Positions 1-64,000 of a stretch of 64,000 nucleotides of DNA are shown here, piece after piece. The first letter of the stretch is position 1. The number at the start of each line of letters is the position of its first letter. The translations under genes were made by a program, and so were the position numbers. Under the pieces are notes generated by a model. It did not search any database, had not been told where the DNA came from, and worked only from the letters and a program-made list of their open reading frames with translations. The stretch is from Clostridia bacterium (GTDB taxonomy: Bacteria > Bacillota > Clostridia > Oscillospirales > QAMX01), in NCBI GenBank assembly GCA_017532825.1, contig JAFXIT010000025.1:1-64000 (forward strand). The letters are read 5' to 3'.

Positions 1-1138
1 CCTCTCCGTTGCCGCCCAGGGCGGTGACGGTGCGGTCGCAGTCAAAGAGCAGACGGTAGGTCTTGGGGGCTTTGGCGTAGGGATCGTCGGCTGCGGCGAC
101 AAAGAGGGCGTAGCTTCCGTCGTTTGCACGGGACACCATCTGTCCGACAACAACGGCCTCGCCGTTTTCGGCTCTGACGTTGCGGAAGACCCCCGTCGAC
201 AGAGAGTCGATCGGCTCCGGCTTGACCGCCTCCAGCCAGGGCGTACCCGCAAAGCCGACGAAATGGGTCGCGGTACGGCGGTATTTCATATATTCCTTTG
301 CGATGGTCTTTATCTCGTGGTTGACCGTCTTGAGCTTATCGTACTGCTCGGTCTTTTCGCCCTTGTCGTCAAGGACCTGGTTGTGCCACCAGCCTTCGGT
401 GTAGCAGGCCCAGGTAATATTCTCGGCTCCGAAGGCCATGGCGGTATAGGCCTGGAAGCGCAGATTGTCTTCCGACATCCACTCCTCGGGGCGGTTTGAG
501 TTGACCTGCAGGACTATCCACATACTTCTTCCGCTCTTAAGGCAGGCGTCGGACACGACACGGAGGTTCTCGTAGGCACGGGTGACGTCTACGGCATACA
601 GGTAGAAGTCGTAGCAGATATAGTCCGCCTCGACGCACTCGCAGTATTTTGCAATGTGCTCCTCATAGGTCGCAGTACCCAGCTGGCTGAGCGCCTGCTC
701 ATCGGTATTTTCGGCGACCGAGGCATAGTTGGGATAGAGGTTCAGGTAGGCAAACTGGTTTTCAAAAAGCCTGTCGACCGTTGCCATGACCCTTCCGTGG
801 TGGGGAAGATCGAGAGCCGATGGCTCGTCACCGACGTCAACGGCCCATATTGCGGGGTGGTCGACAAATTCGGAGGCCTTCTTCTCGTAGGTCTCGATGG
901 GATGGGTAGAGGCAAACTTGCCTGCGCCGCCACCGCCCCAGCCGGGGACGATGCCGTGTACGAACGCACCGACGCCGTACTTTTCAAAGAGGTCCAGCAT
1001 GGGCTTGTCGTAGTTTACGCAGATGACGAAGTCCAGTCCGCTCTCAGCGAGCTCACGGATGTGTTTTTCGCTCCTTGCGTAGGGAGCCAGGCAGTAGACG
1101 CCGAGGTTGAGCTTTGATCTGTCAAAACGCTTATTCAT
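1..1138 (-). CDS. glycoside-hydrolase-like TIM-barrel protein, copy A (partial)
   Basis: The reading frame is open from an ATG at 1138 to the window edge (379 codons), so the C-terminus is missing. It is a close tandem copy of the next gene: by eye about 85% identical over the first ~128 residues, with a 3-residue deletion near residue 68. The segment PAIWAVDVGDEPS resembles the acid/base region of clan-A glycosidases (N/DEP), followed by barrel-like segments rich in aromatics. It starts 13 bases after copy B ends and carries the RBS GGAGGTAATGTT. It is probably the third gene of an operon led by the MBL hydrolase. No signal peptide is seen, so action on imported oligosaccharides is inferred. 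The substrate and exact GH family are unknown. Confidence 0.7.
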   Translation of the reverse strand, partial: MNKRFDRSKLNLGVYCLAPYARSEKHIRELAESGLDFVICVNYDKPMLDLFEKYGVGAFVHGIVPGWGGGGAGKFASTHPIETYEKKASEFVDHPAIWAVDVGDEPSALDLPHHGRVMATVDRLFENQFAYLNLYPNYASVAENTDEQALSQLGTATYEEHIAKYCECVEADYICYDFYLYAVDVTRAYENLRVVSDACLKSGRSMWIVLQVNSNRPEEWMSEDNLRFQAYTAMAFGAENITWACYTEGWWHNQVLDDKGEKTEQYDKLKTVNHEIKTIAKEYMKYRRTATHFVGFAGTPWLEAVKPEPIDSLSTGVFRNVRAENGEAVVVGQMVSRANDGSYALFVAAADDPYAKAPKTYRLLFDCDRTVTALGGNGE

Positions 1139-1151
1139 AACATTACCTCCA

Positions 1152-2378
1152 TTATTTTGCAACTATGAGTACGCCTTCGTTGGAGCGAAGGGTGACGGCC
1201 TTTTTGCCCTCTCCGAGGTCCTCGACGGCTACCTCGCCGTTGCCGCCCAGAGCGGTGACGGTGCGGTCGCAGTCAAAGAGCAGACGGTAGGTCTTTATAT
1301 TTTCGCAGTAGGGATCGTCTGCCGCGGCGACAAAGAGGGCGTAGCTTCCGTCGTTCGCACGGGACACCATCTGGCCTACGACGACGGCCTCGCCGTTTTC
1401 GGCTCTGACGTTGCGGAAAACGCCGGTGGAGAAGGACTCCTCGGGCTCCTGCTTGACCTTTTCAAGCCAGGGCGTACCCGCAAAGCCGACGAAATGGGTC
1501 GCAGTACGGCGGTATTTCATATATTCCTTTGCGATGGTCTTTATTTCGTGGTTGACCGTCTTCATCTTGTCGTACTGCTCGGTCTTTTCGCCCTTGTCGT
1601 CAAGTATCTGGTTGTGCCACCAGCCTGCGGTGTAGCAGGCCCAGGTGATATTCTCGGCTCCGAAGGCCATAGCGGTATAGGCCTGGAAGCGCATATTGTC
1701 GGCCGAGATCCAGACCTCGGGGCGGTTGTGGTTGACCTGCAGGACTATCCACATACTTCTTCCGCTCTTAAGGCAGGCATCTGCTACGATGCGGAGGTTC
1801 TCGCAGGCACGGGTGACGTCTATGGAGTAGAGGTAGAAGTCGTAGCAGATGTAGTCCGACTCGACGCACTCGCAGTATTTTGCAATGTGCTCCTCATAGG
1901 TCGCAGTACCCAGCTGACTTACGGTCTGGTCGGCGGTGTTTTGGGCAACCGATGCGTAGTTGGGATAGAGGTTGAGGTAGGCAAACTGGTTATCAAAGAG
2001 TCTGTCTACCGTTGCCATGACCTTTCCGTAGTGGGGGAAGTCGAGTGCCGAGGGCTCGTCACCGACGTCTATTGCCCATATTGCGGGGTGGTCGACAAAT
2101 TCGGAGGCCTTCTGCTCGTAGACCTCGATGGGATGGGTAGAGGCAAACTTTCCTGCGTTATCGCCGTCACCGCCCCACCAGCCGGGGACTATCCCGTTTA
2201 CAAAGCCGCCGATGCCGTACTTCTCAAAGAGGTCAAGGGTAGGCTTGTCATAGTTTACGCCTATGACGAAGTCCAGTCCGCTTTCGGCTATCTCACGGAT
2301 GTGTTTTTCGGTCCTTGCGTAGGGAGCCAGACAGTAGACGCCGAGGTTGAGCTTTGATCTGTCAAAACGCTTATTCAT
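1152..2378 (-). CDS. glycoside-hydrolase-like TIM-barrel protein, copy B
   Basis: A complete 408-residue protein that starts MNKRFDRSKLNLGVYC, has no signal peptide and is therefore likely cytoplasmic. Residues ~95-108 (PAIWAIDVGDEPSA) resemble the catalytic acid/base stretch of clan-A retaining glycosidases. The C-terminal ~100 residues look like a beta-sandwich domain (GEAVVVGQMVSRANDGSYALFV). It starts 17 bases after the MBL-fold gene, with GGAGAGATAGATTT before the ATG, and is followed 13 bases on by its paralogue. The GH42-like assignment is inferred from motif style only. The duplicated pair suggests either dosage or two related substrates. Confidence 0.7.
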   Translation of the reverse strand: MNKRFDRSKLNLGVYCLAPYARTEKHIREIAESGLDFVIGVNYDKPTLDLFEKYGIGGFVNGIVPGWWGGDGDNAGKFASTHPIEVYEQKASEFVDHPAIWAIDVGDEPSALDFPHYGKVMATVDRLFDNQFAYLNLYPNYASVAQNTADQTVSQLGTATYEEHIAKYCECVESDYICYDFYLYSIDVTRACENLRIVADACLKSGRSMWIVLQVNHNRPEVWISADNMRFQAYTAMAFGAENITWACYTAGWWHNQILDDKGEKTEQYDKMKTVNHEIKTIAKEYMKYRRTATHFVGFAGTPWLEKVKQEPEESFSTGVFRNVRAENGEAVVVGQMVSRANDGSYALFVAAADDPYCENIKTYRLLFDCDRTVTALGGNGEVAVEDLGEGKKAVTLRSNEGVLIVAK

Positions 2379-2395
2379 AAATCTATCTCTCCTTT

Positions 2396-3118
2396 TTAAA
2401 GTGTGATCTCTGCCCCGTCGGTGGTAAGCATGGCGGGAATAGGATCTATTGCATTACGCAGGTATACAAACCGTTCGCTGTTGGGACGTCCGAGATAGTT
2501 GCCGTAGTGGTTTATATATACCGAGCGGATGTTGTGCTTTTTTATTTCGTCGACATAATCGTTGACCCACAGATGTGCGCCCTCGAGCACCGCAGCATCG
2601 ATGTCGTAAATGTCGGGGAAGTCAATGCCGGGTCCCTTGATGTCGCCCGAGAAGAGTATCCTCTTACCCTCAGCCTCGACGAGGAAGGCACGCGAATCGG
2701 GAGCATGCATGGTCTTGATGGCAGTTACCTTTAACACACCGTCATCAAAGAAGGTACCCTCTCTGACTACCTCAAGCTTCTGGGTCGGGCGAAGCTCGTA
2801 GCCGTATGCATCAAGGAATTGGCCCACAAGCTTTACAAGGTTCTCACCCGGAACGTAGACGGGAGGATCGGCCTCTCTGTAATACCAGGAGGTTATGGCA
2901 TAGAAGGGAAGCAGACCCACCGAATGATCCATATGGGAGTGGGTGATGAATATTCCGCTGACAGACTCAAATGGAATACGCTTGTCTGCAAGGACCTGTG
3001 CAAGGTCACAACCTGCATCGATAAAATAGTTCCTGCCACCCACCTCTATGCGGGTACAGGCGCATTTTTTGCCTGCCTCCGGCACTCCGTGGCTTGTTCC
3101 TTCAAAGATTATTCTCAC
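2396..3118 (-). CDS. MBL-fold metallo-hydrolase
   Basis: A 240-residue metallo-beta-lactamase-fold protein. The metal-binding signature HSHMDH lies at residues ~59-64, and further ligand-like positions follow (TMHAPDS, LFSGD, NHYGN). The N-terminus RIIFEGTSHGVPE is typical of the RNase Z/PhnP-like branch that hydrolyses phosphodiesters. I chose the GTG at 3118 because AGAGGTGATATT precedes it and the domain starts there; upstream frame residues look non-coding. It is the first gene of an operon with the two glycosidase-like genes. The substrate is unknown. A paralogous fold occurs at 11778-12542, but the two are not close in sequence. Confidence 0.8.
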   Translation of the reverse strand: MRIIFEGTSHGVPEAGKKCACTRIEVGGRNYFIDAGCDLAQVLADKRIPFESVSGIFITHSHMDHSVGLLPFYAITSWYYREADPPVYVPGENLVKLVGQFLDAYGYELRPTQKLEVVREGTFFDDGVLKVTAIKTMHAPDSRAFLVEAEGKRILFSGDIKGPGIDFPDIYDIDAAVLEGAHLWVNDYVDEIKKHNIRSVYINHYGNYLGRPNSERFVYLRNAIDPIPAMLTTDGAEITL

Positions 3119-3258
3119 AATATCACCTCTATCTGAATTTTTCTGTAAATGTGCAGATCTCTCTTCCAAATACCGACTTTCCGTTTCGTCAAAGGCATTG
3201 TCGTGTGTCAGTGTCTGCTATAACCTTTTTTCGGTCGACACCCCCACTCTCTGCGGAT

Positions 3259-3287
3259 ATTATAACATGTCAAAATCCATACTGCAA
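3259..3287 (-). promoter_or_regulatory. sigma-A-type promoter for the MBL/glycosidase operon
   Basis: On the minus strand TTGCAG, a 17-base spacer, then TATAAT. The -35 abuts the terminator hairpin of the neighbouring lipoprotein gene. It leaves a leader of ~135 bases before the GTG at 3118, in which I see no recognised riboswitch. Confidence 0.6.
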
Positions 3288-3323
3288 TAAGAAAAAACAC
3301 CTCGAAGAGGTGTTTTTTCTTAT
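3287..3323. terminator. terminator of the lipoprotein gene
   Basis: A perfect 15-bp stem (AAGAAAAAACACCTC / complement) with a GAA loop. A/T tracts on both sides allow function in either direction. It lies just past the stop of the minus-strand lipoprotein. Confidence 0.85.
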
Positions 3324-3326
3324 TGC

Positions 3327-3788
3327 TCACAGCTCGTAGGAAAGCTCCCGAAGAAGTCTTTCAAGCTCCTTTTTAAGGCTCCGGGTTACGTCTAAATACG
3401 ACTCAAACGTCTCGCTGACATCGGTGACCGCTTCAAGATAGGCGCTGTATGCATCCATTACCTTCTTGGTAAGCTCAGAATACTTTGACTTCCTAACCGA
3501 CCTAAAAATCTCCACTATCTCATTATCGGCCGCCTTGATCTCTTTAATATCGTCGGCTCTGTCGCTTTGAGCAGACCGCATAGCGTCCTGTATGCTTCCG
3601 CCAAATCCGTCACTGCCAAACAATTCTCGCCCATCCGAGTATACCTTCTCCGCCAATAAATCCAACAGCAGCTTATTTCCCGAAACCTTATCGTAAAATT
3701 TTTTAAGTGTAGTTTCTTCCCCCGTACAGCCGAACGCACACAGGCAGATCACGACGCACAGTATAACCGCCAATACCCTTTTTATCAC
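3327..3788 (-). CDS. small lipoprotein of unknown function
   Basis: A 153-residue protein with a classic lipoprotein signal: basic MIKR, hydrophobic VLAVILCVVICL, and lipobox CAFGC with the modifiable Cys at ~21. The mature part is charged and helical (DKVSGNKLLLDLLAEKVY, TRSLKKELERLLRELSYEL) and may form a coiled coil. I do not recognise a family. The GTG start at 3788 is supported by AGAGGTGATAAAGG just upstream. It is monocistronic, between a consensus promoter and a strong terminator. Likely membrane-anchored on the outside of the cell. Confidence 0.75.
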   Translation of the reverse strand: MIKRVLAVILCVVICLCAFGCTGEETTLKKFYDKVSGNKLLLDLLAEKVYSDGRELFGSDGFGGSIQDAMRSAQSDRADDIKEIKAADNEIVEIFRSVRKSKYSELTKKVMDAYSAYLEAVTDVSETFESYLDVTRSLKKELERLLRELSYEL

Positions 3789-3835
3789 CCTTTATCACCT
3801 CTTTTTAATCAATGTGCATGTCCGAAGTTCGATAA

Positions 3836-3864
3836 ATTATACTCAATATTTTAAGTATTGTCAA
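3836..3864 (-). promoter_or_regulatory. consensus promoter of the lipoprotein gene
   Basis: On the minus strand TTGACA, 17 bases, TATAAT: a perfect consensus. It is divergent from the small HTH gene, and a 10-bp palindrome ATGATATCAT at 3875-3884 lies between the two genes and could be an operator. Confidence 0.8.
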
Positions 3865-3901
3865 AGGGTTGAACATGATATCATATAGATAGGTGAATGA
3901 A

Positions 3902-4102
3902 ATGATAAGTTACAAGCCGTTTTATGAGACTCTTTTAAAAAAGGGCATTACCGAATACAACTTGATATTCAAGCAGGGCTTCTCCGCCAACACCCTCCAC
4001 AGAATGAAAAAGGGTGAAGCAATAAGCACAAAAACGCTCGATGCCCTCTGTTATGCCCTCGACTGCAGCATATCCGACATAATAAAATTTGAAAAAGAAT
4101 AA
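3902..4102 (+). CDS. small Cro/C1-type HTH regulator
   Basis: A 66-residue protein that is almost entirely an XRE-family helix-turn-helix: ITEYNLIFKQGFSANTLHRMKKGEAISTKTL followed by the typical LDALCYALDCSISDIIKF. The ATG at 3902 has AGGTG six bases upstream; a GTG at 3893 would overlap that RBS. It is likely a DNA-binding autoregulator. The divergent lipoprotein gene and the palindrome between them suggest that it may control that gene (inference). No partner toxin is visible. Confidence 0.85.
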   Translation: MISYKPFYETLLKKGITEYNLIFKQGFSANTLHRMKKGEAISTKTLDALCYALDCSISDIIKFEKE

Positions 4103-4141
4103 TACCCGGCTTCCTTGACAGGCAGGCCGGGTATTATTTTG
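4099..4141. terminator. terminator after the small HTH gene and the nucleotidase operon
   Basis: The stem AATACCCGGC / GCCGGGTATT with a 15-base loop is followed by ATTTTG. It overlaps the HTH stop codon and also faces the end of the minus-strand 5'-nucleotidase gene, so it may serve both. Confidence 0.75.
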
Positions 4142-4151
4142 ATCAAAAAGT

Positions 4152-5807
4152 TTATTTCACAGTGATCCTTCCCTGTGCTGCGGCGTATTCCTCTCCGATA
4201 TTGCCGCCGAGAATGTCGGCAACGTAGGTGATAAGCACCTCGTAGTCCGACATCGCCCTGTCAATAAGAAAGACGTTGTCGGAAAAGATGGAGTGGCCGC
4301 AGCCGCTGTCGGCAAGGAGGTAGTTGTGGGAGGCGACGGTGTAGGTGCGCTCAAGCTCGATGGGGTGATACTCCCCGTCGTCTCCGAGCACCTCGACGTC
4401 CTTTACCCTTCTGTTCTCACCTATTGAGGCAAGCATAAAATTCTCGTCAAAGACCACGCTCGACTCCACCGAGGTATCGATGGTAAAGCGTATGCCCGAG
4501 ACCTGCAGAAAGCTTCCGTTCTCACCCACGGCCGCGCCGTCGGCGGCATACTCGCTTTGGACCTCGCAGACCGAGACCTCAAGGGCGTCGACTATCTCTC
4601 TTCCCGTGGCCTCGACCATACAAAGGGTGTTTCCGAAGGGATGCACGGCTATCATATCGGCGTAGGTCACACCGCCTGCGGCAATGTCTGCACGCACGCC
4701 GCCGCCGTTTACAAGGCCGATGTCGGCCCCCGCCACGGCACGGTAGGCGTCTGCGCAGAGGTTTCCGATATTGGTCTCACGGCTGCGGACAAGTCTTACG
4801 CCGTCGGAGGTATATCCCGTCAGAAGCAGGCTGCTTTGGGCGATGACGGTGTTGAGCTCCTCCTCGTAGCTTGCCTTGATGCCCTCGATAAAGGCCACAG
4901 TGTCGGCATCACGGTCGGGAAGGTCGGAAACAAGCCCCACGGTGATATTGCCCGAAGGGGTTATGGTAAGACGGCCGATGTTGTTGAGCTTTGTACCCGT
5001 GGAGGCAAGGAGGACTTTCTGTCCCGCCTTGTTTTTATGTATCTCGCAGGGGATAACGCTGTGCTCGTGGGCGTCAAGCAGGGCGTCAACGCCGACGGTA
5101 TTTCTGATGAGGTCGACCGAGGAATAGGGGCTGTATGCCTCGGTGTCACCCAGATGGGTAAGCAGGATGACGTAGTCTGCACCCTTTGCACGGCAGTCGT
5201 CGATATATCCCTGTACCAGGGTATAAAGCTCGCTTCCGTCACCGTTTGCAAAGCTGTATACGAACTCGCCGTCCTCCATAAAGTAGGTCGGTGTGGAGCT
5301 GGTAATTGTGTAGGGTGTCGACAGGCCGATAAAGGCCACGTCGGTATCGCCGTAGGATATTATTTTGTAGGGCTTTGTATCGGCAAGGACGTTTTCACCC
5401 GAGCCGTGGTAGGTCACGTTTGCGGCAAGGTAGGTGGCGTTTGACCTGGAGATGAGCATTTTCAGCTGTTCCATACCGAAGTCAAACTCGTGGTTGCCAA
5501 GGATCGCAATATCGTAGCCGACCTCATTCATAATGTCGACTATGTACTCGCCGTCGGATACCGCACCTATCAGGTCGCCCTGAATGGCGTCGCCGCAGTC
5601 AACGAGGGTAACGTAGGGAGTAAGACCCAGGCAGTATTCCTTGTAGGCGGCAAGCCCTGCGTAGCCGATGTTTTCATCCACGCCGCAGTGTACGTCGTTT
5701 GTAAAGAGGATGATTATGTCCTCATCCTTTTTCCCGCCGAGGTCGGCAAGGAGCACTACTGCCAGTATTGCCGCCAAAACGATGGAAAGTATCCTGTATC
5801 TTTTCAT
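4152..5807 (-). CDS. 5'-nucleotidase / UshA-like metallophosphoesterase
   Basis: A 551-residue protein. An N-terminal membrane or export segment (RILSIVLAAILAVVLLADL) is followed by a calcineurin-type metallophosphoesterase domain with FTNDVHCG, VDCGDAIQGD, GNHEFDFG and DAHEHSV metal-ligand motifs. It ends with the 5'-nucleotidase C-terminal domain (ETNIGNLCADAYR, NGGGVRADI, HPFGNTL). Such enzymes release phosphate and nucleosides from extracellular nucleotides or UDP-sugars. The ATG at 5807 has GAAGGAGAAAAA upstream. It is the last gene of a four-gene operon. No sortase or lipobox signal is seen, so it is probably anchored by the uncleaved N-terminal segment. Confidence 0.88.
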   Translation of the reverse strand: MKRYRILSIVLAAILAVVLLADLGGKKDEDIIILFTNDVHCGVDENIGYAGLAAYKEYCLGLTPYVTLVDCGDAIQGDLIGAVSDGEYIVDIMNEVGYDIAILGNHEFDFGMEQLKMLISRSNATYLAANVTYHGSGENVLADTKPYKIISYGDTDVAFIGLSTPYTITSSTPTYFMEDGEFVYSFANGDGSELYTLVQGYIDDCRAKGADYVILLTHLGDTEAYSPYSSVDLIRNTVGVDALLDAHEHSVIPCEIHKNKAGQKVLLASTGTKLNNIGRLTITPSGNITVGLVSDLPDRDADTVAFIEGIKASYEEELNTVIAQSSLLLTGYTSDGVRLVRSRETNIGNLCADAYRAVAGADIGLVNGGGVRADIAAGGVTYADMIAVHPFGNTLCMVEATGREIVDALEVSVCEVQSEYAADGAAVGENGSFLQVSGIRFTIDTSVESSVVFDENFMLASIGENRRVKDVEVLGDDGEYHPIELERTYTVASHNYLLADSGCGHSIFSDNVFLIDRAMSDYEVLITYVADILGGNIGEEYAAAQGRITVK

Positions 5808-5820
5808 TTTTTCTCCTTCA

Positions 5821-6960
5821 TTACTCTGCAAACGAGGCGTTTACCGCCTTTTCGAAGTGGCGTGCAGAACGGTTGCCCGCTCCGCCGTCGTGGCCCGAAT
5901 TCTTCATAAACACCGCCGCAATGCGGTTCTCGGGGTCGACCCAATAGTGGGTGCCATAGGCCCCGCTCCAGCCGAAGGTACCCACCGCCAGGTAGCGGTA
6001 TTCCTCACTGACGATGACCCTCACGCCAAGTCCCCAGCGCTCTCTGCCGTTCATTATCTCGGTAGGCACGATGGGAGTTCCCATCGTCTTGACCAGCTCC
6101 TCGGGAAGGACCCGTCGGTTAATGCCCATGCCGCCGTTGAGAAGCATCCTTGCAAAGAGGGAATAGTCGTAAAGGGTGGACACAAGTCCCCCTCCGCCGA
6201 GGTAGTGGGTGCAGGGATACTCTCCAAATGAGCAGTCCTTTTCGGTGGAGAGGACGATGCTTTGTCCGTCCTTCTTTCCGTGCATATCTATCACCCTCCC
6301 CCACTGCTCGGGTGTGGGAATATAGGTGGTGTCGGTCATGCCGCAGGGCTCGAATATCTCGCTTTTGAGGTATTCGAGATGGTCTCTTCCCGTGAGCTTT
6401 TCGCATATCAGCACCGCAACGTCAAAGGCGGCAAGGGGGCTGTAGCTTTGAGCCGTCCTCGGCTCAAAATCAAGGCCTGCACGCAGGAAAAAGTCTACCG
6501 TGGCACGGGGGGTGGTCTTATCCTCGGGCTTCATCATTGCATGCTTTTCCATCGAGCAGCCAAAGCCCGAGGTGTGACTTAAAAGATCGGAAACCATTAT
6601 CTCGTTTTTTGCCTTGCCCAGATCCTCGATCTTGCCGTCGACAAGCTTGGTCACGTGAAGGTCGGCAAACTCCGGCAGATATTTCGATACGGGGTCGGAA
6701 AGGCTCAAAAGGCCGTCCCGTACCAGCGTCAGCACCGCCACGGAGGTTATGGGCTTGGTCATCGAGGCAAGACGGAATATCGTCCTGTCGGTGACGGGCG
6801 TCCCCTTTTCAAGGGAGGACACCCCAAAGCATCGGTCAAAAAGCACCTCGCCGTCCTGACTAACGAAATAGGCCGAGCCGAAGACGTTGTTTTGCTCTAA
6901 GTCCTCATTTGCAGCGGCTTCTATGTTTTTTATCAAAAGTTCCCTATCAAGTCTTCTCAT
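5821..6960 (-). CDS. serine hydrolase, class-C beta-lactamase / esterase family
   Basis: A 379-residue protein with the beta-lactamase fold of penicillin-binding-protein-like esterases. The SxxK motif is SMTK in LASMTKPITS (~residue 67), a YSP Tyr motif lies at ~166, and the C-terminal region WSGAYGTHYWVDP takes the place of the KTG-like strand. There is no signal peptide, which argues against a periplasm-type resistance enzyme and for an intracellular esterase or peptidase acting on an acylated substrate. It starts 2 bases after the CE15-like gene with GGGAGGACCTGAAG upstream. The context suggests a role in processing a decorated glycan (inference). Confidence 0.82.
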   Translation of the reverse strand: MRRLDRELLIKNIEAAANEDLEQNNVFGSAYFVSQDGEVLFDRCFGVSSLEKGTPVTDRTIFRLASMTKPITSVAVLTLVRDGLLSLSDPVSKYLPEFADLHVTKLVDGKIEDLGKAKNEIMVSDLLSHTSGFGCSMEKHAMMKPEDKTTPRATVDFFLRAGLDFEPRTAQSYSPLAAFDVAVLICEKLTGRDHLEYLKSEIFEPCGMTDTTYIPTPEQWGRVIDMHGKKDGQSIVLSTEKDCSFGEYPCTHYLGGGGLVSTLYDYSLFARMLLNGGMGINRRVLPEELVKTMGTPIVPTEIMNGRERWGLGVRVIVSEEYRYLAVGTFGWSGAYGTHYWVDPENRIAAVFMKNSGHDGGAGNRSARHFEKAVNASFAE

Positions 6961-6962
6961 CT

Positions 6963-8018
6963 TCAGGTCCTCCCTGTATGCTTTTCGATAAATTCTATAA
7001 ATGACAGCCAGTCCTGTCGGCTGAAGCTGTGGCTTCCACGTCTTAGGTGGTATCCTATGTCTCCCTCAAGGAAGTCTACCTTTCTTTGGCCCTTCCCAAG
7101 CTCGGCTATGCCCTCGCAGACAAAGCCCTTTTCAAAGGCAGGAGACGCCGCCCTGCAGCAAAGCTGCTCGGAAAGTGGGTCGGCCCAGACGTCCTCGCTT
7201 GCACTTCCGATAAGCACCCGTCTTGGGGCGATGGAGGCAAGAAGGAAGTGCTGGTCAAAGGGTACTTCATAATCTCTGTTTGAGTACTGCCCGTAGTTTT
7301 CGCAGAACCAGTGGGGAAAATTTCGGACTATGTCGGCAATCGACTCGCCGACCTTTCCCCTTGTTATCGCCGCACCCGAGCAGCCCGAGTCGTTGGAATA
7401 GACAAAGGCAAAGCGACTGTCGGTAGCAGCGGTGAAAAGTGCGGTCTTTCCAAGCCTTGAGTGTCCGCATACTGCGGCAGTATCGGTAAGGAAAAGGTCG
7501 GGACGGGTATAGGCGTAGTCAAGCACCCTCTGCGCCGCCCAGGCCCACATGGCTATCTTGCCCGGGCCGTCGGGGGGTCGTTTGCCGTCGGGATATATGA
7601 CCCCCGAAAGGCCGTTTGTATAGTCGGTATCGTCGGAGGTGACCTCCTTATAGCATACCGTCAGCAGGGCGTAGCCCATATCGGAGAGCTCCTCGGCGGG
7701 ATAGTATCTGTCGGGGATGTCGGGGCGGAAGTTTATGTTAACGATGACGGGATGGGGCTTTCCGTCGTTTGGACGCACCTCATAAAAGGGGAAGGAAAAC
7801 TCCCTTCCGTATATCCGTCCGCCCGCCCTGACACGGTTGCACAGTGCGCTCCCTCCGCAAAAATTTTCTATCATATCCTTCTTGACCGAGAAGGATAGCT
7901 CCTCGGGAGGAGGCGGAAGGAAGCCGTACTCCCCGCTTTGAAGCATCTCAAGCATTTCAGAGCGTTCCTTAAGGGGCGGAAGCCGCCTCCCAGCTACAAG
8001 TCTTTCAAGCTCATTCAT
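6963..8018 (-). CDS. CE15-like (glucuronoyl esterase type) alpha/beta hydrolase
   Basis: A 351-residue protein. The nucleophile elbow is GHSRLGKTAL, very close to the GCSRxGKGAL signature of CE15 4-O-methyl-glucuronoyl esterases. A candidate catalytic His lies in RRGSHSFS near the end. The motif AMWAWAAQRVLDY before the elbow is also typical. No signal peptide is seen. The ATG at 8018 overlaps the upstream stop by 8 bases, indicating translational coupling, and GAGGGTGAAGACG serves as RBS. Family members cut ester bonds between glucuronate and other moieties; the substrate here is inferred only by family. Confidence 0.75.
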   Translation of the reverse strand: MNELERLVAGRRLPPLKERSEMLEMLQSGEYGFLPPPPEELSFSVKKDMIENFCGGSALCNRVRAGGRIYGREFSFPFYEVRPNDGKPHPVIVNINFRPDIPDRYYPAEELSDMGYALLTVCYKEVTSDDTDYTNGLSGVIYPDGKRPPDGPGKIAMWAWAAQRVLDYAYTRPDLFLTDTAAVCGHSRLGKTALFTAATDSRFAFVYSNDSGCSGAAITRGKVGESIADIVRNFPHWFCENYGQYSNRDYEVPFDQHFLLASIAPRRVLIGSASEDVWADPLSEQLCCRAASPAFEKGFVCEGIAELGKGQRKVDFLEGDIGYHLRRGSHSFSRQDWLSFIEFIEKHTGRT

Positions 8019-9450
8019 CGTCTTCACCCTCAAACGCCATTGAATATAGGTCGGCGTCGCTCATAGAAAACTCGAAAACTACGCCCTTGCCCTTAAATTT
8101 GGAGATATCGCCGTCAAAGCGCACACGTCTGTCAAGGCTGTCTCCGAAGAGCTCGCAGGAGCAAATGCTCTCCCCCTCGCAGCTTGCCTTTATGCGGATA
8201 TATCCCCTTGCGGAGGTGGAAAAGTTTACCGAAAGCTCACCGCCGCGGTAGATCAAGGGCTTTGTGACGACCTTTTTCTCGGCGTAATCGGCTCGGTAGG
8301 AGCGAAATCCGTCAAGGCGGACGGTGTAGCGGCGGATGTCGGTGGGACGGTGGCTCCAGTGTCCCTCGGTCATATATAACGAGTACTCAACGGGTGCGCC
8401 CTTTAGTGCCGAGGGGGTCTCTATGACCCCTACGGCGGGGTAGCAGTCGCCGTATACCCAGTTGCGGTCCCGCTCGATGCCCGGGCTTACCCAGACTTCG
8501 TCGGGACGGTCCCAGTGCTCGCCGTCACGGGAGGTCATCAGCAGACAGTCGGTCGTGGCAAGACCGTAGCGTGGGGATGCCTGCATCCGCTCAAGGCGGG
8601 GCTTTTTGCCCGTGAGCTGGTCGAAGTTATCGCTCCACGCCCGTCTTTCGACGTACCTTGTGGGCATACCCACAAGCATCTGCGGTGCTCTCGGATAGCG
8701 GAACACTGCGTTAGTGTAGAGGGGAACGTCGTCGGCGTCGCCGAAGTCGAGCATTATCGGGTCGGACCAGTTTACGTAGTCCTCGGAGGTCATATAGCGT
8801 ATGTCACGGATGCCGCTGTTCAAATCACTGCCCGGAACGTTGTGAAATCCCCGTATAAAGCAGTAGTATTTTTCAAGCTCGGGCGACCACATGGCGACGT
8901 TGAGGGTGTCGAATGCGCCCTTGTCGGACATTACCCCGACCTTTTTGAACTCGTAGCCGTCCTCGCTTACCCAGCTGTAAAGCTTCTGCTCGGCCTCGAC
9001 GCATACAGACGTCGCCTTGAAGCGCTCCGAGGGCGGGCAGTCGGGGTTGAGGTCCTCAAATACAAAGAAGTTGTCAAACCGCCCGTCGGTCGGGTCGAGG
9101 ATTATATTGGTCCTTTCGCATCCGGCACAGCTTCTCAGCGACAGCTCGGGGCGGTACCAGCTTATACCGTCCTTACTCTCTATGACGCATACACGGATGC
9201 CGTCGGTGGTGTGGACGGTGGAGTCCTCGTTTAACATATTCCAGGCAAGATAGTACATACGGTAGATGCCGTCGGTCTGCACTATGCAGAAGTAATCACA
9301 GCCGTCGCCCTCCCAGGGCTTGTCAAGGCTGAGCACGACCTCCTCCATCCTCGGAGAATGCTGTCTGCGGTATGCAGAGGTAAGGGAGGTGTTTATCAGG
9401 TGCGTATCCCAAAAGAGCTCTCTTTTGCCCTGTAAGTCTATGTTCTTCAT
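8011..9450 (-). CDS. beta-propeller glycosidase-like protein
   Basis: A 479-residue cytoplasmic-looking protein. Repeated short motifs (ESKDGISWYRPELSL, MTSEDYVNWSDPIML, TSRDGEHWDRPDEVW) are the Asp-box-like SxDGxxW repeats of five-bladed propeller glycosidases (GH32/43/117-like) or sialidase folds. The C-terminal ~100 residues form a beta-sandwich (LSVNFSTSARGYIRIKAS). It is first in the operon with the CE15-like esterase, serine hydrolase and nucleotidase, behind a promoter at 9472-9500. The ATG at 9450 has GGAGTGGTGGGG upstream. No exact family or substrate can be assigned. Confidence 0.7.
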   Translation of the reverse strand: MKNIDLQGKRELFWDTHLINTSLTSAYRRQHSPRMEEVVLSLDKPWEGDGCDYFCIVQTDGIYRMYYLAWNMLNEDSTVHTTDGIRVCVIESKDGISWYRPELSLRSCAGCERTNIILDPTDGRFDNFFVFEDLNPDCPPSERFKATSVCVEAEQKLYSWVSEDGYEFKKVGVMSDKGAFDTLNVAMWSPELEKYYCFIRGFHNVPGSDLNSGIRDIRYMTSEDYVNWSDPIMLDFGDADDVPLYTNAVFRYPRAPQMLVGMPTRYVERRAWSDNFDQLTGKKPRLERMQASPRYGLATTDCLLMTSRDGEHWDRPDEVWVSPGIERDRNWVYGDCYPAVGVIETPSALKGAPVEYSLYMTEGHWSHRPTDIRRYTVRLDGFRSYRADYAEKKVVTKPLIYRGGELSVNFSTSARGYIRIKASCEGESICSCELFGDSLDRRVRFDGDISKFKGKGVVFEFSMSDADLYSMAFEGEDDE

Positions 9451-9471
9451 CCCCACCACTCCTTTTGGTCT

Positions 9472-9500
9472 ATTATATCATCTATACGACCGCCTAGCAA
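9472..9500 (-). promoter_or_regulatory. promoter of the four-gene esterase/glycosidase operon
   Basis: On the minus strand TTGCTA, 17 bases, TATAAT, about 20 bases before the ATG of the propeller gene. Confidence 0.7.
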
Positions 9501-9501
9501 T

Positions 9502-9532
9502 AAAAAAGCTCCGAAAATTTCGGAGCTTTTTT
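9502..9532. terminator. bidirectional terminator (identical to 11742-11772)
   Basis: AAAAAAGCTCCGA pairs with its complement around a short AAAT centre, with T tracts on both strands. It ends the ECF sigma/anti-sigma operon. The same 31 bases recur exactly at 11742-11772. Confidence 0.85.
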
Positions 9533-9534
9533 CA

Positions 9535-10308
9535 TTAATAGTATACGTACTGTCCCGTTTGCGGATCGAACCGGCAACCCTCGTAGGCCTGCCAAAGGAG
9601 CTCGCTCCAAAGGGTAAATTTTGCAAGAGGATCGCTTACAAAGCTTCCTCCTCCGTAGAAGTTTCGTATGCCGCTGTTTGATATATCCATCTCAAGCAGA
9701 TCGGTCTTATCTCCAACCGTGACCGACCACACCGCACGGTATCCGCCCAACTCCTTGTATATCCCGACGTATCGGCTTTCGGTAATACCGCCCGCCTCGT
9801 CCAGCGCCTCTGCCGCATCAAGGAATACCTTTTTCCCCTCGGCCTCAATATTGTTAAGCTCTTCCTCCGAGAAGCATCCCCGCTCCAACCAGTCATTTTT
9901 GAGCCTTTCGGGGTCGATATACCCATACGCCCTTTCGTAATCGCCCTTCTCAAGGCTATGCACGAAGGCGTTTGCATAATAAAGCTCTCTGATATTCAAA
10001 AATCCCGCTCCGCTGCCCTTGGCGGTATTTAAGGAAAGCAGTACTATCGGTAGGGCCGCTATTACCGCAATAACAGATATCCACCAGCGAGCGTATATCC
10101 GCTTAAAGCTTTTCTTTATCGCTATGTCGGCAGACTCCGTTGCTACCTCGCTACCCAACTGCGGAAGCGCCCTTGTACCCATTACCGCCTCACGGCAGCC
10201 GTGACACTCCTTTAAATGCTCCTCAACGGCAGTCTTGGTCTCCTCCGAGCATACGCCGTCCTCGTACAATGCAAGCAGGTCCTGAATTATATCGCATGGC
10301 AGTTTCAT
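9535..10308 (-). CDS. zinc-finger anti-sigma factor
   Basis: A 257-residue protein. The N-terminal anti-sigma zinc finger is MKLPCDIIQDLLALYEDG, with C5 and HLKECHGC (H31-x3-C35-x2-C38). One transmembrane helix (WWISVIAVIAALPIVLLSL) lies at ~75-93, followed by an extracytoplasmic domain of ~160 residues of unknown fold. The start overlaps the end of the ECF sigma gene by 4 bases. By analogy with RsiW/RskA-like proteins it should hold that sigma factor inactive at the membrane until an envelope signal is sensed by the outer domain. Confidence 0.88.
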   Translation of the reverse strand: MKLPCDIIQDLLALYEDGVCSEETKTAVEEHLKECHGCREAVMGTRALPQLGSEVATESADIAIKKSFKRIYARWWISVIAVIAALPIVLLSLNTAKGSGAGFLNIRELYYANAFVHSLEKGDYERAYGYIDPERLKNDWLERGCFSEEELNNIEAEGKKVFLDAAEALDEAGGITESRYVGIYKELGGYRAVWSVTVGDKTDLLEMDISNSGIRNFYGGGSFVSDPLAKFTLWSELLWQAYEGCRFDPQTGQYVYY

Positions 10309-10775
10309 TTCGACACCTCCAAGGTTATTTTCTGTTTTGCTCTGAAATAGGTCACCCTTGCCCAGCTCTCCGACTTTCCGAAGATATCGGCTATCTCCTT
10401 TAGCTTGACTCCGCCTACGGCGTGGAGCACGAAGACCTCCCTATATGGCTCCTCGAGCCCCTCGAGCGCCAACCTTATCCTGCGGTATTCGTCCCGTGCA
10501 ACAATCTCCTCCTCCGGCGAGGGGGCCCCCTCCGCATCCTCAAGAGGACGGTACCTCTGCCGTCTGCGGCATTCCTTGAGCCAGACGTTTTTACCGATTT
10601 GGCAGAGCCAGGTGTATACCGAGGAGCGTCCCTCAAATTTGTCTATACTGCGCAGGGCACGGTAAAAGGTCTCCTGCAGCAGCTCACGGGCCATATCCTC
10701 GCTTCCGCTCAAGGAGAGAAGAAATCTGTACAACGGGGCGGCACAGCTGTCGTATATCGTTTGAAAGGATGCCAC
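10305..10775 (-). CDS. ECF-type RNA polymerase sigma factor
   Basis: A 156-residue protein with region 2 (ELLQETFYRALRSIDKFEGRSSVYTWLCQIGKNVWLKECRR) and region 4 (LEEPYREVFVLHAVGGVKLKEIADIFGKSESWARVTYFRAKQKI). The GTG at 10775 is chosen because GGAGGGAAGGGTCG precedes it and the protein then has standard ECF length. The gene begins inside the last 67 bases of the acyltransferase gene, in another frame. It is paired with the anti-sigma gene, so an envelope stress or cell-surface regulon is likely. Confidence 0.9.
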   Translation of the reverse strand: MASFQTIYDSCAAPLYRFLLSLSGSEDMARELLQETFYRALRSIDKFEGRSSVYTWLCQIGKNVWLKECRRRQRYRPLEDAEGAPSPEEEIVARDEYRRIRLALEGLEEPYREVFVLHAVGGVKLKEIADIFGKSESWARVTYFRAKQKITLEVSK

Positions 10776-11686
10776 CGACCCTTCCCTCCTCTCTTTCCGA
10801 CGATGGCGTATATGCTCCCGTACAGCCGTGAGATACTGCAAACGGCGTACAAAAACACCGCCGCAAGCAGGAAATATGCGGCAGGGGGAAGCTCTGCCCT
10901 TGCAAATATCAGGGCAAGCGGACACTGTAAAAGGTATGCAGGCAGGGTATCCACACCGACACAGGTAAAGAAAAATCTCCTCTCGGGGACGAGGGCGACC
11001 GCCAACAGGCAGCCCGCCATGCCGACGCCGTAGCACAAAAGCCGCATAAGCGCATCCACGTTTTCCTTATAAGGTTCGGCCCGGTAAAGGAATTCAAGCG
11101 GTACCCTCCAAAGAAAGGCAGTACATACCGCCGCTACGGCCGCCCAGATGGGTACCGAGGGCATCAAAATCCTGCGCCGAGCTTCTTTCGGGAATATCAT
11201 CCCCGCAAAAAAATACGGAAAGAAGACGACCGTCCGTGAAAACGAAAGTGTCCGCCCCACAAAGGGAACATACCCAACGGCACACCCGATGGCAAGCGAC
11301 AAAACGAGAATGGCAGGAGCGGCCCTGCCCTGCCCGAATCTATACCAAGCATACCCCACAGCGCACCACCAAACGGTGCTAAGCAGATACCAAAGGTGCC
11401 AATACGGCGTAAAGAAATTTATTCCTCCGATCACTGCCGCAGCCGTCTGCAGTACCATATAGATCGGCAGGACCCTTTTTGTCTGTGCGGCACACTGCTC
11501 CGCACTTTTTAAAAACAGTCCGCTCATAAAGGCAAACATCGGCATATGTACCAGGTATATTCCTCGGTAGAGAGCACAAAGCAGCTCCGAGCGGTCGGTG
11601 TGCGGTTCAATAAGATGACCCACGACCACCGAATAGATAAGTACAGCCTTTAGGTTGCACCAGCGTGCAAGCCTCTGCTTGAGCAT
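10709..11686 (-). CDS. acyltransferase-3 family membrane protein
   Basis: A 325-residue integral membrane protein with about ten hydrophobic segments. It starts NLKAVLIYSVVVGHLIEP, which carries the family's conserved His in the first helix, and HMPMFAFMSGLF, the second conserved motif of OafA/NolL-like O-acyltransferases. Such proteins acetylate sugars at the membrane. The ATG at 11686 has GTGAGGAAAA upstream. Its last 67 bases overlap the ECF sigma gene, so the two are probably co-transcribed. The C-terminal ~25 residues (basic, no helix) lie in the overlap. Confidence 0.75.
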   Translation of the reverse strand: MLKQRLARWCNLKAVLIYSVVVGHLIEPHTDRSELLCALYRGIYLVHMPMFAFMSGLFLKSAEQCAAQTKRVLPIYMVLQTAAAVIGGINFFTPYWHLWYLLSTVWWCAVGYAWYRFGQGRAAPAILVLSLAIGCAVGYVPFVGRTLSFSRTVVFFPYFFAGMIFPKEARRRILMPSVPIWAAVAAVCTAFLWRVPLEFLYRAEPYKENVDALMRLLCYGVGMAGCLLAVALVPERRFFFTCVGVDTLPAYLLQCPLALIFARAELPPAAYFLLAAVFLYAVCSISRLYGSIYAIVGKRGGKGRWHPFKRYTTAVPPRCTDFFSP

Positions 11687-11741
11687 TTTTCCTCACCCGA
11701 GCGTTAGAGTCGGTACTATCCCAAACGTTACAAATCTTATC

Positions 11742-11772
11742 AAAAAAGCTCCGAAAATTTCGGAGCTTTTTT
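11742..11772. terminator. bidirectional terminator (second identical copy)
   Basis: The same 31-base hairpin as 9502-9532, with T tracts both ways. It sits between the acyltransferase start region and the end of the MBL gene at 11778 and terminates the latter on the minus strand. Confidence 0.85.
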
Positions 11773-11777
11773 GGGTA

Positions 11778-12542
11778 TCACAGATCAAAAACGTCACCGT
11801 CGTTGCAGATGTGTACGTCATCGAATATCTTTCTGCAGGCGCACAGCATTCCCTCGCAGTCGGAAAGTATCCTTCTGCCGTGGTGGAGGAAGCATATCCT
11901 GCCTACGTTGCCACCCTTAAGCCGCCCGCAGACGGTCACGGGGTCGTGGTGTCCCGTTTCCATAAGCAGAAGGTCACAGCCGTTTTCAAGGAAGGGAGCG
12001 ATATCGTCAAGGTCCTTGACATCTCCCGAGTAGACTATCCTTTTGCTCTCGGCCTCTATAAGGAAGGAAAAGGACTGCCATGGGCCCTCCTCCTGACCGA
12101 GGTGGCGGTTGTGCAGTGCGGTAACACGGATGTCGCCGTCAAGCAGAACTCCGTCGCTTATCCGCCTAAAGAGGGTCTGATAGTCGGTCTTATAGCCGCC
12201 CTCTGTGGCTTTGAGGATGGTCATTATCCCCTCAAACGTGTCCTCGTTTGGCATATAAAGGGTGATGTCCCCGTAACGAGGGAGGACCTTTGTCATCGTT
12301 GAGAGCTTTCTTATGTTCCAAAGGAGATTGCCAAGGCCTCCTACGTGGTCCATGTGCGGATGAGAGATAAAAACATCCGACACCGAAAGAAGGTCGACAC
12401 CCATAAGGTGTGCGGTGTAGGAGCAGTTCTCACCTGCATCAAACCAGTATATCCGCCCGTTGAGCTCAACGGCAAAGGCGGTATGGTGTCTGTTTTCTAC
12501 GGGCTCGGTACCCGAGCAGGATCCGAAGATATAAAGCTTCAT
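11778..12542 (-). CDS. MBL-fold hydrolase, RNase Z-like
   Basis: A 254-residue metallo-beta-lactamase-fold protein: SHPHMDHVGG at ~61-70 gives the HxHxDH metal site, with later ligands in LHNRHLG, VYSGD and CFLHHGR. The N-terminus MKLYIFGSCSGTEP is typical of the RNase Z/cyclic phosphodiesterase branch. It lacks the long exosite arm of true tRNase Z, so a small-molecule phosphodiesterase is as likely. The ATG at 12542 has AAGGAGTGATACGACCT upstream. It has its own promoter at 12568-12596 and terminator at 11742-11772. Confidence 0.8.
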   Translation of the reverse strand: MKLYIFGSCSGTEPVENRHHTAFAVELNGRIYWFDAGENCSYTAHLMGVDLLSVSDVFISHPHMDHVGGLGNLLWNIRKLSTMTKVLPRYGDITLYMPNEDTFEGIMTILKATEGGYKTDYQTLFRRISDGVLLDGDIRVTALHNRHLGQEEGPWQSFSFLIEAESKRIVYSGDVKDLDDIAPFLENGCDLLLMETGHHDPVTVCGRLKGGNVGRICFLHHGRRILSDCEGMLCACRKIFDDVHICNDGDVFDL

Positions 12543-12567
12543 AGGTCGTATCACTCCTTATGTCTTT

Positions 12568-12596
12568 ATTATACTATGGTTTTCGGTAGAGCGCAA
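12568..12596 (-). promoter_or_regulatory. promoter of the RNase Z-like gene
   Basis: On the minus strand TTGCGC, 17 bases, TATAAT, 25 bases before the start codon. Confidence 0.65.
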
Positions 12597-12602
12597 GGCG
12601 GA

Positions 12603-12628
12603 CGGTCCGAATCCACTTCAGACAAAAA
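12603..12628. repeat. 26-bp direct repeat, remnant of the tRNA-linked element
   Basis: These 26 bases (beginning CGGTCCGAATCCACTTCAG) are repeated exactly at 12866-12891, the tail of the tRNA-Tyr-linked element. This copy lacks the two-hairpin core and is followed by a different palindromic sequence, so it looks like a decayed or recombined partial copy. Confidence 0.8.
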
Positions 12629-12651
12629 CTTCAGTGATATTCCGCCGTTGG

Positions 12652-12752
12652 CGGATTCCACTTCTTCACTATTCACTCTTACTTATTACTTTCCAAAAAT
12701 CCAGGTATATAAGAGAAAAGTGAAGAGTGAAGAGGTAATAGTGAAAAAGTAA
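12652..12752. repeat. MITE-like imperfect inverted repeat
   Basis: TTCTTCACTATTCACTCTT at 12662-12680 is opposed by AAGTGAAGAGTGAAGAGG with AATAGTGAAAAAGT at ~12717-12750, giving an imperfect inverted repeat of ~20-30 bp around an AT-rich centre. It has no coding capacity. It lies between the partial and full copies of the tRNA-linked element and resembles non-autonomous palindromic repeats (inference). Confidence 0.5.
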
Positions 12753-12782
12753 AAATCCCCGTTCTTTCGAACGAGGATTTTT
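12750..12782 (-). terminator. hairpin terminator at the far end of the tRNA-Tyr element
   Basis: AAAAATCC-CCGTTC / GAACG-GGATTTTT stem with a TTTC loop. Read on the minus strand it follows the duplicated tRNA-Tyr 3' end directly, as a tRNA terminator would. Confidence 0.75.
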
Positions 12783-12882
12783 GGTGGGAGAGGGTGGATT
12801 CGTCCGTCTTCGGACGGCCCGCCTCGCGGCTCTGACAGTCCGCAGGACTGTCATTCACTCCCGCTCGGTCCGAATCCACTTC
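12777..12882 (-). repeat. tRNA-Tyr-linked structured element with copied tRNA 3' end
   Basis: A 26-base segment (12777-12802) repeats exactly the tRNA-Tyr 3' terminus plus flanking T-run (12921-12946). It is followed by the hairpin TCCGTC-TTC-GGACGG, a CGCGGCTCTGACAG hairpin (GACAGTCC / GGACTGTC), CATTCACTCCC, and GGTCCGAATCCAC. That last stretch is the reverse complement of the tRNA-Tyr T-arm (12938-12950). The same order of parts occurs next to tRNA-Leu at 23769-23870. No ORF is present. Confidence 0.8.
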
Positions 12883-12886
12883 AGAC

Positions 12887-12922
12887 AAAAAAATAACGGC
12901 CACCCTAATGGGTAGCCGTTAT
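12887..12922 (-). terminator. terminator of the tRNA-Thr/tRNA-Tyr unit
   Basis: AATAACGGC-CACCC / GGGT-GCCGTTATT stem immediately after the tRNA-Tyr CCA end on the minus strand, followed by a T run. Confidence 0.85.
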
Positions 12923-12925
12923 TTT

Positions 12926-13010
12926 TGGTGGGAGAGGGTGGATTCGGACCACCGAAGTCAGTGACAACAGATTTACAGTCTGCCCCCTTTGGCCGCTCGG
13001 GAACTCTCCC
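12926..13010 (-). tRNA. tRNA-Tyr (GTA)
   Basis: A class II tRNA of 85 nt with encoded CCA. The acceptor stem is GGGAGAG / CTCTCCC, the anticodon loop is CTGTAAA with GTA, there is a long variable arm, and the T-arm is GGTGG-TCCGAAT-CCACC. It lies 26 bases downstream of tRNA-Thr in the same transcript. Confidence 0.97.
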
Positions 13011-13036
13011 ATATCAACTTTTCGCCGGAGGATTAA

Positions 13037-13112
13037 TGGAGCTGGTGGACGGACTCGAACCCCCGACCTGCTGATTACAAATCAGCTGCTCTACCGACTG
13101 AGCTACACCAGC
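13037..13112 (-). tRNA. tRNA-Thr (TGT)
   Basis: A 76-nt tRNA with encoded CCA: acceptor GCTGGTG / CACCAGC, D-arm AGCTCAGTCGGTAGAGC, anticodon loop TTTGTAA (TGT), T-loop GTTCGAGTC. It is the first tRNA of a two-tRNA unit with a consensus promoter at 13141-13169. Confidence 0.97.
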
Positions 13113-13140
13113 GTATGCTCCGCCGCAATCAGCAAGGGAT

Positions 13141-13169
13141 ATTCTAACAGAAACAGAGGCGTATGTCAA
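13141..13169 (-). promoter_or_regulatory. promoter of the tRNA-Thr/tRNA-Tyr unit
   Basis: On the minus strand TTGACA, 17 bases, TAGAAT, ~29 bases before the tRNA-Thr 5' end. Confidence 0.8.
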
Positions 13170-13209
13170 TACCTTTTTAAAAAAATTTTCTTTTTTTATT
13201 TTCTATTGC

Positions 13210-13238
13210 TTGAAATCCGACCTCCGATATGGTATCCT
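13210..13238 (+). promoter_or_regulatory. candidate promoter of the yfbR-like gene
   Basis: TTGAAA, 17 bases, TATCCT, ending 22 bases before the ATG at 13261. The -10 is weak. Confidence 0.45.
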
Positions 13239-13260
13239 TTTGTCAAAGGGGAAGATACTT

Positions 13261-13854
13261 ATGAACGGAAATTTCTTTATTTTTCTTGACAGAATGAAAT
13301 ATATATCACGCTGGGGGCTGATGCGGAGCGCAATTCCCGAAAACGTGGCCGAGCATTCCCTCCAGACCGCCATGCTCTCCCACGCCCTTGCGGTGATAGG
13401 CGTTGAGATGTTCGGCAAGGACCTCAACGTCGACCGCATTGCTGCGGCGGCGATGTATCACGACTGCTCGGAGATACTCACAGGCGACATGCCGACACCC
13501 GTAAAGTACCAAAACCAAGGGCTCAGAGAGGCATACAAGGCCGTCGAGCTTGACGCCAAGGAGCGCATATGCGATATGCTCCCCGAAAAGCTTTCGGAGT
13601 GTTACCGCAGCTACGTCTGCTTTGAGGAGCTCTCGCCCGAGCAATACCTCTATATCAAGGCCGCAGACAAGCTTTCGGCCTACATAAAGTGCGTCTACGA
13701 GGAGGGTGCGGGCAACACCGACTACAAGTCGGCAAAGGAAGGACTCTACATCTCCCTTACCGAGCTTTCAAAAAAGCTTCCCGAGCTTGAATGGTTCATC
13801 CAAAACGTCCTGCCGGGCTACGGCATGACCGTCGACGAGCTGACTCGGAGGTAG
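13261..13854 (+). CDS. yfbR: HD-domain 5'-deoxynucleotidase (YfbR-like)
   Basis: A 197-residue protein. It aligns well with E. coli YfbR in memory: the RWGLMRS..PENVAEHSLQTAMLSHALA block (E. coli RWGLMRNTRTENVSEHSLQ) with the first HD-domain His, then AAMYHDCSEILTGDMPTPVKY with the HD pair, and KAADKLSAYIKC. The family dephosphorylates deoxyribonucleoside 5'-monophosphates in the cytoplasm with a divalent metal. The ATG at 13261 follows AAAGGGGAAGATACTT. The next gene starts 4 bases after its stop, so the two are co-transcribed. Confidence 0.9.
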   Translation: MNGNFFIFLDRMKYISRWGLMRSAIPENVAEHSLQTAMLSHALAVIGVEMFGKDLNVDRIAAAAMYHDCSEILTGDMPTPVKYQNQGLREAYKAVELDAKERICDMLPEKLSECYRSYVCFEELSPEQYLYIKAADKLSAYIKCVYEEGAGNTDYKSAKEGLYISLTELSKKLPELEWFIQNVLPGYGMTVDELTRR

Positions 13855-13858
13855 GCTT

Positions 13859-15151
13859 ATGTCCCAAGGTTACCAAAAGCAGCTTACCTTTTCATCTGAA
13901 AACCACATCCTCACGACCGCCAACTGCTTTACCTGCGACAGCCGTGAGGTGCTCTACGACAACCGTACACGGGGGCGGGGCAAGGCCTGCATAATGGCCG
14001 CAAACGCCGAGACCGCCCTTTCACGGGTGGTATACCGCCATCCAAGCGGCGGACAGGCCTGCGTGGTTACCTGCCACCCCACCCGTCCCGTTATCGCCTT
14101 TATAAAGGAGCTTGAGCACCCCGAGATAAACGGCAAATACGCCGCATGGTGCCGCCAGGGCGGTATGCTCGACCTTGAAACGGGCGAATATTCCAACATT
14201 GACGCAAGGGACATGTACTCTCCCTTTACCCCCGGAGCCATGCGGGGCGGCTCCCACGTCCACGTCTTTGCCCCCGACGGAGGCTGGATGAGCAACACCT
14301 ACGAGGACGGCGTCCTTGCCGCACTTGGGCTTGAGCACGACTCTGCGCAGGGTGATGCAAACCTCCGAAACGTCGAGATAAATATCTTCGGCAGACCCGT
14401 AAACGTCCCGGAGGGGATAGGAAACCATTCGGGGGTTGCCTTCAGCTTTGCCGCAGCAAGGCTCCATTCGGACCCCGTCCCCGGCTCCGACCAGATACAT
14501 ACCGCCGTTGAAGAGGGTGCCATAGGCAAAAACGGCTACCTCCGTGCCGACGGAAGCAGGCAAAACAGAGCCGTAGCCTGCCTTGGAGAGGTCGTCGACC
14601 GAGACGGCGATCTCGTTCCCGAGATATTCGTCATCGACATACCCGACGAGATAGTCGAGGGTGACGGTCCCCTCTGCGGAACGGCCACCCGCCGTCCCCT
14701 GCCGCCCAAGGGTACCACCCAGAGAAGGCTTACCCACCTCTGCGAAAAGAGGTTCAAGGGGGTCGGCGGCGCAAGACACTGGCTCCGCTCCACCCCCGAC
14801 GGAAAATATATACTCTTCCTCGCTCCCGACTCTAACGGAGTGGTGCAGGCCTGGGCCGTACCCACCCTCGGCGGTGAGCCCAAGGCGGTCACCGCCCTTA
14901 CCGACAGCATCACCTCGGCCTTCAGCCTATCGCCCGACGGGACGAAGATGGCCTATTTTTCGGGAGAACGGCTGCTTGAGACCGCACTTGCCGACGGACG
15001 TACCGAGGTCCTCCTTGAGCCGGACAGCTACCCCTCCGAGCGTGAGCCGGTGGTCTACTCCCCCGACGGAAGCAGGATAGTCTACCAGCGAAGGGTCCCA
15101 AGCTCCGACGGACAGAGCTACTCCCAGCTCTTCACCTTCAATTTTGCATAA
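13859..15151 (+). CDS. DUF3748 protein, YidR-like beta-propeller
   Basis: A 430-residue protein clearly similar to E. coli YidR (DUF3748): QLTFSSENHILTTANCFTCDS at the start, YSPFTPGAMRGGSHVHVFAPDG (YidR YTPGALRGGSHVHVFSPNG), RHWLRSTPDGKYILFLAPDSNGVVQAWAV, and SAFSLSPDGTKMAYFSGERL. The repeated (S/T)PDGxxIxF units are TolB/WD-like propeller blades. No signal peptide is visible here. The function of the family is unknown; an oligosaccharide-linked role has been guessed. It is coupled to the yfbR-like gene and ends at a strong terminator. Confidence 0.88.
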   Translation: MSQGYQKQLTFSSENHILTTANCFTCDSREVLYDNRTRGRGKACIMAANAETALSRVVYRHPSGGQACVVTCHPTRPVIAFIKELEHPEINGKYAAWCRQGGMLDLETGEYSNIDARDMYSPFTPGAMRGGSHVHVFAPDGGWMSNTYEDGVLAALGLEHDSAQGDANLRNVEINIFGRPVNVPEGIGNHSGVAFSFAAARLHSDPVPGSDQIHTAVEEGAIGKNGYLRADGSRQNRAVACLGEVVDRDGDLVPEIFVIDIPDEIVEGDGPLCGTATRRPLPPKGTTQRRLTHLCEKRFKGVGGARHWLRSTPDGKYILFLAPDSNGVVQAWAVPTLGGEPKAVTALTDSITSAFSLSPDGTKMAYFSGERLLETALADGRTEVLLEPDSYPSEREPVVYSPDGSRIVYQRRVPSSDGQSYSQLFTFNFA

Positions 15152-15154
15152 AGT

Positions 15155-15187
15155 AAAAAAGGCAGACCGTTAGGGTCTGCCTTTTTT
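15155..15187. terminator. bidirectional terminator between DUF3748 and spoIIQ
   Basis: AAAAAAGGCAGACC / GGTCTGCCTTTTTT stem with a GTTAG loop, between two convergent genes. Confidence 0.9.
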
Positions 15188-15188
15188 G

Positions 15189-15956
15189 TCAGGGAAGCAG
15201 GGACATGGGGTCTATATACTCCCCGTCCTTGAGCATTTCAAGGTGGAGATGTGGCTCATCTCCCGATTCAAACAGGGCGCTCTCCCCCACACGTCCGATA
15301 ATATCGCCTGCGGCGACCACACGGCCTACCGCAACCGAGATATTTCCGTCAAGTCCGCAGTAGCGCACCTCCACACCGTCGGCGTTGAGGACGGTAACGG
15401 TGGTACCCTTGAAATAGTCGTTATCTATTCCGATGACCTCGCCCGTCGCCACTGCCATTACCTCGCTCCCAACGGGTGCAAGGAGGTCGGTGCCTGTGTG
15501 GACACGCCAATCCTGCATGGTGGGGTTAAACACGGGGACGTCGCCCGAATAGCTCCGAAGCAGCTCGCCCGACACCGGGCGGACGTAGAAGAGCTTGGGG
15601 GTATTGGTGCTTGCCTGGGGCGGGGTATCGCTTGCCGTCCCCGCCACCTCCTGTGACTGGGTGGTGGTAGCGACGACGTCAGCCGTAACGGGCGGCAGCG
15701 TCACGGGGGGAGCGGTGGTGGAAACGCCTGCGCTTGGCAGGGTCCTTGCGGTAGTGTTGGGTGCGGTGGTAGAGGGCGCACTCGTCGAGGGGTTGTAAAG
15801 GCTTGGGTCGACGGGGTCCTCGGGTCCTCCCGAAAAAACGACATAGCCCGATATTCCAATTGCGGCCACGCAAAGGAACAGGACTATGTAGAAGCCCTTT
15901 CCGCCGAGAAATCTGCCTATCTTTTCAAGCAGGGTGGTTTTCTTTTCTTCATCCAT
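15189..15956 (-). CDS. spoIIQ: SpoIIQ-like LytM/M23 forespore protein
   Basis: A 255-residue protein: short cytoplasmic N-terminus MDEEKKTTLLEKIGRFLGGK, one membrane helix (FYIVLFLCVAAIGISGYVVF), a Ser/Thr/Pro-rich stalk of ~75 residues, then an M23 domain with VHTGTDLLAPVGSEV (His and Asp zinc ligands) and PHLHLEML (HxH). In Clostridia such a protein pairs with SpoIIIAH across the engulfment membranes and keeps an intact zinc site, unlike B. subtilis SpoIIQ. The ATG at 15956 follows GGAGGT with a long 12-base gap. A SigF-type promoter lies directly upstream, which supports SpoIIQ over a generic M23 peptidase. Confidence 0.82.
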   Translation of the reverse strand: MDEEKKTTLLEKIGRFLGGKGFYIVLFLCVAAIGISGYVVFSGGPEDPVDPSLYNPSTSAPSTTAPNTTARTLPSAGVSTTAPPVTLPPVTADVVATTTQSQEVAGTASDTPPQASTNTPKLFYVRPVSGELLRSYSGDVPVFNPTMQDWRVHTGTDLLAPVGSEVMAVATGEVIGIDNDYFKGTTVTVLNADGVEVRYCGLDGNISVAVGRVVAAGDIIGRVGESALFESGDEPHLHLEMLKDGEYIDPMSLLP

Positions 15957-15979
15957 AGTCGGTCTTACACCTCCGAGGC

Positions 15980-16009
15980 TATTATTGACTCCGAAGGCAA
16001 ATTCTATAC
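15980..16009 (-). promoter_or_regulatory. forespore (SigF-type) promoter of spoIIQ
   Basis: On the minus strand -35 GTATA (16009-16005), 15 bases, -10 GTCAATAATA (15989-15980). This matches the SigF consensus GywTA-n15-GgnrAnAnTw at all but one defined -10 position. The predicted start (~15973) leaves a leader of only ~17 bases beginning at the SD. Confidence 0.65.
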
Positions 16010-16029
16010 CGCAGGGAGATAACTTTTTC

Positions 16030-16058
16030 TTGAACATATTCTCAAAAGGCGGTATAAT
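16030..16058 (+). promoter_or_regulatory. promoter of the large glycosidase-like gene
   Basis: TTGAAC, 17 bases, TATAAT, 32 bases before the ATG at 16091, divergent from the spoIIQ promoter. Confidence 0.7.
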
Positions 16059-16090
16059 AGAGAAAACGATCCCCAAAGGAGCTGAAGATA

Positions 16091-18169
16091 ATGTCACAAC
16101 GCACAGATCTTTCCCTTGTCTCGACACTTATTGCCAAGGAATTTGAAAAGCGAGGACTCTCCTGCCCCGCTCTTGAGCTCGATCCCTCCATTGCAGACGA
16201 CGGCTTCCGCATAGTCCTCTCCCCCGCTCCCGTGCTTTACGCCTCGGGCAAGCTCGGTATGCTCCACGCCGCAGGAAGACTTCTCCAGAGCTTCAACGGT
16301 TCGGGGTATGACTCCGACGCCGAGGGTAGCTTCGCCGCCCAAAAGCCCATGCGCGGCGGCGACATCGGCTATCACAACACCCCCCACGTCTACGGAAGCT
16401 GGAGCTATGCACAGACCGAGCGTTACATCCTTGACTACGCACTCTGCGGAGCAAATATAATCCGTCTGAGCTTCAACGAGCACGACGCCCTCCGCAGTCC
16501 TACCATGAGATACCGCTCCAAGGACTGGCTCAAGCACATCTCGGGATTCTGCGACAGCCTTGACCTTGACGTCTGCGTATACTATCCCAACCCCGACAGC
16601 CTTGAAAATACTACCCTTGAGCAGTACCTTGCCGAGCGCAGGAAGTATCTCTCCGAGATGCCCCGTCTCAACTCTCTGATGATCCCCGGCGGCGACCCCG
16701 GCAACCTCGATCCCCCCGAGGTATTCTCCCTTATCAAGCCCCTTGCCGATATGCTTAAGGAGTACCACTCCGACTTCGGCATCTGGCTTACCGCCCAGAT
16801 GCCCCACGACCGTCCCGCCTGGCCCGAACAGTTCAAACAGGAGCTTGCCCGTCACCCCGAGGGGCTTATCGGCGTCGTCCACGGCCCCAACCAGGCAATG
16901 AGCCTTGCCGAGCTTAACGACTGCTCCGCAGGCTATCCCATCTGGCTCTATCCCGACCTGACCCACGATATACGCTGCCAGAACTTCATGGACAATATCG
17001 ACTACGCCATGGCAAGCACCATGTCCCGTGAGAGCCCCAATCCCCGTCTTAAGGAATTCAACGCCCTTTACGACGCAACCGCCTACTGCACCGTCGGCTC
17101 CATCCCCTACTCCGAGGGTGTAAACGACGATGCAAACAAGGCCTTCTGGCTGTTTAAGGGCTGGGACGCCTCGGTCACTCCCGAGCAGGGCGCTCTGCGC
17201 TATGCAAGACTGTTCCTTTACGAAAGCAAGCCCTGCGAGGTCGCAAAGGGTATCCTTGCACTTGAGGACAACCGCTTTGCTCCGACGGCGACCAACCCCT
17301 CCATCGCACCGACCTATGCGCTGTTCAAGGCGCTGGGCGGACGCTCCTGGCGCATAAAGATGTATAAGATGCGTGCAGCCTTCGACCGCTACGTCCAGCT
17401 CCGCACCCTGCGCCGTGAGGCAGACTACAAAAAGGCGCTGGAGCTTGTAAGAAAAGGAAAGCTCACCGCCGCCCAGGCCGCCCTCTTTGACAGGCGTACC
17501 GCCGAGGAGGACAGGCTCAGAAGAGAGGTCGTAGACCTTGCCTGCAAGCTCTACGACCAGATAACCTATAAGCTCAACACCAACAACTTCGGCGCACGCT
17601 GTGCCGAGCGAGGCGCAATACTCGACACCATGGACCTCCCCGTCTCGGCCTGCGAGTGGCTCGAAAAGCACCTCCTCCGCATCGCAAGACTTCCCGTCTC
17701 CAAGCGCCGTGCGGCAATGAACGAGCTGCTTACCCGTGAGGAGCTTCCCGAGGGGCAGATCTGCCGCACCCTTTACGGCGATCCCAAGGCCTTCGTAATG
17801 GGGCTTCCGATGATATACAAGCTCTACCTTGGCGACCTTGACGACAAGCTCCCCGTCCATCCCCTTATATCAAGAGGTACCCGCACCTACCGCCTCGACG
17901 TCACCCTCGACGGCATCGACCCCGAGCAGAACTACCTGCTCAACACCGTCTTTGAGTCGGCTTCGGCACCCAACCCCACCGTATTTGCAAACGATGCCGA
18001 GCTCGCTCCCGACGCAGGCGAGGTCGTCCCCGACATTCTCAACTTCGCACCCCTCGCCACCCGTCAGATATTCATTCCTGCAGGCAAGCTCACCCAAAAG
18101 ACCGTCATCTCCTACCGCTGCGACCGCACCGTAAAGGTCTTCGAGGTGCGTCTTATCCCTGTAAAGTAA
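16091..18169 (+). CDS. large glycoside-hydrolase-like protein
   Basis: A 692-residue protein without a signal peptide. The first ~75 residues form an alpha/beta domain (GFRIVLSPAPVLYASGKLGMLHAAGRLLQSF) like the N-terminal domain of GH20/GH67/GH84/GH115 enzymes. A TIM-barrel stretch follows (MRGGDIGYHNTP.., ILDYALCGANIIRLSFNEHD, DLDVCVYYPNPDS, LNSLMIPGGDPGN, FGIWLTAQMP). The C-terminal ~300 residues are helical and then beta-rich. An alpha-glucuronidase- or hexosaminidase-like activity is possible, but I cannot assign catalytic residues or a family. It follows AAAGGAGCTGAAGATA and has its own promoter and terminator. Confidence 0.6.
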   Translation: MSQRTDLSLVSTLIAKEFEKRGLSCPALELDPSIADDGFRIVLSPAPVLYASGKLGMLHAAGRLLQSFNGSGYDSDAEGSFAAQKPMRGGDIGYHNTPHVYGSWSYAQTERYILDYALCGANIIRLSFNEHDALRSPTMRYRSKDWLKHISGFCDSLDLDVCVYYPNPDSLENTTLEQYLAERRKYLSEMPRLNSLMIPGGDPGNLDPPEVFSLIKPLADMLKEYHSDFGIWLTAQMPHDRPAWPEQFKQELARHPEGLIGVVHGPNQAMSLAELNDCSAGYPIWLYPDLTHDIRCQNFMDNIDYAMASTMSRESPNPRLKEFNALYDATAYCTVGSIPYSEGVNDDANKAFWLFKGWDASVTPEQGALRYARLFLYESKPCEVAKGILALEDNRFAPTATNPSIAPTYALFKALGGRSWRIKMYKMRAAFDRYVQLRTLRREADYKKALELVRKGKLTAAQAALFDRRTAEEDRLRREVVDLACKLYDQITYKLNTNNFGARCAERGAILDTMDLPVSACEWLEKHLLRIARLPVSKRRAAMNELLTREELPEGQICRTLYGDPKAFVMGLPMIYKLYLGDLDDKLPVHPLISRGTRTYRLDVTLDGIDPEQNYLLNTVFESASAPNPTVFANDAELAPDAGEVVPDILNFAPLATRQIFIPAGKLTQKTVISYRCDRTVKVFEVRLIPVK

Positions 18170-18178
18170 ACCGTTTTA

Positions 18179-18213
18179 CATACCCCGACAGAGCATTTCT
18201 GTCGGGGTATTTT
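18179..18213 (+). terminator. terminator of the glycosidase-like gene
   Basis: TACCCCGACAGA / CTGTCGGGGTA stem with a GCATTT loop, followed by TTTTCC. Confidence 0.85.
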
Positions 18214-18233
18214 CCTTATTTTAAACAATTAAG

Positions 18234-18262
18234 TTGCAAAATGGGACGGTAGGAGGTATAAT
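18234..18262 (+). promoter_or_regulatory. promoter of the O-antigen-ligase-like pair
   Basis: TTGCAA, 17 bases, TATAAT, ~55 bases before the ATG at 18318. Confidence 0.7.
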
Positions 18263-18317
18263 ATAAGGACAGTCGATAATTTCTGCTTCGCAGTACCAAA
18301 AACGAAGGAGTTTTTTT

Positions 18318-19967
18318 ATGTTTACCCCTAACTATGAGCCCCAACAGCTTCCCAAGAGATTAAAGCAGGCCGCAATGGCGCTGCTGATATTCCTCTGCGT
18401 ATTCATCCCCTTCCGTCTGCCCCTTGCGGATCTGACCTTCTCGGGCATTAAGGCCATACCCGACCTGCTCGTGCTTGCCCTTGCGGTGTGGTATGCGATA
18501 GCGGTACGCTTCCGCTTTAGATTTTTACTGCACGATCTGCTCTTTGCGGCATTCTTACTGCTGGGCTCTGTCAGCGCAGTTCTTGTAAACGGCAACAGCA
18601 TCTCCCTTGCCATCTACCAGATACGCTCGCTCGGAGTATACTACATCCTCTACTTCGTCATACGCAACTTCGGCTTCGGACGAAAGGAATTTATCACCCT
18701 TACACGTGTACTGCAGGGTGTGTCGCTGCCCATCTTCGTCCTTGCCCTTATCGAAAAGATAACCAGTAAGACCGTCCTTTTCAGCGACGCCCTTGCAAAG
18801 ACTATCGACAAGATCAACTTCAGCCGTGTCTACTCCACCTTCCAAAACCCCAACACCTACGGACTTTTCCTGGTGTTTATAATCGTCTTCAGCATCGCTA
18901 TATGGTACACCGACGGTAAAAAGACCCCCGTCTGGCTCTACTGCACCCTCGGCTCGGCACTGTATATGACCATGTCTCGAAGCTCGGTTATCATACTTAT
19001 CGCCATCCTCGCCGCCGTATTCCTTCTTGCGGTCCTCGGAAGGCAGGTAAAGATAGCCTGGAAGAGGTTTATTCCCTCCCTGCTTTGCATTCTTGCGGTC
19101 TCCATCGCCGTCGGCTACGGCTCCAACCCCGCCGCAAAGGCCTACTACGATCTCAAGGCCCGCTACGACATAGTCTCCCCCCTCTCCCCGACCCAGAAGG
19201 AGAAGGTCACCGTCATTACCTACACCACCCCCACAGGCGAGACCATGACCGGCTACGTATTTTTCGACCACGTCTACACCGACGAAAACTGCACCCGTCC
19301 TCTTAAGCTCTACGGCTCGGTGCTCCACCTTGCAGACGGCGACTACGTCTTTACCGCCACGGGCAACGTCCCCAAGGCAGAGTATGACAACAAGACCGAC
19401 CAAGAAAAGACCGATATCGAAAACGCTACGGGCGAGCCCGACGATGCCTTCCGTGATAACATCTACACCGACAAGATAGAGGATTCCTTCGAGGTCGGCA
19501 TCGGCGACCGCTTTGAGAATATGGGCGACGACAAGATGAAGGATCAGTCCTACAACGGCCGCCTCTACTCCATCACCATGTCGCTGACGCTGCTTAAGGA
19601 CCATCCCATCCTCGGCGTCGGATTCGGAAGCTACGGCTCCTCCTCCAGTCTTACCTGGATACCCGACGTATACAGAGAGTACGGCATCGTAGGCAAGTTC
19701 TACGCCGACAATCAGTTTGCCTGCGTACTGGCCGAGACGGGTGTGGTCGGCTTTGCGGTATTTATTGCCTTCCTGCTTGCAGGTATGTGGTACTACCGCA
19801 AAAACCTCATCAAGCTCGTTGCCTGCATCATCATCGCATGGTTCGGCGTATTCTACAACATCCTTGAGATACAGATAGGCGCTATGCTCCTTTGGAGCCT
19901 GCTTGCCCTCGACCTCGGCGAGATAACTCCCAAGTCCTTTATCAGAGGCAAGGACGGCGACAAATGA
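18318..19967 (+). CDS. O-antigen ligase/polymerase-like membrane protein 1
   Basis: A 549-residue polytopic membrane protein with roughly ten helices. Helix 1 is AMALLIFLCVFIPFRLPLADL; the stretch VFIIVFSIAIWYTD...YMTMSRSSVIILIAIL is the conserved core, and DHPILGVGFGSYGS is the hallmark of the Wzy/WaaL (O-antigen ligase) superfamily. Between them is a ~190-residue hydrophilic, probably extracellular, loop (residues ~275-425) that is larger than usual and also present in the next gene. Such proteins polymerise or transfer lipid-linked glycans on the cell surface. GAAGGAG precedes the ATG. It overlaps the next gene by 4 bases. Confidence 0.85.
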   Translation: MFTPNYEPQQLPKRLKQAAMALLIFLCVFIPFRLPLADLTFSGIKAIPDLLVLALAVWYAIAVRFRFRFLLHDLLFAAFLLLGSVSAVLVNGNSISLAIYQIRSLGVYYILYFVIRNFGFGRKEFITLTRVLQGVSLPIFVLALIEKITSKTVLFSDALAKTIDKINFSRVYSTFQNPNTYGLFLVFIIVFSIAIWYTDGKKTPVWLYCTLGSALYMTMSRSSVIILIAILAAVFLLAVLGRQVKIAWKRFIPSLLCILAVSIAVGYGSNPAAKAYYDLKARYDIVSPLSPTQKEKVTVITYTTPTGETMTGYVFFDHVYTDENCTRPLKLYGSVLHLADGDYVFTATGNVPKAEYDNKTDQEKTDIENATGEPDDAFRDNIYTDKIEDSFEVGIGDRFENMGDDKMKDQSYNGRLYSITMSLTLLKDHPILGVGFGSYGSSSSLTWIPDVYREYGIVGKFYADNQFACVLAETGVVGFAVFIAFLLAGMWYYRKNLIKLVACIIIAWFGVFYNILEIQIGAMLLWSLLALDLGEITPKSFIRGKDGDK

Positions 19968-21514
19968 GCGGGGCCGCCCTCCGTGACAGGGTAAAAACGG
20001 CGGCAGAGGCGGTAGTGCTCGGGCTTTGCGCCTTCGTCCCCTTCCGTGCGCCCATCGGAGACCTGCTTGGGGAGTGGACCAAGCTCATCCCCGACCTTGC
20101 CGTTATTGCCCTCTTTACACTGTGGCTTGTAAGCATCCGCTTTCGCATAAGATTTCGCACCGAGGATATCTTCTTTGCGGCGTTTATCCTCTTTGGAGCG
20201 ATCAGCACCGTAGCTGTAAACGGTGTAGGGCTCTACCGCTTTATCTACCAGTGCCGCTCGGTGGGACTTTACTATCTGCTCTACGTCGTACTGCGACAGC
20301 TCGGGCTTGGCAGGGAGGTCGGCAGGAAGGCGCTTAGGGTACTTCAATGGGTATCCTGGGTGCTCTGCGGATTTGGCCTTATTGAGCGGCTCTGCTCCAA
20401 GACGGTGCTTTTTGACCCTGCATTTGCTCTGTCGATATACTCCTTTGAAAATATCGGCAGGGTCTACTCCCTTCTTTACAATCCAAACACCTACGGTCTT
20501 TTTTTGGTGTTTGTACTGACCCTTTCGCTCTACTACCGCACCGAGGGCGTAAAGACCTCCCTTGCGGTGTATATCCAGCTTGCGGTAATGCTCTGGCTTA
20601 CGATGTCCCGAAGCTCCATGATAGCCGCCGTTGCGGTCGTCGTCTTCTTTGGGCTTATCCTTTGGAAGCAGGTCTTAAGAAATTGGAAGCGGCTTCTTCC
20701 CCGTATTGCGGCGATAGTCCTGTCGGTCACGGCGGTGTCTGCCCTGCTTCCCATGGCAGCCGAGGCCTACTACTTCTCGGTGGCGCAAAAGGCCCTCGAG
20801 GGTGAGTACGTCAGGACCCTCAGCCCCGAGGTGACCGAGGTATCCTACACCGCCGCCGACGGTACCGAGCGTATCGGCTACCGCTTCAACGGCGTCACCT
20901 ACGCCGATGCACGCTGCGTCGTCCCCCTGCGTGCGGCAGGCACGGTGATACATCTGCCCGAGGGTGACGTCACCCTCCCCGTCGAGCAAAACAAGACCAG
21001 GGAAAAGTGGTTCTTTTCAAACCTCATCTACCGCTCCTTCGGCGTCGACATTTCGGTAAGGCTCTCCGAGCTTACCCGTCCCGAGATATACCAAAAGAGC
21101 ACGGGGGCAGGACGCATCTTCTCGATACTGACCGCCTTTAAGATAGCAAAGGCCCATCCCCTCACCGGAACGGGCTTTGGTACCTACGGCTCGGCGGCCA
21201 GCACCGACTGGGTACCTCCCACCTACGGGCAGTACGGACTGTGGAACGGCTTTTATGCCGACTGTCAGTATGCAAGCGTGCTGGGCGAGACGGGCTTTGT
21301 CGGTCTTGCGATCTTCCTTGGCTTCCTGCTTGCGGTGCTTTGGAGGGTCAGACGGGACGTCTTCTCGGTACTGCTGTGCTTTATAACGGCCTGGTTTGGT
21401 ATCTTCTTTAACATTATGGAGGTGCAGATATGCACCCTCCCCCTCTGGAGCCTGCTTGCCCTGCGGCAAGACGAGCCCCGAGGCATAGGCGATATGCAGG
21501 CCTTTAACCCTTAA
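19964..21514 (+). CDS. O-antigen ligase/polymerase-like membrane protein 2
   Basis: A 516-residue paralogue of the preceding gene with the same helix order, LTMSRSSMIAAVAVVVFFG core, and HPLTGTGFGTYGS signature. The extracellular loop is shorter but keeps the sister's beta-rich segment (TAADGTERIGYRFNGVTYADARCVVPL against TTPTGETMTGYVFFDHVYTDENCTRPL). The ATGA overlap at 19964-19967 implies translational coupling, so the pair is made in fixed ratio. No glycosyltransferase is adjacent. Function in polymerising or attaching a surface glycan is inferred. Confidence 0.85.
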   Translation: MSGAALRDRVKTAAEAVVLGLCAFVPFRAPIGDLLGEWTKLIPDLAVIALFTLWLVSIRFRIRFRTEDIFFAAFILFGAISTVAVNGVGLYRFIYQCRSVGLYYLLYVVLRQLGLGREVGRKALRVLQWVSWVLCGFGLIERLCSKTVLFDPAFALSIYSFENIGRVYSLLYNPNTYGLFLVFVLTLSLYYRTEGVKTSLAVYIQLAVMLWLTMSRSSMIAAVAVVVFFGLILWKQVLRNWKRLLPRIAAIVLSVTAVSALLPMAAEAYYFSVAQKALEGEYVRTLSPEVTEVSYTAADGTERIGYRFNGVTYADARCVVPLRAAGTVIHLPEGDVTLPVEQNKTREKWFFSNLIYRSFGVDISVRLSELTRPEIYQKSTGAGRIFSILTAFKIAKAHPLTGTGFGTYGSAASTDWVPPTYGQYGLWNGFYADCQYASVLGETGFVGLAIFLGFLLAVLWRVRRDVFSVLLCFITAWFGIFFNIMEVQICTLPLWSLLALRQDEPRGIGDMQAFNP

Positions 21515-21549
21515 AAAAAGCCCGACTGCACAAAGCAGTCGGGCTATCT
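21512..21549. terminator. bidirectional terminator
   Basis: AGCCCGACTGC / GCAGTCGGGCT stem with an ACAAA loop between convergent genes. The A tract on the plus strand gives a T run for the minus-strand SGNH gene. Confidence 0.85.
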
Positions 21550-22572
21550 TTATATTCCGAGTATCTTCTTTAGGACCGGCGTGAGCGCATCGGCCATATG
21601 CAAAAATCCTCCGTCGGTCGGGTGGCAGCCCTCGACGGTCGAGCCGTCGTCGGTTTTAAATATCTCACTGCCGTCGATAAAGTATACGTTTTTATCCCCT
21701 GCGGCAAGGGCGGAGTTATAGGTATCGAGGATTATCTCACGACGTCTGTCCCGCTCCTTAATTATCTTGTCCATAGTGGTCGTGGACATCATAACTATCG
21801 GAAGGTCGGGATTTTTCTCACGGATGCGGTCAAACATCGGCTTGTGGGTGGCCGCAAGATGGTCGGCGTTGGGGGCGTTATGGTCGTAATCGTAGACAAA
21901 GGCCTTCATATCAAGCCCCGCAATATACTCTGCTATCTCGCTCTCCCCCCTTGCGCTTCCCGAAAAGCCGAGGTTTATATGGTCACAGCAAAGACGTCTT
22001 GAGGTTATGGCAGTATAGGCGTTGCCGGGACGGGACGCCACCCCGCCCTGGGTTATCGAGCTTCCGTAGAAGACGATGGGCTTATCAAAGCGATACCTAT
22101 CTGCGGCGGCAGATATGCCGCAGTCCTTGTCGATACCGATGCTGACCTCGTTTACTCCGCTGTAAAGGGGGAAGTTGACGGTTATGTCTCTTGATCTCCT
22201 CTCTCCGAGATCCACCCTTGCCTCATATCCGCCCTCTATATCCCAAGGCGGAATGAATGTACCCTCAAAGACTTCGCCCTCTCCGTTATCGGAGTAGATA
22301 TCAAAGCCCGCAGAGCCCGTCAAAGGAAAGTGCGCCATTTTGCCGACCGCCCACATCTTGGCCGATACAGAGACGTAGGGGCTGTCGGTGCGGAAGCGTA
22401 CCCTTCCGCCTGCGGTATTGCAGGCAAGGTGCGCCACCGAACCGCTTACGCTTTCGGCAACGGTCTTGGGCAGGCGACGGAAGCAGCCCTCGTCAAAAAA
22501 CACTCCGTAGATCTTAAAGGGCTCCTGTCGGATATTATAAAACGCCGTGTTTTCCTTTACCGTGATATCCAT
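21550..22572 (-). CDS. two-domain SGNH hydrolase / carbohydrate esterase
   Basis: A 340-residue protein. Residues ~1-150 are a beta-sandwich (GRVRFRTDSPYVSVSAKM, AGFDIYSD) of the type found before SGNH esterase domains in CE2/CE3-like enzymes. The catalytic domain then carries FYGSSITQGG (block I Ser), GFSGSARGE (block II Gly), YDHNAPN (block III Asn) and GCHPTDGGF (block V, D/H variant). It probably deacetylates carbohydrate; there is no signal peptide. GAGGTGGAGAAAAT precedes the ATG. It is monocistronic with its own promoter. Confidence 0.85.
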   Translation of the reverse strand: MDITVKENTAFYNIRQEPFKIYGVFFDEGCFRRLPKTVAESVSGSVAHLACNTAGGRVRFRTDSPYVSVSAKMWAVGKMAHFPLTGSAGFDIYSDNGEGEVFEGTFIPPWDIEGGYEARVDLGERRSRDITVNFPLYSGVNEVSIGIDKDCGISAAADRYRFDKPIVFYGSSITQGGVASRPGNAYTAITSRRLCCDHINLGFSGSARGESEIAEYIAGLDMKAFVYDYDHNAPNADHLAATHKPMFDRIREKNPDLPIVMMSTTTMDKIIKERDRRREIILDTYNSALAAGDKNVYFIDGSEIFKTDDGSTVEGCHPTDGGFLHMADALTPVLKKILGI

Positions 22573-22603
22573 ATTTTCTCCACCTCAAATCTGTCTTTGG
22601 TCT

Positions 22604-22631
22604 ATTATATCAAAGCCTTGCAAAAATTCAA
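22604..22631 (-). promoter_or_regulatory. promoter of the SGNH esterase gene
   Basis: On the minus strand TTGAAT, 16 bases, TATAAT. Confidence 0.6.
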
Positions 22632-22672
22632 GAACGTAGGCAAATTTTAGTTGCCTCTGCACCAAAAAATTC

Positions 22673-22701
22673 TTGCCAATGCCGACCGTTTAAAGTATAA
22701 T
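22673..22701 (+). promoter_or_regulatory. promoter of the UroD-family gene
   Basis: TTGCCA, 17 bases, TATAAT, ~42 bases before the ATG at 22744. Confidence 0.7.
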
Positions 22702-22743
22702 TATGCCATAGCAGACCAACTATCGACCTCGGGAGGAATTGCT

Positions 22744-23754
22744 ATGAAACGTAATATGTCCCAATGGCTGTCTTCTCTACCTACCGCCATCGCAAAAAAA
22801 CCGCTGCCGCTGCTGTCCTTTCCCTGCGTGAGCCTTCTGGGGGTCACCGTACGAGAGCTTATCTCCCAAAGTGAGCTTCAGGCAAAGGGTATGCTCGCCG
22901 TCGCCAAAAGAACCGACTCCGCCGCTGCGGTCAGCTTTATGGACCTTTCTCTCGAAGCGGAGTGCTTCGGTGCAACCATTAACCTGTCCGACCACGAGGT
23001 CCCGACCGTCAAGGGCAGGCTCATAGACAGTACGGAAAAGGCCACGGCTCTTGAGGTACCTGCCGCACGAAGCGGAAGAACGGGGATATATATCGACGCC
23101 ATATCCAAGGCGTCAAGGCTTATATCCGACCGTCCCGTCATTGCAGGCATTATCGGCCCGTTTTCTCTTGCAGCAAGGCTGCTCGACGTTTCGGAGATAA
23201 TGATAGACTGTTACGACGACCCCGATATGGTACATACCGTCTTGGAAAAGGCCGCAGTCTTTCTTTCCGACCTTGCCCGTGCCTACAAGGCCGCAGGCGC
23301 CGACGGTATAGTTATGGCCGAGCCGGTCGCAGGGCTTCTCTCACCCGACCTTGAAAGGGAGTTTTCTGCTCCCTACGTAAAGCGCATCGTCGATGGGGTG
23401 CGGGATGACTCCTTTGCCGTGATCTATCACAACTGCGGAAACAACACCCCCATGATCCTTGAGTCGCTTTTATCTAACGGTTGTGACGCCTATCACTTCG
23501 GCAACGCTGCGGATATGGAAAGGATCCTGGCCGCCGCACCGTCCGACAAGCTTATACTCGGAAACATCGACCCTGCCGGAACCTTCCGTATGGGAACGCC
23601 CGACAAGGTGCGCTCAGAGACCCTTGCTTTGCTTGAAAAATGCTCTAAATATCCCGGCTTCGTCCTGTCGTCGGGTTGTGACGTACCGCCCATGACCCCT
23701 TGGGAAAACATTGACGCCTTTTTTGCCGCAGCAAGGGAGTTTTACGGAGAGTAG
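22744..23754 (+). CDS. uroporphyrinogen-decarboxylase-family protein (MtbA-like)
   Basis: A 336-residue TIM-barrel protein of the UroD/MtaA-MtbA superfamily: FPCVSLLG, VIAGIIGPFSLAARLLDVSEIM, ADGIVMAEPVAGLLSPDLEREF, VIYHNCGNNTPM and LILGNIDPAGTF. The HNCG and SSGCDVPPMTP segments offer His and Cys ligands like the zinc site of methylcobamide:thiol methyltransferases. No corrinoid protein or heme gene lies nearby, so a methyltransferase role is a family-based guess and true HemE activity is unlikely. GGGAGGAATTGCT precedes the ATG. Confidence 0.8.
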   Translation: MKRNMSQWLSSLPTAIAKKPLPLLSFPCVSLLGVTVRELISQSELQAKGMLAVAKRTDSAAAVSFMDLSLEAECFGATINLSDHEVPTVKGRLIDSTEKATALEVPAARSGRTGIYIDAISKASRLISDRPVIAGIIGPFSLAARLLDVSEIMIDCYDDPDMVHTVLEKAAVFLSDLARAYKAAGADGIVMAEPVAGLLSPDLEREFSAPYVKRIVDGVRDDSFAVIYHNCGNNTPMILESLLSNGCDAYHFGNAADMERILAAAPSDKLILGNIDPAGTFRMGTPDKVRSETLALLEKCSKYPGFVLSSGCDVPPMTPWENIDAFFAAAREFYGE

Positions 23755-23768
23755 GTTTTAGATACCCC

Positions 23769-23870
23769 AACGGGGAGATGGGCCGGATTTGCCGCCTTTG
23801 CGAAGGCGGCCTCGGCGGGCTCTGACAGCCATTCAGGCTGTCATTCACTCCCCGTCGTTCAAATCCGTTT
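23769..23870 (-). repeat. tRNA-Leu-linked structured element
   Basis: A second member of the family at 12777-12882. Order on the plus strand: CGGGGAG (23771-23777), CGGATTTG (23784-23791), hairpin GCCGCCTT-TGCG-AAGGCGGC, CGGGCTCTGACAG hairpin (TGACAGCC-ATTCA-GGCTGTCA), CATTCACTCCCCG, CAAATCCG (23860-23867). The CGGATTTG/CAAATCCG arms match the T-arm of the adjacent tRNA-Leu (GGCCGGATTTGAAC on this strand). The shared core GCTCTGACAG...CTGTCATTCACTCC is nearly identical to the Tyr copy. There is no ORF. Confidence 0.8.
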
Positions 23871-23882
23871 ACAATACCAAAA

Positions 23883-23912
23883 AGAAAAAACCGCCCTTGG
23901 GGCGGTTTCTCT
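23883..23912 (-). terminator. terminator of tRNA-Leu
   Basis: ACCGCCC-TTGG-GGCGGT hairpin with T run, directly after the tRNA 3' end on the minus strand. Confidence 0.85.
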
Positions 23913-23915
23913 TTT

Positions 23916-24000
23916 TGGTGCCGCTGGCCGGATTTGAACCGGCACGAATCACTTCGCCGCATTTTGAGTGCGGTGCGTCTGCCAGTTTCGCCACAGCGGC
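23916..24000 (-). tRNA. tRNA-Leu (CAA)
   Basis: A class II tRNA of 85 nt with encoded CCA: acceptor GCCGCTG / CAGCGGC, anticodon loop CTCAAAA (CAA), long variable arm, T-arm GCCGG-TTCAAAT-CCGGC. It has its own consensus promoter at 24014-24042. Confidence 0.97.
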
Positions 24001-24013
24001 GTGTACGGTGCTT

Positions 24014-24042
24014 ATTATACCCCGTAGGCCACCGTTTGTCAA
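24014..24042 (-). promoter_or_regulatory. promoter of tRNA-Leu
   Basis: On the minus strand TTGACA, 17 bases, TATAAT: perfect consensus, 14 bases before the tRNA 5' end. Confidence 0.88.
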
Positions 24043-24061
24043 GAAAATTATTTTTCAAACG

Positions 24062-24090
24062 GTGACTTTTGCGCTCAAATGGTGTATAAT
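24062..24090 (+). promoter_or_regulatory. candidate promoter of the zinc-ribbon gene
   Basis: GTGACT, 17 bases, TATAAT. The -35 is weak. The inverted repeat GTGTA-n6-TACAC at 24082-24097 overlaps the -10 and might be an operator. Confidence 0.5.
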
Positions 24091-24123
24091 ATTACACAGT
24101 ATATAAAAAAGGGGAAATAAATA

Positions 24124-24936
24124 ATGGCTAACAATTTCTGTTCTTCCTGCGGCAGTCCGCTTGAAGCGGGCTCCCGTTTCTGTCCAGGTTGCGGAGCAAA
24201 GGCAGACGATACCGCACCCGTTGCGGCCGCCGCTCCCGTTGCCGTAGCGGCAAAGAAGCCCGTCAACGTCAAAAACGCCGTTATGCTCGGCATCTGCGGA
24301 GTTTTGGCTGTCACGGCGATCGTCCTTCTCTGCATCATTCTCTTCGGAGGAAATGGCAACTCAAGCAAGGGCGCTCTGACCGACTACACATACAGTGATA
24401 TCGTCGGCACCTACTCAGGTGACGGCACCGTGACCTCCTTGAAGGCCAGCAAGGACACCAAGGCGTACTACCGTGAATTTTACGGCGAGGACGCCGACTA
24501 CAACGATTACATAAGCAATATGGAGGATCAGCTCAACCTCGGCAGGTCCAACAGATGCACCGTGAGAGTCAGCCGTGACAGCATCAAGGTACGCCTTGGG
24601 ACCGACTATACCGACATCCACTACTTCAGCAGAGAGTACCTCGACCTTGAGGACGTCGGCTTTACCAACGGCTACTGCGGCGAGACCTACATCGTCCAGG
24701 AGTTCGAGGATGACGACCGCAAGGGTGTAAACAAGGTCGAGTGCGATCTGACCCTCAAGGCTGACGAGCGCTACGACTACCGCATCGTCGGTACTCTTAC
24801 CGTCATCGACGATCTCGACATCTACGACGAGGACGGCAAGCACCTCTACGACGTGACCCGCACCATCGTTATCGAGATAGACGTGGCCCTCTCCGAACAG
24901 GGCATCTCCCAAAGCGGCACCGACAGCGGCAACTAA
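24124..24936 (+). CDS. zinc-ribbon membrane protein of unknown function
   Basis: A 270-residue protein. The N-terminal double-zinc-ribbon-like motif is CSSCGSPLEAGSRFCPGCGAK (two CxxC). An Ala/Pro-rich linker follows, then one membrane helix (VMLGICGVLAVTAIVLLCIILF, ~55-76), then an extracytoplasmic acidic domain of ~190 residues with short beta-strands (YSDIVGTYSGDGTVTSL) of unknown fold. The topology resembles many Clostridial zinc-ribbon/TM proteins with unassigned roles. The nucleoside hydrolase gene begins 13 bases later, so they are likely co-transcribed. Confidence 0.75.
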   Translation: MANNFCSSCGSPLEAGSRFCPGCGAKADDTAPVAAAAPVAVAAKKPVNVKNAVMLGICGVLAVTAIVLLCIILFGGNGNSSKGALTDYTYSDIVGTYSGDGTVTSLKASKDTKAYYREFYGEDADYNDYISNMEDQLNLGRSNRCTVRVSRDSIKVRLGTDYTDIHYFSREYLDLEDVGFTNGYCGETYIVQEFEDDDRKGVNKVECDLTLKADERYDYRIVGTLTVIDDLDIYDEDGKHLYDVTRTIVIEIDVALSEQGISQSGTDSGN

Positions 24937-24949
24937 AGGAGAACGGGAT

Positions 24950-25867
24950 ATGACGAGGGAACAGCATCTAAAAAACCTCCGTCCTCCCTGCCGCAGGGTA
25001 GACGTAGTTCTCGACACCGACACCTACAACGAGATAGACGACCAGTTTGCGGTATCCTACCTCATCAAGTCGGGCGACAGACTTAACATCAAGGCGCTCT
25101 GTGCCGCACCCTTCCACAATGAAAACTCCTCGGGCCCCGAGGACGGTATGGAAAAAAGCTACGACGAGCTTATAAAGCTTCTTACCCTTGCAGGCCGTAC
25201 CGACCTTACAAGCATCGTCTTCAAGGGCTCACGGAGCTATCTCTCCGACGAAAGTACCCCCGTCGAGTCCGACGCGGCAGGTGAGATAGTCCGCCTTGCA
25301 AGGCAGTACACCCCCGACGAGCCGCTCTACGTCGTCGCCATCGGCGCAATAACCAACGTCGCCTCGGCGATCCTGCTTGACCGTGCGGCAATGGAAAACA
25401 CCGTCATCGTCTGGCTGGGCGGACACGCCGTCCACTGGCCCGACAGCCGTGAGTTCAATATGTATCAGGACGTTGCCGCCGCAAGGGTGGTATACGATTC
25501 GGGCATTCCCTACGTCCAGCTCCCCTGCATGGGAGTGGTAAGCGCATTTGCAGTATCGGGTCCCGAGCTTGAGCACTGGCTCAGAGGGCAAAATCCCCTC
25601 TGCGACTACCTTGCCGACCACACCATAGAGGCCGCAAACAGCTACGCCGAGGGCAGGGTCTGGTCGAGGGTCGTTTGGGACGTCACCGCCGTGGCCTGGT
25701 TGCTCAACGACAACGGCCGCTTTATGATGTCAAGGGAGATACCGACCCCCATCCCCGAGTACGACAACAGCTTAAGCTTCGACCAAAGCCGTCCTCTTAT
25801 GACCTACGTCTGGCACATTCACCGTGATGCGCTGATGCAGGACCTCTTCGAAAAGCTCAGAGGCTGA
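24950..25867 (+). CDS. nucleoside hydrolase (IunH/RihA family)
   Basis: A 305-residue protein with the N-terminal calcium-binding signature VVLDTDTYNEIDDQFA (family DTDxGxDD; here DTDTYNEIDD). Other family features are IGAITNVASAIL, WLGGHAV, EFNMYQDVAAARVV and a late Asp in RVVWDVTAVAWLL. The family hydrolyses the N-glycosidic bond of nucleosides to ribose and base. Asn-Glu replaces the usual Gly in the first motif, so substrate range may differ. AAAGGAGAACGGGAT precedes the ATG. Transcription is predicted to end at the hairpin before sigG. Confidence 0.88.
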   Translation: MTREQHLKNLRPPCRRVDVVLDTDTYNEIDDQFAVSYLIKSGDRLNIKALCAAPFHNENSSGPEDGMEKSYDELIKLLTLAGRTDLTSIVFKGSRSYLSDESTPVESDAAGEIVRLARQYTPDEPLYVVAIGAITNVASAILLDRAAMENTVIVWLGGHAVHWPDSREFNMYQDVAAARVVYDSGIPYVQLPCMGVVSAFAVSGPELEHWLRGQNPLCDYLADHTIEAANSYAEGRVWSRVVWDVTAVAWLLNDNGRFMMSREIPTPIPEYDNSLSFDQSRPLMTYVWHIHRDALMQDLFEKLRG

Positions 25868-25876
25868 TCCAAAACA

Positions 25877-25906
25877 GTATATAAGATCCTCCGTGCGGGT
25901 AAACTG
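25877..25906 (+). promoter_or_regulatory. forespore (SigF-type) promoter of sigG, inside a terminator
   Basis: -35 GTATA (25877-25881), 15 bases, -10 GGGTAAACTG (25897-25906), fitting GywTA-n15-GgnrAnAnTw except at two -10 positions. The left arm of the terminator hairpin (25883-25893) forms most of the spacer. The predicted start, ~25912-25914, is past the left arm, so sigG mRNA from here keeps only the right arm with a free SD. Confidence 0.65.
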
Positions 25907-25939
25907 TCTTTAGTAAAACAGTCGCGGAGGATCTTTTTT
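25883..25939 (+). terminator. terminator/SD-sequestering hairpin before sigG
   Basis: A perfect 11-bp stem AAGATCCTCCG (25883-25893) / CGGAGGATCTT (25925-25935), with a 31-base loop that can form ACTGT/ACAGT inside. The U run TCTTTTTT abuts the sigG ATG. The only sigG SD, GGAGG (25926-25930), is within the right arm. It should terminate nucleoside hydrolase transcripts and hide the SD on read-through RNA. Confidence 0.8.
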
Positions 25940-26710
25940 ATGCAGCAAAAGGTAAGCATCTGCGGAGTCAACACCTCCGAGCTCGGCGTTCTCTCTGCCG
26001 AGCGCACCGACGCCCTGCTTGAATTGGCGGCAAACGGTGACGCTCGGGCTCGTGAGGAGCTTATTTCGGGCAATCTTAAGCTTGTTTTATCGGTAATACG
26101 CCGTTTTTCCAAACGGGGCGAGCCTGCCGACGATCTGTTCCAGGTGGGATGCATCGGCCTTATAAAGGCCATAGACAACTTCGACCGCTCGGTCGGTGTG
26201 AGGTTTTCGACCTACGCCGTACCGATGATAATAGGTGAGCTTCGGCGGTATCTGCGTGACAACAACTCCGTGCGTGTCAGCCGCTCCACCCGTGACGTGG
26301 CCTACAAGGCACTTGCTCTGCGTGAAAAGCTGCTTGCGGAAAGCGAAAAGGAGCCGTCGGTAGACGAGATCGCCAAGAGGATGGATATGAAGCGTGAGGA
26401 CGTCGTCTTTGCCCTGGACGCCATAAGCGATCCCATATCCCTTTTTGAGCCGGTCTATTCCGACGGGGGCGACACCGTATGCGTGATGGATCAGATAGGC
26501 GACGACCGATGCAGTGACGAGGACTGGACCGAGGGCATCGCCCTTGAGCAGGCAATCTCAAGGCTTTCGGAGCGTGAACGGCGGATACTGACCCTGCGGT
26601 TCTACCACGGCCGCACCCAGACCGAGGTCGCAAAGGAGGTCGGGATAAGCCAGGCGCAGATCTCGAGGCTCGAAAAGACCGCCATTGAGAAGATACGTCG
26701 GCAGATATAG
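25940..26710 (+). CDS. sigG: RNA polymerase sporulation sigma factor SigG
   Basis: A 256-residue protein with the SigG-specific N-terminus KVSICGVNTSELGVL (B. subtilis KVEICGVDTSKLPVL). Region 2 is LISGNLKLVLSVIRRFSKRGEPADDLFQVGCIGLIKAIDNFD...FSTYAVPMIIGELRRYLRDNN. Region 3 is VSRSTRDVAYKAL, and region 4 is LSERERRILTLRFYHGRTQTEVAKEVGISQAQISRLEKTAIEKI. It directs late forespore transcription. The start is the ATG 9 bases after GGAGG. The promoter and SD lie in an unusual terminator (see neighbours). yifB follows with its own promoter. Confidence 0.96.
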   Translation: MQQKVSICGVNTSELGVLSAERTDALLELAANGDARAREELISGNLKLVLSVIRRFSKRGEPADDLFQVGCIGLIKAIDNFDRSVGVRFSTYAVPMIIGELRRYLRDNNSVRVSRSTRDVAYKALALREKLLAESEKEPSVDEIAKRMDMKREDVVFALDAISDPISLFEPVYSDGGDTVCVMDQIGDDRCSDEDWTEGIALEQAISRLSERERRILTLRFYHGRTQTEVAKEVGISQAQISRLEKTAIEKIRRQI

Positions 26711-26739
26711 TTGCAAAAACTTCTGTTTGGTGGTAAAAT
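26711..26739 (+). promoter_or_regulatory. promoter of yifB/comM
   Basis: TTGCAA, 17 bases, TAAAAT, beginning immediately after the sigG stop codon. Confidence 0.65.
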
Positions 26740-26770
26740 TATACACACCAATAACAGGGAGGTGGAAGGT

Positions 26771-28285
26771 ATGGTTGCAAGAGTTATGTCGGTCGGGCTT
26801 GACGGCATCGAGGGCTACCCCTTGGTATGCGAGTGCGACCTTTCAAGCGGTCTTCCGAGCTTTGACATCGTGGGACTTCCCGATGCGGCGGTAAAGGAAT
26901 CCCGTGAACGGGTACGTGCGGCCATAAAAAACTGCGGCTTTGAGTTTCCTCTGCGGAGGATAACCGTAAACCTCGCCCCCGGCGACCGCCGAAAGAGCGG
27001 CGCACTTTACGATCTGCCCATCCTTCTTTCCATCCTTTTGGCCTCCGAACAGCTTGAGGGCGTTCCGGAGGGTACATATTTTCTGGGCGAGGTAGCCCTT
27101 GACGGCTCTCTGCGCCCCATCAGAGGCGCACTGCCCGCCGCCGTCGCAGCGCTTGACGCAGGCGCAAAGCGGCTGATAGTTCCCTTTGACAACGCCGCCG
27201 AGGCCGCACTTGCCTCCGAGCGCATAGCCGTCTTTGGCGGCAAGACCGTTGCAGAGGTCATCTCCGCCATCCCCGAGGGTAACGGATTTATCCGCACCCT
27301 CCGACCCGACGTGGCCTTCAAGGCCTGCTACGACGTCGACTTTTCCGAGGTCAAGGGTCAGGAAACGGCCAAGCGTGCCCTCGAGATAGCCGCCGCAGGG
27401 GGACATAACCTCCTTATGTGCGGACCTCCGGGCTCGGGCAAGAGCATGCTTGCACGCAGGCTTCCGACCATCCTCCCCGACCTTACCGAGGAGGAGGTCC
27501 TCGAAACGACCAAGATACACTCGGTCGCAGGGCTTACAAGCCGTGAAAACCCCATGGTGCTGACCCGCCCCTTCCGTGCGCCCCATCACACGACCTCCCC
27601 CGTCAGCCTTACCGGCGGCGGACACGACCTCCATCCGGGTGAGGTCTCCCTTGCCCACAACGGCGTGCTGTTTTTGGACGAATTTCCCGAGTTTGCCCGC
27701 TCGACCATAGATTCCATGCGTCAGCCACTTGAGGACGGCTTCGTCACCGTCACACGCTCGGCAGGCTCGGTACGCTATCCAAGCCGCTTTATGCTGGTCG
27801 GGGCAATGAACCCCTGCCGCTGCGGTTGGTACGGACACCCCTCGGGCAAATGCACCTGCAGCCGAGGCTCGGTCGACCAGTACCGTTCACGTATCTCCGG
27901 GCCGATGCTTGACCGTATGGATATCTTTGTCGACGTTCCCGAGGTCAAATACTCCGAGATATCCTCCGTCCGTCCCTCTGAATCCTCCGAGGATATCCGC
28001 CGCAGGGTCAATGCCGCAAGGCGCATCCAGCTTGAACGGTACAGCGGAATGGGTGTGACCTGCAACGCAGGTATGCCTGCGTCGATGACCGACAGGGTCT
28101 GTACCCTCGGTCAGGCCGAAAGCAACCTTATGAAGATGGCCTTTGACCGCCTCGGCCTTTCCGCCCGCTCCTATACCCGCATCCTTCGCATCTCCCGCAC
28201 CATTGCCGACCTTGCCGCAAGCGAGCGCATCCTCATCGACCACATCGCCGAGGCTCTGCAGTACAGACCGACACTTATAAAATAA
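26771..28285 (+). CDS. comM: YifB/ComM family Mg-chelatase-like AAA+ ATPase
   Basis: A 504-residue protein with three parts. The N-terminal ChlI domain is MVARVMSVGLDGIEGYPLVCECDLSSGLPSFDIVGLPDAAVKESRERVRAAI. The AAA+ domain has Walker A GPPGSGKSMLARRLPTILP at ~220-238 and Walker B GVLFLDEFPEF. The C-terminal Mg_chelatase_C region has DRMDIFVDVP and LSARSYTRILRISRTIADL. A cysteine cluster (CRCGWYGHPSGKCTC) is typical. ComM is a branch-migration helicase aiding recombination in natural transformation in Gram-negatives. GGAGGTGGAAGGT precedes the ATG. Confidence 0.93.
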   Translation: MVARVMSVGLDGIEGYPLVCECDLSSGLPSFDIVGLPDAAVKESRERVRAAIKNCGFEFPLRRITVNLAPGDRRKSGALYDLPILLSILLASEQLEGVPEGTYFLGEVALDGSLRPIRGALPAAVAALDAGAKRLIVPFDNAAEAALASERIAVFGGKTVAEVISAIPEGNGFIRTLRPDVAFKACYDVDFSEVKGQETAKRALEIAAAGGHNLLMCGPPGSGKSMLARRLPTILPDLTEEEVLETTKIHSVAGLTSRENPMVLTRPFRAPHHTTSPVSLTGGGHDLHPGEVSLAHNGVLFLDEFPEFARSTIDSMRQPLEDGFVTVTRSAGSVRYPSRFMLVGAMNPCRCGWYGHPSGKCTCSRGSVDQYRSRISGPMLDRMDIFVDVPEVKYSEISSVRPSESSEDIRRRVNAARRIQLERYSGMGVTCNAGMPASMTDRVCTLGQAESNLMKMAFDRLGLSARSYTRILRISRTIADLAASERILIDHIAEALQYRPTLIK

Positions 28286-28317
28286 AAAAGCACCCACCTT
28301 GCGGTGGGTGTTTTTTT
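28283..28317. terminator. bidirectional terminator between comM and the sugar-binding gene
   Basis: GCACCCACC / GGTGGGTG stem with TTGC loop and T/A tracts on both sides, between convergent genes. Confidence 0.85.
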
Positions 28318-29650
28318 AATCAAATATCTCGTCGATGGCCTTTTGGATGGCAGGGAGGCTGTCACGGGCAAGACCCGAAATGTCCTCCTTGGTATCAAAA
28401 AGGAGGTCCATCATATCGCGGTTGAGGGTAAAGACCTCGTTATTTAGCCGTGAGGAATCGAAAACGGTGTTGGGAAGCATATATTTTATGACGGTGTCGG
28501 CGGAGTCGGAGTCGGGCATTATCGACCTTATTCTCGCCTCGGCGGCGGTCGGGTCGTTTACAAGCTCGCCGATGCGTGACATTATCTTTACCGAGACGAC
28601 GTAGCTTGAGTTGACCGTTTCAAGGCAGAAGCCCCGAAGGTTTACCACCGAATGGAGGTAGCCCTCCCCCCTGCTTACCGGCATGGGAAGATAGCCGAGG
28701 TTGGTCTTCATTACACGGTTAAGGCTTGTGCTTTCGCTTCCGAAGTAGCCTCCGTCGGCGGCAAGGAAGGCAAGGTTGCCAAGGGCGAAGTCGTTTAGCA
28801 CCGAGAGGTTGTTGTCACGCACCTTGGAGGTCACCTCGGGGTCCTTTTTGAGGGAGGAAAACAGCGCCACGGTGGAGGCAAGCCCCTCCTTGTCGGCGTT
28901 GGATACCCATCTGCCCTCGGCATTTCTTTCGGTGAAGCGTACACCCGAGCTTACGGAGTATTCGGCGATGGCATCTATCTGTCCGCCGTCGACGGCGTGC
29001 TTGCCCTCCCAGAGGGCGACGGTGCGGCATATCTCGGCAAACCTTTCGGTCGTCCATCCGCCGTTTTCGACCAGTGCGTAGAGCTCGTCGGCAGGATAGC
29101 CTGCGGCGGTGAGCAGATTGCGGTTGAAGGCAAGGCCGTGACCCCACCGGTTTACGAAGTATCCGCCCGAGAAGCTCATTGCCCAGACGTTCTCGCCGTC
29201 GAGCTCACGGGATGCAAGGGTAAAGTATATATCCACCTCTGCGGGGTCGGTAACGTCAAGCCCTGCCGAGACGATGCTCTCGGAATTGAGGGGGCGGATA
29301 AAGCCCTTTACCGCAAGGGGTATCCAGTACTGCTGGGAGAGGTATACGAAGTCCGCCGTGGGACGGCCGCCGAAGGCGTTGGAGACGACCTGATCGTAGC
29401 CCGGGGCGTGGTTAAAGCTTATGCTTATGCCAAGCTCGTCCTCGACCTCCATGTAGGCATCGGCAAGAAGCTTTCCCTGTGCGTTTGCCCCGTCGACGTC
29501 CGCCCACGGGCCGTACTCGCCCGCAATGGTGAAGCTATACCCCGAGGGTATCTCGGTAAGACCCTCCGGCTCGGGCTTGGGGGTAAGGCTTTGGCAGGAG
29601 CAAAGGGCGCAGATAAGAACAAGTATCATAAAAAGCGGTAATCTTTTCAT
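28316..29650 (-). CDS. extracellular sugar-binding lipoprotein (ABC type)
   Basis: A 444-residue protein. The lipoprotein signal MKRLPLFMILVLICALCSC has the lipid-modified Cys at ~19. The mature part resembles family-1 extracellular solute-binding proteins: VEDELGISISFNHAPGYDQVVSNAFGGRPTADFVYLSQQYWIPLAVKGFIRPL, later GNLAFLAADGGYFGSE. No permease or ATPase gene is adjacent, so it is an orphan binding protein. GGAGGATCGAT precedes the ATG at 29650. A consensus promoter at 29675-29703 indicates monocistronic expression. The ligand is unknown, probably an oligosaccharide. Confidence 0.8.
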   Translation of the reverse strand: MKRLPLFMILVLICALCSCQSLTPKPEPEGLTEIPSGYSFTIAGEYGPWADVDGANAQGKLLADAYMEVEDELGISISFNHAPGYDQVVSNAFGGRPTADFVYLSQQYWIPLAVKGFIRPLNSESIVSAGLDVTDPAEVDIYFTLASRELDGENVWAMSFSGGYFVNRWGHGLAFNRNLLTAAGYPADELYALVENGGWTTERFAEICRTVALWEGKHAVDGGQIDAIAEYSVSSGVRFTERNAEGRWVSNADKEGLASTVALFSSLKKDPEVTSKVRDNNLSVLNDFALGNLAFLAADGGYFGSESTSLNRVMKTNLGYLPMPVSRGEGYLHSVVNLRGFCLETVNSSYVVSVKIMSRIGELVNDPTAAEARIRSIMPDSDSADTVIKYMLPNTVFDSSRLNNEVFTLNRDMMDLLFDTKEDISGLARDSLPAIQKAIDEIFD

Positions 29651-29674
29651 ATCGATCCTCCGATCTCTCCTTAA

Positions 29675-29703
29675 ACTATACCACAACCGACCGCCGCTGT
29701 CAA
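29675..29703 (-). promoter_or_regulatory. promoter of the sugar-binding lipoprotein gene
   Basis: On the minus strand TTGACA, 17 bases, TATAGT, ~25 bases before the ATG. Confidence 0.8.
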
Positions 29704-29706
29704 ACA

Positions 29707-29744
29707 AAAACGTCCGCAGAGTTATCTTCTCTGCGGACGTTTTG
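29707..29744. terminator. terminator of the htpG-GH38 operon
   Basis: AACGTCCGCAGA / TCTGCGGACGTT stem with a GTTATCTTC loop and T tracts both ways. Confidence 0.88.
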
Positions 29745-29756
29745 AGATATACCTTT

Positions 29757-32183
29757 TTACTTTGCCAGTCTGACGGTCTTGATCTCCCAGGGATGGAACT
29801 CAAGGACGTCGGAGGTAAGCGCCTTGGTGTCGTTTCCGAGCAGATCGGTCTCGGCGACGGCCTTGCCTGCAAAGCTGTCAAGCTTGACGCTTGCGCTCTC
29901 GTCGGAGAAGTTGCACATACGGGCAAGGATCATGCCGTTTTCGGCGTAGAGGGTGGTCATTATGACATCCTTGCTGCCCTCAAGGCTTCCGACCTTGACA
30001 CAGTCAAGCTCGCCCTCACCCTTTGCGATGGGTGCGGTGATGACGGGGTAGTTGTATGCGGTAGCCGCACGGTGGATATCGGTAAGGGTGGTGTCGGCGA
30101 GGAAGGGATAGAGGGCGAACTCTCCGCCGAAGTGACCCTTGAGCATCTTCTTGCCACAGAGGTACTCGTCGGCATAGATAAGGGGAACGGTGACCTTATT
30201 GCCCTGTACCGCAGAGCCCATGCAGCCGCGGTTGAATACCGACATGCCCCAATCCTTATCTCTCAGGGCAAACCAGTAGATGCCGTTTAAGTAGGTGGTG
30301 CCTGCGAAGGACTCCTCGGGAGTGACGGTGCGGTCGGTAAGTATCAGCATGTCGGGGTGCCAGAAGGGGCCCGACTTCCAGAGCTGACCGTCCCACTCGG
30401 AGATGGAGTAGGGCAGGTCACGGTACATACGGCGGTCGTTTTCGAGGCAGAGGTTCATAACAAAGCCGAGCTTCTCCTCGTGGAGCTGACCGTCGATGGT
30501 GTGGCTCTCGAACATCTCGTCGACCAGACGTCCTGCGTGTCCGACCTTTTCGTTGTTCATATCGAAGTCGGCACGGCAGTCGATACGCCAGGAGCCTGCG
30601 GTAAGACGCATCTCGAAGGTGAAGGGGATGCAGCCGACGGTTCCGTTTTGTACGGCCTTGACCGAGCCGCCCTCGAAGGTGACGGTCCAGACAGCGTCGG
30701 AATATTCCATTCCGTCAACGACCCAGCCCTCAAGCAGTGCGCCCTCGCCGTTGTCGACAAGTCTCCTGCCGCTGCGGGCGCAGTCGATGTAGGCAATACC
30801 CTTGGAGGTGAGCTTGATGTTGTATTCGGGGGTGGAAAGGATGCCCTTTTGGGCGTCGTAGCAGAAGTTTACGACCTTGGAGGCGGGAGTGCTCTTGAAC
30901 TCAAGTCGCTTGGCGGTGAGAGGCTCGATCTCGGCATATGCCATCAGCTTGCCGTCCTGAACGGCGGTGGGAAGCTCCTTGTCGCCGTCGTAGACACTGC
31001 CGTAGGTGCGGCCGGTGTCGATCCACTCCTTGACGGGGAAGGAGTTGGTGTTGAAGGCAAACACGCCCTCGCTGTCCTTGCGGGCAAACTTGGGTGCAAC
31101 GTATGCCGCAGAGGATGCTATGACAGAATCGGATGCCTTGAGGGATGCGGGAGCGAAGCGATGGGAGTCGTTGAAGAGTCCGCAGATGGTGATGTCGTGG
31201 TGCTGGAGAACAAGAGCGTTCTTCCAGGCCTCTTCAAGGGCCTCCTGCTCGCACTTTCCGCCGAGCATGACCGAAAAAGCGTTGAGTCTTTCGGCAAGAG
31301 CGGCACGGGTCTCGGTGGCACGGCAGTCGTTGAATATCTCGTTGCCGCAGTAGCCCCAGGGCATACGTCCGTGGAAGTCGTTATCGGTGGTACGAAGCTC
31401 GTCCTTAGCCTCGCCGCAGATCTTGGGGATATCCTCAAGGAGGATGAAGTCGTATCTGTCGGTCTTTTCTACAAGGGCGGTAAGCTCCTCTCTGCCGTTG
31501 CAGAGATCGTCGTAGCGGGAGGCAATAAGAGGCTCGTACTTGGCATACTTCTTTTCAAAGTCCTCCGGTCCGATGCCGTCGGCATGGTCGGGCCAACGGG
31601 TAAGTATCCAGTTGTCGACGGTGCAGTTGCTGTAACCTTCGCCCTCATCGGGATAGGTCGGCAGGGAGGGAAGGGCGGTGCCGTCCTTACCTATCCAGTT
31701 GCCCCAGGCCGAATCAAAGGTACGGGGATAACCGAAGCCCATGACGTGGGAGCGGAGTATACCGGCCTCATAGCCGACCTGCTTGGCAAGCTGAGGTATC
31801 TGATTGTGGAGGGCAAACTCCGAAATGGCGTAGACCTTGGGGGTGGTGCCGAAGTGGGAGAGGTTGGTCCTGACGGCGTAGATGAGCTGACGGGCGTTGG
31901 ACTCCTCGGAAATATACAGCGACAGAGGCTGACCGTAGGTGGTGGAGCCCAGAGCAAAGCGGTCGGGATATTTCTCCAACGTCTCAGCAATTATCTTATT
32001 GATGTGCGGGGCAATGCGGTCGCACTCGTCAAAGGTAAAAGCCTCGTAGTCAAGACCGAACTTGAACTTGGGGTACTTGTCAAGCCAGCCGAGCTTGAGG
32101 GTCAGCTGCTTTTCCACCTCACTCCACCAAAGCACGTATCCGCCGTGCTCGTAGGAAAGCATATGAAGCTTCTTTTCAGACAT
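29757..32183 (-). CDS. GH38 alpha-mannosidase-like protein, divergent
   Basis: An 808-residue protein with the GH38 layout: N-terminal catalytic-type domain (AISEFALHNQIPQLAKQVGYEAGILRSH), helical middle with VLQHHDITICGLF (family HHDAISGT), and a C-terminal beta-rich half (NFCYDAQKGILSTPEYNI; MRLTAGSWRIDCRADF). The usual metal motif HxHxDxxW is replaced by LSYEHGGYVLWW, and the nucleophile region QxD reads YGQPLSLYISEES. It has no signal peptide. It is coupled 15 bases behind htpG, an unusual partner. The fold is likely; mannosidase activity is uncertain. Confidence 0.75.
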   Translation of the reverse strand: MSEKKLHMLSYEHGGYVLWWSEVEKQLTLKLGWLDKYPKFKFGLDYEAFTFDECDRIAPHINKIIAETLEKYPDRFALGSTTYGQPLSLYISEESNARQLIYAVRTNLSHFGTTPKVYAISEFALHNQIPQLAKQVGYEAGILRSHVMGFGYPRTFDSAWGNWIGKDGTALPSLPTYPDEGEGYSNCTVDNWILTRWPDHADGIGPEDFEKKYAKYEPLIASRYDDLCNGREELTALVEKTDRYDFILLEDIPKICGEAKDELRTTDNDFHGRMPWGYCGNEIFNDCRATETRAALAERLNAFSVMLGGKCEQEALEEAWKNALVLQHHDITICGLFNDSHRFAPASLKASDSVIASSAAYVAPKFARKDSEGVFAFNTNSFPVKEWIDTGRTYGSVYDGDKELPTAVQDGKLMAYAEIEPLTAKRLEFKSTPASKVVNFCYDAQKGILSTPEYNIKLTSKGIAYIDCARSGRRLVDNGEGALLEGWVVDGMEYSDAVWTVTFEGGSVKAVQNGTVGCIPFTFEMRLTAGSWRIDCRADFDMNNEKVGHAGRLVDEMFESHTIDGQLHEEKLGFVMNLCLENDRRMYRDLPYSISEWDGQLWKSGPFWHPDMLILTDRTVTPEESFAGTTYLNGIYWFALRDKDWGMSVFNRGCMGSAVQGNKVTVPLIYADEYLCGKKMLKGHFGGEFALYPFLADTTLTDIHRAATAYNYPVITAPIAKGEGELDCVKVGSLEGSKDVIMTTLYAENGMILARMCNFSDESASVKLDSFAGKAVAETDLLGNDTKALTSDVLEFHPWEIKTVRLAK

Positions 32184-32198
32184 TTTTTACATCTCCTT

Positions 32199-34088
32199 TT
32201 ATAACAGATCACATACAAGCTCACAGTAGCCTGCAGGGTCATCAAGTGGGAAGCCTGCTATCAGCAGGGCCTGGCCGTAGAGCAGGCGGGCGTATTTCGC
32301 TGCCAGCTCCATATCCGAGAGGACGGCATCCTTGATAAGGCCGAATACTCGGTGGTCGCCGTTTAGCTCAAGCACTCTTTCGGCCTTGGGATGGTTTTCA
32401 CCCGGCATTGCGGCGAAGTATTTTTCCATCTCGAGGGTTATCTGACCGTCACTGGTAAGACAGACGGGGTGTGTGACAAGCCTTGAGGACATTCTCACCG
32501 CAGAGACCCCGAGGGTCTCCTTTATGAAGTCGAGAAGCTCACGGTTGAGCTCGTTGGACTGCTTGGTCTGCTCACGCTCGTCCTCGCTCTCAAGCTCCAG
32601 ATCGTCACGGCTGACGTTTTTGAAGCTCTTGTCCCCAACGCTGCCGAGCATTTCGACGGCAAATTCGTCTATCTCGTCGGTCATATAGACTATATCAAAG
32701 CCCTTTTGTCTGAGCTTTTCGGTCTGGGGCAGGCTTTCTACCTTTTCAAGGCTCTCGCCGCAGGCGTAGTAGATGTACTTCTGCTCGGCGGGCATGGTCT
32801 CGACGTATTTTTCAAGGGTCACCTGCTCACCGCCGCGGGAGGTGTGGTAGATAAGCAGGTCGGAAAGCGTCTCCTTGTGGATGCCGAAGTCGGACACAAG
32901 ACCGTACTTGAGCTGTATGCCAAAGAGCTTAAAGAACCTCTCGTAGGTCTCCTTTTCCTCATCGAGCATCTTCTTAAGCTCACGCTTTATCCGCTTTTCG
33001 ATGTTCTGGGCGATGACACGGAGCTGCTTGTCCTGCTGTAAGAGCTCTCTTGAGATGTTCAGCGACAGATCGTCCGACTCCACTACGCCCTTGACAAAGC
33101 GGAAGTGCTCGGGCAGAAGCTCGGCGCAGCGGTCGATTATCATAACGCCGCCCGAATAGAGCTGCAGACCCTTTTCAAAGTCCTTGGTATAGTAGCCGTG
33201 GGGAAGGGATGCGGGGATAAAGAGCATTGCCTTGAAGGAGACAAGTCCCTCGGCGTCGATGCGTATTACCTTCAGCGGCGGCTCTGCATCGTAGTAGTTA
33301 TCCCTGTAAAACTCGTTTATCTCCTCGTCGGTGACCTCCGACTTATTCCGTCTCCAAAGGGGTATCATGGAGTTTAAGGTCTCGGTTTCGGTATACTTCT
33401 CAAACTCGGGCTTTTCACTGTCCGAGCCCTCTACCCTTCTGGTCCTCTCCACATCGGTGAGGATGGGGTATCTGATATAGTCGGAGTACTTCTTTACTAT
33501 CCGTCTGAGCTCGTAGCTCTCAAGGAACATTCCGTAGCTCTCGTCCTCGACGTCCTCACGGATATAGAGCACTACGTCGGTACCGACGCTGTCCTTCGAG
33601 GCGGGCTTTACGGTGTAGCCGTCGCCGCCGGAGGATTCCCAAAGGCTTGCGCCCTCCTCGCCGTACTTTTTGGAGAGCACCTGCACCTTGGAGGCGACCA
33701 TAAAGGCCGAATAGAAGCCGACACCGAACTGGCCGATTATGCCGACGGTATCCTCCTTGAGCTCCTCGGCGTGCTCCTTTTTGAATTCGAGCGAGCCGCT
33801 GCGGGCGATGACACCGAGGTTATTTTCAAGCTCCTCGGCGGTCATTCCTATGCCGTTATCCGACACCGTGAGGGTGCGGGCGGCCTTGTCGACGGTGAGA
33901 GTTATCTTAAAATCCTCTCTCGAAAGGCCCACCGACGGGTCGGTAAGGGAGAGGTAGGCAAGCTTGTCTATGGCGTCGGAGGCGTTTGAGATAAGCTCAC
34001 GCAGAAATATCTCTCGGTTGGTATATACCGAGTTTATCATCATATCAAGCATACGCTTGGACTCGGTCTTAAACTGTTTTTTTGCCAT
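32199..34088 (-). CDS. htpG: molecular chaperone HtpG (Hsp90)
   Basis: A 629-residue protein of standard length. The ATPase domain motifs are FLRELISNASDAIDKL, LTVSDNGIGMTAEELENNLGVIARSGS and IGQFGVGFYSAFMVASKV. The middle domain has LNISRELLQQDKQLRVI and the C-terminal domain LYGQALLIAGFPLDDP. It is a cytosolic ATP-dependent chaperone. The ATG at 34088 is chosen because MAKKQFKTESKRMLD is the conserved start, preceded by AAGGTGAAAATA. It is driven from 34151-34179; no CIRCE or CtsR-like box was seen. It is co-transcribed with the GH38-like gene. Confidence 0.96.
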   Translation of the reverse strand: MAKKQFKTESKRMLDMMINSVYTNREIFLRELISNASDAIDKLAYLSLTDPSVGLSREDFKITLTVDKAARTLTVSDNGIGMTAEELENNLGVIARSGSLEFKKEHAEELKEDTVGIIGQFGVGFYSAFMVASKVQVLSKKYGEEGASLWESSGGDGYTVKPASKDSVGTDVVLYIREDVEDESYGMFLESYELRRIVKKYSDYIRYPILTDVERTRRVEGSDSEKPEFEKYTETETLNSMIPLWRRNKSEVTDEEINEFYRDNYYDAEPPLKVIRIDAEGLVSFKAMLFIPASLPHGYYTKDFEKGLQLYSGGVMIIDRCAELLPEHFRFVKGVVESDDLSLNISRELLQQDKQLRVIAQNIEKRIKRELKKMLDEEKETYERFFKLFGIQLKYGLVSDFGIHKETLSDLLIYHTSRGGEQVTLEKYVETMPAEQKYIYYACGESLEKVESLPQTEKLRQKGFDIVYMTDEIDEFAVEMLGSVGDKSFKNVSRDDLELESEDEREQTKQSNELNRELLDFIKETLGVSAVRMSSRLVTHPVCLTSDGQITLEMEKYFAAMPGENHPKAERVLELNGDHRVFGLIKDAVLSDMELAAKYARLLYGQALLIAGFPLDDPAGYCELVCDLL

Positions 34089-34106
34089 TATTTTCACCTT
34101 ATAAAG

Positions 34107-34139
34107 TCAGAGGACCCGACTTCGCGGGCCCTCTTTTTT
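34107..34139. terminator. hairpin in the htpG leader
   Basis: AGAGG-CCCG / CGGG-CCTCT stem with an ACTTCG-type loop. A T run follows only on the plus strand. In htpG mRNA it forms a 5'-leader hairpin ~20 bases before the SD. It could also stop plus-strand antisense transcription. Confidence 0.5.
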
Positions 34140-34150
34140 TGTGCGGTTTC

Positions 34151-34179
34151 AGTATATCACAGCAACATTTATTTGTCAA
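34151..34179 (-). promoter_or_regulatory. promoter of htpG
   Basis: On the minus strand TTGACA, 17 bases, TATACT. The -35 overlaps the stop region of the pectate-lyase-like gene. Confidence 0.75.
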
Positions 34180-36842
34180 CGGGAAATTTCCTCGACGGTC
34201 TGTTCGCTTTTATCGTTTATGGTAAGGCGGGCGTAGAGGCGAAGGGTGCCCGATTCGTTTCGGTAGGACAGACCGTTATAGCGAAGCGCCCCGAGCACCG
34301 TCATATCGCCCTTTATCTGGACGGTCTGGGTGCCGCCTATATTATCCGAGCCGACGCTTACTATCCTTACTCCCTCGCCGCCGTCGTTGGTGATGAGGTC
34401 GCAAACACCGTAGGCAAAGGTGTTAAAGACCAGCTGTCCACGGCCTTCCTTTATAACGATATACCTGCAGGACGGTCTGAGTATCTCGTTGAACATGAGG
34501 AATATCTCGCTCTCGTCTATCATGTTCCCGCAATATGACCTCATATCGGCGCTCATACGGGTAAGCACCGTGCCGTTTTGCAGACAGCCCTCCACCCTGC
34601 CGCCGTCACCGCCGAGGGTCATGGCGTTATAGTAACAGCAGGTAAGAAGCTTTTTTATATAGTGTCCGTCACAGTCTGTAAAGTCAACACCGTAGGCCGA
34701 GGCGATGATGGAGCAGTTGACGACATATACGCCGCTTCCCCTGCCACGCACGGCGTAGACGGAATCGTTGGTCTGACCGTTTTCGCTGAACATGATCGGT
34801 CCGTTGTCTCCGAAAACTATGCGTATTCCCCTGATGCCCGAATCCTGTCCGAGGGTTATAAGGGCGGTATCGTCGGGACCGAATCCCTTCCCCGTACCGT
34901 AGCGGGAAAGCAGGACCGTACCGCCAAGCTCGGCCATAACGTCACGTGTGGGTGAGCCCGCCGAGCCGCGAAGCTCGACCCCTGCGGGGACGGTGATGGG
35001 GGCTTCAAGCAGGTATACTCCGCTTGGGAGATAGACTACTCCGCCCGTCCTTCCCGCCTCGTCAAGCAGGGCCTGTATCTCGGCAGAGAGGTCACGGGTG
35101 CCGTTTGCGTAGCCGCTGTATAGGTAGAGCTCGGCGTTTGGCCTTCCGATCGGCTCGGAGAAGTCGATGCTGACGCTGCGGGCATAGTCGGAATAGTCGT
35201 TCTCGGTCTTACCGCTTCCGCCGACGGGGCCGACGAGGTCGGCGTTCAACGTCTTGACCATACCCATGGAATTGTTTTCGATGCTGTAAAGGCTTCCCTC
35301 AAGTCTGCTGTTTACCACCGTCAGACCCCAGCGATCGTCAAGGTGGTCTACCTTTAGGGCGATATCGCAGTTTTTGACCTCTGCGCCGTAGAATGAGCCC
35401 GCAAACTCGATACGCTTGCCCTTTACGATGTTTATTCCGTATTTACAGTCCTCTACCTTGAGCTCTGCAAACTCCGTCCACTCAAGGTCGCCAAGGATAA
35501 GACCTATGGTGTTTGCCTTGGTATACGCCCTCAGCGCATCGCCGTCAACGGGGCTGCCGAGGGTGCTCTCCATCCAGTATTTCGGGCTGACGGTGAGAGC
35601 CTTCCATGTGCCGACGTCGGCCTGGTTGTACATCTCGGCGCCGACCGAGAGGAAGGTGCCCTTGACGTTGTCGACCGAGAACATCTCATGGACGCTGTCA
35701 TCGGTCACGCAGGCGCCAAGCCCCCGATAGCCGTTGATGACGGTGCAGTTGGTCACCGAAGAGAGCATATAGGAGGTGTGGACACCGTTGGTATAGAAGG
35801 TAAAGGGGTATTCCCTGACGTTATCAAGGCTCTGGTCGGGATAGTAGACCGTAAGACCGTTGACTCCCGCCGAGCCGCCGATGAGAAAGAGGGCTTGGTC
35901 GGCCGCAAGGCCCTGCGGCTGCCGAGCGAGGATCACCGTGCCGTACTCCTGCCCGAGGTCGGGGTCCTGCCAGTCGCCTCTGAGGGTACAGTATGTGGGT
36001 ATGGTCACCGTGTCGCTGACGAGATAACTGCCCACGGGCATCCAGACCGTACCGCCGCCCATATTTCTGACGTCAAGAAGGGCTTTGTTGATAATATCGG
36101 TCACGTCGGTCTTTCCGGTGTTGTCGGCGTTATACGGCTCTTTTGTTATATCCACCGCCGCAACGACGGTATCGGCCGTCGGGTATACGGTATCGACCAA
36201 AAAGCCCGAAGCCACGGGCAGGCCTATATTCTCCGGCTCGACACTGCCCTCTGTGGTAAAGCGGAGGTTTGCAACGTAGCAATTCCTTATCCTGGACCCC
36301 GACTCGGTCCAATACCAACGGATGTAGTTGACCGCCGTCTTATCAACACCCTCCATCTCCGGCAGGGCTAACTTTATGTGGTTCCAGCCGTCGACAAGGC
36401 TCTGTCCCTCCAAGATCTCACTGCCCCAGGCAACTTCGTTCATATCCGATACCCCCGAAGATGTTATTTCAAGCTGGGTGCTCTTTGTTATATTCGATAG
36501 CTTTGCGGTCGAAGGAAGATAGATGTCAAACTCAAGGTAATCCATCCCGCTTATGTCTATGGCAGGAAAGGCAAACGCATTTACACTGTCACCCACGGTA
36601 ACGGGGTTTCCCGGCCTTTCTCTTGTCGCCCTTGCCCAGGCTATATTGGGAGCTACACTGTAAACGGTCTTTGGCGTCTGGGTCGTTGCGGCGGTCGTAG
36701 ATTCCGACGTTGACAGACTGCCCGAGGTCGTCCCGTCCTCGGGCGGCAGGTCGGTATTGCCCCTTCCGCAGGCGGCAAGCGTGAGTGTGACAAGCAAGGA
36801 AAGAAGCAGTATTTTGATCGTTTTTTTCGTTATCACGGTCAT
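34176..36842 (-). CDS. pectate-lyase-like beta-helix lipoprotein
   Basis: An 888-residue protein with a lipoprotein signal (KTIKILLLSLLVTLTLAAC) and a Thr/Ser-rich linker. A beta-sandwich/CBM-like domain (~65-200; MDYLEFDIYLPS, WNHIKLALPEM) follows, then two pectate-lyase-3/GH55-type right-handed beta-helix units. Each opens with a hinge motif: TDIINKALLDVRNMGGGTVWMPVGSYLVSDTVTIP and AEIQALLDEAGRTGGVVYLPSGVYLLEAPITVP. It is probably a surface glycan-degrading or -binding protein. GGGAGGAA lies only 2 bases from the ATG, so the GTG two codons on (36836) may be the true start. It follows ileS with a terminator between. Confidence 0.78.
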   Translation of the reverse strand: MTVITKKTIKILLLSLLVTLTLAACGRGNTDLPPEDGTTSGSLSTSESTTAATTQTPKTVYSVAPNIAWARATRERPGNPVTVGDSVNAFAFPAIDISGMDYLEFDIYLPSTAKLSNITKSTQLEITSSGVSDMNEVAWGSEILEGQSLVDGWNHIKLALPEMEGVDKTAVNYIRWYWTESGSRIRNCYVANLRFTTEGSVEPENIGLPVASGFLVDTVYPTADTVVAAVDITKEPYNADNTGKTDVTDIINKALLDVRNMGGGTVWMPVGSYLVSDTVTIPTYCTLRGDWQDPDLGQEYGTVILARQPQGLAADQALFLIGGSAGVNGLTVYYPDQSLDNVREYPFTFYTNGVHTSYMLSSVTNCTVINGYRGLGACVTDDSVHEMFSVDNVKGTFLSVGAEMYNQADVGTWKALTVSPKYWMESTLGSPVDGDALRAYTKANTIGLILGDLEWTEFAELKVEDCKYGINIVKGKRIEFAGSFYGAEVKNCDIALKVDHLDDRWGLTVVNSRLEGSLYSIENNSMGMVKTLNADLVGPVGGSGKTENDYSDYARSVSIDFSEPIGRPNAELYLYSGYANGTRDLSAEIQALLDEAGRTGGVVYLPSGVYLLEAPITVPAGVELRGSAGSPTRDVMAELGGTVLLSRYGTGKGFGPDDTALITLGQDSGIRGIRIVFGDNGPIMFSENGQTNDSVYAVRGRGSGVYVVNCSIIASAYGVDFTDCDGHYIKKLLTCCYYNAMTLGGDGGRVEGCLQNGTVLTRMSADMRSYCGNMIDESEIFLMFNEILRPSCRYIVIKEGRGQLVFNTFAYGVCDLITNDGGEGVRIVSVGSDNIGGTQTVQIKGDMTVLGALRYNGLSYRNESGTLRLYARLTINDKSEQTVEEISR

Positions 36843-36853
36843 TTCCTCCCGTT

Positions 36854-36892
36854 AAAAAAAGGGAGAGGACTCCCCGAAAAAGAGTCCTCTCC
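36854..36892 (-). terminator. terminator of ileS
   Basis: GGAGAGGACTC / GAGTCCTCTCC stem with a ~9-base loop and seven T on the minus strand, 9 bases after the ileS stop. Confidence 0.85.
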
Positions 36893-36900
36893 GAACAAGG

Positions 36901-39900
36901 TTATATCCTTTTGACGTAAAGGGTGGCGTTCTCGCCGTTGATGTTCCACTCCTTGGCGTATCCGCCGTTGTCTCCGCAGGTGATGCTGTCGGCAAGGACG
37001 TCGGAGGATATCTCCGCAGCGTTGCGCTCAAGCACGCCGGAAACGGTCTCGGCGGCGACGTAGCCGACGGTTATGCGGTCCATGACCTCAAAGCCGGCCT
37101 CCTTACGCATGGTCTGGAGCTTGTTGACCAGCTCTCTGACGTAGCCCTCCTCGATAAGCTCGGGGGTAAGGTTGGTGTCGAGCACTACGGTCATATCTCC
37201 CTCGCTCTGGGCGACGTATCCCTCGGCCTTGGCGGTCTCGATGAGCAGATCGTCCTTTTCCATCTCAACGGCTTGGCCCTCGATGTCAAGGGTAAGCTTG
37301 CCCGTGGCGTTGAGCTCGGCCATTGCGGCACGGCCGTCGATCTCCGACAGGGTCGCGCCGATCTTGGGGACGAGCTTGCCGAACTTCTTGCCGCAGGTAC
37401 GAAGCTGGGGCTTGAAGCGGTAGCTGACAAACTGCTCGGGATTGTCGGTAAAGCCGACCCTCTTGACGTTGAGCTCGTCCTCGACAAGCTCCAAGAACTC
37501 CTTGGGGAGGTCCTTCTTCTCGCCCGAGCAGATGTATATCTCGGGAAGGGGCTGACGGTTCTTGATGTTGGCGGTGTTGCGGCAGGTACGTCCCAGCGAA
37601 ACGGCGGCAAGGACGGTATCCATGTTCCTTTCGAGCTCGGCGTCTATCATAGAGCCGTCGCTGACGGGGAAGTCGCAGAGGTGGACGCTGACGGGAGCGT
37701 CGGGGTAGATATTGCGGACGAGGTTCTGGTAGATCTCCTCGGCGAGGAAGGGTACGAAGGGGGCGATGACCTTGGAAAGGGTGACAAGGGCGGTATAGAG
37801 GGTCATGTAGGCGTCGACCTTGTCCTTGGTAAGCTCGGTGCCCCAGTATCTCTCTCTGCCGCGGCGGACGTACCAGTTGGAAAGCTCGTCGGTAAAGTCG
37901 GAGATGGCTCTTGCCGACTCGGTTATGCGGTAGTTTTCAAGGTTGTCGTCGACGGTTGCAACGAGGGTGTTGAGCCTTGAAAGCAGCCACCTGTCCATAA
38001 CGGGGAGGTTTTCATAGTCAAGGGCGTGCTTGGAGGGGTCGAAGGAGTCTATATTGGCGTAGAGGACGTAGAAGGAATAGGTATTCCAAAGAGTACCCAT
38101 AAACTTTCTCTGGCTCTCGCTGACGGCATCCTCGTAGAAGCGGCTGGGAAGCCAGGGTGCGCTTCCGGAGTAGAAGTACCATCTTACGGCGTCGGCGCCC
38201 TGCTTGTCAAGGACGCTGTCGGGATCGACGACGTTGCCCTTGTGCTTGGACATCTTGATACCGTCCTTGTCGTTGACGTGGCCCAGCACTATGCAGTTTT
38301 TGAAGGGGGCACGGTCAAACAGAAGGGTGGATATGGCAAGAAGGGTGTAGAACCAGCCTCTTGTCTGGTCGATGGCCTCGCTTATGAAGTCGGCGGGGAA
38401 GTTCTGATCGAAGAGCTCCTTGTTTTCAAAGGGGTAGTGCCACTGGGCAAAGGGCATCGAGCCGCTGTCAAACCAGCAGTCGATAACGTCGGGCACACGG
38501 TGCATCTCGCCGCCGCATCTGTCGCAGGTGATGGTGATCTCGTCGACGTAGGGCTTGTGGAGCTCGATATCGTCGGGAACGTCCTTACCAAGCTTCTTGA
38601 GCTCCTCTATGCTGCCGATGACGTGGAAATGTCCGCAGGAGCATTCCCATACGGGAAGGGGTGTACCCCAGTATCTCGAGCGGGAAAGACCCCAGTCGAC
38701 GACGTTTGCAAGGAAGTTGCCCATACGTCCCTCACGGATATTGTCGGGCATCCAGTTGATGGAATCGTTGTTTGCAAGAAGCTTATCCCTGACGGCGGTC
38801 ATTCTGATAAACCAGGTGTCAAGGGCGTAGTAAAGCAGGGGTGTGTCACAGCGCCAGCAGAAGGGATAGGAGTGCTCGTATTCGAGGGTCTTCCAGACCA
38901 GTCCTCTTTCCTTGAGGGTGCGGATGATGTCCTTATCGGCGTCCTTGCAGAACATACCTGCCCAGGGCTTGACGCTCTCGGGGAAGCGGCCTCTGGCGTC
39001 GACGAGCTGAACGAAGGGGAGGTCGTTTTCTCTGCCGACCCTTGCGTCGTCCTCGCCGAAGGCGGGGGCTATGTGAACGATACCTGCGCCGTCGGTAAGG
39101 GTAACGAAGTCGCCCGAAACGACGTACCAGGCCTTTTTGTCGGGGGATGCGAAGTCAAACAGCGGCTCGTACTCCATGCCAAGCAGCTCGCTGCCCTTGA
39201 CGGTGGAGAGGACCTCGTATTCCTCTCCCAGCACCGAAGCAGCAAGAGCCGAGGCGAGGATGTAGCTTTCCGAGCCTACCTTGGCCTCGATATAGTCCTC
39301 GTCGGGGTTGACCGCAAGGGCTACGTTGGAGGGAAGGGTCCAGGGGGTGGTGGTCCACGCCATAAAGAAGCGGTCGGTCTCACCCTTGAGGCGGAACTTT
39401 ACAAATACAGAGGTCTCCTTGACGTCCTTATAGCCCTGGGCGACCTCGTGGCTTGAAAGGCTGGTCCCGCAGCGGGGGCAGTAGGGGACGATCTTGTGGC
39501 CCTTGTAAAGCAGACCCTTGTCGGCGATGGTCTTGAGCGCCCACCACTCCGACTCGATGTACTTGTTGTCATAGGTTACATAGGGATCGTCCATGTCGCA
39601 CCAATAGCCGACCTTGTCGCTCATCTCACGCCACTGGCCGGTGTACTTCCAGACGCTCTTTTTGCACTGCTCGTTGAAGGGTACGATGCCGTAGCGCTCA
39701 ACGTCCTGCTTGCCGTCAAGCTTCAAAAGCTTCTCGACCTCAAGCTCGACGGGCAGACCGTGGGTGTCCCAGCCCGCCTTGCGCAGGACGTGACAGCCCT
39801 TCATGGTCTTATATCTGGGGATGATGTCCTTTATGACACGGGTGAGTATGTGTCCGATGTGGGGACGGCCGTTGGCGGTGGGAGGACCGTCAAAGAAGGT

Positions 39901-40026
39901 GAAGTTCTCCCCACCCTCACGGTTTTTCATACTCTTTTCGAAGACCTCGTTGTCCTTCCAGAACTGACTTGTCTTTCTCTCTCTTTCGACGAACTTAAGG
40001 TCGCCGGGTACCTTGTTGTAAAGCAT
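36901..40026 (-). CDS. ileS: isoleucyl-tRNA synthetase, eukaryote-like type 2
   Basis: A 1041-residue protein. HIGH is in GRPHIGHILTR (~residue 48) and KMSK in GIKMSKHKGN (~607), with an editing domain between and an anticodon-binding domain after. The length, DTWFIRMTAVRDKLLANN, AIDQTRGWFYTLLAISTLLF and a long C-terminal tail without the bacterial zinc finger mark the IleRS2 clade, which in bacteria is associated with low mupirocin sensitivity. The ATG at 40026 follows GGAGGAGTTTGAG. Expression is under an Ile-specific T-box leader. No second ileS is in the window. Confidence 0.95.
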   Translation of the reverse strand: MLYNKVPGDLKFVERERKTSQFWKDNEVFEKSMKNREGGENFTFFDGPPTANGRPHIGHILTRVIKDIIPRYKTMKGCHVLRKAGWDTHGLPVELEVEKLLKLDGKQDVERYGIVPFNEQCKKSVWKYTGQWREMSDKVGYWCDMDDPYVTYDNKYIESEWWALKTIADKGLLYKGHKIVPYCPRCGTSLSSHEVAQGYKDVKETSVFVKFRLKGETDRFFMAWTTTPWTLPSNVALAVNPDEDYIEAKVGSESYILASALAASVLGEEYEVLSTVKGSELLGMEYEPLFDFASPDKKAWYVVSGDFVTLTDGAGIVHIAPAFGEDDARVGRENDLPFVQLVDARGRFPESVKPWAGMFCKDADKDIIRTLKERGLVWKTLEYEHSYPFCWRCDTPLLYYALDTWFIRMTAVRDKLLANNDSINWMPDNIREGRMGNFLANVVDWGLSRSRYWGTPLPVWECSCGHFHVIGSIEELKKLGKDVPDDIELHKPYVDEITITCDRCGGEMHRVPDVIDCWFDSGSMPFAQWHYPFENKELFDQNFPADFISEAIDQTRGWFYTLLAISTLLFDRAPFKNCIVLGHVNDKDGIKMSKHKGNVVDPDSVLDKQGADAVRWYFYSGSAPWLPSRFYEDAVSESQRKFMGTLWNTYSFYVLYANIDSFDPSKHALDYENLPVMDRWLLSRLNTLVATVDDNLENYRITESARAISDFTDELSNWYVRRGRERYWGTELTKDKVDAYMTLYTALVTLSKVIAPFVPFLAEEIYQNLVRNIYPDAPVSVHLCDFPVSDGSMIDAELERNMDTVLAAVSLGRTCRNTANIKNRQPLPEIYICSGEKKDLPKEFLELVEDELNVKRVGFTDNPEQFVSYRFKPQLRTCGKKFGKLVPKIGATLSEIDGRAAMAELNATGKLTLDIEGQAVEMEKDDLLIETAKAEGYVAQSEGDMTVVLDTNLTPELIEEGYVRELVNKLQTMRKEAGFEVMDRITVGYVAAETVSGVLERNAAEISSDVLADSITCGDNGGYAKEWNINGENATLYVKRI

Positions 40027-40039
40027 CTCAAACTCCTCC

Positions 40040-40300
40040 AAAAACAAAAATCCGTCTTCCGGAAATCCGGAAAACGGAGAAAACTCCGCGGAACCACCGC
40101 ATTTCGCACCGACTGTCATCGGCCCGTCCGATAACGGCGGACTCGCCGTGTCCTGCTACCCGTCCCCTCGGACGCTCGCCGACCCGCTCCGGGGTGATAG
40201 ACCTGCCCGCTCCGACTCCGTCTTACACCGACCGACGGCTCTCTTTGCCCGGAAATGCGAAAGGCGATCCCTGTCCCCTTCTCTGCGTTTTGATATCATT
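40040..40300 (-). promoter_or_regulatory. T-box riboswitch (Ile) upstream of ileS
   Basis: The minus-strand leader has the stem I element AAAGAGAGCCGTCGGTCGGTGTAA, the specifier ATC (Ile) at 40198-40196 in GGTCTATCACC, the T-box core GCGGTGGTTCCGCGG (~40104-40090), and a terminator stem TCCG-TTTCCGG / CCGGAA-CGGA (40078-40051) followed by TTTTTGTTTTT. Uncharged tRNA-Ile is expected to allow read-through. Confidence 0.88.
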
Positions 40301-40304
40301 AGTT

Positions 40305-40333
40305 ATTATAACCTTTTTTTAATACATTGTCAA
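40305..40333 (-). promoter_or_regulatory. promoter of the ileS T-box leader
   Basis: On the minus strand TTGACA, 17 bases, TATAAT: perfect consensus. Confidence 0.9.
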
Positions 40334-40365
40334 CCTTCGGGCTTTATTTTTTCGCCGCTGTGTGA

Positions 40366-40371
40366 TATAAT
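40366..40371 (+). promoter_or_regulatory. candidate -10 for the MBOAT gene
   Basis: TATAAT 45 bases before the MBOAT ATG; no convincing -35 is found. Confidence 0.35.
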
Positions 40372-40415
40372 CTAACGGTACGCTTGATTTAACGTTGGGA
40401 AAGTGAGGTCGGGGC

Positions 40416-41780
40416 ATGAATTTTATCTCCCTTAAATACATTCTGTTTCTGCCCTTGGCGGTATTTATATACCGCCTCTGCCCAAAAAAGCTCCGCACGG
40501 CTCTGCTTTTGGCGATGAGCCTGTTTTTCTACGGCTGCTTTGGAATAAAATATCTGGCACTGCTTTCGTTTGTCACCCTTTTGAGTTACCTTTGCGCCCT
40601 GGCAATAGAGCGCTTTGAGGCAAGAAAAAAGCTTTTTGTCGTCATAGCGGCACTCGGAAGTCTCCTTCCGCTTCTGTTTTTCAAGTATGCGGGGCTTATC
40701 CCCGGCATCGGCGGCATCGCACTTCCCGTGGGGCTGTCGTTTTACTCCTTCCAGGCTCTCGGCTACGTCATAGACGTTTACAGAGGGGACGCTCCCGAGA
40801 AAAACATCCTCCGCTACGCCCTTTTTGTGGCCTTCTTCCCACAGCTGGGCTCGGGTCCCATCGGCAGAAGCAGGGCTCTTCTTCCCCAGTACAAAAACCC
40901 CGCTCCCTTCTCCTTTACACATATCCGTGACGGCATCACCCCCATACTCTGGGGCTTTTTCAAAAAGCTCGTCATTGCCGACAGGATGGCCGCCGTCGTC
41001 GCAACGGTATACTCCGCTCCGACCAAGTTTGCACCCGTTGAGATCGGCTTTGCCACGGTGCTCTTTGCAATACAGATCTACTGCGATTTCTCCGCCTATA
41101 CCGACATTGCCCGTGGCAGTGCAAAGCTTTTCGGTATAGACCTTGCACTAAACTTCGATGCGCCCTATCTTGCCTCCTCCGTGCGGGATTTCTGGCGCAG
41201 ATGGCACATCTCCCTTACAAGCTGGTTTCGTGACTACCTCTACTTCCCCCTCGGCGGCAGCCGAAAGGGGAAATGGCGTACCCGTGCAAACACCCTTGCG
41301 GTATTTGCCGTGAGCGGACTTTGGCACGGTTCCTCCCTTACCTACCTTATCTGGGGGCTTTTAAACGGACTTTACCTCGTCGTTCTGCCGGGCAAAAAAG
41401 AAAAAAAGAGCCCGATCTCCCGGCTTCTCGGTATAGCTCTTACCTTTGTTCTCGTTACCGTGGCTTGGGTATTCTTCCGTGCCGAGAGCCTGTATGACAG
41501 CCTTTACATCCTCAAGCAGATGGCCTCCTTCCCCCTTAACATGAGCTTCTCTCCTGCGGCACTCGGTATAGGACGGTTTGACCTTGTCCTCTTTGCCCTC
41601 TCCACGATGATACTTACCGCCGCAGACGTCGGCTTCCACTCCTACGGTCTTGAGGCCGCCATCGGGCGGAGGGTATTTATCCGCTACGGAGTGTGGTTTT
41701 TCCTGCTTTGCTCGACCCTTCTGCTTGGTGCCTACGGTGCAGGCTTTACCTCGCAGGTCTTTCTCTACTTTAACTTTTAG
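40416..41780 (+). CDS. MBOAT-family O-acyltransferase (AlgI/DltB-like)
   Basis: A 454-residue membrane protein with about eleven helices. Conserved MBOAT signatures are VGLSFYSFQALGYVIDVYRG, FFPQLGSGPIGRSRALLPQ, AYTDIARGSAKLFGIDLALNFDAPYLASSVRDFWRRWHISLTSWFRDYLYFPLGG and VSGLWHGSSLTYLIWGLLNGLYL, including the catalytic His. With the SGNH partner 12 bases downstream it forms a two-protein O-acetylation system that moves acetyl groups across the membrane to a surface polysaccharide. GTGAGGTCGGGGC precedes the ATG. Confidence 0.93.
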   Translation: MNFISLKYILFLPLAVFIYRLCPKKLRTALLLAMSLFFYGCFGIKYLALLSFVTLLSYLCALAIERFEARKKLFVVIAALGSLLPLLFFKYAGLIPGIGGIALPVGLSFYSFQALGYVIDVYRGDAPEKNILRYALFVAFFPQLGSGPIGRSRALLPQYKNPAPFSFTHIRDGITPILWGFFKKLVIADRMAAVVATVYSAPTKFAPVEIGFATVLFAIQIYCDFSAYTDIARGSAKLFGIDLALNFDAPYLASSVRDFWRRWHISLTSWFRDYLYFPLGGSRKGKWRTRANTLAVFAVSGLWHGSSLTYLIWGLLNGLYLVVLPGKKEKKSPISRLLGIALTFVLVTVAWVFFRAESLYDSLYILKQMASFPLNMSFSPAALGIGRFDLVLFALSTMILTAADVGFHSYGLEAAIGRRVFIRYGVWFFLLCSTLLLGAYGAGFTSQVFLYFNF

Positions 41781-41792
41781 GAGGACGCGGGT

Positions 41793-42806
41793 ATGAGTGT
41801 AAAAAGAAAGGTCATCACCGAAATAGTCGCCTTCGTCCTCTTTGCGGCGGCGGTCATCGGCTTTATACGTGTCTCGGCGGCGGTCATCCGTCCCAAAAAC
41901 GCCGACTACGGCACCGACTGGTCAAGCTTCCTGGCAGAGGATAAAAATTCTATTGACGTTCTCTTCTTCGGAAGCAGTATGGTCTACTGCGACGTCGTCC
42001 CCTCGGCGATATGGCGTCAAAGCGGCATCACCTCCTACGTCGTGGGCGGCGGCGAGCAGACCCTGCCAATGAGCTACTACTATATCCGTCAGGCGCTCAA
42101 AACACAAAAGCCCCAGGCGGTATTCCTTGAGCTTTCGGGAATGTTCTTTGACCGATATACAAACTACGAGGAGGCAAACATCGGCTATATGCCCTGGTCG
42201 CTTGAGCGCACCAAGGCGGCCCTTGAGGCGGCCTCCCCCGCACGCAGGGTATTCCTTGCGGCATGTCCGCCCTCCCTGCTTACCATCATCAAGCAGCACT
42301 ACCGTCTGCCAAACCTCACCGCAGACGATCTCCGCTTTGCCTTCCGCCCCGACGTTCACCAGGCAGGCTACACCTTCTTAAGCAAGGCCGCCTCCGACGT
42401 TACCGAGATCCGTACCCGTCCGACACCCCTGGTCGAGAAGAACTATGCCGTTGCGCTGGAGTATCTGCGTAAGATCGAGGACTTCTGCAGGCAGGAGGAG
42501 GTCGCACTTTACTGCTTTATCTCCCCCAGCGCCTACCGCTATTCCGAGACCCTTATGTCAAGGCTTCGTGCCGATGCGGAGTTTATCAACTTCAACGACG
42601 ATTTTGACTCCCTCGGGCTCGACCTTTCCCGTGACTTTTTCGACTCGTTGCACTTTAACTGCTTCGGTGCGGAGAAGTTTTCGGCATTTCTTGCCCAAAA
42701 GCTCCCCGAGCTTGGCATAGTCCCCTCCGACCCCGACCGCTCGGATGGGGTCTGGACGGAGAGAAGCGCTCAGTTTGTCTCCAAGGTCGACTCCGTCTCG
42801 CAGTGA
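41793..42806 (+). CDS. SGNH-like membrane-anchored partner of MBOAT (DltD/AlgJ-like)
   Basis: A 337-residue protein with one N-terminal helix (IVAFVLFAAAVIGFIRVSA) and an extracytoplasmic SGNH-like domain. DVLFFGSSMVYCD has the block I Ser, PQAVFLELSGMF follows, and FFDSLHFNCFGAEKFSAFL has the Asp-x-x-His dyad. It presumably transfers the acyl group delivered by the MBOAT protein to the exported glycan. The SD TTAGGAGG overlaps the MBOAT stop. Its last 37 bases overlap the convergent spoIIID gene. Confidence 0.88.
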   Translation: MSVKRKVITEIVAFVLFAAAVIGFIRVSAAVIRPKNADYGTDWSSFLAEDKNSIDVLFFGSSMVYCDVVPSAIWRQSGITSYVVGGGEQTLPMSYYYIRQALKTQKPQAVFLELSGMFFDRYTNYEEANIGYMPWSLERTKAALEAASPARRVFLAACPPSLLTIIKQHYRLPNLTADDLRFAFRPDVHQAGYTFLSKAASDVTEIRTRPTPLVEKNYAVALEYLRKIEDFCRQEEVALYCFISPSAYRYSETLMSRLRADAEFINFNDDFDSLGLDLSRDFFDSLHFNCFGAEKFSAFLAQKLPELGIVPSDPDRSDGVWTERSAQFVSKVDSVSQ

Positions 42807-43072
42807 GGAGCGACCTTCAGGGCGCTCATGCAGGCATACTTTTCACGTGTGGCAAGCCCGCCTCTTATATGCCGCTCGGCCTTGTTCTTCTCAAGCACCG
42901 CCTGGGTCTGAACGGCAAGGGCGGGATTGAGCGACGGCAGACGGCAGGTCACGTCCTTATGTACGGTGGATTTTGATATACCGAAATGCACGGCGGCGGC
43001 TCGAACGGTCGCACCGTGTTCTATGATATACTGCGCAAGCAGTACCGAGCGTTCCTCGGGCAGTCCCTTCAC
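42770..43072 (-). CDS. spoIIID: sporulation transcriptional regulator SpoIIID
   Basis: A 100-residue protein. The GTG at 43072 aligns exactly with the B. subtilis start: VKGLPEERSVLLAQYIIEHGATVRAAAVHFGISKSTVHKDV against MHDYIKERTIKIGKYIVETKKTVRVIAKEFGVSKSTVHKDL. The HTH is followed by RLPSLNPALA and the C-terminal basic segment HIRGGLATREKY. AGGGGTGATAAC is the RBS. SpoIIID acts in the mother cell between SigE and SigK. A SigE-type promoter lies at 43091-43121. Its 3' end overlaps the SGNH gene by 37 bases. Confidence 0.95.
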   Translation of the reverse strand: MKGLPEERSVLLAQYIIEHGATVRAAAVHFGISKSTVHKDVTCRLPSLNPALAVQTQAVLEKNKAERHIRGGLATREKYACMSALKVAPHCETESTLETN

Positions 43073-43090
43073 GTTATCACCCCTCGCCCT

Positions 43091-43121
43091 ATAACTATGA
43101 GCCACACACCCCCATTATTCC
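43091..43121 (-). promoter_or_regulatory. candidate mother-cell (SigE-type) promoter of spoIIID
   Basis: On the minus strand GGAATAAT, 14 bases, CATAGTTAT, resembling the SigE -35 (ATATT-like) and -10 (CATACA-T). The spacing and -10 match the sigK candidate at 57249-57278. The start would be ~12 bases before the GTG. Confidence 0.45.
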
Positions 43122-43150
43122 GCAATCATTATCCGAGAGGAGCAATATAT

Positions 43151-44071
43151 ATGAAAGTCTTACGCGTATTTCTGTCTATCATCGCATTTTTCCTGTCGAT
43201 AGCCCTCTTTGCGGCCGTCCTTGTCACCATCATCCAGAGCTCGCTGTTCAATTCGGTAAAGCCCGAGAAGATCACCTCCATGCTTGCCGAGGTCAGCGCC
43301 GAGAAGCTCGTCCCCGACCTGACGGTCATCCAGGACAGCCTTCCCGAGGAATACCGTGACATCGCCGAAAGCGAAGAGCTCAACGACGCCGTTACCGAGG
43401 TCGTTGGCAGCTTCGCCGCCGACTACCTTGACCATCTGCTTCAGGGCGAGGGTGAGTTTGAGCTCGACCGTGAAAAGCTCGACGGCATCTTCTACGAGGC
43501 CATCGACCAGTACGCCCAGTCAAACGAGGTTGAAATATCTACCGAGGACGTCGAATCCATAAAGCAGGAGTACTCCGCCGCCGTTGACGAGGCCGTAGAG
43601 CTGCTGCCCAAGGTCGACGAGCTTGTCTCCTCCGAGGTCTCCTCCGTCCCCGGAGAGTCGGGTGACGACCTTTCCGGCTTTACAAACGCCCTCTCGGTCA
43701 TCAGAAAGATAGTATCCTCCGAGCTTACCCTCATACTCCTTATCGCCGTTGCGGTGATATGCCTACTTATCGCACTGTGCAAGCTCAGCTTCTTCCGTTG
43801 GCTTGCCCCCTGCGGCATCCCCACCCTCCTTGCAGGCGGCCTCGTATTTGGGGTATCTATGGTCGCAGGCAATCTCCTTGACCGGGTCGTTGCCGACATA
43901 TCCTCGGAGGAGTCGGTCAGACACATCGTTGAGTCCCTCTTTACCGCCGTTATCGACGCCCTTCGCACCTCCGGCCTCATCGCCCTTATCATCGGTGCCG
44001 TCGCCATCGTCGCCCACATCGTCCTTGCCTGCGTTTTCGGCAGGAAAAAGGAAGAAAAGCAGACCGCTTAA
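43151..44071 (+). CDS. membrane protein of unknown function
   Basis: A 306-residue protein. One N-terminal helix (VFLSIIAFFLSIALFAAVLVTIIQ) is followed by a ~170-residue extracytoplasmic, strongly acidic helical domain (VDELVSSEVSSVPGESGDD). Three C-terminal helices follow (LTLILLIAVAVICLLIAL; GIPTLLAGGLVFGVSMVAG; GLIALIIGAVAIVAHIVLACVF) and a basic tail. I recognise no family. The divergent spoIIID promoter shares the 78-bp spacer, so a sporulation link is possible but unproven. CGAGAGGAGC precedes the ATG. Confidence 0.7.
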   Translation: MKVLRVFLSIIAFFLSIALFAAVLVTIIQSSLFNSVKPEKITSMLAEVSAEKLVPDLTVIQDSLPEEYRDIAESEELNDAVTEVVGSFAADYLDHLLQGEGEFELDREKLDGIFYEAIDQYAQSNEVEISTEDVESIKQEYSAAVDEAVELLPKVDELVSSEVSSVPGESGDDLSGFTNALSVIRKIVSSELTLILLIAVAVICLLIALCKLSFFRWLAPCGIPTLLAGGLVFGVSMVAGNLLDRVVADISSEESVRHIVESLFTAVIDALRTSGLIALIIGAVAIVAHIVLACVFGRKKEEKQTA

Positions 44072-44088
44072 GGCCTAAAGCACATATT

Positions 44089-44127
44089 AAAAAGCCCTCG
44101 AAACGAGAGTTTCGAGGGCTTTTTTTA
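44089..44127. terminator. bidirectional terminator
   Basis: AAAAGCCCTCGAAAC / GTTTCGAGGGCTTTT stem with GAGA loop between convergent genes. Confidence 0.9.
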
Positions 44128-45420
44128 CTTGCTTGGAGGAAGGATGAGCTCCCCCGTAGCCCGATCTACTTCACCGTAGAGATAGCAGTAAGCACCGATA
44201 TCGTCGGTAAGATCGTAGTCCGTAGCTCCCGGATGTCCTCCCGCAGAGCGGAAGCTGTAGCTTCCGTCACCGTTTTGAACGAAGGTCACCACCGTACGGC
44301 AGATATACCAATCCTTCAGCTCTCCCTCGGTGACGTATCCGTACAGATCGAGGAAGGGCGAGCCCAGATGCTCCATCGCCTCTGCCGGCGGGAGATAGGG
44401 CTTTCTGCGGTAGACGAGCTCAAGCTCGACGAGGTTTTCCATGTTTTCTTGGCTGTACGAAATGTCGCTCATTCCGAATATGACGTATTCCTCAAAGCCG
44501 TAGTATTCCTTTGCGCTCTGCCAGTCCGACCGACCCGCCTTCATAAATATCCCGAGATATTCCTCATATACCGCCACTATCTCTTCACGGGTGTCTATCT
44601 CCTCGGCAGAGAATTTCCGTCCATACAGCTCCTCAAGGTCCTTTTTCAGCTCGGCTCTGACGTAGTGCCCCTTGTTAAGGCTGAGGACGTAGGTGTTGCT
44701 GTCCCTGCTTCCGATAAGGACGTAGTCACAGGCGAGGTCGCCGCCAAGCTCGTAGTCGGCTACACCCTCGGCGGTTCTGACAGGTCTCATACCGTCCACC
44801 CTCCAGCCCCCGTCAGAGCCTTGGACAAGCCTTATTTCGGAGACGCAGACGTCCCACCCTGCAAGCTCGCCCTCGGTTATACAGCCGTAGATATCGTCTA
44901 TCGGCTGGCCGAAGTGCTTATAAAGCACCTCTGTCGACGGTACGTTGGGAAGTCGGCGGTAGAGTATGCCGACGGTCAGGGTCTTTTTCCCGTTATCCTC
45001 GGCGTATCTCGGCTGACTCTGACCAAGTATCCTGTAATCGCTGAAAAAGTACTCCCGCTCGTAGGAGGTAATATCCTTTTGGACCTCAACAAACAGATCA
45101 AGATAGCTCTTGAATATCTCAACTACCTCTTGGGACGTATCTACCTGACCTTGATCAAATACGGTTTCCGAGACGTATTGAGCCCATTTAGCCTCGCAGA
45201 CCTCGATATAATCCCAATAAAAGAGCTTTTCCGTCGTCTGTGCCGTAGTATCTGCGGCGGTGGTCGCAGCGGTCGTTGCGACTGCGGTCGTCTCCGAGGG
45301 AGACGTCGCAGTGGTTTGGTCGGGGATCTTTTGTCGGCTTGCACAACCGACAAATAAGGTCAGAAGCAGGATAAGAGGGATAAAGAGTGTCACAAAGCGC
45401 CGTTTTCTTCCGATAATCAC
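44125..45420 (-). CDS. lipoprotein with an internally duplicated domain
   Basis: A 431-residue protein with the signal RRFVTLFIPLILLLTLFVGC (lipobox LFVGC) and an Ala/Thr-rich linker. Two repeats of ~165 residues follow, recognisable as TSQEVVEIFKSYLDLFVE..YGCITEGELAGWDVCVSEIRLVQGSDGGW and TREEIVAVYEEYLGIFMK..YGYVTEGELKDWYICRTVVTFVQNGDGSY. No known family is recognised. It is surface-exposed by its anchor. The GTG at 45420 follows AAAGGAGACTGCAAC. A promoter and a dyad lie upstream. Confidence 0.75.
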   Translation of the reverse strand: MIIGRKRRFVTLFIPLILLLTLFVGCASRQKIPDQTTATSPSETTAVATTAATTAADTTAQTTEKLFYWDYIEVCEAKWAQYVSETVFDQGQVDTSQEVVEIFKSYLDLFVEVQKDITSYEREYFFSDYRILGQSQPRYAEDNGKKTLTVGILYRRLPNVPSTEVLYKHFGQPIDDIYGCITEGELAGWDVCVSEIRLVQGSDGGWRVDGMRPVRTAEGVADYELGGDLACDYVLIGSRDSNTYVLSLNKGHYVRAELKKDLEELYGRKFSAEEIDTREEIVAVYEEYLGIFMKAGRSDWQSAKEYYGFEEYVIFGMSDISYSQENMENLVELELVYRRKPYLPPAEAMEHLGSPFLDLYGYVTEGELKDWYICRTVVTFVQNGDGSYSFRSAGGHPGATDYDLTDDIGAYCYLYGEVDRATGELILPPSK

Positions 45421-45455
45421 GTTGCAGTCTCCTTTCGTCTGTCGGCCGTTGGCCG

Positions 45456-45506
45456 ATATGGTAGTTTTCACAACTTTAGTCTACCATATTGCCGTGAGCT
45501 TGTCAA
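45456..45506 (-). promoter_or_regulatory. promoter with overlapping dyad, lipoprotein gene
   Basis: On the minus strand TTGACA (45506-45501), 17 bases, TAGACT (45483-45478). The inverted repeat ATATGGTAG-n16-CTACCATAT (45456-45464 / 45481-45489) covers the -10 and start region and could be an operator or a leader hairpin. Confidence 0.65.
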
Positions 45507-45530
45507 CTTTTTTTTTGCGGAGACCCTATT

Positions 45531-46196
45531 TTATCTGCAAAATACGTGGTTGCCGATGCGAAGGTATATCGGCTTTGAGAGCATATAGGCGTTGGTCGTC
45601 TTGGCGGGGTTATAGTAGTAGATACAGCCGCCTGTGGGGTCGGAGCCGTTATAGGCCTCTATTGCCGCACGGCGGCAGGAGTCGGGGATGGGTGTGGAAT
45701 AGAACTGTCCGTCGTCGATGGCCGAAAATGCCCCCCTTTGGTAGAGCACCCCCGAGAGGGTGTTCGGGAAGGATGGGTGCTTGATGCGGTTCATTATGAC
45801 CGCACCGATGGCGACCTGCCCGGTATAGGGCTCTCCCCTGCCCTCGGCGGCGATCATTCTTGCAAGCAGCTCGATGTTTTGGGAATAGGAGGAGGAGCTT
45901 GAGGAGGAGGGCTTATCAAGGCTTGAAAGACCGAGGGCGGCAAGGGTCTTGCTTCCGACGATGCCGTCGACGGCAAGGCCGTTTTTCCTCTGGAAATACT
46001 TTACCGCCGAGGTGGTCTTTGGCCCGAATATACCGTCGACACCGCCCGAGAGGTAGCCCCAGGAGCTAAGCTTTTGCTGTACCTTTCGCACGCTCTCACC
46101 CCTATCGCCCTCCCTGAGTGCGGCATCGGAGGCGATGGGACAAAGTGAGAACAAAAAGATTACCAGCAGAAAAAAGGCTGTAAACTTCGCACGCAT
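45531..46196 (-). CDS. sleB: spore cortex-lytic enzyme SleB
   Basis: A 221-residue protein. The signal peptide MRAKFTAFFLLVIFLFSLCPIASDA is followed by a peptidoglycan-binding domain (REGDRGESVRKVQQKLSSWGYLSGGVDGIFGPKTTSAVKYFQRKNGLAVDGIVG), a Ser linker, and a Hydrolase_2 lytic transglycosylase domain (LLARMIAAEGRGEPYTGQVAIGAVIMNRIKHPSFP, with the catalytic Glu in AEGRGEP). It is made in the forespore and acts on cortex at germination. The only SD, GAGG, is inside the hairpin that ends fucO transcription, 9 bases before the ATG. No ypeB is adjacent. Confidence 0.92.
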   Translation of the reverse strand: MRAKFTAFFLLVIFLFSLCPIASDAALREGDRGESVRKVQQKLSSWGYLSGGVDGIFGPKTTSAVKYFQRKNGLAVDGIVGSKTLAALGLSSLDKPSSSSSSSYSQNIELLARMIAAEGRGEPYTGQVAIGAVIMNRIKHPSFPNTLSGVLYQRGAFSAIDDGQFYSTPIPDSCRRAAIEAYNGSDPTGGCIYYYNPAKTTNAYMLSKPIYLRIGNHVFCR

Positions 46197-46232
46197 AAAA
46201 AATAACCTCAAATCGTTGGATTTGAGGTTATT
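46197..46232 (-). terminator. terminator of fucO / SD-sequestering hairpin before sleB
   Basis: A perfect 14-bp stem (AATAACCTCAAATC / GATTTGAGGTTATT) with a 4-base loop. The right arm and U run (TTATTTTTT) directly abut the sleB ATG and contain its SD GAGG (46209-46206). The design is the same as at sigG. Confidence 0.8.
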
Positions 46233-46257
46233 TTACCCTTATTTAGGGATATTATAC
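46228..46257 (-). promoter_or_regulatory. forespore-type promoter of sleB, overlapping the terminator
   Basis: On the minus strand GTATA (46257-46253), 15 bases, GGTAAAATAA (46237-46228), fitting the SigF/SigG-type GTATA-n15-GGnnAnA pattern. The predicted start, ~46221, lies near the 3' end of the left hairpin arm (46232-46219), so this transcript would lack the arm that hides the SD. Confidence 0.6.
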
Positions 46258-46270
46258 AGTTGCTTTGAGC

Positions 46271-47416
46271 TTACAGCAGGCTCTTGTAGAGCTCGGCGAT
46301 CTCCTCAACGCTGGTGTCACGGGGGTTACCGGGACGGCAGGCGTCGGCATAGGCGCTCTCGGAGAGGACCTGAACGTCCTCGGCCTTGACGATGGCCTTG
46401 AGGTCGGCGGGGATGCCGACGTCGGCGTTGAGCTGCTTGACGGCGGCTACTGCGGCGGCACGGTATTCCTCGACGGACATGCTGTCTACGCCCTCGACGC
46501 CCATTGCACGGGCGATCTCACGGTACTTCTCACCGGTGCAGGGAGCGTTGTACTCCATGACGGTGGGGAGGATGATGGCGTTGGCAACACCGTGGGGGGT
46601 GTCGTAGAGTGCGCCCAGACCGTGGGCCATGCTGTGGACGATGCCCAGGCCGACGTTGGAGAAGCCCTGGCCTGCGACGTACTGTGCAAGGGCCATGCCC
46701 TCACGGCCTTCCTTCTCACCCGCGACAGAGGCACGGAGGTTCTTGGCGATGAGGCGGATGGACTCGAGGTGGAACATATCGGTCATTTCCCAAGCACCCT
46801 TGGTGATGTAGCCCTCGATGGCGTGGGTCAGAGCGTCCATACCGGTGGCGGCGGTGAGGCCCTTGGGCATGGTGGCCATCATGTCGGGGTCGATAACGGC
46901 GATCTCGGGGATGTCGTTGGTGTCGACGCAGACGAACTTGCGCTTCTTTTCGACGTCGGTGATGACGTAGTTGATGGTGACCTCGGCGGCAGTGCCGGCG
47001 GTGGTGGGTACGGCGATGGTGAAGACGGCGTGGTTCTTGGTGGGGGCAACGCCTTCAAGGCTTCTGACGTCGGCAAACTCGGGGTTGTTGATGATGATGC
47101 CGATGGCCTTGGCGGTGTCGATGGAGGAGCCGCCGCCGATGGCTACGATGCAGTCTGCACCGCTGTTTTTGAAGGCCTCAACGCCGGTCTTGACGTTTTC
47201 GATGGTGGGGTTGGGCTTTATTTCGGAGTAGACCTCATAGTCGAACTTTCCGTCGAGAAGGTCGGTGACCTTCTTGGTGACGCCGAAGCGGATAAGGTCG
47301 GGGTCGGAGCAGACGAAGGCCTTTTTGTAGCCGCGGCCCAACAGCTCGGGAAGGATCTCGTTGATGGCGCCTGCGCCGTGGTAGGAAATGGTGTTAAGAA
47401 CGATTCTCTGTGCCAT
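46271..47416 (-). CDS. fucO: lactaldehyde reductase FucO (iron-dependent)
   Basis: A 381-residue type III alcohol dehydrogenase closely resembling E. coli FucO: NNPEFADVRSLEG, TTAGTAAEVTINYVITD, RKFVCVD, GMDALTHAIEGYITKGAW, GQGFSNVGLGIVHSMAH and TPHGVANAI. Iron ligands Asp and His (DALTH) and the later HSMAH and TPHG His are all present, as is the NAD motif GGGSSID. It reduces L-lactaldehyde to 1,2-propanediol at the end of fucose or rhamnose breakdown. No other fucose gene is in the window. It ends at the sleB hairpin. Confidence 0.95.
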   Translation of the reverse strand: MAQRIVLNTISYHGAGAINEILPELLGRGYKKAFVCSDPDLIRFGVTKKVTDLLDGKFDYEVYSEIKPNPTIENVKTGVEAFKNSGADCIVAIGGGSSIDTAKAIGIIINNPEFADVRSLEGVAPTKNHAVFTIAVPTTAGTAAEVTINYVITDVEKKRKFVCVDTNDIPEIAVIDPDMMATMPKGLTAATGMDALTHAIEGYITKGAWEMTDMFHLESIRLIAKNLRASVAGEKEGREGMALAQYVAGQGFSNVGLGIVHSMAHGLGALYDTPHGVANAIILPTVMEYNAPCTGEKYREIARAMGVEGVDSMSVEEYRAAAVAAVKQLNADVGIPADLKAIVKAEDVQVLSESAYADACRPGNPRDTSVEEIAELYKSLL

Positions 47417-47459
47417 GTTTCTTTCTCCTTGTGTTTTTTATTATTATGCACCGCAGGGG

Positions 47460-47492
47460 GTGAAAAAACCGTCCCTTGCAGTCGAAGGGGTT
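47460..47492 (-). terminator. possible weak terminator after mscL
   Basis: CCCTT-n9-AAGGG followed by ACGGTTTTTT on the minus strand, in the 77-base gap before fucO. The stem is short. Confidence 0.35.
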
Positions 47493-47493
47493 A

Positions 47494-48081
47494 CTACTTG
47501 GACTCCTTGTCCTCGCAGAGCTTGCCGAGCTTTTCGGAGATCTCGGTAAGGAGCTTTACCTCGTCGGAGGGCTCGGGAGGAGCTGCGGGAGGTGCGGGAG
47601 GTGCGTTCCTGGCGGCAATGGCGGCCTTTTCGGCTTCGACGGCGGCCTTGAAATCGTCCTGCTTCTTTCTTGCGCCGATGATGATGCGCATGACCAGGAA
47701 GATGCAGAAGGCGGTCAGCAGGAAGTCGATTATGTACTGGAAGAGCTGGCCGTAGCGGATGGCGACGGCGGCCTTGGTGACGACGCCCTCGGCGTCGACG
47801 ACTGCAGGTACGAGGGTGACGACACGGTCGATAAGGCTTACCTTACCGGTGACCATCGAGATGCAGGGAGAGATGATGTCGTTTACCACGGAGTTGACTA
47901 TCTTGGTAAACGCACCGCCGATAACAACACCGACTGCCATGTCGATGACGTTGCCGCGGGTGATGAAGGTCTTGAATTCCCTGAGGAATCCGAGCTTGCT
48001 GTTGTTGTCCTTTTCGATCTGTCTTTCGATCTTGCGCTGCATACGCGCATCCTTGCGGGCCTGACGTTTTTCCTTGGACAT
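47494..48081 (-). CDS. mscL: large-conductance mechanosensitive channel MscL, extended
   Basis: A 195-residue protein. The core is canonical: FLREFKTFITRGNVIDMAVGVVIGGAFTKIVNSVVNDIISPCISM (TM1 pore helix) and FQYIIDFLLTAFCIFLVMRII (TM2). It has an unusual basic N-terminal extension of ~32 residues (MSKEKRQARKDARMQRKIERQ) and a C-terminal Pro/Ala linker before a charged helix (LLTEISEKLGKL) that matches the family's cytoplasmic bundle. It releases solutes under hypo-osmotic shock. CAGGAGGAAAAAGC precedes the ATG. It lies 28 bases after pcrA, so probably the same transcript. Confidence 0.95.
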   Translation of the reverse strand: MSKEKRQARKDARMQRKIERQIEKDNNSKLGFLREFKTFITRGNVIDMAVGVVIGGAFTKIVNSVVNDIISPCISMVTGKVSLIDRVVTLVPAVVDAEGVVTKAAVAIRYGQLFQYIIDFLLTAFCIFLVMRIIIGARKKQDDFKAAVEAEKAAIAARNAPPAPPAAPPEPSDEVKLLTEISEKLGKLCEDKESK

Positions 48082-48109
48082 TGCTTTTTCCTCCTGTTTT
48101 GTACTCTTT

Positions 48110-50539
48110 TTATACTATTTTAAGGTACTGCTGGACACTGCGTGCCAACAGACGCTTGGTACCGTGACTGTCGAATGCGACCTCGAGAAGGACATCGTTT
48201 GCTATCTCTCTGCAGGAGATGAGCATTCCCTCTCCGAATACCGTGTGGCTGACCTTCATGCCCGGCTCGTACTTGGGAAGCCGCTCAAGGGGCTTGTATC
48301 CGATAGAGGAGGTGGCAGAGGACGATGCGGCCGAGACCGCCTTTTTGGTAGGCTGGGGTGTGCGCTCGGGACGGGAGTATCCCCGTGTGACCGCACCGCC
48401 CGGGATACCGTCGGTCTTGATGCCGCCGTGGTCCCGCAGAGAGCCGACCTTCTCGGTAAGCTCGGAGGGTATCTCCTCGACGAAGCGGGAGAGCGGATTG
48501 CAGGAGGTCTGACCGAATATCATCCTGCGACGGGCGTGTGTCAGACAGAGGCTCTCACGTGCTCTGGTTATGGCAACGTAGGCAAGCCTGCGCTCCTCCT
48601 CGGTGTCGGCAAGGGTCTCCATGCTGCGGGAGGACGGGAATATCCCCTCCTCCATGCCCACGATAAAGACGTGGGGGAATTCGAGACCCTTTGAGGAGTG
48701 GACGGTCATCATCGTGACGGCGTCTGCACCGGCGTCGTAGCGGTCGATGTCGGTATAGAGGGCTACCTCCTCCAAAAAGCCCGTAAGGGTGGGCTCGTCG
48801 GCACGCTTCATATAGTCGATTATGTTGGATTTAAGCTCGGTTATGTTTTCAAGGCGGGCACGGTTTTCGTCGCTTGGCTTGAAATAGAGGGAGTCGTAGT
48901 AGCCCGTGCGTTGCATGACCTCCTCGTAGAGCTCGTCGGGCGGAAGGGTACGGGCGTCCTCCGAAAGGGACTCCATCATCGCCGCAAAGCGTTCCATGCT
49001 CGCCGCAGTACGCCCTATTTCGGGGTGGGAGGAGGCGTTTTTCATCACCGAGAGGAGTATCTCACCCGACTCCTCGGCGATCTCGGCGGCGGTTGCGAGG
49101 GATTTCTGCCCTATTCCTCTGACGGGGACGTTTGCAATACGGGTAAGGCGCAGGGTGTCCGCAGGGTTTACTATTACCTGCAGGTAGGCGATCATATCCT
49201 TGATCTCGGCACGCTCGAAAAAGCGTGTGCCGCCGACGATACGGTAGGGTATGGCGTTGCGCTGGAAGGCGGTCTCGAGGAAGTTTGACTGGGCGTTCAT
49301 ACGGTAGAGGATGGTATGATCCCTGAAATTGCCGCCCTTGCGGACGTTTTTGAGTATCCTGTCGGCAATATATGCCCCCTCGGCCTGCTCGTCCTCTGCG
49401 GTAAAGTCGGTTATCTTCTCACCCTCTCCCTTGTCGGTCCAGAGTGTCTTTCCCTTGCGCTCGCTGTTGTTTGCGATGACGGCATTTGCCGCATCGAGGA
49501 TGGTCTGTGTGGAGCGGTAGTTCTGCTCAAGGCGGATGACCCGAGCCTCCTCATATTCGCTCTCAAAGCCGAGGATGTTTTCTATTGTAGCACCCCTGAA
49601 GCGGTAGATGCTCTGGTCGTCATCACCCACAACGCAGATATTTCTGTGGGCGGCGGCAAGAAGGGATGCAAAGACGTACTGGGCGTGGTTGGTATCCTGG
49701 TACTCGTCTATCAAGACGTGTGAAAACTTGGACTGATACTCCTCAAGCACGTCGGGGCATTCCTTAAAGAGCTTGACGGTGTTTGCGATGAGGTCGTCAA
49801 AGTCCATGGCGTTTGCTTCCTTGAGCTGGTGCTGGTACTCGACGTAGACTTCGGCTACCTTGCTCATACGGAAATCGTCCTTATGGGCCCTTGTAAAGCC
49901 CTGGGGACCCATCAAAACGTCCTTGGAGCGGGAGATTATCCCCGCCACCGAGCGTGGAGGATACATCTTCTCGTCAAGCTCGAGCTTTTTGAGTACCTCC
50001 TTGATGACACGCTTCTGATCGTCGTCATCGTAGATGGTAAAGCCCTGCTTATATCCGATGCGCTCGCAGTGGCGTCTGAGTATGCGCACGCAGGCGGAAT
50101 GGAAGGTCGCCGCCCATATCGTTCCCGCGGCATCCTCTCCAAGGGTCCTTGCAAGGCGCTCCTTGAGCTCGCCTGCGGCCTTGTTTGTAAAGGTTATGGC
50201 GATTATCTGCCAGGGCTTGACCGGCGCCACCGCCAAAAGCTTGGGCAGACGGGTGCACTCACGCTTGCCCGAAAGATGGTCGCTAAGCTCCTCTATCTCG
50301 GCATCCCCTATAAAGGAGGGGATCTCGTCGCTTTCGTAGGCACGTCCGTAAAGGACGGTGTAGGCGATGCGGTTTATAAGGACGGTGGTCTTACCGCTTC
50401 CTGCGCCCGCAAGCAGCAAAAGCGGCCCCTCGGAGGCAAATACCGCCTCACGCTGACGGGGATTTAGGTAGGAATATTCCTTTTTAAGTATCGCACGTCG
50501 GAGCTCAAGGTAACGCTCCTGTGCGGAAATGTCAAGCAT
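48110..50539 (-). CDS. pcrA: UvrD/PcrA-family DNA helicase
   Basis: An 809-residue superfamily-1 helicase with all motifs: LNPRQREAVFASEGPLLLLAGAGSGKTTVL (Q motif and Walker A), ITFTNKAA (Ia), LIDEYQDTN (II), VVGDDDQSIYRFRGA (III), LEQNYRSTQTIL (IV), TVHSSKGLEFPHVFIVGMEEGIFP (V) and RRLAYVAITRAR (VI). The C-terminal ~45 residues (GMKVSHTVFGEGMLIS) are the PcrA Tudor-like RNA polymerase-binding domain. It unwinds DNA 3'-5' in repair and replication. GGAGGTATTCCC precedes the ATG. Confidence 0.96.
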   Translation of the reverse strand: MLDISAQERYLELRRAILKKEYSYLNPRQREAVFASEGPLLLLAGAGSGKTTVLINRIAYTVLYGRAYESDEIPSFIGDAEIEELSDHLSGKRECTRLPKLLAVAPVKPWQIIAITFTNKAAGELKERLARTLGEDAAGTIWAATFHSACVRILRRHCERIGYKQGFTIYDDDDQKRVIKEVLKKLELDEKMYPPRSVAGIISRSKDVLMGPQGFTRAHKDDFRMSKVAEVYVEYQHQLKEANAMDFDDLIANTVKLFKECPDVLEEYQSKFSHVLIDEYQDTNHAQYVFASLLAAAHRNICVVGDDDQSIYRFRGATIENILGFESEYEEARVIRLEQNYRSTQTILDAANAVIANNSERKGKTLWTDKGEGEKITDFTAEDEQAEGAYIADRILKNVRKGGNFRDHTILYRMNAQSNFLETAFQRNAIPYRIVGGTRFFERAEIKDMIAYLQVIVNPADTLRLTRIANVPVRGIGQKSLATAAEIAEESGEILLSVMKNASSHPEIGRTAASMERFAAMMESLSEDARTLPPDELYEEVMQRTGYYDSLYFKPSDENRARLENITELKSNIIDYMKRADEPTLTGFLEEVALYTDIDRYDAGADAVTMMTVHSSKGLEFPHVFIVGMEEGIFPSSRSMETLADTEEERRLAYVAITRARESLCLTHARRRMIFGQTSCNPLSRFVEEIPSELTEKVGSLRDHGGIKTDGIPGGAVTRGYSRPERTPQPTKKAVSAASSSATSSIGYKPLERLPKYEPGMKVSHTVFGEGMLISCREIANDVLLEVAFDSHGTKRLLARSVQQYLKIV

Positions 50540-50576
50540 GGGAATACCTCCGCAGATGTCTGTACGTATCTCTTAT

Positions 50577-50605
50577 ATTATAATACAGCAGAGCCGCCAT
50601 TTCAA
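50577..50605 (-). promoter_or_regulatory. promoter of pcrA
   Basis: On the minus strand TTGAAA, 17 bases, TATAAT, ~38 bases before the ATG. Confidence 0.75.
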
Positions 50606-50626
50606 GGTATGAGAGTGCAAATTTTG

Positions 50627-51451
50627 TCACCTCATCAGACTGCCGTCGGCGGCGTTTATGACGAACTCGCCCCCGTCGGTGACTATTACGCAGACTGGTA
50701 TCAGCAGTGCGCCGCCGTCGTCGGACACCGTCCGAAGATAGGCGTATCTTGCCCAGGTTATCTCGCTTACACCAAGACCGTACCGCTCCTGAAGCACCGC
50801 AAAGTCGGCAACAAGCGACACAAGGGGACGGCACAGGGCGCTTACACGTGCGCTCGGCTTGGAGGAGAGCAGACAGCCCGATATGGTCGTGCCATCCTTT
50901 GTAAAGCTGACGGCAACGTCGGCATCGACCACCTCGCAGCCCTCCTTCTCATGCCCGAAGGTGACGGTAGTGCCAAGACCGCTGCGTCCGAGCACCACCT
51001 CCCCCTGCGGAAGGTATATGCCCGCCCTCTTGAGTATCGACCTTGCAAGCTCGGCGGCACGAGCCGAGCTTTCGGGGGAATGGACCTCGTCAAGGGTTAT
51101 CTCTGCGGCACGTCCGTAGCGGAACACTGCCCGTCCGTTATCGCCGTTATATACCGTTACACCGCCGCCAAGGACGTTTTTTTGGACGTTTTGGAGTAAA
51201 GCGACGGCTATTTTTTCCTCTGCGGCGGCGTCACGCTCCCAAAGCTGTCCCTCAAGGGAGCGGTTGCGTCTGCCCAGAGCACCCTTTTCGAGCCTTATGC
51301 CGCAGGAGGCAAGGTAGGTCTCCACCCTTGAAAGCTCCTTATCGGTGATAAAGGTCGAAAGGTATTCCTTATAGAATATAGTGCCGCCGAGGATAAGGTT
51401 TACGCATACCAAAAGCAGTATAACAACGTTTTTAAGCTTTGCAGATTCCAT
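50627..51451 (-). CDS. YycI-like regulatory protein of the Wal system
   Basis: A 274-residue protein with a single N-terminal helix (LKNVVILLLVCVNLILGGTIFY) and an extracytoplasmic domain ending in a YycI-like module (ITWARYAYLRTVSDDGGALLIPVCVIVTDGGEFVINAADG). Sequence similarity to B. subtilis YycI is weak, but size, topology and position (last in walR-walK-yycH-yycI) fit. In Bacilli YycH and YycI control WalK activity at the membrane. The ATG at 51451 is 4 bases after the yycH stop, with GAGAGGTAAGGCT upstream. Confidence 0.75.
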   Translation of the reverse strand: MESAKLKNVVILLLVCVNLILGGTIFYKEYLSTFITDKELSRVETYLASCGIRLEKGALGRRNRSLEGQLWERDAAAEEKIAVALLQNVQKNVLGGGVTVYNGDNGRAVFRYGRAAEITLDEVHSPESSARAAELARSILKRAGIYLPQGEVVLGRSGLGTTVTFGHEKEGCEVVDADVAVSFTKDGTTISGCLLSSKPSARVSALCRPLVSLVADFAVLQERYGLGVSEITWARYAYLRTVSDDGGALLIPVCVIVTDGGEFVINAADGSLMR

Positions 51452-51455
51452 AGCC

Positions 51456-52685
51456 TTACCTCTCAAGCAGGCAGAGCCTGCGCTCGTATCCGTCCGAAAC
51501 GGGAACGAATACCGTCTCCAGCCGTCCCCCGCCCTGTCCCGAAAGAAGCAGTGCGGCGTTTTGGGAGGGGGTAAGCACTACCCCGCCCGAGGACAGACTC
51601 AGCTGGCCGTGGGCGAGCGTCAACTCGGCAAGAAGGAGTCTTCCCTCGGAAAATTCAAACCTTGCCGCCCGTCGGCTGCCGTCCTCACCGATGAGATATA
51701 TCCCGTCGGCAAGCATATCCATATTTACTATGACCCTCTCGCCCTCGTACTCCACGCCTGAGAGGATGTATCCAAGCATACCCGTCCTGTCGGAGATGCA
51801 GGCGGCTGCCACCGCCGAGGCGGCTCTCGCCGCATCAAGCAGGGGCTTTCCCGTCGGCTCGATACCGAGCTCGGCGCAGTCTATGCCGTTTTTTTCGGCT
51901 CTGAAGCGTATACCGCCCTCACCCAGATATATCAGACCGTCGGGGAGGATGCAGACACGCTGACCGTTTTCGTCAAAAAAGCTGCTGACGCTGTAACCGT
52001 CGCCGCCGAAGGCAGAGACTATCTGCCCGGCCCAGTCCTGAAGGGCGGGATAGCTCAGCTTCAGCGTTGCAAAGCTTCCGTCGTTTCCCGGTACGGCCGT
52101 CTCGGGGGAAAGGGCCGAGGCCGAGGTAAGCGACCTTGCAAGGGCGCAGGGGGTGCCCAGCACCGGTACGTTTTCAAAAAGGGAGGATACTTTTATATCC
52201 GTCTCCGAGCGGTAACAGCCCTCGGAGCTCTTAAAGTAGACGGCACTTCCGCTCGTGTTCTGCACCAGCGCCATCACGCTGCAGGAGATATCCGCCGAGG
52301 CTTCGCCGTCGGATATTACCTCAAGGGGCAGATCCGCTCCGTAGTAAAAGACAGCGGGAAAAAGCCCCAAGGCCGACTCCCAATCGCCGCTTCCGCAGGC
52401 AACGGGGTCGGACATCGTGGCAAAAAGCTCCGAAAGGAGCGCTCTTGCGCCCTCGCAGTAGACCTTAAGTCCCCTTTCGAGTGTCAAAAGGCTGTAGCCT
52501 CCCGAGGACGGCAGGGCCGCACAGTATGGGATCATGGGGGATGCGACGCTTTGTCCCTTTGAGACCTCGGAAAGAGAGTCTATCTCGCTTCCCGAGTACA
52601 TCAGAAATGCGAACTGCGCCGCCGCGCCCAGCAAAAGGATCACTATAAGGGCGGTCTTGAGCCCTTCCCGCAGACGTCTTGACAT
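51456..52685 (-). CDS. YycH-like regulatory protein of the Wal system
   Basis: A 409-residue protein with an N-terminal helix (LKTALIVILLLGAAAQFAFLMYSG) and a large extracytoplasmic region of alternating short beta segments. No catalytic motif is seen. Position between walK and the YycI-like gene, topology and length support YycH. The ATG at 52685 gives a 43-base overlap with the walK 3' end; the RBS (AGAAAAGGT) is weak, consistent with translational coupling. Assignment rests mainly on context. Confidence 0.72.
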   Translation of the reverse strand: MSRRLREGLKTALIVILLLGAAAQFAFLMYSGSEIDSLSEVSKGQSVASPMIPYCAALPSSGGYSLLTLERGLKVYCEGARALLSELFATMSDPVACGSGDWESALGLFPAVFYYGADLPLEVISDGEASADISCSVMALVQNTSGSAVYFKSSEGCYRSETDIKVSSLFENVPVLGTPCALARSLTSASALSPETAVPGNDGSFATLKLSYPALQDWAGQIVSAFGGDGYSVSSFFDENGQRVCILPDGLIYLGEGGIRFRAEKNGIDCAELGIEPTGKPLLDAARAASAVAAACISDRTGMLGYILSGVEYEGERVIVNMDMLADGIYLIGEDGSRRAARFEFSEGRLLLAELTLAHGQLSLSSGGVVLTPSQNAALLLSGQGGGRLETVFVPVSDGYERRLCLLER

Positions 52686-54430
52686 ACCTTTTCTTCTCCG
52701 TCGGCCGCAGGCAGCCATATCCTTACGGTGGTACCCGAGCCGAGCTCGCTTTCAAGGGATATGCTTCCGTTCATTCTTCCGACGAACTCCTTTGCGATGG
52801 AAAGACCCAGACCCGAGCCGCCGCTTTCACGGCTTCGTGCCTTGTCTACACGGTAAAACCTCTCAAAGAGGTGGGGAATATCGTCCTTGGGTATGCCTAT
52901 ACCGTTGTCGGAGACGTATATTGCCGCTCCGCCATCCTCGGGGGCGGTACGTACCTTTATAAGGCCGCCCTCGGGGGTGTATTTCAGGGCGTTGCCGACG
53001 ACGTTTGCAACCACCTGACCGATACGGTCACGGTCTCCACGTACGCTCGGAAGGGCTCCGCCCTCCTCAAGGGTGAGTGTGTGAGAGCGTCTGGAGGCCT
53101 CTGCCTTCATAGCGTCGGTCATATCACGCACCAGCACTGCAGGGTCAAATACCGACATGGTCCAGTCCATACGCCCGTAGTCGAGCTTGGAGATGGTCAT
53201 AAGGTCACGCACGAGGCGTGACATACGGTCGGTCTCGTTGATTATGACCTGCAGGAAACGGTTGCGGATGGATATGGGTATGTTATCGTCTGCAATGATC
53301 GTCTCGGCATAGCTTTTTATGTTTGTCATGGGGGTACGCAGCTCGTGGGATATGTCGGCGACGAACTCACGCCTGGAGGTGTCCAGACGGTGCTGCTCGG
53401 TCATATCGTAAATGACGGTGATAACGCCCTTTTCGTGCTCTGTACCGAAGGGTGCAAAGAACAGTCGAAGGGTGCGCTCACCCTTTTCCAGCATACGCTC
53501 GGCAAAATCGGGGTACTCAAGGGTAAGCACCTCCTCAAGGGAGGGATCGTTGCCGCCGAAAAGCTCCTCAAAGCTTCCGCCCTCCACCCCAAGAAGGCCC
53601 ACTGCCGCACCGTTTATGTGAAGCAGACTGCCCTCGCCGTCGAAGGCCACGACACCGTCGGTCATGTGCTGGAACATGGTATTGAGCTTGTTTTTCTCGT
53701 TTTCGACCTCCGAAATGGTGTCCTCAAGGGCTCTTGACATGGAGTTGAAGGTGGTCGTAAGGACGCCTATCTCGTCGTTTGAGTAGACCGGCGGACGGTC
53801 GGTAAAGTCACCTGCGGCCACCGACTGGGCGCTCTCGGTCAGCCTTTCGAGGGGGCGTGAGATCGCCTTGGAAAGGACGATACTTAGCACTACCGCAATG
53901 GCAAGGCCGAAAAGAAGCGCCTGGAGAAGTATCGAAAAGATCATCCACTGGAGGCTTGCAAGGCTCTCTCGGTCGTCACGGATATAGACTATATAATCCC
54001 CGCTCTCCCCCTTGATGGGCAGGGCAAGGTCGAAGTATCCCGAAAAGGAGGAGCTGTCCATCCCCACCTCGCCGTTTATTGCGGCGATGACGTTTGGGGT
54101 ACGGGCGACACCCGAAAGCTCACCCGTAGTGGCTATGAGGCTGCCGTCGCTTCCCGACAGCAGGGAAAAGACCCGTCCCGACGACAGTCCCAGACGGACC
54201 GAATAGGCCAAAACGTAGTCGTAGAGCCGCTGACCCGCCTCCTCACCCGAGGCTCTTGCCTGCATCGACTCTATAAACTCGGTGGTAAATACCGAGGTCA
54301 TCTTTTCGTAAAATTCGTTTTCGTGGTAGCTTTCAAGGCTGTTGACAAGGTAGACCCCGACGATGGCCATAACGGTCATCATCATCAGCATCATTACCAT
54401 TATCAGCTTCCACTGCAGGGAGCGGACCAT
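52643..54430 (-). CDS. walK: sensor histidine kinase WalK
   Basis: A 595-residue protein. TM1 is at ~8-30, an extracellular domain of ~125 residues follows, TM2 is at ~161-187, and HAMP runs SKAISRPLERLTESAQSVAAGDFTDR to ~240. A PAS-like region lies at ~245-345 (FQHMTDGVVAFDGEGSLLHING). HisKA is REFVADISHELRTPMTNIKSYAETI (phospho-His ~362), and HATPase_c has NALKYTPEGG, VSDNGIGIPKDDIPHLFERFYRVD and GGSGLGLSIAKEF. It is the cell-wall homeostasis kinase of low-GC Gram-positives. It overlaps walR by one base. Confidence 0.93.
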   Translation of the reverse strand: MVRSLQWKLIMVMMLMMMTVMAIVGVYLVNSLESYHENEFYEKMTSVFTTEFIESMQARASGEEAGQRLYDYVLAYSVRLGLSSGRVFSLLSGSDGSLIATTGELSGVARTPNVIAAINGEVGMDSSSFSGYFDLALPIKGESGDYIVYIRDDRESLASLQWMIFSILLQALLFGLAIAVVLSIVLSKAISRPLERLTESAQSVAAGDFTDRPPVYSNDEIGVLTTTFNSMSRALEDTISEVENEKNKLNTMFQHMTDGVVAFDGEGSLLHINGAAVGLLGVEGGSFEELFGGNDPSLEEVLTLEYPDFAERMLEKGERTLRLFFAPFGTEHEKGVITVIYDMTEQHRLDTSRREFVADISHELRTPMTNIKSYAETIIADDNIPISIRNRFLQVIINETDRMSRLVRDLMTISKLDYGRMDWTMSVFDPAVLVRDMTDAMKAEASRRSHTLTLEEGGALPSVRGDRDRIGQVVANVVGNALKYTPEGGLIKVRTAPEDGGAAIYVSDNGIGIPKDDIPHLFERFYRVDKARSRESGGSGLGLSIAKEFVGRMNGSISLESELGSGTTVRIWLPAADGEEKVCQDVCGKGSRPPL

Positions 54431-55113
54431 TACTGCTCATCCTCCGGAAAATAGTAGCCAAGACCGTGTCTGGTGGAGACGTACTTCTGTGCGCCCGGCA
54501 GACATTCCTCAAGCTTTTCACGCAGACGTCTTACCGCCACGTCGACCACCCTCGTGCCGCCGTCGTAGCTGTAGCCCCAGACCTTCTCAAGAAGCTCGTC
54601 ACGGGAATAGACCCGTCCGGGACTGTCGGCAAGGAGCTTAAGGAGGCTGTACTCACGTGTCGAAAGCTCCAGCCTGCGGCCGTTGACCGTCGCCTCGGCC
54701 CTGCCGTCGTCAAAGGCAAGACCGCCTGCGGCGGTGCTTCTGCCAAGCTCTCCGCTTGCACGTCTGAGATTGGCTCTGACCCTGGAGATAAGCTCCCTCA
54801 TGGAAAAGGGCTTGACTATATAATCGTCCGCACCCAGCTCAAGGCCGTCGACACGGTCATCCTCGCCCTCTCGGGCGGTCATCATTATTATCGGCACCGA
54901 CGAGACACGTCTGACCCGACGCAGTATCTCAAAGCCGTCAAGAGAGGGCAGCATAACGTCAAGCAGCACAAGGTCGGGACTGCCTTCCAGTATCATCTGC
55001 AGTCCCTCCTCGCCGTCGGCCGAGACCGAGGTCTCAAAGCCCTCTCTTGCAAGGTTGTACTCCACGATCTCGGAGATCATGGGGTCGTCTTCAACGATAA
55101 ATATCCTCGCCAT
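54430..55113 (-). CDS. walR: response regulator WalR
   Basis: A 227-residue OmpR/PhoB-type regulator. The receiver domain has acidic pocket EDD, phospho-acceptor LVLLDVMLPSLDG (Asp ~52), MMTA and the KPF motif. The C-terminal winged helix has STREYSLLKLLADSPGRVYSRDELLEKVWGYSYDGGTRVVDVAVRRLREKLE. Paired with WalK and the YycH/I-like genes it is most likely WalR, controlling autolysins and wall synthesis. It starts 3 bases after the XRE gene, so that regulator is part of the same operon. Confidence 0.93.
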   Translation of the reverse strand: MARIFIVEDDPMISEIVEYNLAREGFETSVSADGEEGLQMILEGSPDLVLLDVMLPSLDGFEILRRVRRVSSVPIIMMTAREGEDDRVDGLELGADDYIVKPFSMRELISRVRANLRRASGELGRSTAAGGLAFDDGRAEATVNGRRLELSTREYSLLKLLADSPGRVYSRDELLEKVWGYSYDGGTRVVDVAVRRLREKLEECLPGAQKYVSTRHGLGYYFPEDEQ

Positions 55114-55116
55114 CGG

Positions 55117-55755
55117 TTACCTTCCCTCACGTCCCTCAAGACGCCTTGTCAGGTCGCTGTCGGTATTGGAAAGGAGCTCGGATATGATCCCCCAAAGCTC
55201 GGGGAATTCGGCCTCGAGGAGTTCGGTGTCGGGAAGGGGTGTCTTTATCCTGCCCAGTCTCCTTGCGACCTCCAGCTCGTGGGTCTTTATCATCACGTCG
55301 CAAAGCGCCATGGCGCAGTTATAGTCGGCAGAGAATACGCCCGGGGCGCTCTCTCCCCTCCAAAGCACCCTGAAGGAGCGGTAAAGGGAGAGCGAGAGCA
55401 TATCAAGGGCGGTCTTTGCAAGCTTGCCGCTGCCGTCCTTCAAAAGATACTCCATCATCGCAGGCAGAGCCGCTGCGGCGTCGGCAAGACGGCCCGCAAG
55501 CTCGTCCTCACCCTCCTTGGGAAGGTCGGTCTCACCGCCACGCTCGGCGGTACGTCCCAGCAGAAAGTCGGTCGAGCATTCGTAAAAGTCGGCCACCTTG
55601 CAGACAAAATCAAGCTTGGGCTCTCTTATTCCGTTTTCATAGTGGGAAAGCAGTGCCTGGGACACCCCCAGCGCCTCTGCGGCGGCTCTTTGGCTGAGTC
55701 TGCGTTCCTTTCTGAGTCTTACCAATATTCTTGCAAAGCTGTCCTCCACGGTCAT
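55117..55755 (-). CDS. XRE-family regulator heading the wal operon
   Basis: A 212-residue protein. The N-terminal HTH is FARILVRLRKERRLSQRAAAEALGVSQALLSHYENGIREPKLDFVCKVADFYECSTDFLLGRT. The ~140-residue helical C-terminal domain has no recognised motif and may bind a ligand or partner. The ATG at 55755 has GGAGG only 3 bases away; the GTG two codons later (55749) is better spaced and may be the true start. It is separated from walR by 3 bases, so expressed with it. The palindrome TATAC-AATCA-GTATA in its leader is a likely autoregulatory site. Confidence 0.85.
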   Translation of the reverse strand: MTVEDSFARILVRLRKERRLSQRAAAEALGVSQALLSHYENGIREPKLDFVCKVADFYECSTDFLLGRTAERGGETDLPKEGEDELAGRLADAAAALPAMMEYLLKDGSGKLAKTALDMLSLSLYRSFRVLWRGESAPGVFSADYNCAMALCDVMIKTHELEVARRLGRIKTPLPDTELLEAEFPELWGIISELLSNTDSDLTRRLEGREGR

Positions 55756-55787
55756 CTTCCTCCGTAAAGCCGAAATTCGGCGTATTT

Positions 55788-55802
55788 TATACAATCAGTA
55801 TA
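55788..55802. promoter_or_regulatory. candidate operator of the XRE regulator
   Basis: Inverted repeat TATAC-AATCA-GTATA in the leader just downstream of the predicted -10 of the wal operon promoter, where a repressor would block initiation. Confidence 0.5.
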
Positions 55803-55805
55803 ATT

Positions 55806-55834
55806 ATTATACGGCACAACGGCGGTTTTGTAAA
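55806..55834 (-). promoter_or_regulatory. promoter of the XRE-walRK-yycHI operon
   Basis: On the minus strand TTTACA, 17 bases, TATAAT, ~50 bases before the start codon. No other convincing promoter is seen within the operon. Confidence 0.72.
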
Positions 55835-55994
55835 CCCCCGAAGGAGCGTTTTTTCCAAAGCCGGCAGTTTTTCGCCCGTTTTTTTTCCTTAAAATTTTAT
55901 TCGTCACAATTTAAACAGGTTGTAGATTTTCCCTCCGCAACGTGGTATAATAGACCTCAAAGAGATATCCCTCTTTGATAAAGGAGGATAAAAC

Positions 55995-57239
55995 ATGGAA
56001 AAGATAAAGGTCGGCGTTTTCGGTGCCGGAAGGGGTACCACCGCCATCAACCAGCTGCTGCGCCGAGGCGATGCCGAGGTGGTCGCCATCTGCGATAAGT
56101 ACGAGCCGGGCCTTGAAAAGTGCAGGGAAATAGCACTCAAGGCAGGTGCCGAGGGTATTTCCTTCTACACCGATTTTGACGAATTTGAAAAGCACGACAT
56201 GGATGCCGTCGTCCTGGCAAACTACGCAAACGAACACGCCCCCTACGCGATCCGCCTTTTAAATGGCGGAAAGCACATTATGTCGGAGTGTCTTACCTGC
56301 GCTACGATGAGCCAGGCGGTCGAGCTTATCGAGGCCGTCGAGCAAAGCGGAAAGATATATGCCTACGCCGAGAATTACAGCTACACCCCCGTACGTCAGG
56401 AAATGCGGGAGCGTTACCGCAGAGGGGAGATCGGCGAGCTTATGTACGCCGAGGGCGAGTACGTCCACGACTGCTCCTCGATATGGCCGCAGATAACCTA
56501 CGGTGAGCGTGAGCATTGGCGCAACTCCATGTATTCCACCTTCTATTGCACCCACTCCATCGGCCCCATCCTCTACATGACGGGTCTCCGCCCGGTAAAG
56601 GTCGTCGGACTTGAGGGAAGAAACCGTCCCTTTATGCGCGACCTCGGCTCGGCCATGCCCTGCTTCGGGCTTGAGATGATCACCCTCGAAAACGGTGCCA
56701 TCTTAAAAAGCCTCCACGGCGGCTTCAAGCACAACCGTCCCCACGCAAACTACGAGATCGCAGGCGACAGAGGGTCGCTTCGCGACATGGCCGAGGACGG
56801 CAAGCTTGCGGTGTACCGTGAGGGTGAGAACGAAAACTGCCGCGGCACCCACTCGGTAATACAGCCTCCCCACCCCATCGCCGATGCCGAAGCGTCGGGA
56901 CACGGCGGCGGAGACTACTACACCACCCACTACTTCATCGAGGCCATCAAGGGCAATCCCGAGGCCGATGACAAGGTCATAGACGTCTACACGGCGGTCG
57001 ATATGTGCATCCCCGGCTTACTCGCCTACCGCTCGATAGTACAGGGCGGCGTAACTGTCGACATTCCCAACCTCCGAAACGTCGGGGAGAGAGATGCCTA
57101 CCGCAACGACACCTTCTGCCCCTTCAAGGAGATAGCCGGGGATATGTACGTCCTCGGAAACACTCAGGAGCAGATAGACATTCCCGACTCGGTCTACGAC
57201 GAGGTCCGTCGCAGATGGCTCTGCGGTGAACCCGGCTAA
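55995..57239 (+). CDS. Gfo/Idh/MocA-family oxidoreductase
   Basis: A 414-residue protein. The N-terminal Rossmann fold has KVGVFGAGRGT (GxGxxG) and DAVVLANYANEHAPYAIRLLNGGKHIMSE. Where the family has the catalytic EKP Lys, this protein reads ECLTCA. The C-terminal beta-sheet domain includes YCTHSIGPILYMTG, HGGFKHNRPHANYEIAGDRGSL and DMCIPGLLAYRSI. Members act on sugars or inositol with NAD(P). The changed EKP motif leaves activity open; glycosidase-type NAD chemistry, as in GH109 relatives, is one alternative. AAAGGAGGATAAAAC precedes the ATG; a TATAAT at 55946-55951 is the likely -10. Confidence 0.85.
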   Translation: MEKIKVGVFGAGRGTTAINQLLRRGDAEVVAICDKYEPGLEKCREIALKAGAEGISFYTDFDEFEKHDMDAVVLANYANEHAPYAIRLLNGGKHIMSECLTCATMSQAVELIEAVEQSGKIYAYAENYSYTPVRQEMRERYRRGEIGELMYAEGEYVHDCSSIWPQITYGEREHWRNSMYSTFYCTHSIGPILYMTGLRPVKVVGLEGRNRPFMRDLGSAMPCFGLEMITLENGAILKSLHGGFKHNRPHANYEIAGDRGSLRDMAEDGKLAVYREGENENCRGTHSVIQPPHPIADAEASGHGGGDYYTTHYFIEAIKGNPEADDKVIDVYTAVDMCIPGLLAYRSIVQGGVTVDIPNLRNVGERDAYRNDTFCPFKEIAGDMYVLGNTQEQIDIPDSVYDEVRRRWLCGEPG

Positions 57240-57248
57240 GCTGATGAT

Positions 57249-57278
57249 GTAATATACTCCTTCCTCCGTACATAGTCT
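57249..57278 (+). promoter_or_regulatory. candidate mother-cell (SigE-type) promoter of sigK
   Basis: GTAATATA, 14 bases, CATAGTCT, similar to the SigE pattern and to the spoIIID candidate (same spacing and CATAGT core). The ATG is at 57312. Confidence 0.45.
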
Positions 57279-57311
57279 ATTTTACAGATAACGGTGCAAG
57301 GAGGACGGAGT

Positions 57312-58031
57312 ATGTCTGTGCTTTCCCTTTTACTTCGGATATTCCTTTTTCCCCTCAAGCTCTCCTGCGAGAGCTCCTTTCCCAAGGCGCTCTCGGCCGC
57401 ACGGGAGCGGGAGCTGCTTTCAAGGACGGCCGAGGGCGACCTATCGGCGCGAAACGAGCTCATCGAGCACAACCTGCGGCTTGTGGTACATATTATAAAG
57501 AAGTACTACGCAGGAAGCGACGAGCGTGAGGACCTCATCTCCATAGGTGTCATCGGCCTTATCAAGGCCATCAACAGCTTTGACGGGCGGAAGAACACCC
57601 GTCTTGCGACCTATGCGGCAAGGTGTGTTGAAAATGAGATATTTATGTACTTTCGAGGGCTCAAGCGGCGGAAGAACGAGGTCTCGCTGTCCGACCCCAT
57701 CGAGTCTGACGACGAGGGCGGCAACCTGGAGCTGATGGACATACTCAGCTACGACGAGGATATGCTGGAAAACGTCCTGCAGGGCGACAGGGTGCGGCTG
57801 GTACGCAGGGCCATCTCGGAGGCGCTTGACCCCCGTGAACGGGAGATAATCACCCTCCGCTACGCCCTTCGCGGGGGTGCGGCACTTCCACAAAGAGAGG
57901 TGGCTTCAAGGCTGGGCATCTCCCGAAGCTACGTTTCACGTATCGAAAAATCGGCTTTGGAGCGGATAAGGGGATATATTTCGGGCAAAAATTTCGATAT
58001 ACCCCTTGACAAGCGCCCCTCGGGGGAGTAA
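57312..58031 (+). CDS. sigK: RNA polymerase sporulation sigma factor SigK (pro-form)
   Basis: A 239-residue protein with a hydrophobic pro-sequence (MSVLSLLLRIFLFPLKLS), normally removed by SpoIVFB. Then SSFPKALSAARERELL, the SigK region 2 (RNELIEHNLRLVVHIIKKYYAGSDEREDLISIGVIGLIKAINSFDGRKNTRLATYAARCVENEIFMYFR) and region 4 (LDPREREIITLRYALRGGAALPQREVASRLGISRSYVSRIEKSALERI). The gene is continuous: no skin-type insertion. GGAGGACGGAGT precedes the ATG. The promoter of the trpB T-box lies over its stop codon. Confidence 0.95.
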   Translation: MSVLSLLLRIFLFPLKLSCESSFPKALSAARERELLSRTAEGDLSARNELIEHNLRLVVHIIKKYYAGSDEREDLISIGVIGLIKAINSFDGRKNTRLATYAARCVENEIFMYFRGLKRRKNEVSLSDPIESDDEGGNLELMDILSYDEDMLENVLQGDRVRLVRRAISEALDPREREIITLRYALRGGAALPQREVASRLGISRSYVSRIEKSALERIRGYISGKNFDIPLDKRPSGE

Positions 58032-58034
58032 AAT
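58006..58034 (+). promoter_or_regulatory. promoter of the trpB T-box leader
   Basis: TTGACA, 17 bases, TAAAAT. The -35 and spacer are within the last codons of sigK and the -10 contains its stop. Confidence 0.78.
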
Positions 58035-58044
58035 ATCAAAAAAG

Positions 58045-58300
58045 AGAAACCATTGAGTAAGAGAAGTACCCCAAGACGAGGCCTTAAAGAGAGCGGCGGA
58101 CGGTGAGATCGCCGCAGGCGGAGGTTGGGCGAATGGGCTTACGAGGGCGGCAGGAAAGCGAAAGCAAGTAATGGCCGACGGGCGCTCCCGTTACAGAGCA
58201 GAGCGCATGTAAGTGCGTGAAGTGGGCTTTCAAGCCAATTTAGGTGGCACCGCAGAGACAGAGTCTTTGTCCTAATTCAGGATGAAGGCTTTTTGTATTT
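58045..58300 (+). promoter_or_regulatory. T-box riboswitch (Trp) upstream of trpB
   Basis: Stem I has AAAGAGAGCGGCGG...GGTGAGA and GGGCGAATGGGCTTACGAG, with TGG (58134-58136) as the likely Trp specifier. The T-box core is AATTTAGGTGGCACCGC (58238-58254). The terminator AGTCTTTGTCCT / AGGATGAAGGCT (58262-58290) is followed by TTTTTG. Uncharged tRNA-Trp should switch on trpB. Confidence 0.85.
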
Positions 58301-58312
58301 TCGGAGGTTTTT

Positions 58313-58345
58313 ATGCTTTACAGACGATGGCGACCCTTCATATAG
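58313..58345 (+). CDS. possible leader peptide with a Trp codon
   Basis: A 10-codon ORF, MLYRRWRPFI-stop, lies between the T-box terminator and trpB. It has an excellent SD (CGGAGG, 5 bases before the ATG). It contains one Trp codon. It could be a translated leader coupling Trp-tRNA supply to a second control step, or chance. No second terminator is obvious after it. Confidence 0.35.
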   Translation: MLYRRWRPFI

Positions 58346-58382
58346 CCTATAAAAAACTATATTATTGTTGGGAGAAATTAAA

Positions 58383-59612
58383 ATGACCTACAGAGATTTT
58401 GACACCTACCTTAAAAAATACCCCACCCCCGACGGCCGCTTCGGCCCCTACGGCGGTGCATACCTGCCCGACGAGCTTATCCCCGCCTTTAAGGAGATAA
58501 CCGACGCCTACGAGACCATCTGCCACAGCGCACAGTTTATCAACGAACTCCGCCGCATCCGCCGTGAGTTCCAGGGCAGACCCACCCCCGTATACCACTG
58601 CGAGAGGCTTTCCAACCGTCTGGGCAAGTGCCAGATATACCTCAAGCGTGAGGACCTTAACCACACCGGCGCCCACAAGCTCAACCACTGCATGGGCGAG
58701 GGTCTGCTTGCCAAGTACATGGGCAAGAAAAAGCTCATCGCCGAGACCGGCGCAGGTCAGCACGGCGTTGCCATCGCCACTGCGGCGGCCTACTTCGGCA
58801 TGGAGTGCGACGTATACATGGGCGAGGTCGACATTGCAAAGCAGGCACCCAACGTCACCCGTATGAAGATGCTGGGCGCACGTGTCATCCCCGTCACACA
58901 CGGCTTAAAGACCCTCAAGGAGGCGGTCGACGCCGCCTTCGACGCCTATATGAAGGAATACAAGGACGCCATCTACTGCATCGGCTCGGCCGTCGGCCCC
59001 CATCCCTTCCCCATGATGGTGCGTGACTTCCAGTCCATCCTCGGCATAGAGGCCAGAGAGCAGTTCAAGGAGATGACGGGGCTTATGCCCGACGTTATCA
59101 CCGCCTGCGTCGGCGGCGGCTCCAACTCCATCGGCTTCTTTACCCCCTTCCTTGCCGACCCGGTCGACATCGTCGGCATCGAGCCCCTTGGCAGAGGTCC
59201 TGCCGTGGGCGACCACGCCGCATCGATGGCATACGGAAGCAAGGGGGTGCTTCACGGCTTTGAGAGCATCCTTCTTCAGGACGAAAACGGCGAGCCCAGC
59301 CCTGTATACTCCATCGCAAGCGGTCTTGACTACCCCAGTGTCGGCCCCGAGCACGCCTTCCTGCGCGACCTGGGCAGGGTAAAATACGAGACCATCTCCG
59401 ACGAGGAGGCAATGGAGGCATTCTTCCTGCTTTGCCGCTGCGAGGGCATCATCCCCGCCGTCGAATCCTCCCACGCCGTCGCCTACGCCATCCGCTACGC
59501 CCGTACCCACAACACAGGCTCGATCCTGGCCTGTCTTTCGGGCAGAGGCGACAAGGACATCGACTTTGTCACAGAAAGCTACGGCTACGGCGAGAAGTTT
59601 AACCTCGACTAA
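58383..59612 (+). CDS. trpB: tryptophan synthase beta subunit, stand-alone
   Basis: A 409-residue PLP enzyme of the TrpB1 type: [39 protein letters not shown] (PLP Lys99), [11 protein letters not shown] (catalytic Glu), [33 protein letters not shown] and [12 protein letters not shown]. It joins indole and serine to make tryptophan. No trpA, trpC, trpD or trpE is nearby, and sigK and a peptide transporter flank it, so salvage of indole is likely. GGGAGAAATTAAA precedes the ATG. It is controlled by a Trp T-box. Confidence 0.95.
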
Positions 59613-59620
59613 AGCAAAAC

Positions 59621-59653
59621 AAGGCTCCGCCCCACCCCGGGCGGGGCCTTTTT
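59621..59653 (+). terminator. terminator of trpB
   Basis: GGC-CCGCCCC / GGGCGG-GCC stem around CACCCC, followed by TTTTTC. The remaining ~140 bases to the next promoter show no gene. Confidence 0.85.
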
Positions 59654-59796
59654 CTGTTTCGCCATATATAATAAGGTAGAAAGGTCGGAATATGCGCACT
59701 GTTTTCGGCGTTTTGAGGACAGTTGTGCAAAACGGGATAAAAAGCATCACAGTGTCGTTTTTTTAAGAAATCGTTAATATTTAGTTATTAAGGAGG

Positions 59797-59825
59797 TTGA
59801 CAAGTAAATTTTCGTATGCTATAAT
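59797..59825 (+). promoter_or_regulatory. perfect consensus promoter of the oligopeptide transporter
   Basis: TTGACA, 17 bases, TATAAT, ~115 bases before the ATG at 59942. The leader holds no recognised riboswitch. Confidence 0.92.
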
Positions 59826-59941
59826 CTGTATGTTTATACATTCGGGCATTTTCCCCTGCGATAATGCGGCTTTTGTTGCAGGACGCAGGGCGAGGTAACT
59901 GCAATGGAATAAACGATCCAAATTTAAATGGAGGAGACATT

Positions 59942-62476
59942 ATGAACAAGACCCTCAGATCCATGCTCGCAGTGGTTTTGTGTGTTGTCCTGGTTGCAAC
60001 CACCTTCGCAGGTTGCGGCAAGGTTGATCCCGCTACTTTTAAGCAGGCTGTATACAATACCACCACGACCGTCATGCCCAGCAACTGGAATGAAATGACC
60101 TATGCTGACGGCAACGACACCCAGATCATGAGCTACATCGGCTCCTCGTTCTTCGACTACGACTACAAGTTCGAGAAGGACAAGAAGTACAATGCCGACG
60201 GCTCGATCAACAAGGCCGGAATCGTTCCCGGTGCCTACACCACCAACTATTCCGCAGCTACCAAGCTCGAGGACGTAACCTCTAGCGTCGACGCTAAGTG
60301 GGGCTACACCGACGAGCAGAAGGCCGAAGGCGGCTACGCTTGGAAGATCACCCTGCGTGACGACCTGAAGTGGGACGACGGCACTGCCATCAAGGCCGCT
60401 GACTTCGAGTGGTCCATGATGCAGCAGCTTGACCCTGCCTTCATGAACTTCCGCGCCAACACCTACTACGACACCCTCCGCATCAAGAACTCCAGAGGCT
60501 ACTTCTTCCAGAATCAGGAAGGTACCTATGAGCCCGTCGCAAGCCTCGGCTACAAGACCAATGCCGAAGCCATTGCAGCCGGCAAGACCATTTATGTCGA
60601 CATCCACAGTCTCTGGGGTGCCGCAGGCTATACCGCCGCTGACGGTTCCGTCGCTCCTCAGTGGGTCACCATCGACGACGCCACCGTTTACTCCAGCGCT
60701 GACGGCTCCGACGCCATCTCCGGTGCCGATCTTTGGGCCGGCTACCAGTCCATCCTTGAGCCCGGCGGCAACTACGCCTCTGCCGTCGCCATCTACGTCG
60801 AGAACCCCATCCGTGACGTTAAGTGGGAAGATGTCGGTATCTACGCCATTGAAGACGAGAACGCCATCGTCGTCTGCCTCGACGTTCCCTATGCTCTCCT
60901 TAAGGAAGACGGCTCTCTGAGCTACATGGCCGCCTACTACATGTCCAGCCTTCCCCTTGTCCACCGTGAAAAGTACGAGGCCTCCAAGACCCAGCCTGTC
61001 GAAGGCGCTACCCTTTGGACCTCCAACTACAACTCCTCCCTCGAGACCACCGCTTCCTGGGGCCCCTACAAGCTCGTAGAGTTTGAGGCCGGCAGCCACT
61101 ACAAGCTCGCCATCAACGAGAACTGGTACGGCTGGAACATGAAGCAGTACAAGAACCAGTACAACATCACCGCTATCTACTGCGAAAAGGTCGACGAGTG
61201 GTCCACCCAGTGGATGGGCTTCCTCAACGGTACCTACGATGACGGCTCCCTCCAGACCGAGAACGCCGCCGAGTACGCAGACTCCAAGTACACCTACTAC
61301 ACCACCACCGCTACCGGTACCTACGGCATGCAGCTCTTCAGCGACCTCAACGTCCTCAAGAACAGCGGCAACAACAACGGTATCCTTGCTATCCAGGAGT
61401 TCAGACACGCTTTCAACCTCTCGCTCAACAGAAGCGACGTCGTTGAGAAGATCTGGCCCGGCTCCGCTACCCCCTGCTTCGGCCTTCTGAACCCCGCCTA
61501 CTACTACGATATTGAGAACTCGCCCACGCTTGCAGACGGCGGCCAGTACCGTAACACCACCCTCGCCAAGGAAGGCATCCTCCGTGCCTACGGCTTCACC
61601 CAGTCTGACGACGGCAAGTGGTCCACCGGATCCCTCACCGGCCTGTCCCTCGACGAGGCTTATGACTCCCTGACCGGCTACAACCCCGAGCTTGCCAAGG
61701 TCAAGATCCAGGAAGCCATCAACATCCTCACCGCTAACGCCGACTACTACGGCTACGATGCTTCCAAGAACATAACCCTTGTCTACGGTTCCTCCGCTGA
61801 CACTGCAAAGCAGAGATTCCGCTGCACCTACATCCAGGACCTCCTTGACAACCTGACTGCCGGCACCGCTCTTGAAAACAAGATCGACGTCGTATTCGAC
61901 GCTTCTGCCGGTAGCCAGTGGGCCGAGGCCTTCCGTTCCGGTACTACCCAGATCGGCTTTGGCTACGGCTTCCAGGGCAACGCCTTCAACCCCTTTGATA
62001 TCATCGGCGCATTCGTCAACCCCGACGATGACCTGAACTATCATATGTACTGGGATACCTCCGCTATCGACCTGACCCTTGCTATGCCTGCAGGCGATTA
62101 CGAAGGTGCCGGCGAGACCATCACCATGAGCATTCAGAACTGGTACTTCTGCCTCAACGGTTGGGCCGAAGAGAAGAACCAGCCCAAGACCTACAACTGG
62201 GGCGCCGCCGGTTCTGCTCCCACCGAAGTACGTCTTATGATCCTCTCTGCTCTTGAAGAGATCGTCATCGGCGAATCCCGCTCCGTCATGCTGATCGCTG
62301 ACAGCGGCGGCTCCATGCTGGGCGCTAAGTTCTCCTACTTCTCCGACGTTGAGAACGTATTCATGGGCTTCGGCGGCATCAGATACATGGAAGTCAACTA
62401 CACCGACGCTGAATGGGCCGAGTTCGTCGCTGCTAACAACAACGACCTCTCCAGCGAGTACAAGAAGTCCGAGTAA
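59942..62476 (+). CDS. oligopeptide-type ABC transporter binding lipoprotein
   Basis: An 844-residue protein. The lipoprotein signal is TLRSMLAVVLCVVLVATTFAGC, followed by an SBP family 5 domain (YAWKITLRDDLKWDDGTAIKAADFEWSMMQQLDPAF; FRHAFNLSLNRSDVVEKIWPGSATPCFGLLNP; TNADYYGYDASKNITLVYGSS-like segments). It is longer than the usual ~550-600 residues. Codon choice is richer in GCT, GGT and CGT than its neighbours, suggesting very high expression, in line with the perfect promoter. GGAGGAGACATT precedes the ATG. It is probably the OppA-like subunit for the permease that follows. Confidence 0.92.
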   Translation: MNKTLRSMLAVVLCVVLVATTFAGCGKVDPATFKQAVYNTTTTVMPSNWNEMTYADGNDTQIMSYIGSSFFDYDYKFEKDKKYNADGSINKAGIVPGAYTTNYSAATKLEDVTSSVDAKWGYTDEQKAEGGYAWKITLRDDLKWDDGTAIKAADFEWSMMQQLDPAFMNFRANTYYDTLRIKNSRGYFFQNQEGTYEPVASLGYKTNAEAIAAGKTIYVDIHSLWGAAGYTAADGSVAPQWVTIDDATVYSSADGSDAISGADLWAGYQSILEPGGNYASAVAIYVENPIRDVKWEDVGIYAIEDENAIVVCLDVPYALLKEDGSLSYMAAYYMSSLPLVHREKYEASKTQPVEGATLWTSNYNSSLETTASWGPYKLVEFEAGSHYKLAINENWYGWNMKQYKNQYNITAIYCEKVDEWSTQWMGFLNGTYDDGSLQTENAAEYADSKYTYYTTTATGTYGMQLFSDLNVLKNSGNNNGILAIQEFRHAFNLSLNRSDVVEKIWPGSATPCFGLLNPAYYYDIENSPTLADGGQYRNTTLAKEGILRAYGFTQSDDGKWSTGSLTGLSLDEAYDSLTGYNPELAKVKIQEAINILTANADYYGYDASKNITLVYGSSADTAKQRFRCTYIQDLLDNLTAGTALENKIDVVFDASAGSQWAEAFRSGTTQIGFGYGFQGNAFNPFDIIGAFVNPDDDLNYHMYWDTSAIDLTLAMPAGDYEGAGETITMSIQNWYFCLNGWAEEKNQPKTYNWGAAGSAPTEVRLMILSALEEIVIGESRSVMLIADSGGSMLGAKFSYFSDVENVFMGFGGIRYMEVNYTDAEWAEFVAANNNDLSSEYKKSE

Positions 62477-62515
62477 TCTTTGGCAACCGCTCATTAAAAG
62501 TCATTTAAGTTGAAA

Positions 62516-62557
62516 GCAATCAGCGGTGAGCATTAAAAACGCTCACCGCTGATTTGC
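62516..62557. other. stable stem-loop between binding protein and permease
   Basis: CAGCGGTGAGC / GCTCACCGCTG (11 bp) with extension GCAA..TTGC and no U run. It likely protects the upstream mRNA or partly attenuates, giving more binding protein than permease (inference). Confidence 0.7.
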
Positions 62558-62559
62558 AC

Positions 62560-62820
62560 CTTTAATAATTCCGACAGGATTTACCTCTTTAAAGCAACGA
62601 TAAATCCAACCTTTTAGACAGTAATTGCTGTTTTATTACGGATAATTCCGATTTACCGAGACAATTCCCCTCTTTACTAAGAGACAACTCCGTTGGGATA
62701 TTTTCTCCGATTTCGAACAGCTCCGCTTTATTTGATTTTTTTCGTTTTTACAAACAGCTTCGTTTTTACGGACAGCTCCTTTTTATTAAGGGCTATTCCT
62801 TTATATATACTCCCATGCAA
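62560..62820. repeat. AT-rich degenerate repeats
   Basis: Irregular units of ~18-22 bases of the form TTTTTACnnACAGCTCC recur (TTTACCGAGACAATTCC, TTTACTAAGAGACAACTCC, TTTTTACAAACAGCTTC, TTTTTACGGACAGCTCC, TTTTTATTAAGGGCTATTCC). No ORF with an SD is seen. The rest of the gap, to 63060, shows nothing recognisable. Confidence 0.5.
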
Positions 62821-63078
62821 GCTTAACCTTGAAGATCATTTTGAGTGTGCCGCCCCGCCTGCGCTGCCGCAAGGGTACCTATCTGCGGTCATTCATTTAA
62901 TATATACCCTGCATCTCTCTACCTGCCCCATTGCCCCCTGCAACCATTTTTGATCCCTACCGTGCATTTGCCCCTCTAACGCATACCTCTCTGACATATA
63001 TACCCACGCACCCCTCTGCGGCCGACCGGACCGTCAGAAAAACCGAATCGGAAATAACAAGACAAAGGAGAAATCCCT

Positions 63079-64000
63079 ATGTACATGTTTAAATACGTAA
63101 TGAAGCGTCTTGGCTTGATGCTGTTCACCTTCATCATCATTTTCACGATGTGTTTCGTGCTTATCAAGCTTCTGCCTATACCCGTCAACGTTCTGCCGGG
63201 TCAGGACCCCGAGATAATCTATAAGACCCTCGAGGGCAGAGGTTGGATAACCAACATCAGAGAGGGCGCAAACGGCGTGTGGGACTATGACAGAGTGCCG
63301 ATCCTCATCCAGTACGGCAACTATCTCAAGAGGATCATACTGCACGGTGACTTCGGTATCGTAACCACCTACACCGAATACCGCGGCCATAACATCTGGG
63401 AGGTCTTTACCAGTCACATGCCTCCCACGGTACTTATCAATATCTACTCCACACTGATCGGTGTACCGATAGGCCTGGGTCTCGGTATCCTTGCGGCACT
63501 TAAGAAGAATAAATGGCAGGACCAGGTCATCAACGTCTTTATAATCCTTCTTATTTCCCTGCCTTCGGTCGTTCTGGCGCTGTTGCTGCAGTATACCATC
63601 TGCTTTAAGCTCGGCTGGTTCCCGTTAACCATGTTAAAAAGCAACGCATATTTTACATGGCCGGTATTCAAGTCGATGCTGCCTCCGGTCTTTGCACTCT
63701 GTCTTGGATCGATAGCAGGCTACGCACGTTATACCCGTGCCGAGCTTTCGGAGGTTCTGACGGGTGAGTTTATGCTTCTTGCAAGGACCAAGGGTCTTAC
63801 CAAGCGTCAGGCCATCTCCCGTCACGCAATGCGCAACTCGATGGTCGTTATCTTCCCCTCGATCCTGAGTGAGTTCATCTCGGTGCTTTCCGGCTCGCTC
63901 ATCATTGAGAAGATGTTCGCTATAAACGGTGTCGGCAGACTCTACCTCGATTCCATCAACTTCCAGGACTACGACTTCTTTATGCTGCTTTCGGGCTTCT
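63079..64000 (+). CDS. oligopeptide ABC transporter permease, OppB-like (partial)
   Basis: The first 307 residues of a DppB/OppB-type permease: MFKYVMKRLGLMLFTFIIIFTMCFVLIKLLPIPV (TM1), a ~90-residue external loop, LINIYSTLIGVPIGLGLGILAALKKNKW, ISLPSVVLALLLQY, and the EAA-type loop YTRAELSEVLTGEFMLLARTKGLTKRQAISRHAMRNS, then SGSLIIEKMFAINGVGRLYLDSI. The C-terminus lies beyond the window. CAAAGGAGAAATCCCT precedes the ATG. It is ~600 bases after the binding-protein gene, most likely in the same transporter operon. Confidence 0.93.
   Translation, partial: MYMFKYVMKRLGLMLFTFIIIFTMCFVLIKLLPIPVNVLPGQDPEIIYKTLEGRGWITNIREGANGVWDYDRVPILIQYGNYLKRIILHGDFGIVTTYTEYRGHNIWEVFTSHMPPTVLINIYSTLIGVPIGLGLGILAALKKNKWQDQVINVFIILLISLPSVVLALLLQYTICFKLGWFPLTMLKSNAYFTWPVFKSMLPPVFALCLGSIAGYARYTRAELSEVLTGEFMLLARTKGLTKRQAISRHAMRNSMVVIFPSILSEFISVLSGSLIIEKMFAINGVGRLYLDSINFQDYDFFMLLSGF

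Follow-up and report, generated by a model that had tools for sequence, protein, structure and literature searches.

The tRNA-Tyr gene in the analyzed stretch of 64,000 nucleotides from a gut/rumen Clostridia genome (hereafter, the window) is followed by a cassette of 144 bp that carries no gene and belongs to what looks like a hitherto undescribed family of miniature mobile elements targeting tRNA genes. On the minus strand, the tRNA-Tyr gene is followed by a terminator, an inverted copy of the T-arm, a hairpin core, a second hairpin, a copy of the tRNA 3' end, and another terminator. The features of this locus, and of a sister element in the same window, are as follows.

12926..13010, minus strand: tRNA-Tyr (GTA), the host or target gene (ARAGORN and Rfam)
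12889..12926, minus strand: terminator 1, unit-borne, missing from the empty site L117 (inverted repeat I3 and the L117 alignment)
12867..12879, minus strand: inverted T-arm copy (antisense arm), sense sequence GTGGATTCGGACC (repeat I5, 13/13; profile of 52 units)
12826..12864, minus strand: core stem 1 with the conserved internal loop GGGAGTGAATGAC..GTCAGAGCC (GGGAGTGAATGACAG..CTGTCAGAGCC)
12802..12818, minus strand: hairpin 2
12782..12802, minus strand: direct copy of the tRNA-Tyr 3' end, C56 to A76, 21 nt, exact
12777..12802, minus strand: the same 3'-end copy with the following A/T run, 26 nt, sense sequence CGAATCCACCCTCTCCCACCA and an A run
12751..12782, minus strand: terminator 2, native to tRNA-Tyr, which in L117 follows the tRNA directly (repeat I7 and the L117 alignment)
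12653..12750, no strand: inserted MITE-like inverted-repeat sequence that splits an older unit; also present in L117 (repeats I1 and I2; alignment)
12603..12628, minus strand: relic of the older distal unit, linker and inverted T-arm (repeat D2, 26/26)
12792..12881, minus strand: whole three-way-junction element, 81.4 bits (covariance model R1)
23916..24000, minus strand: tRNA-Leu (CAA), target of the sister unit
23781..23870, minus strand: sister element behind tRNA-Leu, 77.5 bits (covariance model)

The initial annotation had reported an exact 26-bp duplicate of the tRNA 3' end with its T run and a 13-base reverse complement of the T-arm. Both were recovered, the former at 12777-12802 and 12921-12946 with the spacing of 144, the latter at 12867-12879 vs. 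12938-12950 with 100% identity. An exact 26-bp match inside 200 bp is no chance event, and for a 13-nt inverted match in ∼570 bp we estimate the chance expectation at about 0.002. The two hairpins between the arms and the terminators behind the tRNA and behind its 3'-end copy were likewise found where they had been placed, but the size of the element, given as ∼100 bp, is 144 bp for the whole unit, with the minus strand as the sense strand. Past the inserted inverted repeat, the relic at 12603-12628 is an exact 26-bp repeat of 12866-12891; its linker and inverted arm are identical to those of the intact tRNA-Tyr unit.

The inserted inverted repeat has relatives of its own. Sequences of this second family (ACTTTTTCACTATTACCTCTTCAC..) lie right behind tRNA terminators at 12653-12750 of the window and in L133, L180, L228/L250, L229, and L232, and in L133, L180, L229, L232, and L250 the middle part contains 9-11 nt copied from the stem of the local terminator. 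The second family is another neighbor-copying element. Elsewhere in the window, a T-box leader is found at 58044-58277 (Rfam RF00230, 109.6 bits).

An unoccupied counterpart of the tRNA-Tyr locus is present in contig JAFSCG010000091.1 of a goat rectum Clostridia (L117), where tRNA-Thr and tRNA-Tyr are followed directly by terminator 2 and the inverted-repeat insertion. After removal of the 144 bp between the 26-bp repeats, the window aligns with L117 over 302 bases with 94.7% identity and gaps of at most 11 bases. As L117 lacks exactly these 144 bp, terminator 2 is native, while terminator 1 was gained or lost together with the inverted arm and the core as a single segment. In the second pair, L111 and L069 at tRNA-Gly, the identity is 92.8% over 3.58 kb upstream and 83% over 255 bp downstream, and the difference is 149 extra bp with a 25-bp direct repeat, T55..CCAAAA. 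Empty sites in relatives, the kind of evidence used by Islander, are available for both the window (L117) and L111 (L069). These pairs would fit either gain or loss of a unit, and units are gained or lost precisely between direct repeats and stack in tandem. On this sequence evidence, a unit consists of a tRNA 3' part from C56 through CCA plus a terminator of its own, a linker, the inverted T54-C62 segment, and the folded core. Occupancy keeps the tRNA intact but gives it a new terminator, and the original 3' fragment and terminator are displaced, as in tRNA-integrated islands.

The covariance model identified six copies in the source genome. The sister copy proposed by the initial annotation at 23769-23870 is real (the model match is at 23781-23870), and its inverted arm at 23857-23867 matches tRNA-Leu in 11 of 11 positions, but its 3' copy matches tRNA-Leu over 11 nt only. 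Behind tRNA-Leu on contig 5, there is an array of five units with near-identical arms, alternating terminators, and differing cores; the last unit is truncated and set apart by an insertion that carries an XRE-type gene. Further variants are located behind Gly, Met, and Leu tRNA genes on other contigs, and tRNA-Trp carries a longer insert of another kind.

A scan with the strict core pattern yielded at least 116 stretches in genome contigs, and all of the matches listed came from Clostridia-type metagenome genomes. The strict core occurs in 30 of 394 genomes, and the covariance model has matches in 88 of the 384 genomes examined from the order, in 45 of 166 genera. The median unit length is 153 bp (interquartile range 146-159), and units usually come one to three in tandem. 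At least one unit was found behind 80 of the 163 tRNAs listed, with two units behind 16, three behind 6, and 13 isotypes involved, but these frequencies are biased, as the loci come mostly from the core-pattern scan and the arm-including covariance model and hence were chosen by the core pattern and by a model containing the arms. At three loci, tmRNA genes are occupied. Among the 132 cores listed, 43 share the strand of a tRNA and are located no more than 400 bp 3' of it, compared with 0, 4, and 1 in the other three configurations. Of the 82 fetched model matches, 57 immediately follow a tRNA, 7 are at contig edges, and 18 are without a detected tRNA, many of which still have a ..CCA arm. We also considered that the core might invert between the inverted T-arms and rejected this, given that the 43 tRNA-linked cores among those listed all have one orientation.

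The arms match the local tRNA. The longest stretch shared by the direct copy is 17.8 nt with its own tRNA and 6.0 nt with other isotypes; for the inverted arm, these values are 10.6 and 6.2 nt. In the per-position profile of 52 units (7 of 59 fell below the match threshold and were left out), the direct copy agrees with its own tRNA from R57 (0.90) to A76, with T54 at 8% and T55 at 25%, and begins at C56/R57 in most units, while for the inverted arm the agreement is 0.90-1.00 over T54-C62 and falls off past those positions. The arm of tRNA-Tyr units holds the complement of the unusual C55 of tRNA-Tyr and therefore is derived from the tRNA and is not a fixed part of the core. Where the copy and the tRNA mismatch, the arm sides with the tRNA in 11 of 13 cells. 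In three tRNA-Met units (L120, L138, and L139), the 5' arm reverse-complements the anticodon arm instead of the T-arm, and the 3' copy starts in the variable loop.

Near-identical cores are found at different tRNAs of one genome, with locally matching arms (L111 at tRNA-Gly and L058 at tRNA-Leu); in another genome, the tRNA-Ser units L169 and L170 also have near-identical cores and locally matched arms. Across isotypes, the core similarity is 0.76 within genomes and 0.68 between genomes (0 of 2000 permutations), and the between-genome similarity is the highest at the same tRNA, 0.84. Therefore, cores are mainly inherited or exchanged at one and the same tRNA, and to some extent they spread or are homogenized between tRNAs. 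Units proximal to the tRNA are slightly better preserved, and a strict age gradient along arrays was rejected, the signal being only weak. The viral contig L121 carries at ∼11.9-12.2 kb two tandem units at the contig end, beside a displaced 15-nt tRNA-type fragment; a prophage may have entered the tRNA gene that bears the array. In genome SVOJ01, the contigs of L097 and L111 end with CAGACTGTCGAAAAA ends, which look like the two flanks of a single insertion within the terminator hairpin of a distal unit.

Cores also exist away from tRNAs. The core with the ends TAGCGAAGCG..GCGAGA is found inside dispersed palindromic repeats of the CTCCC(TC)..GAGGGAG type (L008, L010, L147, L172-L177, and L159-L167), including phage contigs (L122-L128), and in genomes G023, G065, and G326 most core copies lie in palindromic repeats without a link to tRNA. 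Hence, the association with tRNA is not universal, and elements of more than one kind may have the core in common as a hairpin module. The expectation that copies always sit 3' of tRNAs and match the local T-arm thus holds for the 43 cores vs. 0, 4, and 1 and for their arms, but not for the many palindromic-repeat sites. In L143, L144, and L155, the core is on the 5' side of tRNA-Leu, in antisense, and splits a direct partial tRNA copy between the anticodon arm and the D-arm; these insertions have no inverted arm and are tandem in L144 and L155.

To describe the fold, we used 40 aligned units. In the three-way junction, 96.1% of cells are paired, compared with 30-43% when the sequences are slid, and double changes occur in 14 of 23 pairs (0 of 500 shuffles). 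The covariation of the arms is trivial, since both copy a tRNA. The core helices without the arms are 97.5% paired, with double changes in 9 of 15 pairs (0 of 500 shuffles). G-T wobbles are rare, with 5/916 and 16/849 in the stems vs. 39/854 in tRNA acceptor stems; therefore, DNA palindromes fit better than an RNA under selection, with the caveat that the upper stem is largely invariant. The element had no match among the covariance models of Rfam 15. The readings of the core as a kink-turn and as a tRNA-like structure were rejected, as the sequences, judged by eye, are out of register.

We found no recombinase tied to the units. The tRNA-Tyr cassette, with its 144 bp, and units in general (median 153 bp) are too short to hold an integrase gene. 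The only two tyrosine recombinases in the source genome are XerC/D-like and below every curated cut-off; against the integron integrase model (TIGR02249, cut-off 265), they score 77 and 55 bits. Y1 transposase (PF01797) and reverse transcriptase (PF00078) both have 0 hits in the source genome, and these absences are provisional, as the genome is 91% complete. The former is present in 10 of 20 carriers and 5 of 10 non-carriers, and the latter, in 3 of 20 and 4 of 10, respectively; with no association among these 30 genomes, both were rejected as the mover. A census of neighbors beside the cores revealed no recurring mobile-gene family and no autonomous partner. Genes between units were observed at two places: two glycosyltransferase genes (2.8 kb) between tRNA-Ser 3'-end copies, followed by a full unit (L334/L385, G350:C15), and an N6/N4 methyltransferase with a TdeIII-type restriction endonuclease (3.4 kb) between two units of a tRNA-Ser array (L354, G237:C16:74300-78700). 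As no genes between units were seen in ∼30 other arrays with several kb downstream, the genes in L334 and L354 may be independent insertions.

The T-loop-to-CCA boundary and the direct repeat of 25-26 bp are as at the tRNA sites of tyrosine integrases, and therefore a miniature cassette moved in trans is the best reading. Specifically, the units would be gene-less integrative cassettes of ∼150 bp residing in T-loops of tRNA and tmRNA genes and moved in trans, possibly as folded single-stranded DNA, a proposal we consider evenly poised between right and wrong. Site-specific recombination at the T-loop would move the units; on single-stranded or extruded DNA, the inverted arm and its partner would fold the unit to a hairpin that rebuilds the double-stranded T-arm and serves as the substrate, and the terminator of the unit would close the tRNA transcription unit after each insertion. 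What speaks against such cassettes is that no recombinase is tied to the units and no mobile-gene family to the cores, that the empty sites fit loss as well as gain, that preservation is just slightly better near the tRNA, and that the core spreads at non-tRNA palindromic-repeat sites; moreover, a purely conservative integrase alone cannot equip a unit with arms for a new tRNA. Fold-back replication is the strongest rival, as some inverted arms run far into the acceptor. Hairpin-driven errors with no dedicated mobility would combine fold-back of the polymerase at the terminator, backward copying of the acceptor and the T-arm, and a second turn at the core hairpin, which would yield forward-reverse-forward copies that expand and contract afterwards through homologous deletion. 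In L033, L066, L079, and L156, the inverted arm reaches into or across the acceptor, so that the tRNA end, the terminator, and the arm form one long palindrome; adjacent terminators are near-identical in 11 of 48 cases (at least 0.82), and scarce G-T pairs are expected of palindromes corrected at the DNA level. On the other hand, a foreign terminator comes with the unit in both empty-site pairs, the unit length is regular, and a core conserved in 45 genera is not makeable by tRNA copying, which leaves us thinking replication errors rather unlikely. An integron-like cassette system of gut Clostridia anchored at tRNAs, in which T-loops would be the fixed site, the cassette site would be the folded inverted T-arm, and genes would occasionally be captured (L354 and L334), strikes us as less likely than replication errors. 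In integrons, attC is made of two inverted boxes, RYYYAAC and GTTRRRY, that close a hairpin. Given the low T54 and T55 agreement, the 3' copy has no GTT box, but the inverted arms do pair; an integron proper was rejected, as both the integrase and the box tests failed.

The remaining explanations are less probable again. We doubt that read-through of the tRNA terminator turns the unit into a structured non-coding RNA, in which the arm would join the 3' copy in a three-way junction that affects the maturation or decay of tRNA. The paired and covarying core helices and the location nearly always on the tRNA strand agree with it, but a terminator stands ahead of each unit, wobble pairs are scarcer than in tRNA acceptor stems, there is no Rfam match, the spread is patchy by both the strict core and the model, cores differ inside one array, and the core is present in phage contigs and intergenic repeats. 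The presence of the core inside the CTCCC..GAGGGAG repeats, in many scattered places and on phage contigs, together with the tRNA-Leu anticodon/D-arm insertions without inverted arms, would suit a REP/MITE-type hairpin moved in trans by a palindrome-preferring transposase (Y1/HUH or DDE), for which T-arms and intergenic palindromes are targets. We doubt this explanation slightly more than the RNA, given the distribution of Y1 transposases, the C56-CCA boundary typical of integrases, and the fact that a constant target duplication or terminal repeat was not established. Retrotransposition, with a reverse transcriptase using the T-loop to prime the copying of a core RNA, is highly improbable: arms derived from the target and the duplication of the tRNA 3' end would suit target-primed synthesis with snap-back, but PF00078 is distributed as described above. 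Simple tandem duplication of the tRNA end, the outcome that would have undone the initial annotation, was rejected, as it cannot yield the inverted arm, the conserved core, or the foreign terminator. Overall, that interpretation is partly supported. Its mobile or recombining element aimed at tRNA 3' ends is well supported by the occupied/empty pairs, the same-strand 3' position, and the locally matching arms, whereas its alternative, an RNA mimic of the T-arm, gained no positive support, with no Rfam family and few G-T wobbles compared with tRNA.

If the units are indeed such cassettes, tRNA genes would be targeted not by large islands alone, but also by a very small, gene-less, self-terminating class, which island finders discard by design through their length and integrase filters. 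This would also account for the odd copies of tRNA ends and the stacked terminators behind tRNA genes in carrier genomes. With sites in both the empty and the occupied state and dozens of variants matched to their tRNAs, the system offers a clean way to learn how a hairpin gains arms for a new tRNA and lets one ask whether recombination of folded single strands exists beyond integrons. Our literature searches of open-licence papers found no description of such elements.

Several known systems are similar in part. Like CRISPR arrays, the units follow a leader (here, the tRNA) and alternate constant and variable pieces, but the repeat is a tRNA 3' end with a variable terminator, and there are no spacers. 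REP/BIME and MITE sequences are also short, gene-less, hairpin-forming, and dispersed, and the core itself occurs inside such repeats; the tRNA copies with locally matching arms set the units apart, as does the lack of Y1 transposase in the source genome. With integron cassettes, the units share tandem arrays at one anchor, an imperfect inverted repeat closing a variable hairpin, and rare genes between units. They differ in being anchored at a tRNA gene, nearly always gene-less, and found in another bacterial group, with neither attC boxes nor an integron integrase; attC sites fold as a single strand into a hairpin (PMC6393395), and the inverted arm would let a unit do likewise.

The likeness to tRNA islands and prophages is in the intact tDNA followed downstream by a cognate 3' fragment in the same orientation that starts in the T-loop, the 25-26-bp identity block ending with CCA, the tandem stacking, and the use of tmRNA. 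In mycobacteriophage Ms6, the 26-bp attP core lies in the T-loop of tRNA-Ala, and the exchange occurs within the 7-bp loop (PMC1762012). The tDNA crossover subsites in Islander include the anticodon loop and the T loop, and candidates shorter than 2 kb or without an integrase are rejected (PMC4383910). Whereas islands are at least 2 kb long (2-200 kb in Islander), the cassettes are ∼150 bp (144 bp here), without an integrase and with their own terminator. Unlike islands, they combine an inverted T-arm copy with a conserved hairpin core, and one core family uses more than 10 tRNA isotypes.

Follow-up and report, generated by a model that had tools for sequence, protein, structure and literature searches.

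The window analysed here, a 64,000-nt stretch of a contig from a Clostridia bacterium, carries two small elements on the minus strand, one behind tRNA-Leu(caa) and the other behind tRNA-Tyr(gta) (Table 1). At the Leu locus, the tRNA (...GGTTCAAATCCGGCCAGCGGCACCA) is followed, in minus-strand order, by a strong terminator, a reverse complement of tRNA nt 54–63 (antiT), a core, and a second copy of the tRNA 3′ end (T′). The core reads GACGGGGAGTGAATGACAGCCTGAATGGCTGTCAGAGCCC and stands, together with a second hairpin (GCCGCCTTCGCAAAGGCGGC), ahead of T′ CAAATCCGGCC. The earlier note had described this as a second tRNA-linked element that has its core in common with the Tyr element and arms matching tRNA-Leu, and both descriptions proved accurate: the core was located at both tRNAs, and the arms named there (CGGATTTG/CAAATCCG) both reproduce the resident tRNA-Leu, the left arm in inverted orientation (antiT, matching at all ten positions) and the right arm in direct orientation (T′, running from nt 56). 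The sequence CTGTCATTCACTCC occurred in only two places in the window, the Leu and Tyr elements, and 2 of 100 shuffled sequences reached two matches. The Tyr element follows the same plan as the Leu element, but its T′ is complete through the CCA and is followed by another terminator. A second, core-less Tyr antiT comes after a repeat-rich stretch, ACTTTTTCACTATT...CTTCACTCTTCAC (window 12600–12780, minus strand), and this repeat is also found behind native tRNA terminators in other genomes (L262, L270) and behind tRNA-Val(cac) of the same genome (L142).

Table 1 Features of the two tRNA-linked units, and a T-box leader, in the 64,000-nt window
Feature	Position	Strand	Basis or remark
tRNA-Leu(caa), intact; CCA at 23918–23916	23916..24000	−	ARAGORN; Rfam RF00005
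Putative insertion unit: copy of tRNA nt 57–76, terminator, antiT and core	23792..23935	−	Probable boundaries, by analogy with empty and occupied tRNA-Gly(ccc)
Unit-borne terminator: hairpin and T-run, ACCAAAAAGA...TCTTTTTGGT	23868..23915	−	Sequence
antiT CGGATTTGAA, exact reverse complement of tRNA-Leu nt 54–63, 10/10 at +48	23858..23867	−	
Type-I core P2: GAGTGAATGACAG-CCTGAATGG-CTGTCAGAG	23820..23850	−	Pattern search; covariation of flanking stem
P4 hairpin of three-way junction, loop CGCA	23791..23810	−	Sequence, folds
T′ CAAATCCGGCC, direct copy of tRNA nt 56–66, decayed beyond	23781..23791	−	P1 pairing with antiT
tRNA-Tyr(gta)	12926..13010	−	ARAGORN
Terminator of Tyr unit	12879..12925	−	
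antiT TGGATTCGGA of Tyr unit, 10/10	12869..12878	−	
Type-I core of Tyr unit	12830..12860	−	Pattern search
T′ of Tyr unit, tRNA-Tyr nt 57–76 including CCA, 20/20	12782..12801	−	
Terminator after Tyr T′	12751..12782	−	Probably native tRNA-Tyr terminator, from Gly(ccc) and Gln(ttg) comparisons
Second antiT of tRNA-Tyr without core, at +310	12606..12615	−	Remnant of another unit
T-box leader	58044..58277	+	RF00230, 109.6 bits

Searching 84,980 species genomes for this core (type I) returned at least 116 stretches, mostly from ruminant and other gut Clostridia among the matches listed, and no copy in viral contigs. Thirty-two listed copies lay close behind an intact tRNA; these loci were picked by the core, not by the arms, and span 10 amino-acid types (Arg, Ala, Tyr, Gln, Ser, Asn, Trp, Leu, Gly and Met). 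Comparison of the right arm with the tRNA of its own locus gave a mean score of 19.1, against a permutation mean of 8.7 and a maximum of 11.4 in 10,000 permutations, and the left arm scored 11.9 (permutation mean 8.5, maximum 9.8). Many loci outside these 32 were found via antiT itself. In a set in which many loci were chosen by pattern, 96 of 168 tRNAs had an antiT matching at ≥9/10 positions, compared with 1 and 3 for the reversed and complemented controls. Chance as the source of the arm match was ruled out by the permutations and the control patterns. The claim that the arms track the local tRNA was borne out, as they vary with the adjacent tRNA and are not invariant, and the layout is present at 28 tRNA types. 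The profile of 87 loci, selected partly via antiT, revealed antiT complementarity of 0.98–1.00 at nt 54–62, falling to 0.22 by nt 69, and T′ identity of 0.94–1.00 over nt 63–76 and of 0.58 at the first nucleotide past the CCA. T′ usually starts at nt 55–57, without TTC, and is ~20 nt long.

In the genome to which the window belongs, the exact core occurs four times, and antiT (≥8/10) is found in about 10 of ~37 tRNAs, 42–53 nt past the CCA; these are Tyr, Leu(caa), Leu(taa), Leu(gag), two tRNAs with anticodon CAT, Gly(gcc), Gly(ccc), Cys and Trp. A T′ with 19–20 matching nucleotides accompanies antiT in seven of them. The constancy of the core asserted in the earlier note held within a subtype and lineage, but not across them: a second core type of the same genome, GGAAGGTCCAA..., obeys the same arms rule. 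The core GGAAGGTCCAAGAAAAATACCTGAATGGTATTTTTCCCTTCC is found at Leu(taa), and its relatives at Leu(gag) and Gly(ccc). tRNA-Leu(taa) is followed by four successive units with differing cores, each ending in the Leu 3′ end with CCA. This array (L155, G000:C5:9300–11500) contains three core types, and a stray type-I unit without a tRNA lies ~1.4 kb downstream of it, with a helix-turn-helix-like ORF in between.

Folding of the 32 core-picked loci yielded mostly a three-way junction composed of P1 (antiT paired with T′), P2 and P4. P2 contains a conserved internal loop (GAGUGAA/GAG), and the loop of P4 is often CGCA. The pairs GC, CG, AT and TA occurred at the same positions of the P2 stem, that is, as compensatory changes, and the paired fraction of the stem was 0.870, compared with 0.681 (maximum 0.712) for shuffled partners and 0.38–0.46 for slid partners. 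Among 59 distinct stems, G·T and T·G were counted 22 and 2 times and A·C and C·A twice each, counts of a kind that kinship of the copies inflates; the level of G·T far above that of A·C indicates that the tRNA-sense strand folds, either as RNA or as single-stranded DNA. None of the Rfam 15 covariance models matched the unit at the gathering score or in a permissive search; the curated level returned only tRNAs and one T-box, and the weaker permissive hits were unrelated.

Both occupied and empty sites, the polymorphism that the earlier note called for, were found in relatives at two tRNA genes. Two tRNA-Gly(ccc) loci, L115 and L073, have 3.58 kb in common at 92.8% identity, up to and including the tRNA, where L115 contains exactly 149 bp extra, a unit inserted into an otherwise continuous tRNA locus. 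A terminator (AAAAAAGAAGTAACTTTTG... / AAAAAAGAAGTAACTTTTGTCTACC...) lies behind T′ in L115 and directly behind the tRNA in L073; thus the distal terminator is the native one, and both the functional tRNA 3′ end and a new terminator came with the unit. The same unit is also present in L073 ~830 bp downstream of its tRNA, for which a simple gain or loss does not account, and no orthologue of the L115 locus was found in 394 genomes of the order. A chloramphenicol acetyltransferase gene (PF00302, 2e-62; L115 4084–4752) is located ~0.5 kb downstream of this Gly(ccc) unit. At the orthologous tRNA-Gln(ttg) of one genus, antiT was present in 12 of 29 species and absent from 17, two of which (L245, L248) look like decayed units because the first terminator of a sister is kept. 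Here too, the terminators behind the last T′ of occupied sites resembled those right after the CCA of empty sites (L258 and L270 vs. L262; L249 vs. L268). At tRNA-Leu, all relatives from the family of the window were without a unit, with flanks too distant for true empty sites.

The units also vary in number and order. At tRNA-Asn, the order is X-Y in one locus (L044) and Y-X in another (L048), and L053 contains an array of at least three units. Genomes G243 and G331 contain two units and one, respectively (L240, L241), and their unit region is 95.7% identical, as compared with 85% for the flanking gene. In G331, a DUF4368 recombinase-like C-terminus ends beside the unit terminator (L241, 700–1100), a terminator that was apparently invaded by another mobile element.

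The units read closely contained no ORF. An integron integrase (TIGR02249) was over the cut-off in 0 of 30 genomes, that of the window included; tyrosine recombinases are numerous in them. No unit with its own recombinase was seen, and no enzyme able to make the insertions was found. An autonomous version, in which a distant copy of T′ would enclose a gene-bearing insert, was absent from the loci examined, where larger gaps were remnants or, in one case, a PH-domain ORF fused to half a core. This ORF (144 aa; bacterial PH domain, PF06713, 4e-16), at L162, 762 nt past tRNA-Ser(cga), runs into the 3′ half of the core and is followed by T′ and CCA; the unit seems to carry a gene fragment.

Outside the genome of the window, a core-independent pattern (the T-loop and, 48–78 nt on, its reverse complement) matched 119 of 295 genomes of the order, compared with ~10 for the backwards pattern, and 40 loci from other families shared the plan of the units, each lineage having its own cores. 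Across the wider phylum, the pattern matched 32 of 299 genomes, in many cases by chance or through neighbouring tRNAs. One distant genome of the phylum (G529) contains true units at Met, Arg, Glu and Trp (antiT 9–10/10, T′ 18–20/20), with T′ at a nearly fixed distance of ~150 nt and a core of its own that differs from the others; it also has truncated units at Leu and Gly and a terminator-less unit between tRNA-Glu and tRNA-Asp, apparently within an operon. Most of the genomes and loci analysed are metagenome assemblies, in which tandem repeats can be misassembled. The type-I core is also embedded in hairpin repeats that are dispersed and lack a tRNA, and whose closing arms vary in a paired way; an intergenic repeat of this kind, AAGGGAGTCTGAGGGTTCGG...CCGAACTGGGGC, with the closing arms changing in pairs, was seen in L009, L013, L021 and similar loci.

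We consider it likely, with a probability of roughly two in three, that these elements are small non-coding units (~110–200 bp) inserted in the 3′ part of tRNA genes, the arms being copies of the target and the core the travelling part. The earlier note had left two origins of the arm match side by side, target-site capture on insertion and selection for pairing with the local tRNA. We favour capture, since the distal terminator is native and the direct repeat continues past the CCA, into sequence dispensable for the tRNA. At 57 loci (single or last unit), the two copies agreed at 0.52 over the 10 nt past the CCA, compared with 0.32 (s.d. 0.02) after shuffling, and the mean exact run past the CCA was 4.3 as compared with 0.6 (maximum 1.9); as this sequence is not required by the tRNA, a duplication of local DNA is the best interpretation of the repeat. 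Pairing selection keeps support from the exact antiT. That antiT is exact despite loss of the adjacent anti-acceptor part in most loci, and that the unit of G243 and G331 is conserved above its flank, suggest that selection probably acts in addition to capture; both observations count against capture as the whole account, the latter pointing to function or recent exchange. The lack of an identified enzyme and of units with their own recombinase, the possible misassembly of tandem repeats in metagenome assemblies and the downstream unit of L073 also weigh against our reading. In addition, most single units have a first terminator with no relation to the native one, so that at least this part was not simply copied and the unit also carries foreign sequence.

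If this reading is correct, the arms would be made at insertion by copying of the target, and the intermediate would be a folded single strand of tRNA sense, either DNA or RNA. The folded core may enter the T-loop region of the tRNA gene, with a break at nt 54–57, and insertion would duplicate the tRNA from ~nt 57 to past the CCA. A 10-nt inverted copy of nt 54–63 would be left beside the core, so that the arms carry target sequence. The tRNA would stay intact because the unit starts with a copy of nt 57–76 and a terminator, whereas the old tRNA 3′ end, which becomes T′, would be displaced downstream together with the native terminator. antiT and T′ could then form helix P1 of the three-way junction, and further units might enter the same place and give rise to tandem arrays.

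Several other explanations were weighed against this one. The units might be integron-like cassettes, with antiT, core and T54–63 folding as an attC-like site that a trans-acting tyrosine recombinase joins to the T-loop of the tRNA and with arrays that are stacked and reordered; we regard this as possible but rather doubtful. antiT matches nt 54–63 of the T sequence with which its own unit begins (280 of 290 positions) better than those of the next copy, T′ (227 of 290), just as an inverse core site matches the core site that belongs to it, and the arrays, the order change, the excision-like empty sites, the structure kept while sequence varies, with strand asymmetry, and the many tyrosine recombinases are consistent with such cassettes. 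However, no integron integrase was over the cut-off in any of the 30 genomes, the T-loop GTTCRAN does not fit the GTTRRRY box, and the site folds as a three-way junction instead of a single stem. Furthermore, a cassette leaving one tRNA would bring the wrong 3′ end to another, and the exchange of arms would be left unexplained. It is unlikely that the units are instead a functional read-through RNA, in which antiT would compete between the native T-arm and T′ to control maturation or level of the tRNA, selection for pairing keeping the arms matched. Such a role would suit the tRNA-sense folded strand, an antiT that remains exact amid decay, the preservation of T′ at nt 63–76, the conservation of the G243/G331 unit above its flank and the terminator-less unit between tRNA-Glu and tRNA-Asp of G529, but the uneven occupancy of one tRNA across the species of a genus (12 of 29), the decayed copies and the mixed-core arrays fit mobility better. 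The type-I core in tRNA-less dispersed repeats is likewise better explained by mobility than by a housekeeping regulator, and strong terminators stand ahead of most units.

Fold-back template switching at the terminator and T-arm hairpins during replication would produce inverted and direct copies without any dedicated element. This accounts for the two kinds of local copy together, and the duplicated stretch does include the native terminator in a few loci (L054, L083), but it supplies neither the common structured core nor the unrelated first terminator, and recurrence of the same core at different tRNAs and in other repeats makes it improbable. We gave very little credence to an RNA-guided element, with the core as a guide-RNA scaffold, T′ as a 20-nt guide against tRNA nt 57–76 and TTC (nt 54–56) as the adjacent motif. 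The usual start of T′ at nt 55–57, the TTC missing before it and its length of ~20 nt agree with this idea, which was nevertheless rejected: the kept boundary is the CCA end and not the length, as a T′ without nt 57–62 (G291) still ends at the CCA; the repeat continues past the CCA; and the empty site reveals T′ to be the displaced tRNA end. The G291 T′ and the empty-site comparison largely refute it.

tRNA genes are classic landing sites of bacterial mobile DNA, and the known guests bring an integrase gene and a fixed attachment site. Like the integrative elements lodged in tRNA genes (phages, genomic islands and satellites, with the tRNA 3′ end as attB), our candidate insertion units have a direct repeat to the CCA, a restored tRNA, tandem accretion, a break in the T-loop and empty sites; unlike them, they are only 110–200 bp long, contain no ORF in those read closely, have neither an integrase nor known att arms, include nt 54–63 as an inverted copy, and show the same core at many tRNAs with the arms changed to fit. 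Integron cassettes and attC sites, with a folded, sequence-variable site, an inverted crossover partner, arrays and changed order, are the nearest working analogy, but membership fails: the units have no integron integrase over the cut-off, no attI platform and no GTTRRRY/RYYYAAC boxes, form a three-way junction, and usually contain no gene. MITEs, REP/REPIN sequences and intergenic hairpin repeats are likewise small, non-coding, multi-copy and hairpin-forming, and the type-I core occurs in dispersed repeats, but the arms of the units are copies of the local tRNA rather than fixed terminal inverted repeats, and their position in tRNA genes is strict. The conserved internal loop, compensatory changes and tRNA-sense strand recall the structured RNA families of Rfam 15, none of which matched. 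IS200/605-type single-strand elements have a Y1 transposase and subterminal hairpins with guide sequences; they came into consideration because antiT is placed 5′ of a hairpin and straddles the break.

No known kind of element fits the unit, which does not amount to proof of a mechanism. Tentatively, the units may constitute a new class of non-coding mobile element, in which a structured core rewrites both arms, one direct and one inverted, from the target at each insertion, so that one core fits dozens of tRNA genes without damage to them, and which would be distributed across Oscillospirales-like Clostridia and reach into at least one distant relative. The open-access literature contained no matching description of such an element, subscription journals being outside the search, and we know of no enzyme family that explains target-capturing mobility of this sort. 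A non-coding unit of ~150 bp is found at 28 kinds of tRNA and in hundreds of places, always with the arms of the host tRNA. Should copying at insertion be the source of the arms, this would represent a target-capturing mechanism of mobility; if the match is kept by selection instead, many gut bacteria would carry an unknown layer of tRNA control. Either reading accounts for a large class of intergenic sequences that adjoin tRNA genes.

Two cases pointed to break points elsewhere in the tRNA. In unit Y of tRNA-Asn (L044, L048), the break is nearer the anticodon or variable region, and the anti-arm seems to match that region and not the T-loop. In L067 (1860–1980), a type-I core with its own short flanks forms a 78-bp unit that is present twice in tandem and sits inside a duplicated 5′ part of tRNA-Leu.

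Follow-up and report, generated by a model that had tools for sequence, protein, structure and literature searches.

The closest described systems to the sleB upstream region reported here come from phage T4 and Bacillus subtilis, and the available text of both sources shows that the logic of a hairpin acting only on long transcripts (here called a lock) is already known. In T4 gene e, which encodes lysozyme, and also in soc, 49 and I-TevI, a helix hides the Shine-Dalgarno (SD) sequence or the start codon in long early transcripts, and late promoters are located in the DNA encoding the 5′ strand of this helix, such that late transcripts lack the helix and the mRNA is free (available text of PMC3014915). 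For B. subtilis sigG (spoIIIG), a hairpin of 20 or more bp is proposed to block translation of read-through RNA from spoIIG, and it cannot form in the PsigG transcript; a separate small hairpin at the ribosome binding site (RBS) is less common in the Clostridia (available text of PMC5942855).

Several likenesses and differences emerge. First, the T4 gene e product is a wall-lytic enzyme, as is SleB, and its promoter is in the 5′ strand of the helix; however, the T4 promoters and programme are those of late phage expression rather than of bacterial spore sigma factors, and in the loci described here a U-run often extends to the start codon, apparently replacing the terminator of the upstream gene. 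Secondly, B. subtilis sigG shares a proposed read-through hairpin that is not formed in the transcript from its own promoter, but the accessible parts of PMC5942855 describe it for sigG only, whereas here it is also seen downstream of vegetative genes, at sleB, sigK, spoIIR and a pdaB-like gene, with covariation across species. A literature search, with most subscription papers beyond reach, returned no report of an extension to sleB, spoIIR, pdaB or sigK. Thirdly, intrinsic terminators have the same stem and following U-run after a co-directional gene, but at the loci described here the left arm or the loop also contains a promoter, and the next gene's SD is usually located in the right arm.

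Organization of the sleB upstream region

The window is a 64,000-nucleotide stretch (contig JAFXIT010000025.1, positions 1 to 64,000) of the Clostridia bacterium assembly GCA_017532825.1, a 1.8-Mb genome. The sleB gene lies 74 nt downstream of its co-directional neighbour, an Fe-alcohol dehydrogenase gene, and the features of the region are as follows, with promoter motifs called against sigma-F/G and sigma-E consensus sequences.

45531..46196, minus strand: sleB, spore cortex-lytic enzyme (TIGR02869, 262.6 bits, above cut-off)
46197..46202, minus strand: T-run abutting the sleB ATG (from sequence)
46199..46234, minus strand: sleB lock hairpin, a perfect stem of 16 bp
46206..46209, minus strand: sleB SD GAGG, within the right arm of the hairpin (from sequence)
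~46221 (tested range 46219..46224), minus strand: predicted sleB transcription start, placed solely from the -10 position
46228..46237, minus strand: GGTAAAATAA, -10-like, overlapping the left arm (from sequence)
46253..46257, minus strand: GTATA, -35-like (from sequence and the sigma-F/G consensus)
46271..47416, minus strand: Fe-alcohol dehydrogenase / lactaldehyde reductase gene (NF007911 and TIGR02638, both above cut-offs)

The hairpin is formed by a left arm, AAAATAACCTCAAATC (46234-46219), a CAAC loop (46218-46215) and a right arm, GATTTGAGGTTATTTT (46214-46199), and the ATG occupies 46196-46194. The original prediction described a 14-bp perfect stem at 46201-46232, a U-run touching the ATG, an SD in the right arm at the spacing found in sigG, and a GTATA-n15 motif running into the left arm, and all of these elements are present. 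The 14 bp are the inner part of the 16-bp stem; the T-run at 46202-46197 has four of its six T's paired within that stem; the distance to the ATG is 9 nt both from GAGG in sleB and from GGAGG in sigG; and GGTAAAATAA at 46237-46228 overlaps the arm from 46234. Against 3000 dinucleotide shuffles of the upstream side the hairpin scores z -4.5 (p 6.7e-4). The -35/-10 spacing of GTATA-n15-GGTAAAATAA fits a sigma-F/G-type promoter, and an alternative -10, GGGTAAAATA at 46238-46229, would have a spacer of 14 nt.

Compared to an intrinsic terminator, the stem has only 4 G-C pairs among its 16 bp and a partly paired U-run, and a terminator scan reports it on the plus strand only, because it assigns the T's to the stem when reading the minus strand. 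Given this A+T-richness, termination at the sleB stem in the window may be weak. An Rfam search gave three weak matches, every one under its gathering score.

The computed energy for opening the sleB SD is 15.6 kcal/mol in read-through RNA and 3.6–4.6 kcal/mol in the predicted own RNA. This computed occlusion in the long transcript matches the read-through locks typified by T4 gene e and B. subtilis sigG. The own-RNA values at this and other loci are nonzero because weak pairing is possible between the SD region and coding sequence. We put a probability of roughly 75% on the reading that the sleB promoter forms part of a read-through lock, a hairpin acting only on RNA arriving from upstream. 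RNA reading through from the dehydrogenase gene would carry both arms, fold, and bury the sleB SD, and the hairpin and U-run would probably also terminate this RNA right at the sleB start codon. RNA made by the forespore polymerase would begin inside the left arm and lack most of it, so that no lock forms and the SD is open. The analysis shows the layout, its statistical improbability, the covariation described below, and the association with a predicted promoter, a U-run and a close co-directional gene; the start sites, the sigma factors, the repression of translation and the termination are inferred. With the ribosome site hidden, and perhaps with transcription stopped, growing cells should not make the spore protein, and the lock may substitute for a separate terminator where the gap to an upstream growth gene is short.

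Proposed locks at other sporulation genes and in related genomes

Two further sporulation genes in the window, sigG and sigK, have comparable upstream regions.

25877..25906, plus strand: sigG promoter-like GTATA-n15-GGGTAAACTG (from sequence)
25883-25895, plus strand: sigG lock left arm, within the promoter spacer (z -3.5)
25923..25935, plus strand: sigG lock right arm, including the SD GGAGG (from sequence and helix scan)
25940..26710, plus strand: sigG (NF006071, above cut-off)
57250..57278, plus strand: sigK promoter-like TAATATA-n14-CATAGTCT, sigma-E type (from sequence and the sigma-E consensus)
57256-57267, plus strand: sigK lock left arm, ACTCCTTCCTCC, nearly wholly in the spacer (from sequence)
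57300..57311, plus strand: sigK lock right arm, GGAGGACGGAGT, containing the SD and abutting the ATG (11 of 12 positions paired)
57312..58031, plus strand: sigK (NF004471, above cut-off)

The left arm spans the -10 and the predicted start in sleB, and in sigG it fills the promoter spacer. Both locks stand out from 2000 dinucleotide shuffles (sigG, z -3.5, p 0.003; sigK, z -3.9, p 0.0025), and the SD opening energies are 14.2 kcal/mol for read-through and 5.1 kcal/mol for the predicted own RNA in sigG, and 13.2 and 5.7–6.7 kcal/mol in sigK; in both genes, RNA initiated at the embedded promoter would carry little or none of the left arm. The sigK lock (57250-57314) follows the same logic and was not part of the original prediction. 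The large-hairpin proposal for B. subtilis sigG reportedly goes back to Sun 1991 and Masuda 1988.

Elsewhere in the same genome, the strongest lock (z -7.2, the top match of the blind scan described below) precedes a gene for a pdaB-like spore deacetylase (L089:1002, contig C14), whose product scores 213 bits against TIGR02764, under the cut-off of 237. This lock (L089 950-1003) reads GTAATAAT-CGGCCTTCCGAAG-CATAGAAT, which is sigma-E-like; its left arm lies in the spacer, and a U-run reaches the ATG. A targeted look-up of spoIIR (L084 ~6713-6751, contig C9) found a 14-pair stem covering the SD and the GTG start (z -3.2, p 0.002), with GTTTA-n15-GGGCAAAGTC overlapping its left arm; no lock was found in the look-up of spoIVA, nor at sigE, which lies inside its operon. 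The lock is also present at sigma-E-type, mother-cell promoters (sigK, pdaB-like).

Relatives were identified by SleB, and those with names are mostly uncultured Oscillospiraceae and Clostridia. With a locus scored as locked at z<-3 (100 shuffles per locus), the order-level counts are 16/80 for sleB, 10/27 for sigG (all new loci), 7/30 for spoIIR, 4/15 for pdaB (15 of 22 loci, the other seven having starts that seemingly lie inside coding sequence) and 1/29 for sigK (29 of 30 fetched loci), compared to 1/30 in the recA control. The 64 sleB loci that fall short include L140, L148 and L169, which are counted as unlocked with script-assigned starts that are too far downstream. These figures support the lock logic and its recurrence in the lineage as originally proposed, but the accompanying idea of a general rule for forespore genes holds for a subset only, with 2/30 loci at spoIVA and none of 29 at gpr (from 30) reaching z<-3. 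The lock is common at sigG, spoIIR, pdaB and sleB and patchy at sigK; at spoIVA and gpr it is rare or absent. In the family to which the window belongs, p<0.05 is reached by 3/17 sleB loci (the 17 of 39 table rows above cut-off), 4/14 sigG loci (from 15, one partial locus being excluded) and 6/14 sigK loci, and by 0/15 loci of the sigE control; 30 of the 31 sigK and sigE rows had loci, and sigE L067 was excluded for having too little upstream DNA. In 15 relatives the SD opening energy averages 18.2 kcal/mol in read-through RNA and 3.9 kcal/mol in own RNA, and in the recA control the difference is 1.5 and is above 6 in 0/30. The sigG locks of L190 and L191 have arms about 60 nt apart with a second hairpin between them.

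Upstream genes, predicted embedded promoters and covariation

In 18 loci a tblastn search places ThrS upstream of sleB, co-directionally and within 220 nt. The 15 loci with a gap below 100 nt all have a promoter-embedded hairpin, and the three with gaps of 146–220 nt are L111 and L124, which have a separate thrS terminator (recognized by script in L111 and by eye in L124) and no lock, and L172, in which the lock is present despite the longer gap. Other locked sleB genes follow genes for asparaginase (L121), formate-THF ligase (L123) and DNA polymerase III delta (L158 and L161), which makes more than one origin of the lock probable. Among the 8 nt immediately before the sleB start, the fraction of T is 0.70 in locked loci versus 0.25 in the others.

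These observations bear on the simplest alternative, that the hairpin serves the upstream gene as an intrinsic terminator and nothing more, SD occlusion being a by-product of start-codon proximity. U-runs do follow the stem in locked sleB loci, and there are variants in which the promoter lies within a strong U-tailed hairpin and the SD comes only beyond the U-run, namely the one short-gap exception (L127 sleB) and the pdaB genes of L242, L243 and L250, with sigma-E-like promoters. However, some locks, including those of the window sigK and L114, have no U-run, and the SD core is within the stem at 14 of the 15 short-gap thrS-sleB loci, such that we consider the terminator-only explanation unlikely. 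The thrS contrast, the U-runs and the U-tailed variants favour a terminator role to which SD occlusion has been added in most sleB loci, and the contrast, the T fraction and the covariation described below support the proposal that an upstream terminator doubles as the lock.

Promoters in the relatives were predicted without the hairpins as input. In each of the 16 locked sleB loci the best match falls on the left arm, and the mean fraction of the left arm within the predicted promoter is 1.00 in these versus 0.48 in the 64 others (p 5e-6), and 0.98 versus 0.66 for locked and other sigG loci (p 0.017), these p values and those of the swap test being optimistic because the loci are mutually related. 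In the swap test, each SD region was paired with promoter spacers from other loci, using loci with a promoter score of at least 13.5 (59/80 for sleB and 38/40 for sigG). Own pairs average -14.3 kcal/mol versus -9.3 when swapped in sleB, beating all 58 swaps in 12/59 loci (p 3.8e-4, likewise optimistic), and -18.7 versus -12.5 kcal/mol in sigG, beating all swaps in 7/38 loci (p 2e-6, with the same bias). It is very improbable that the hairpin instead works in sleB's own mRNA, with transcription starting further upstream; although the sleB start is a predicted one, and a 5-bp RBS hairpin is described for B. subtilis sigG in the available text of PMC5942855, the position of the best promoter match speaks against it, and a lock of 14–16 kcal/mol in its own message would silence the gene.

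Covariation was evaluated in an alignment of 15 sleB loci, picked since their rows looked locked, which includes L140, L148 and L169 with corrected starts and also L126 (z -2.5). BLAST shows that 14 of the rows come from the 15 short-gap thrS loci; the remaining row is L126, for which it found no ThrS. Pairing is retained in 94.8% of 210 cells, a percentage that is inflated because of how the rows were picked, and changes on both sides are seen in 11 of the 14 stem pairs. Doubly changed cells number 29 versus 7.5 in shuffles, a count reached by 0/500 of them, and pairing falls to 44–57% when the partner is slid by 1–3 columns; these contrasts with slid and shuffled partners are less affected by the choice of rows. 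Loop length varies, and the arm sequences differ among species with pairing kept. On the sense strand there are 21 G-U cells versus 5 A-C or C-A cells (hand count), an excess that favours an RNA element of the sense strand over a DNA site.

Chance complementarity is consistent with the absence of the lock from most sleB relatives and with similar stems at some non-spore genes, but given the p value of the sleB hairpin alone, the sigG and sigK locks in the same window, and the covariation in other loci, it is even less credible than a hairpin in the own message. The least probable explanation is that the inverted repeat is the DNA operator of a repressor, which we set aside since, although the repeat overlaps the sleB -10, it has wobble pairs, a variable loop, and arms that differ by species yet pair, with no conserved motif.

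Returning to the read-through lock, we give even odds to a broader proposal, that in these Clostridia promoters for spore sigma factors arise repeatedly within the terminator of a preceding growth gene, with the strand of the spacer or -10 serving as the anti-SD arm. The promoter would thereby insulate itself and at the same time act as a translation lock absent from its own message, and would have arisen behind thrS and the genes for asparaginase, formate-THF ligase, DNA polymerase III delta and Fe-alcohol dehydrogenase, for both forespore and mother-cell genes. Sporulation relies on the exclusion of a small set of dangerous proteins (sigma-G, sigma-K, SpoIIR and the wall-lytic SleB) from growing cells, and compact genomes make read-through likely; the lock would explain the silence of tightly packed spore genes. 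A rule readable from DNA (a promoter strand complementary to the SD, with a U-run at the start) could aid in finding spore promoters in uncultured species, the lock would offer a transferable design for insulated promoters, and the single old case of B. subtilis sigG would become a testable class.

Start-abutting hairpins in a blind scan of the genome

The blind scan was restricted to called genes that have an SD and are preceded by 36 nt or more of non-coding DNA. RNAduplex over 110 nt of all genes proved too lenient where coding sequence is G+C-rich and was dropped in favour of a helix scan confined to non-coding upstream DNA. Across the window and 20 other stretches (364,647 bases), z<-3 is reached by 5/159 genes: the pdaB-like gene, sleB, sigK, sigG and ilvE. 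A second sample of 20 stretches (317,845 bases) gave 3/119, an RNase Y gene, an ORF without a family match, which lies over a terminator and is probably mis-called, and a solute-binding protein gene. The original expectation that such hairpins are commoner before spore than before vegetative genes is borne out overall, but 4/8 matches lie outside known spore genes, and in the second sample none of the three matches is a known spore gene; the enrichment is also partly ascertained, because three of the spore genes sit in the window where the feature was noticed. Exclusivity to spore genes was rejected, start-abutting hairpins being present at ilvE and rny as well.

At rny (RNase Y; L383 5309-5361), a non-spore gene, a start-abutting, terminator-like hairpin covers the SD and has CATAACAT in its loop. 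A MATE transporter gene (L081, upstream of 7828, minus strand) has a sigma-A-like promoter, TTGCAC-n17-TAAAAT, whose spacer is complementary to the SD region (z -2.6).
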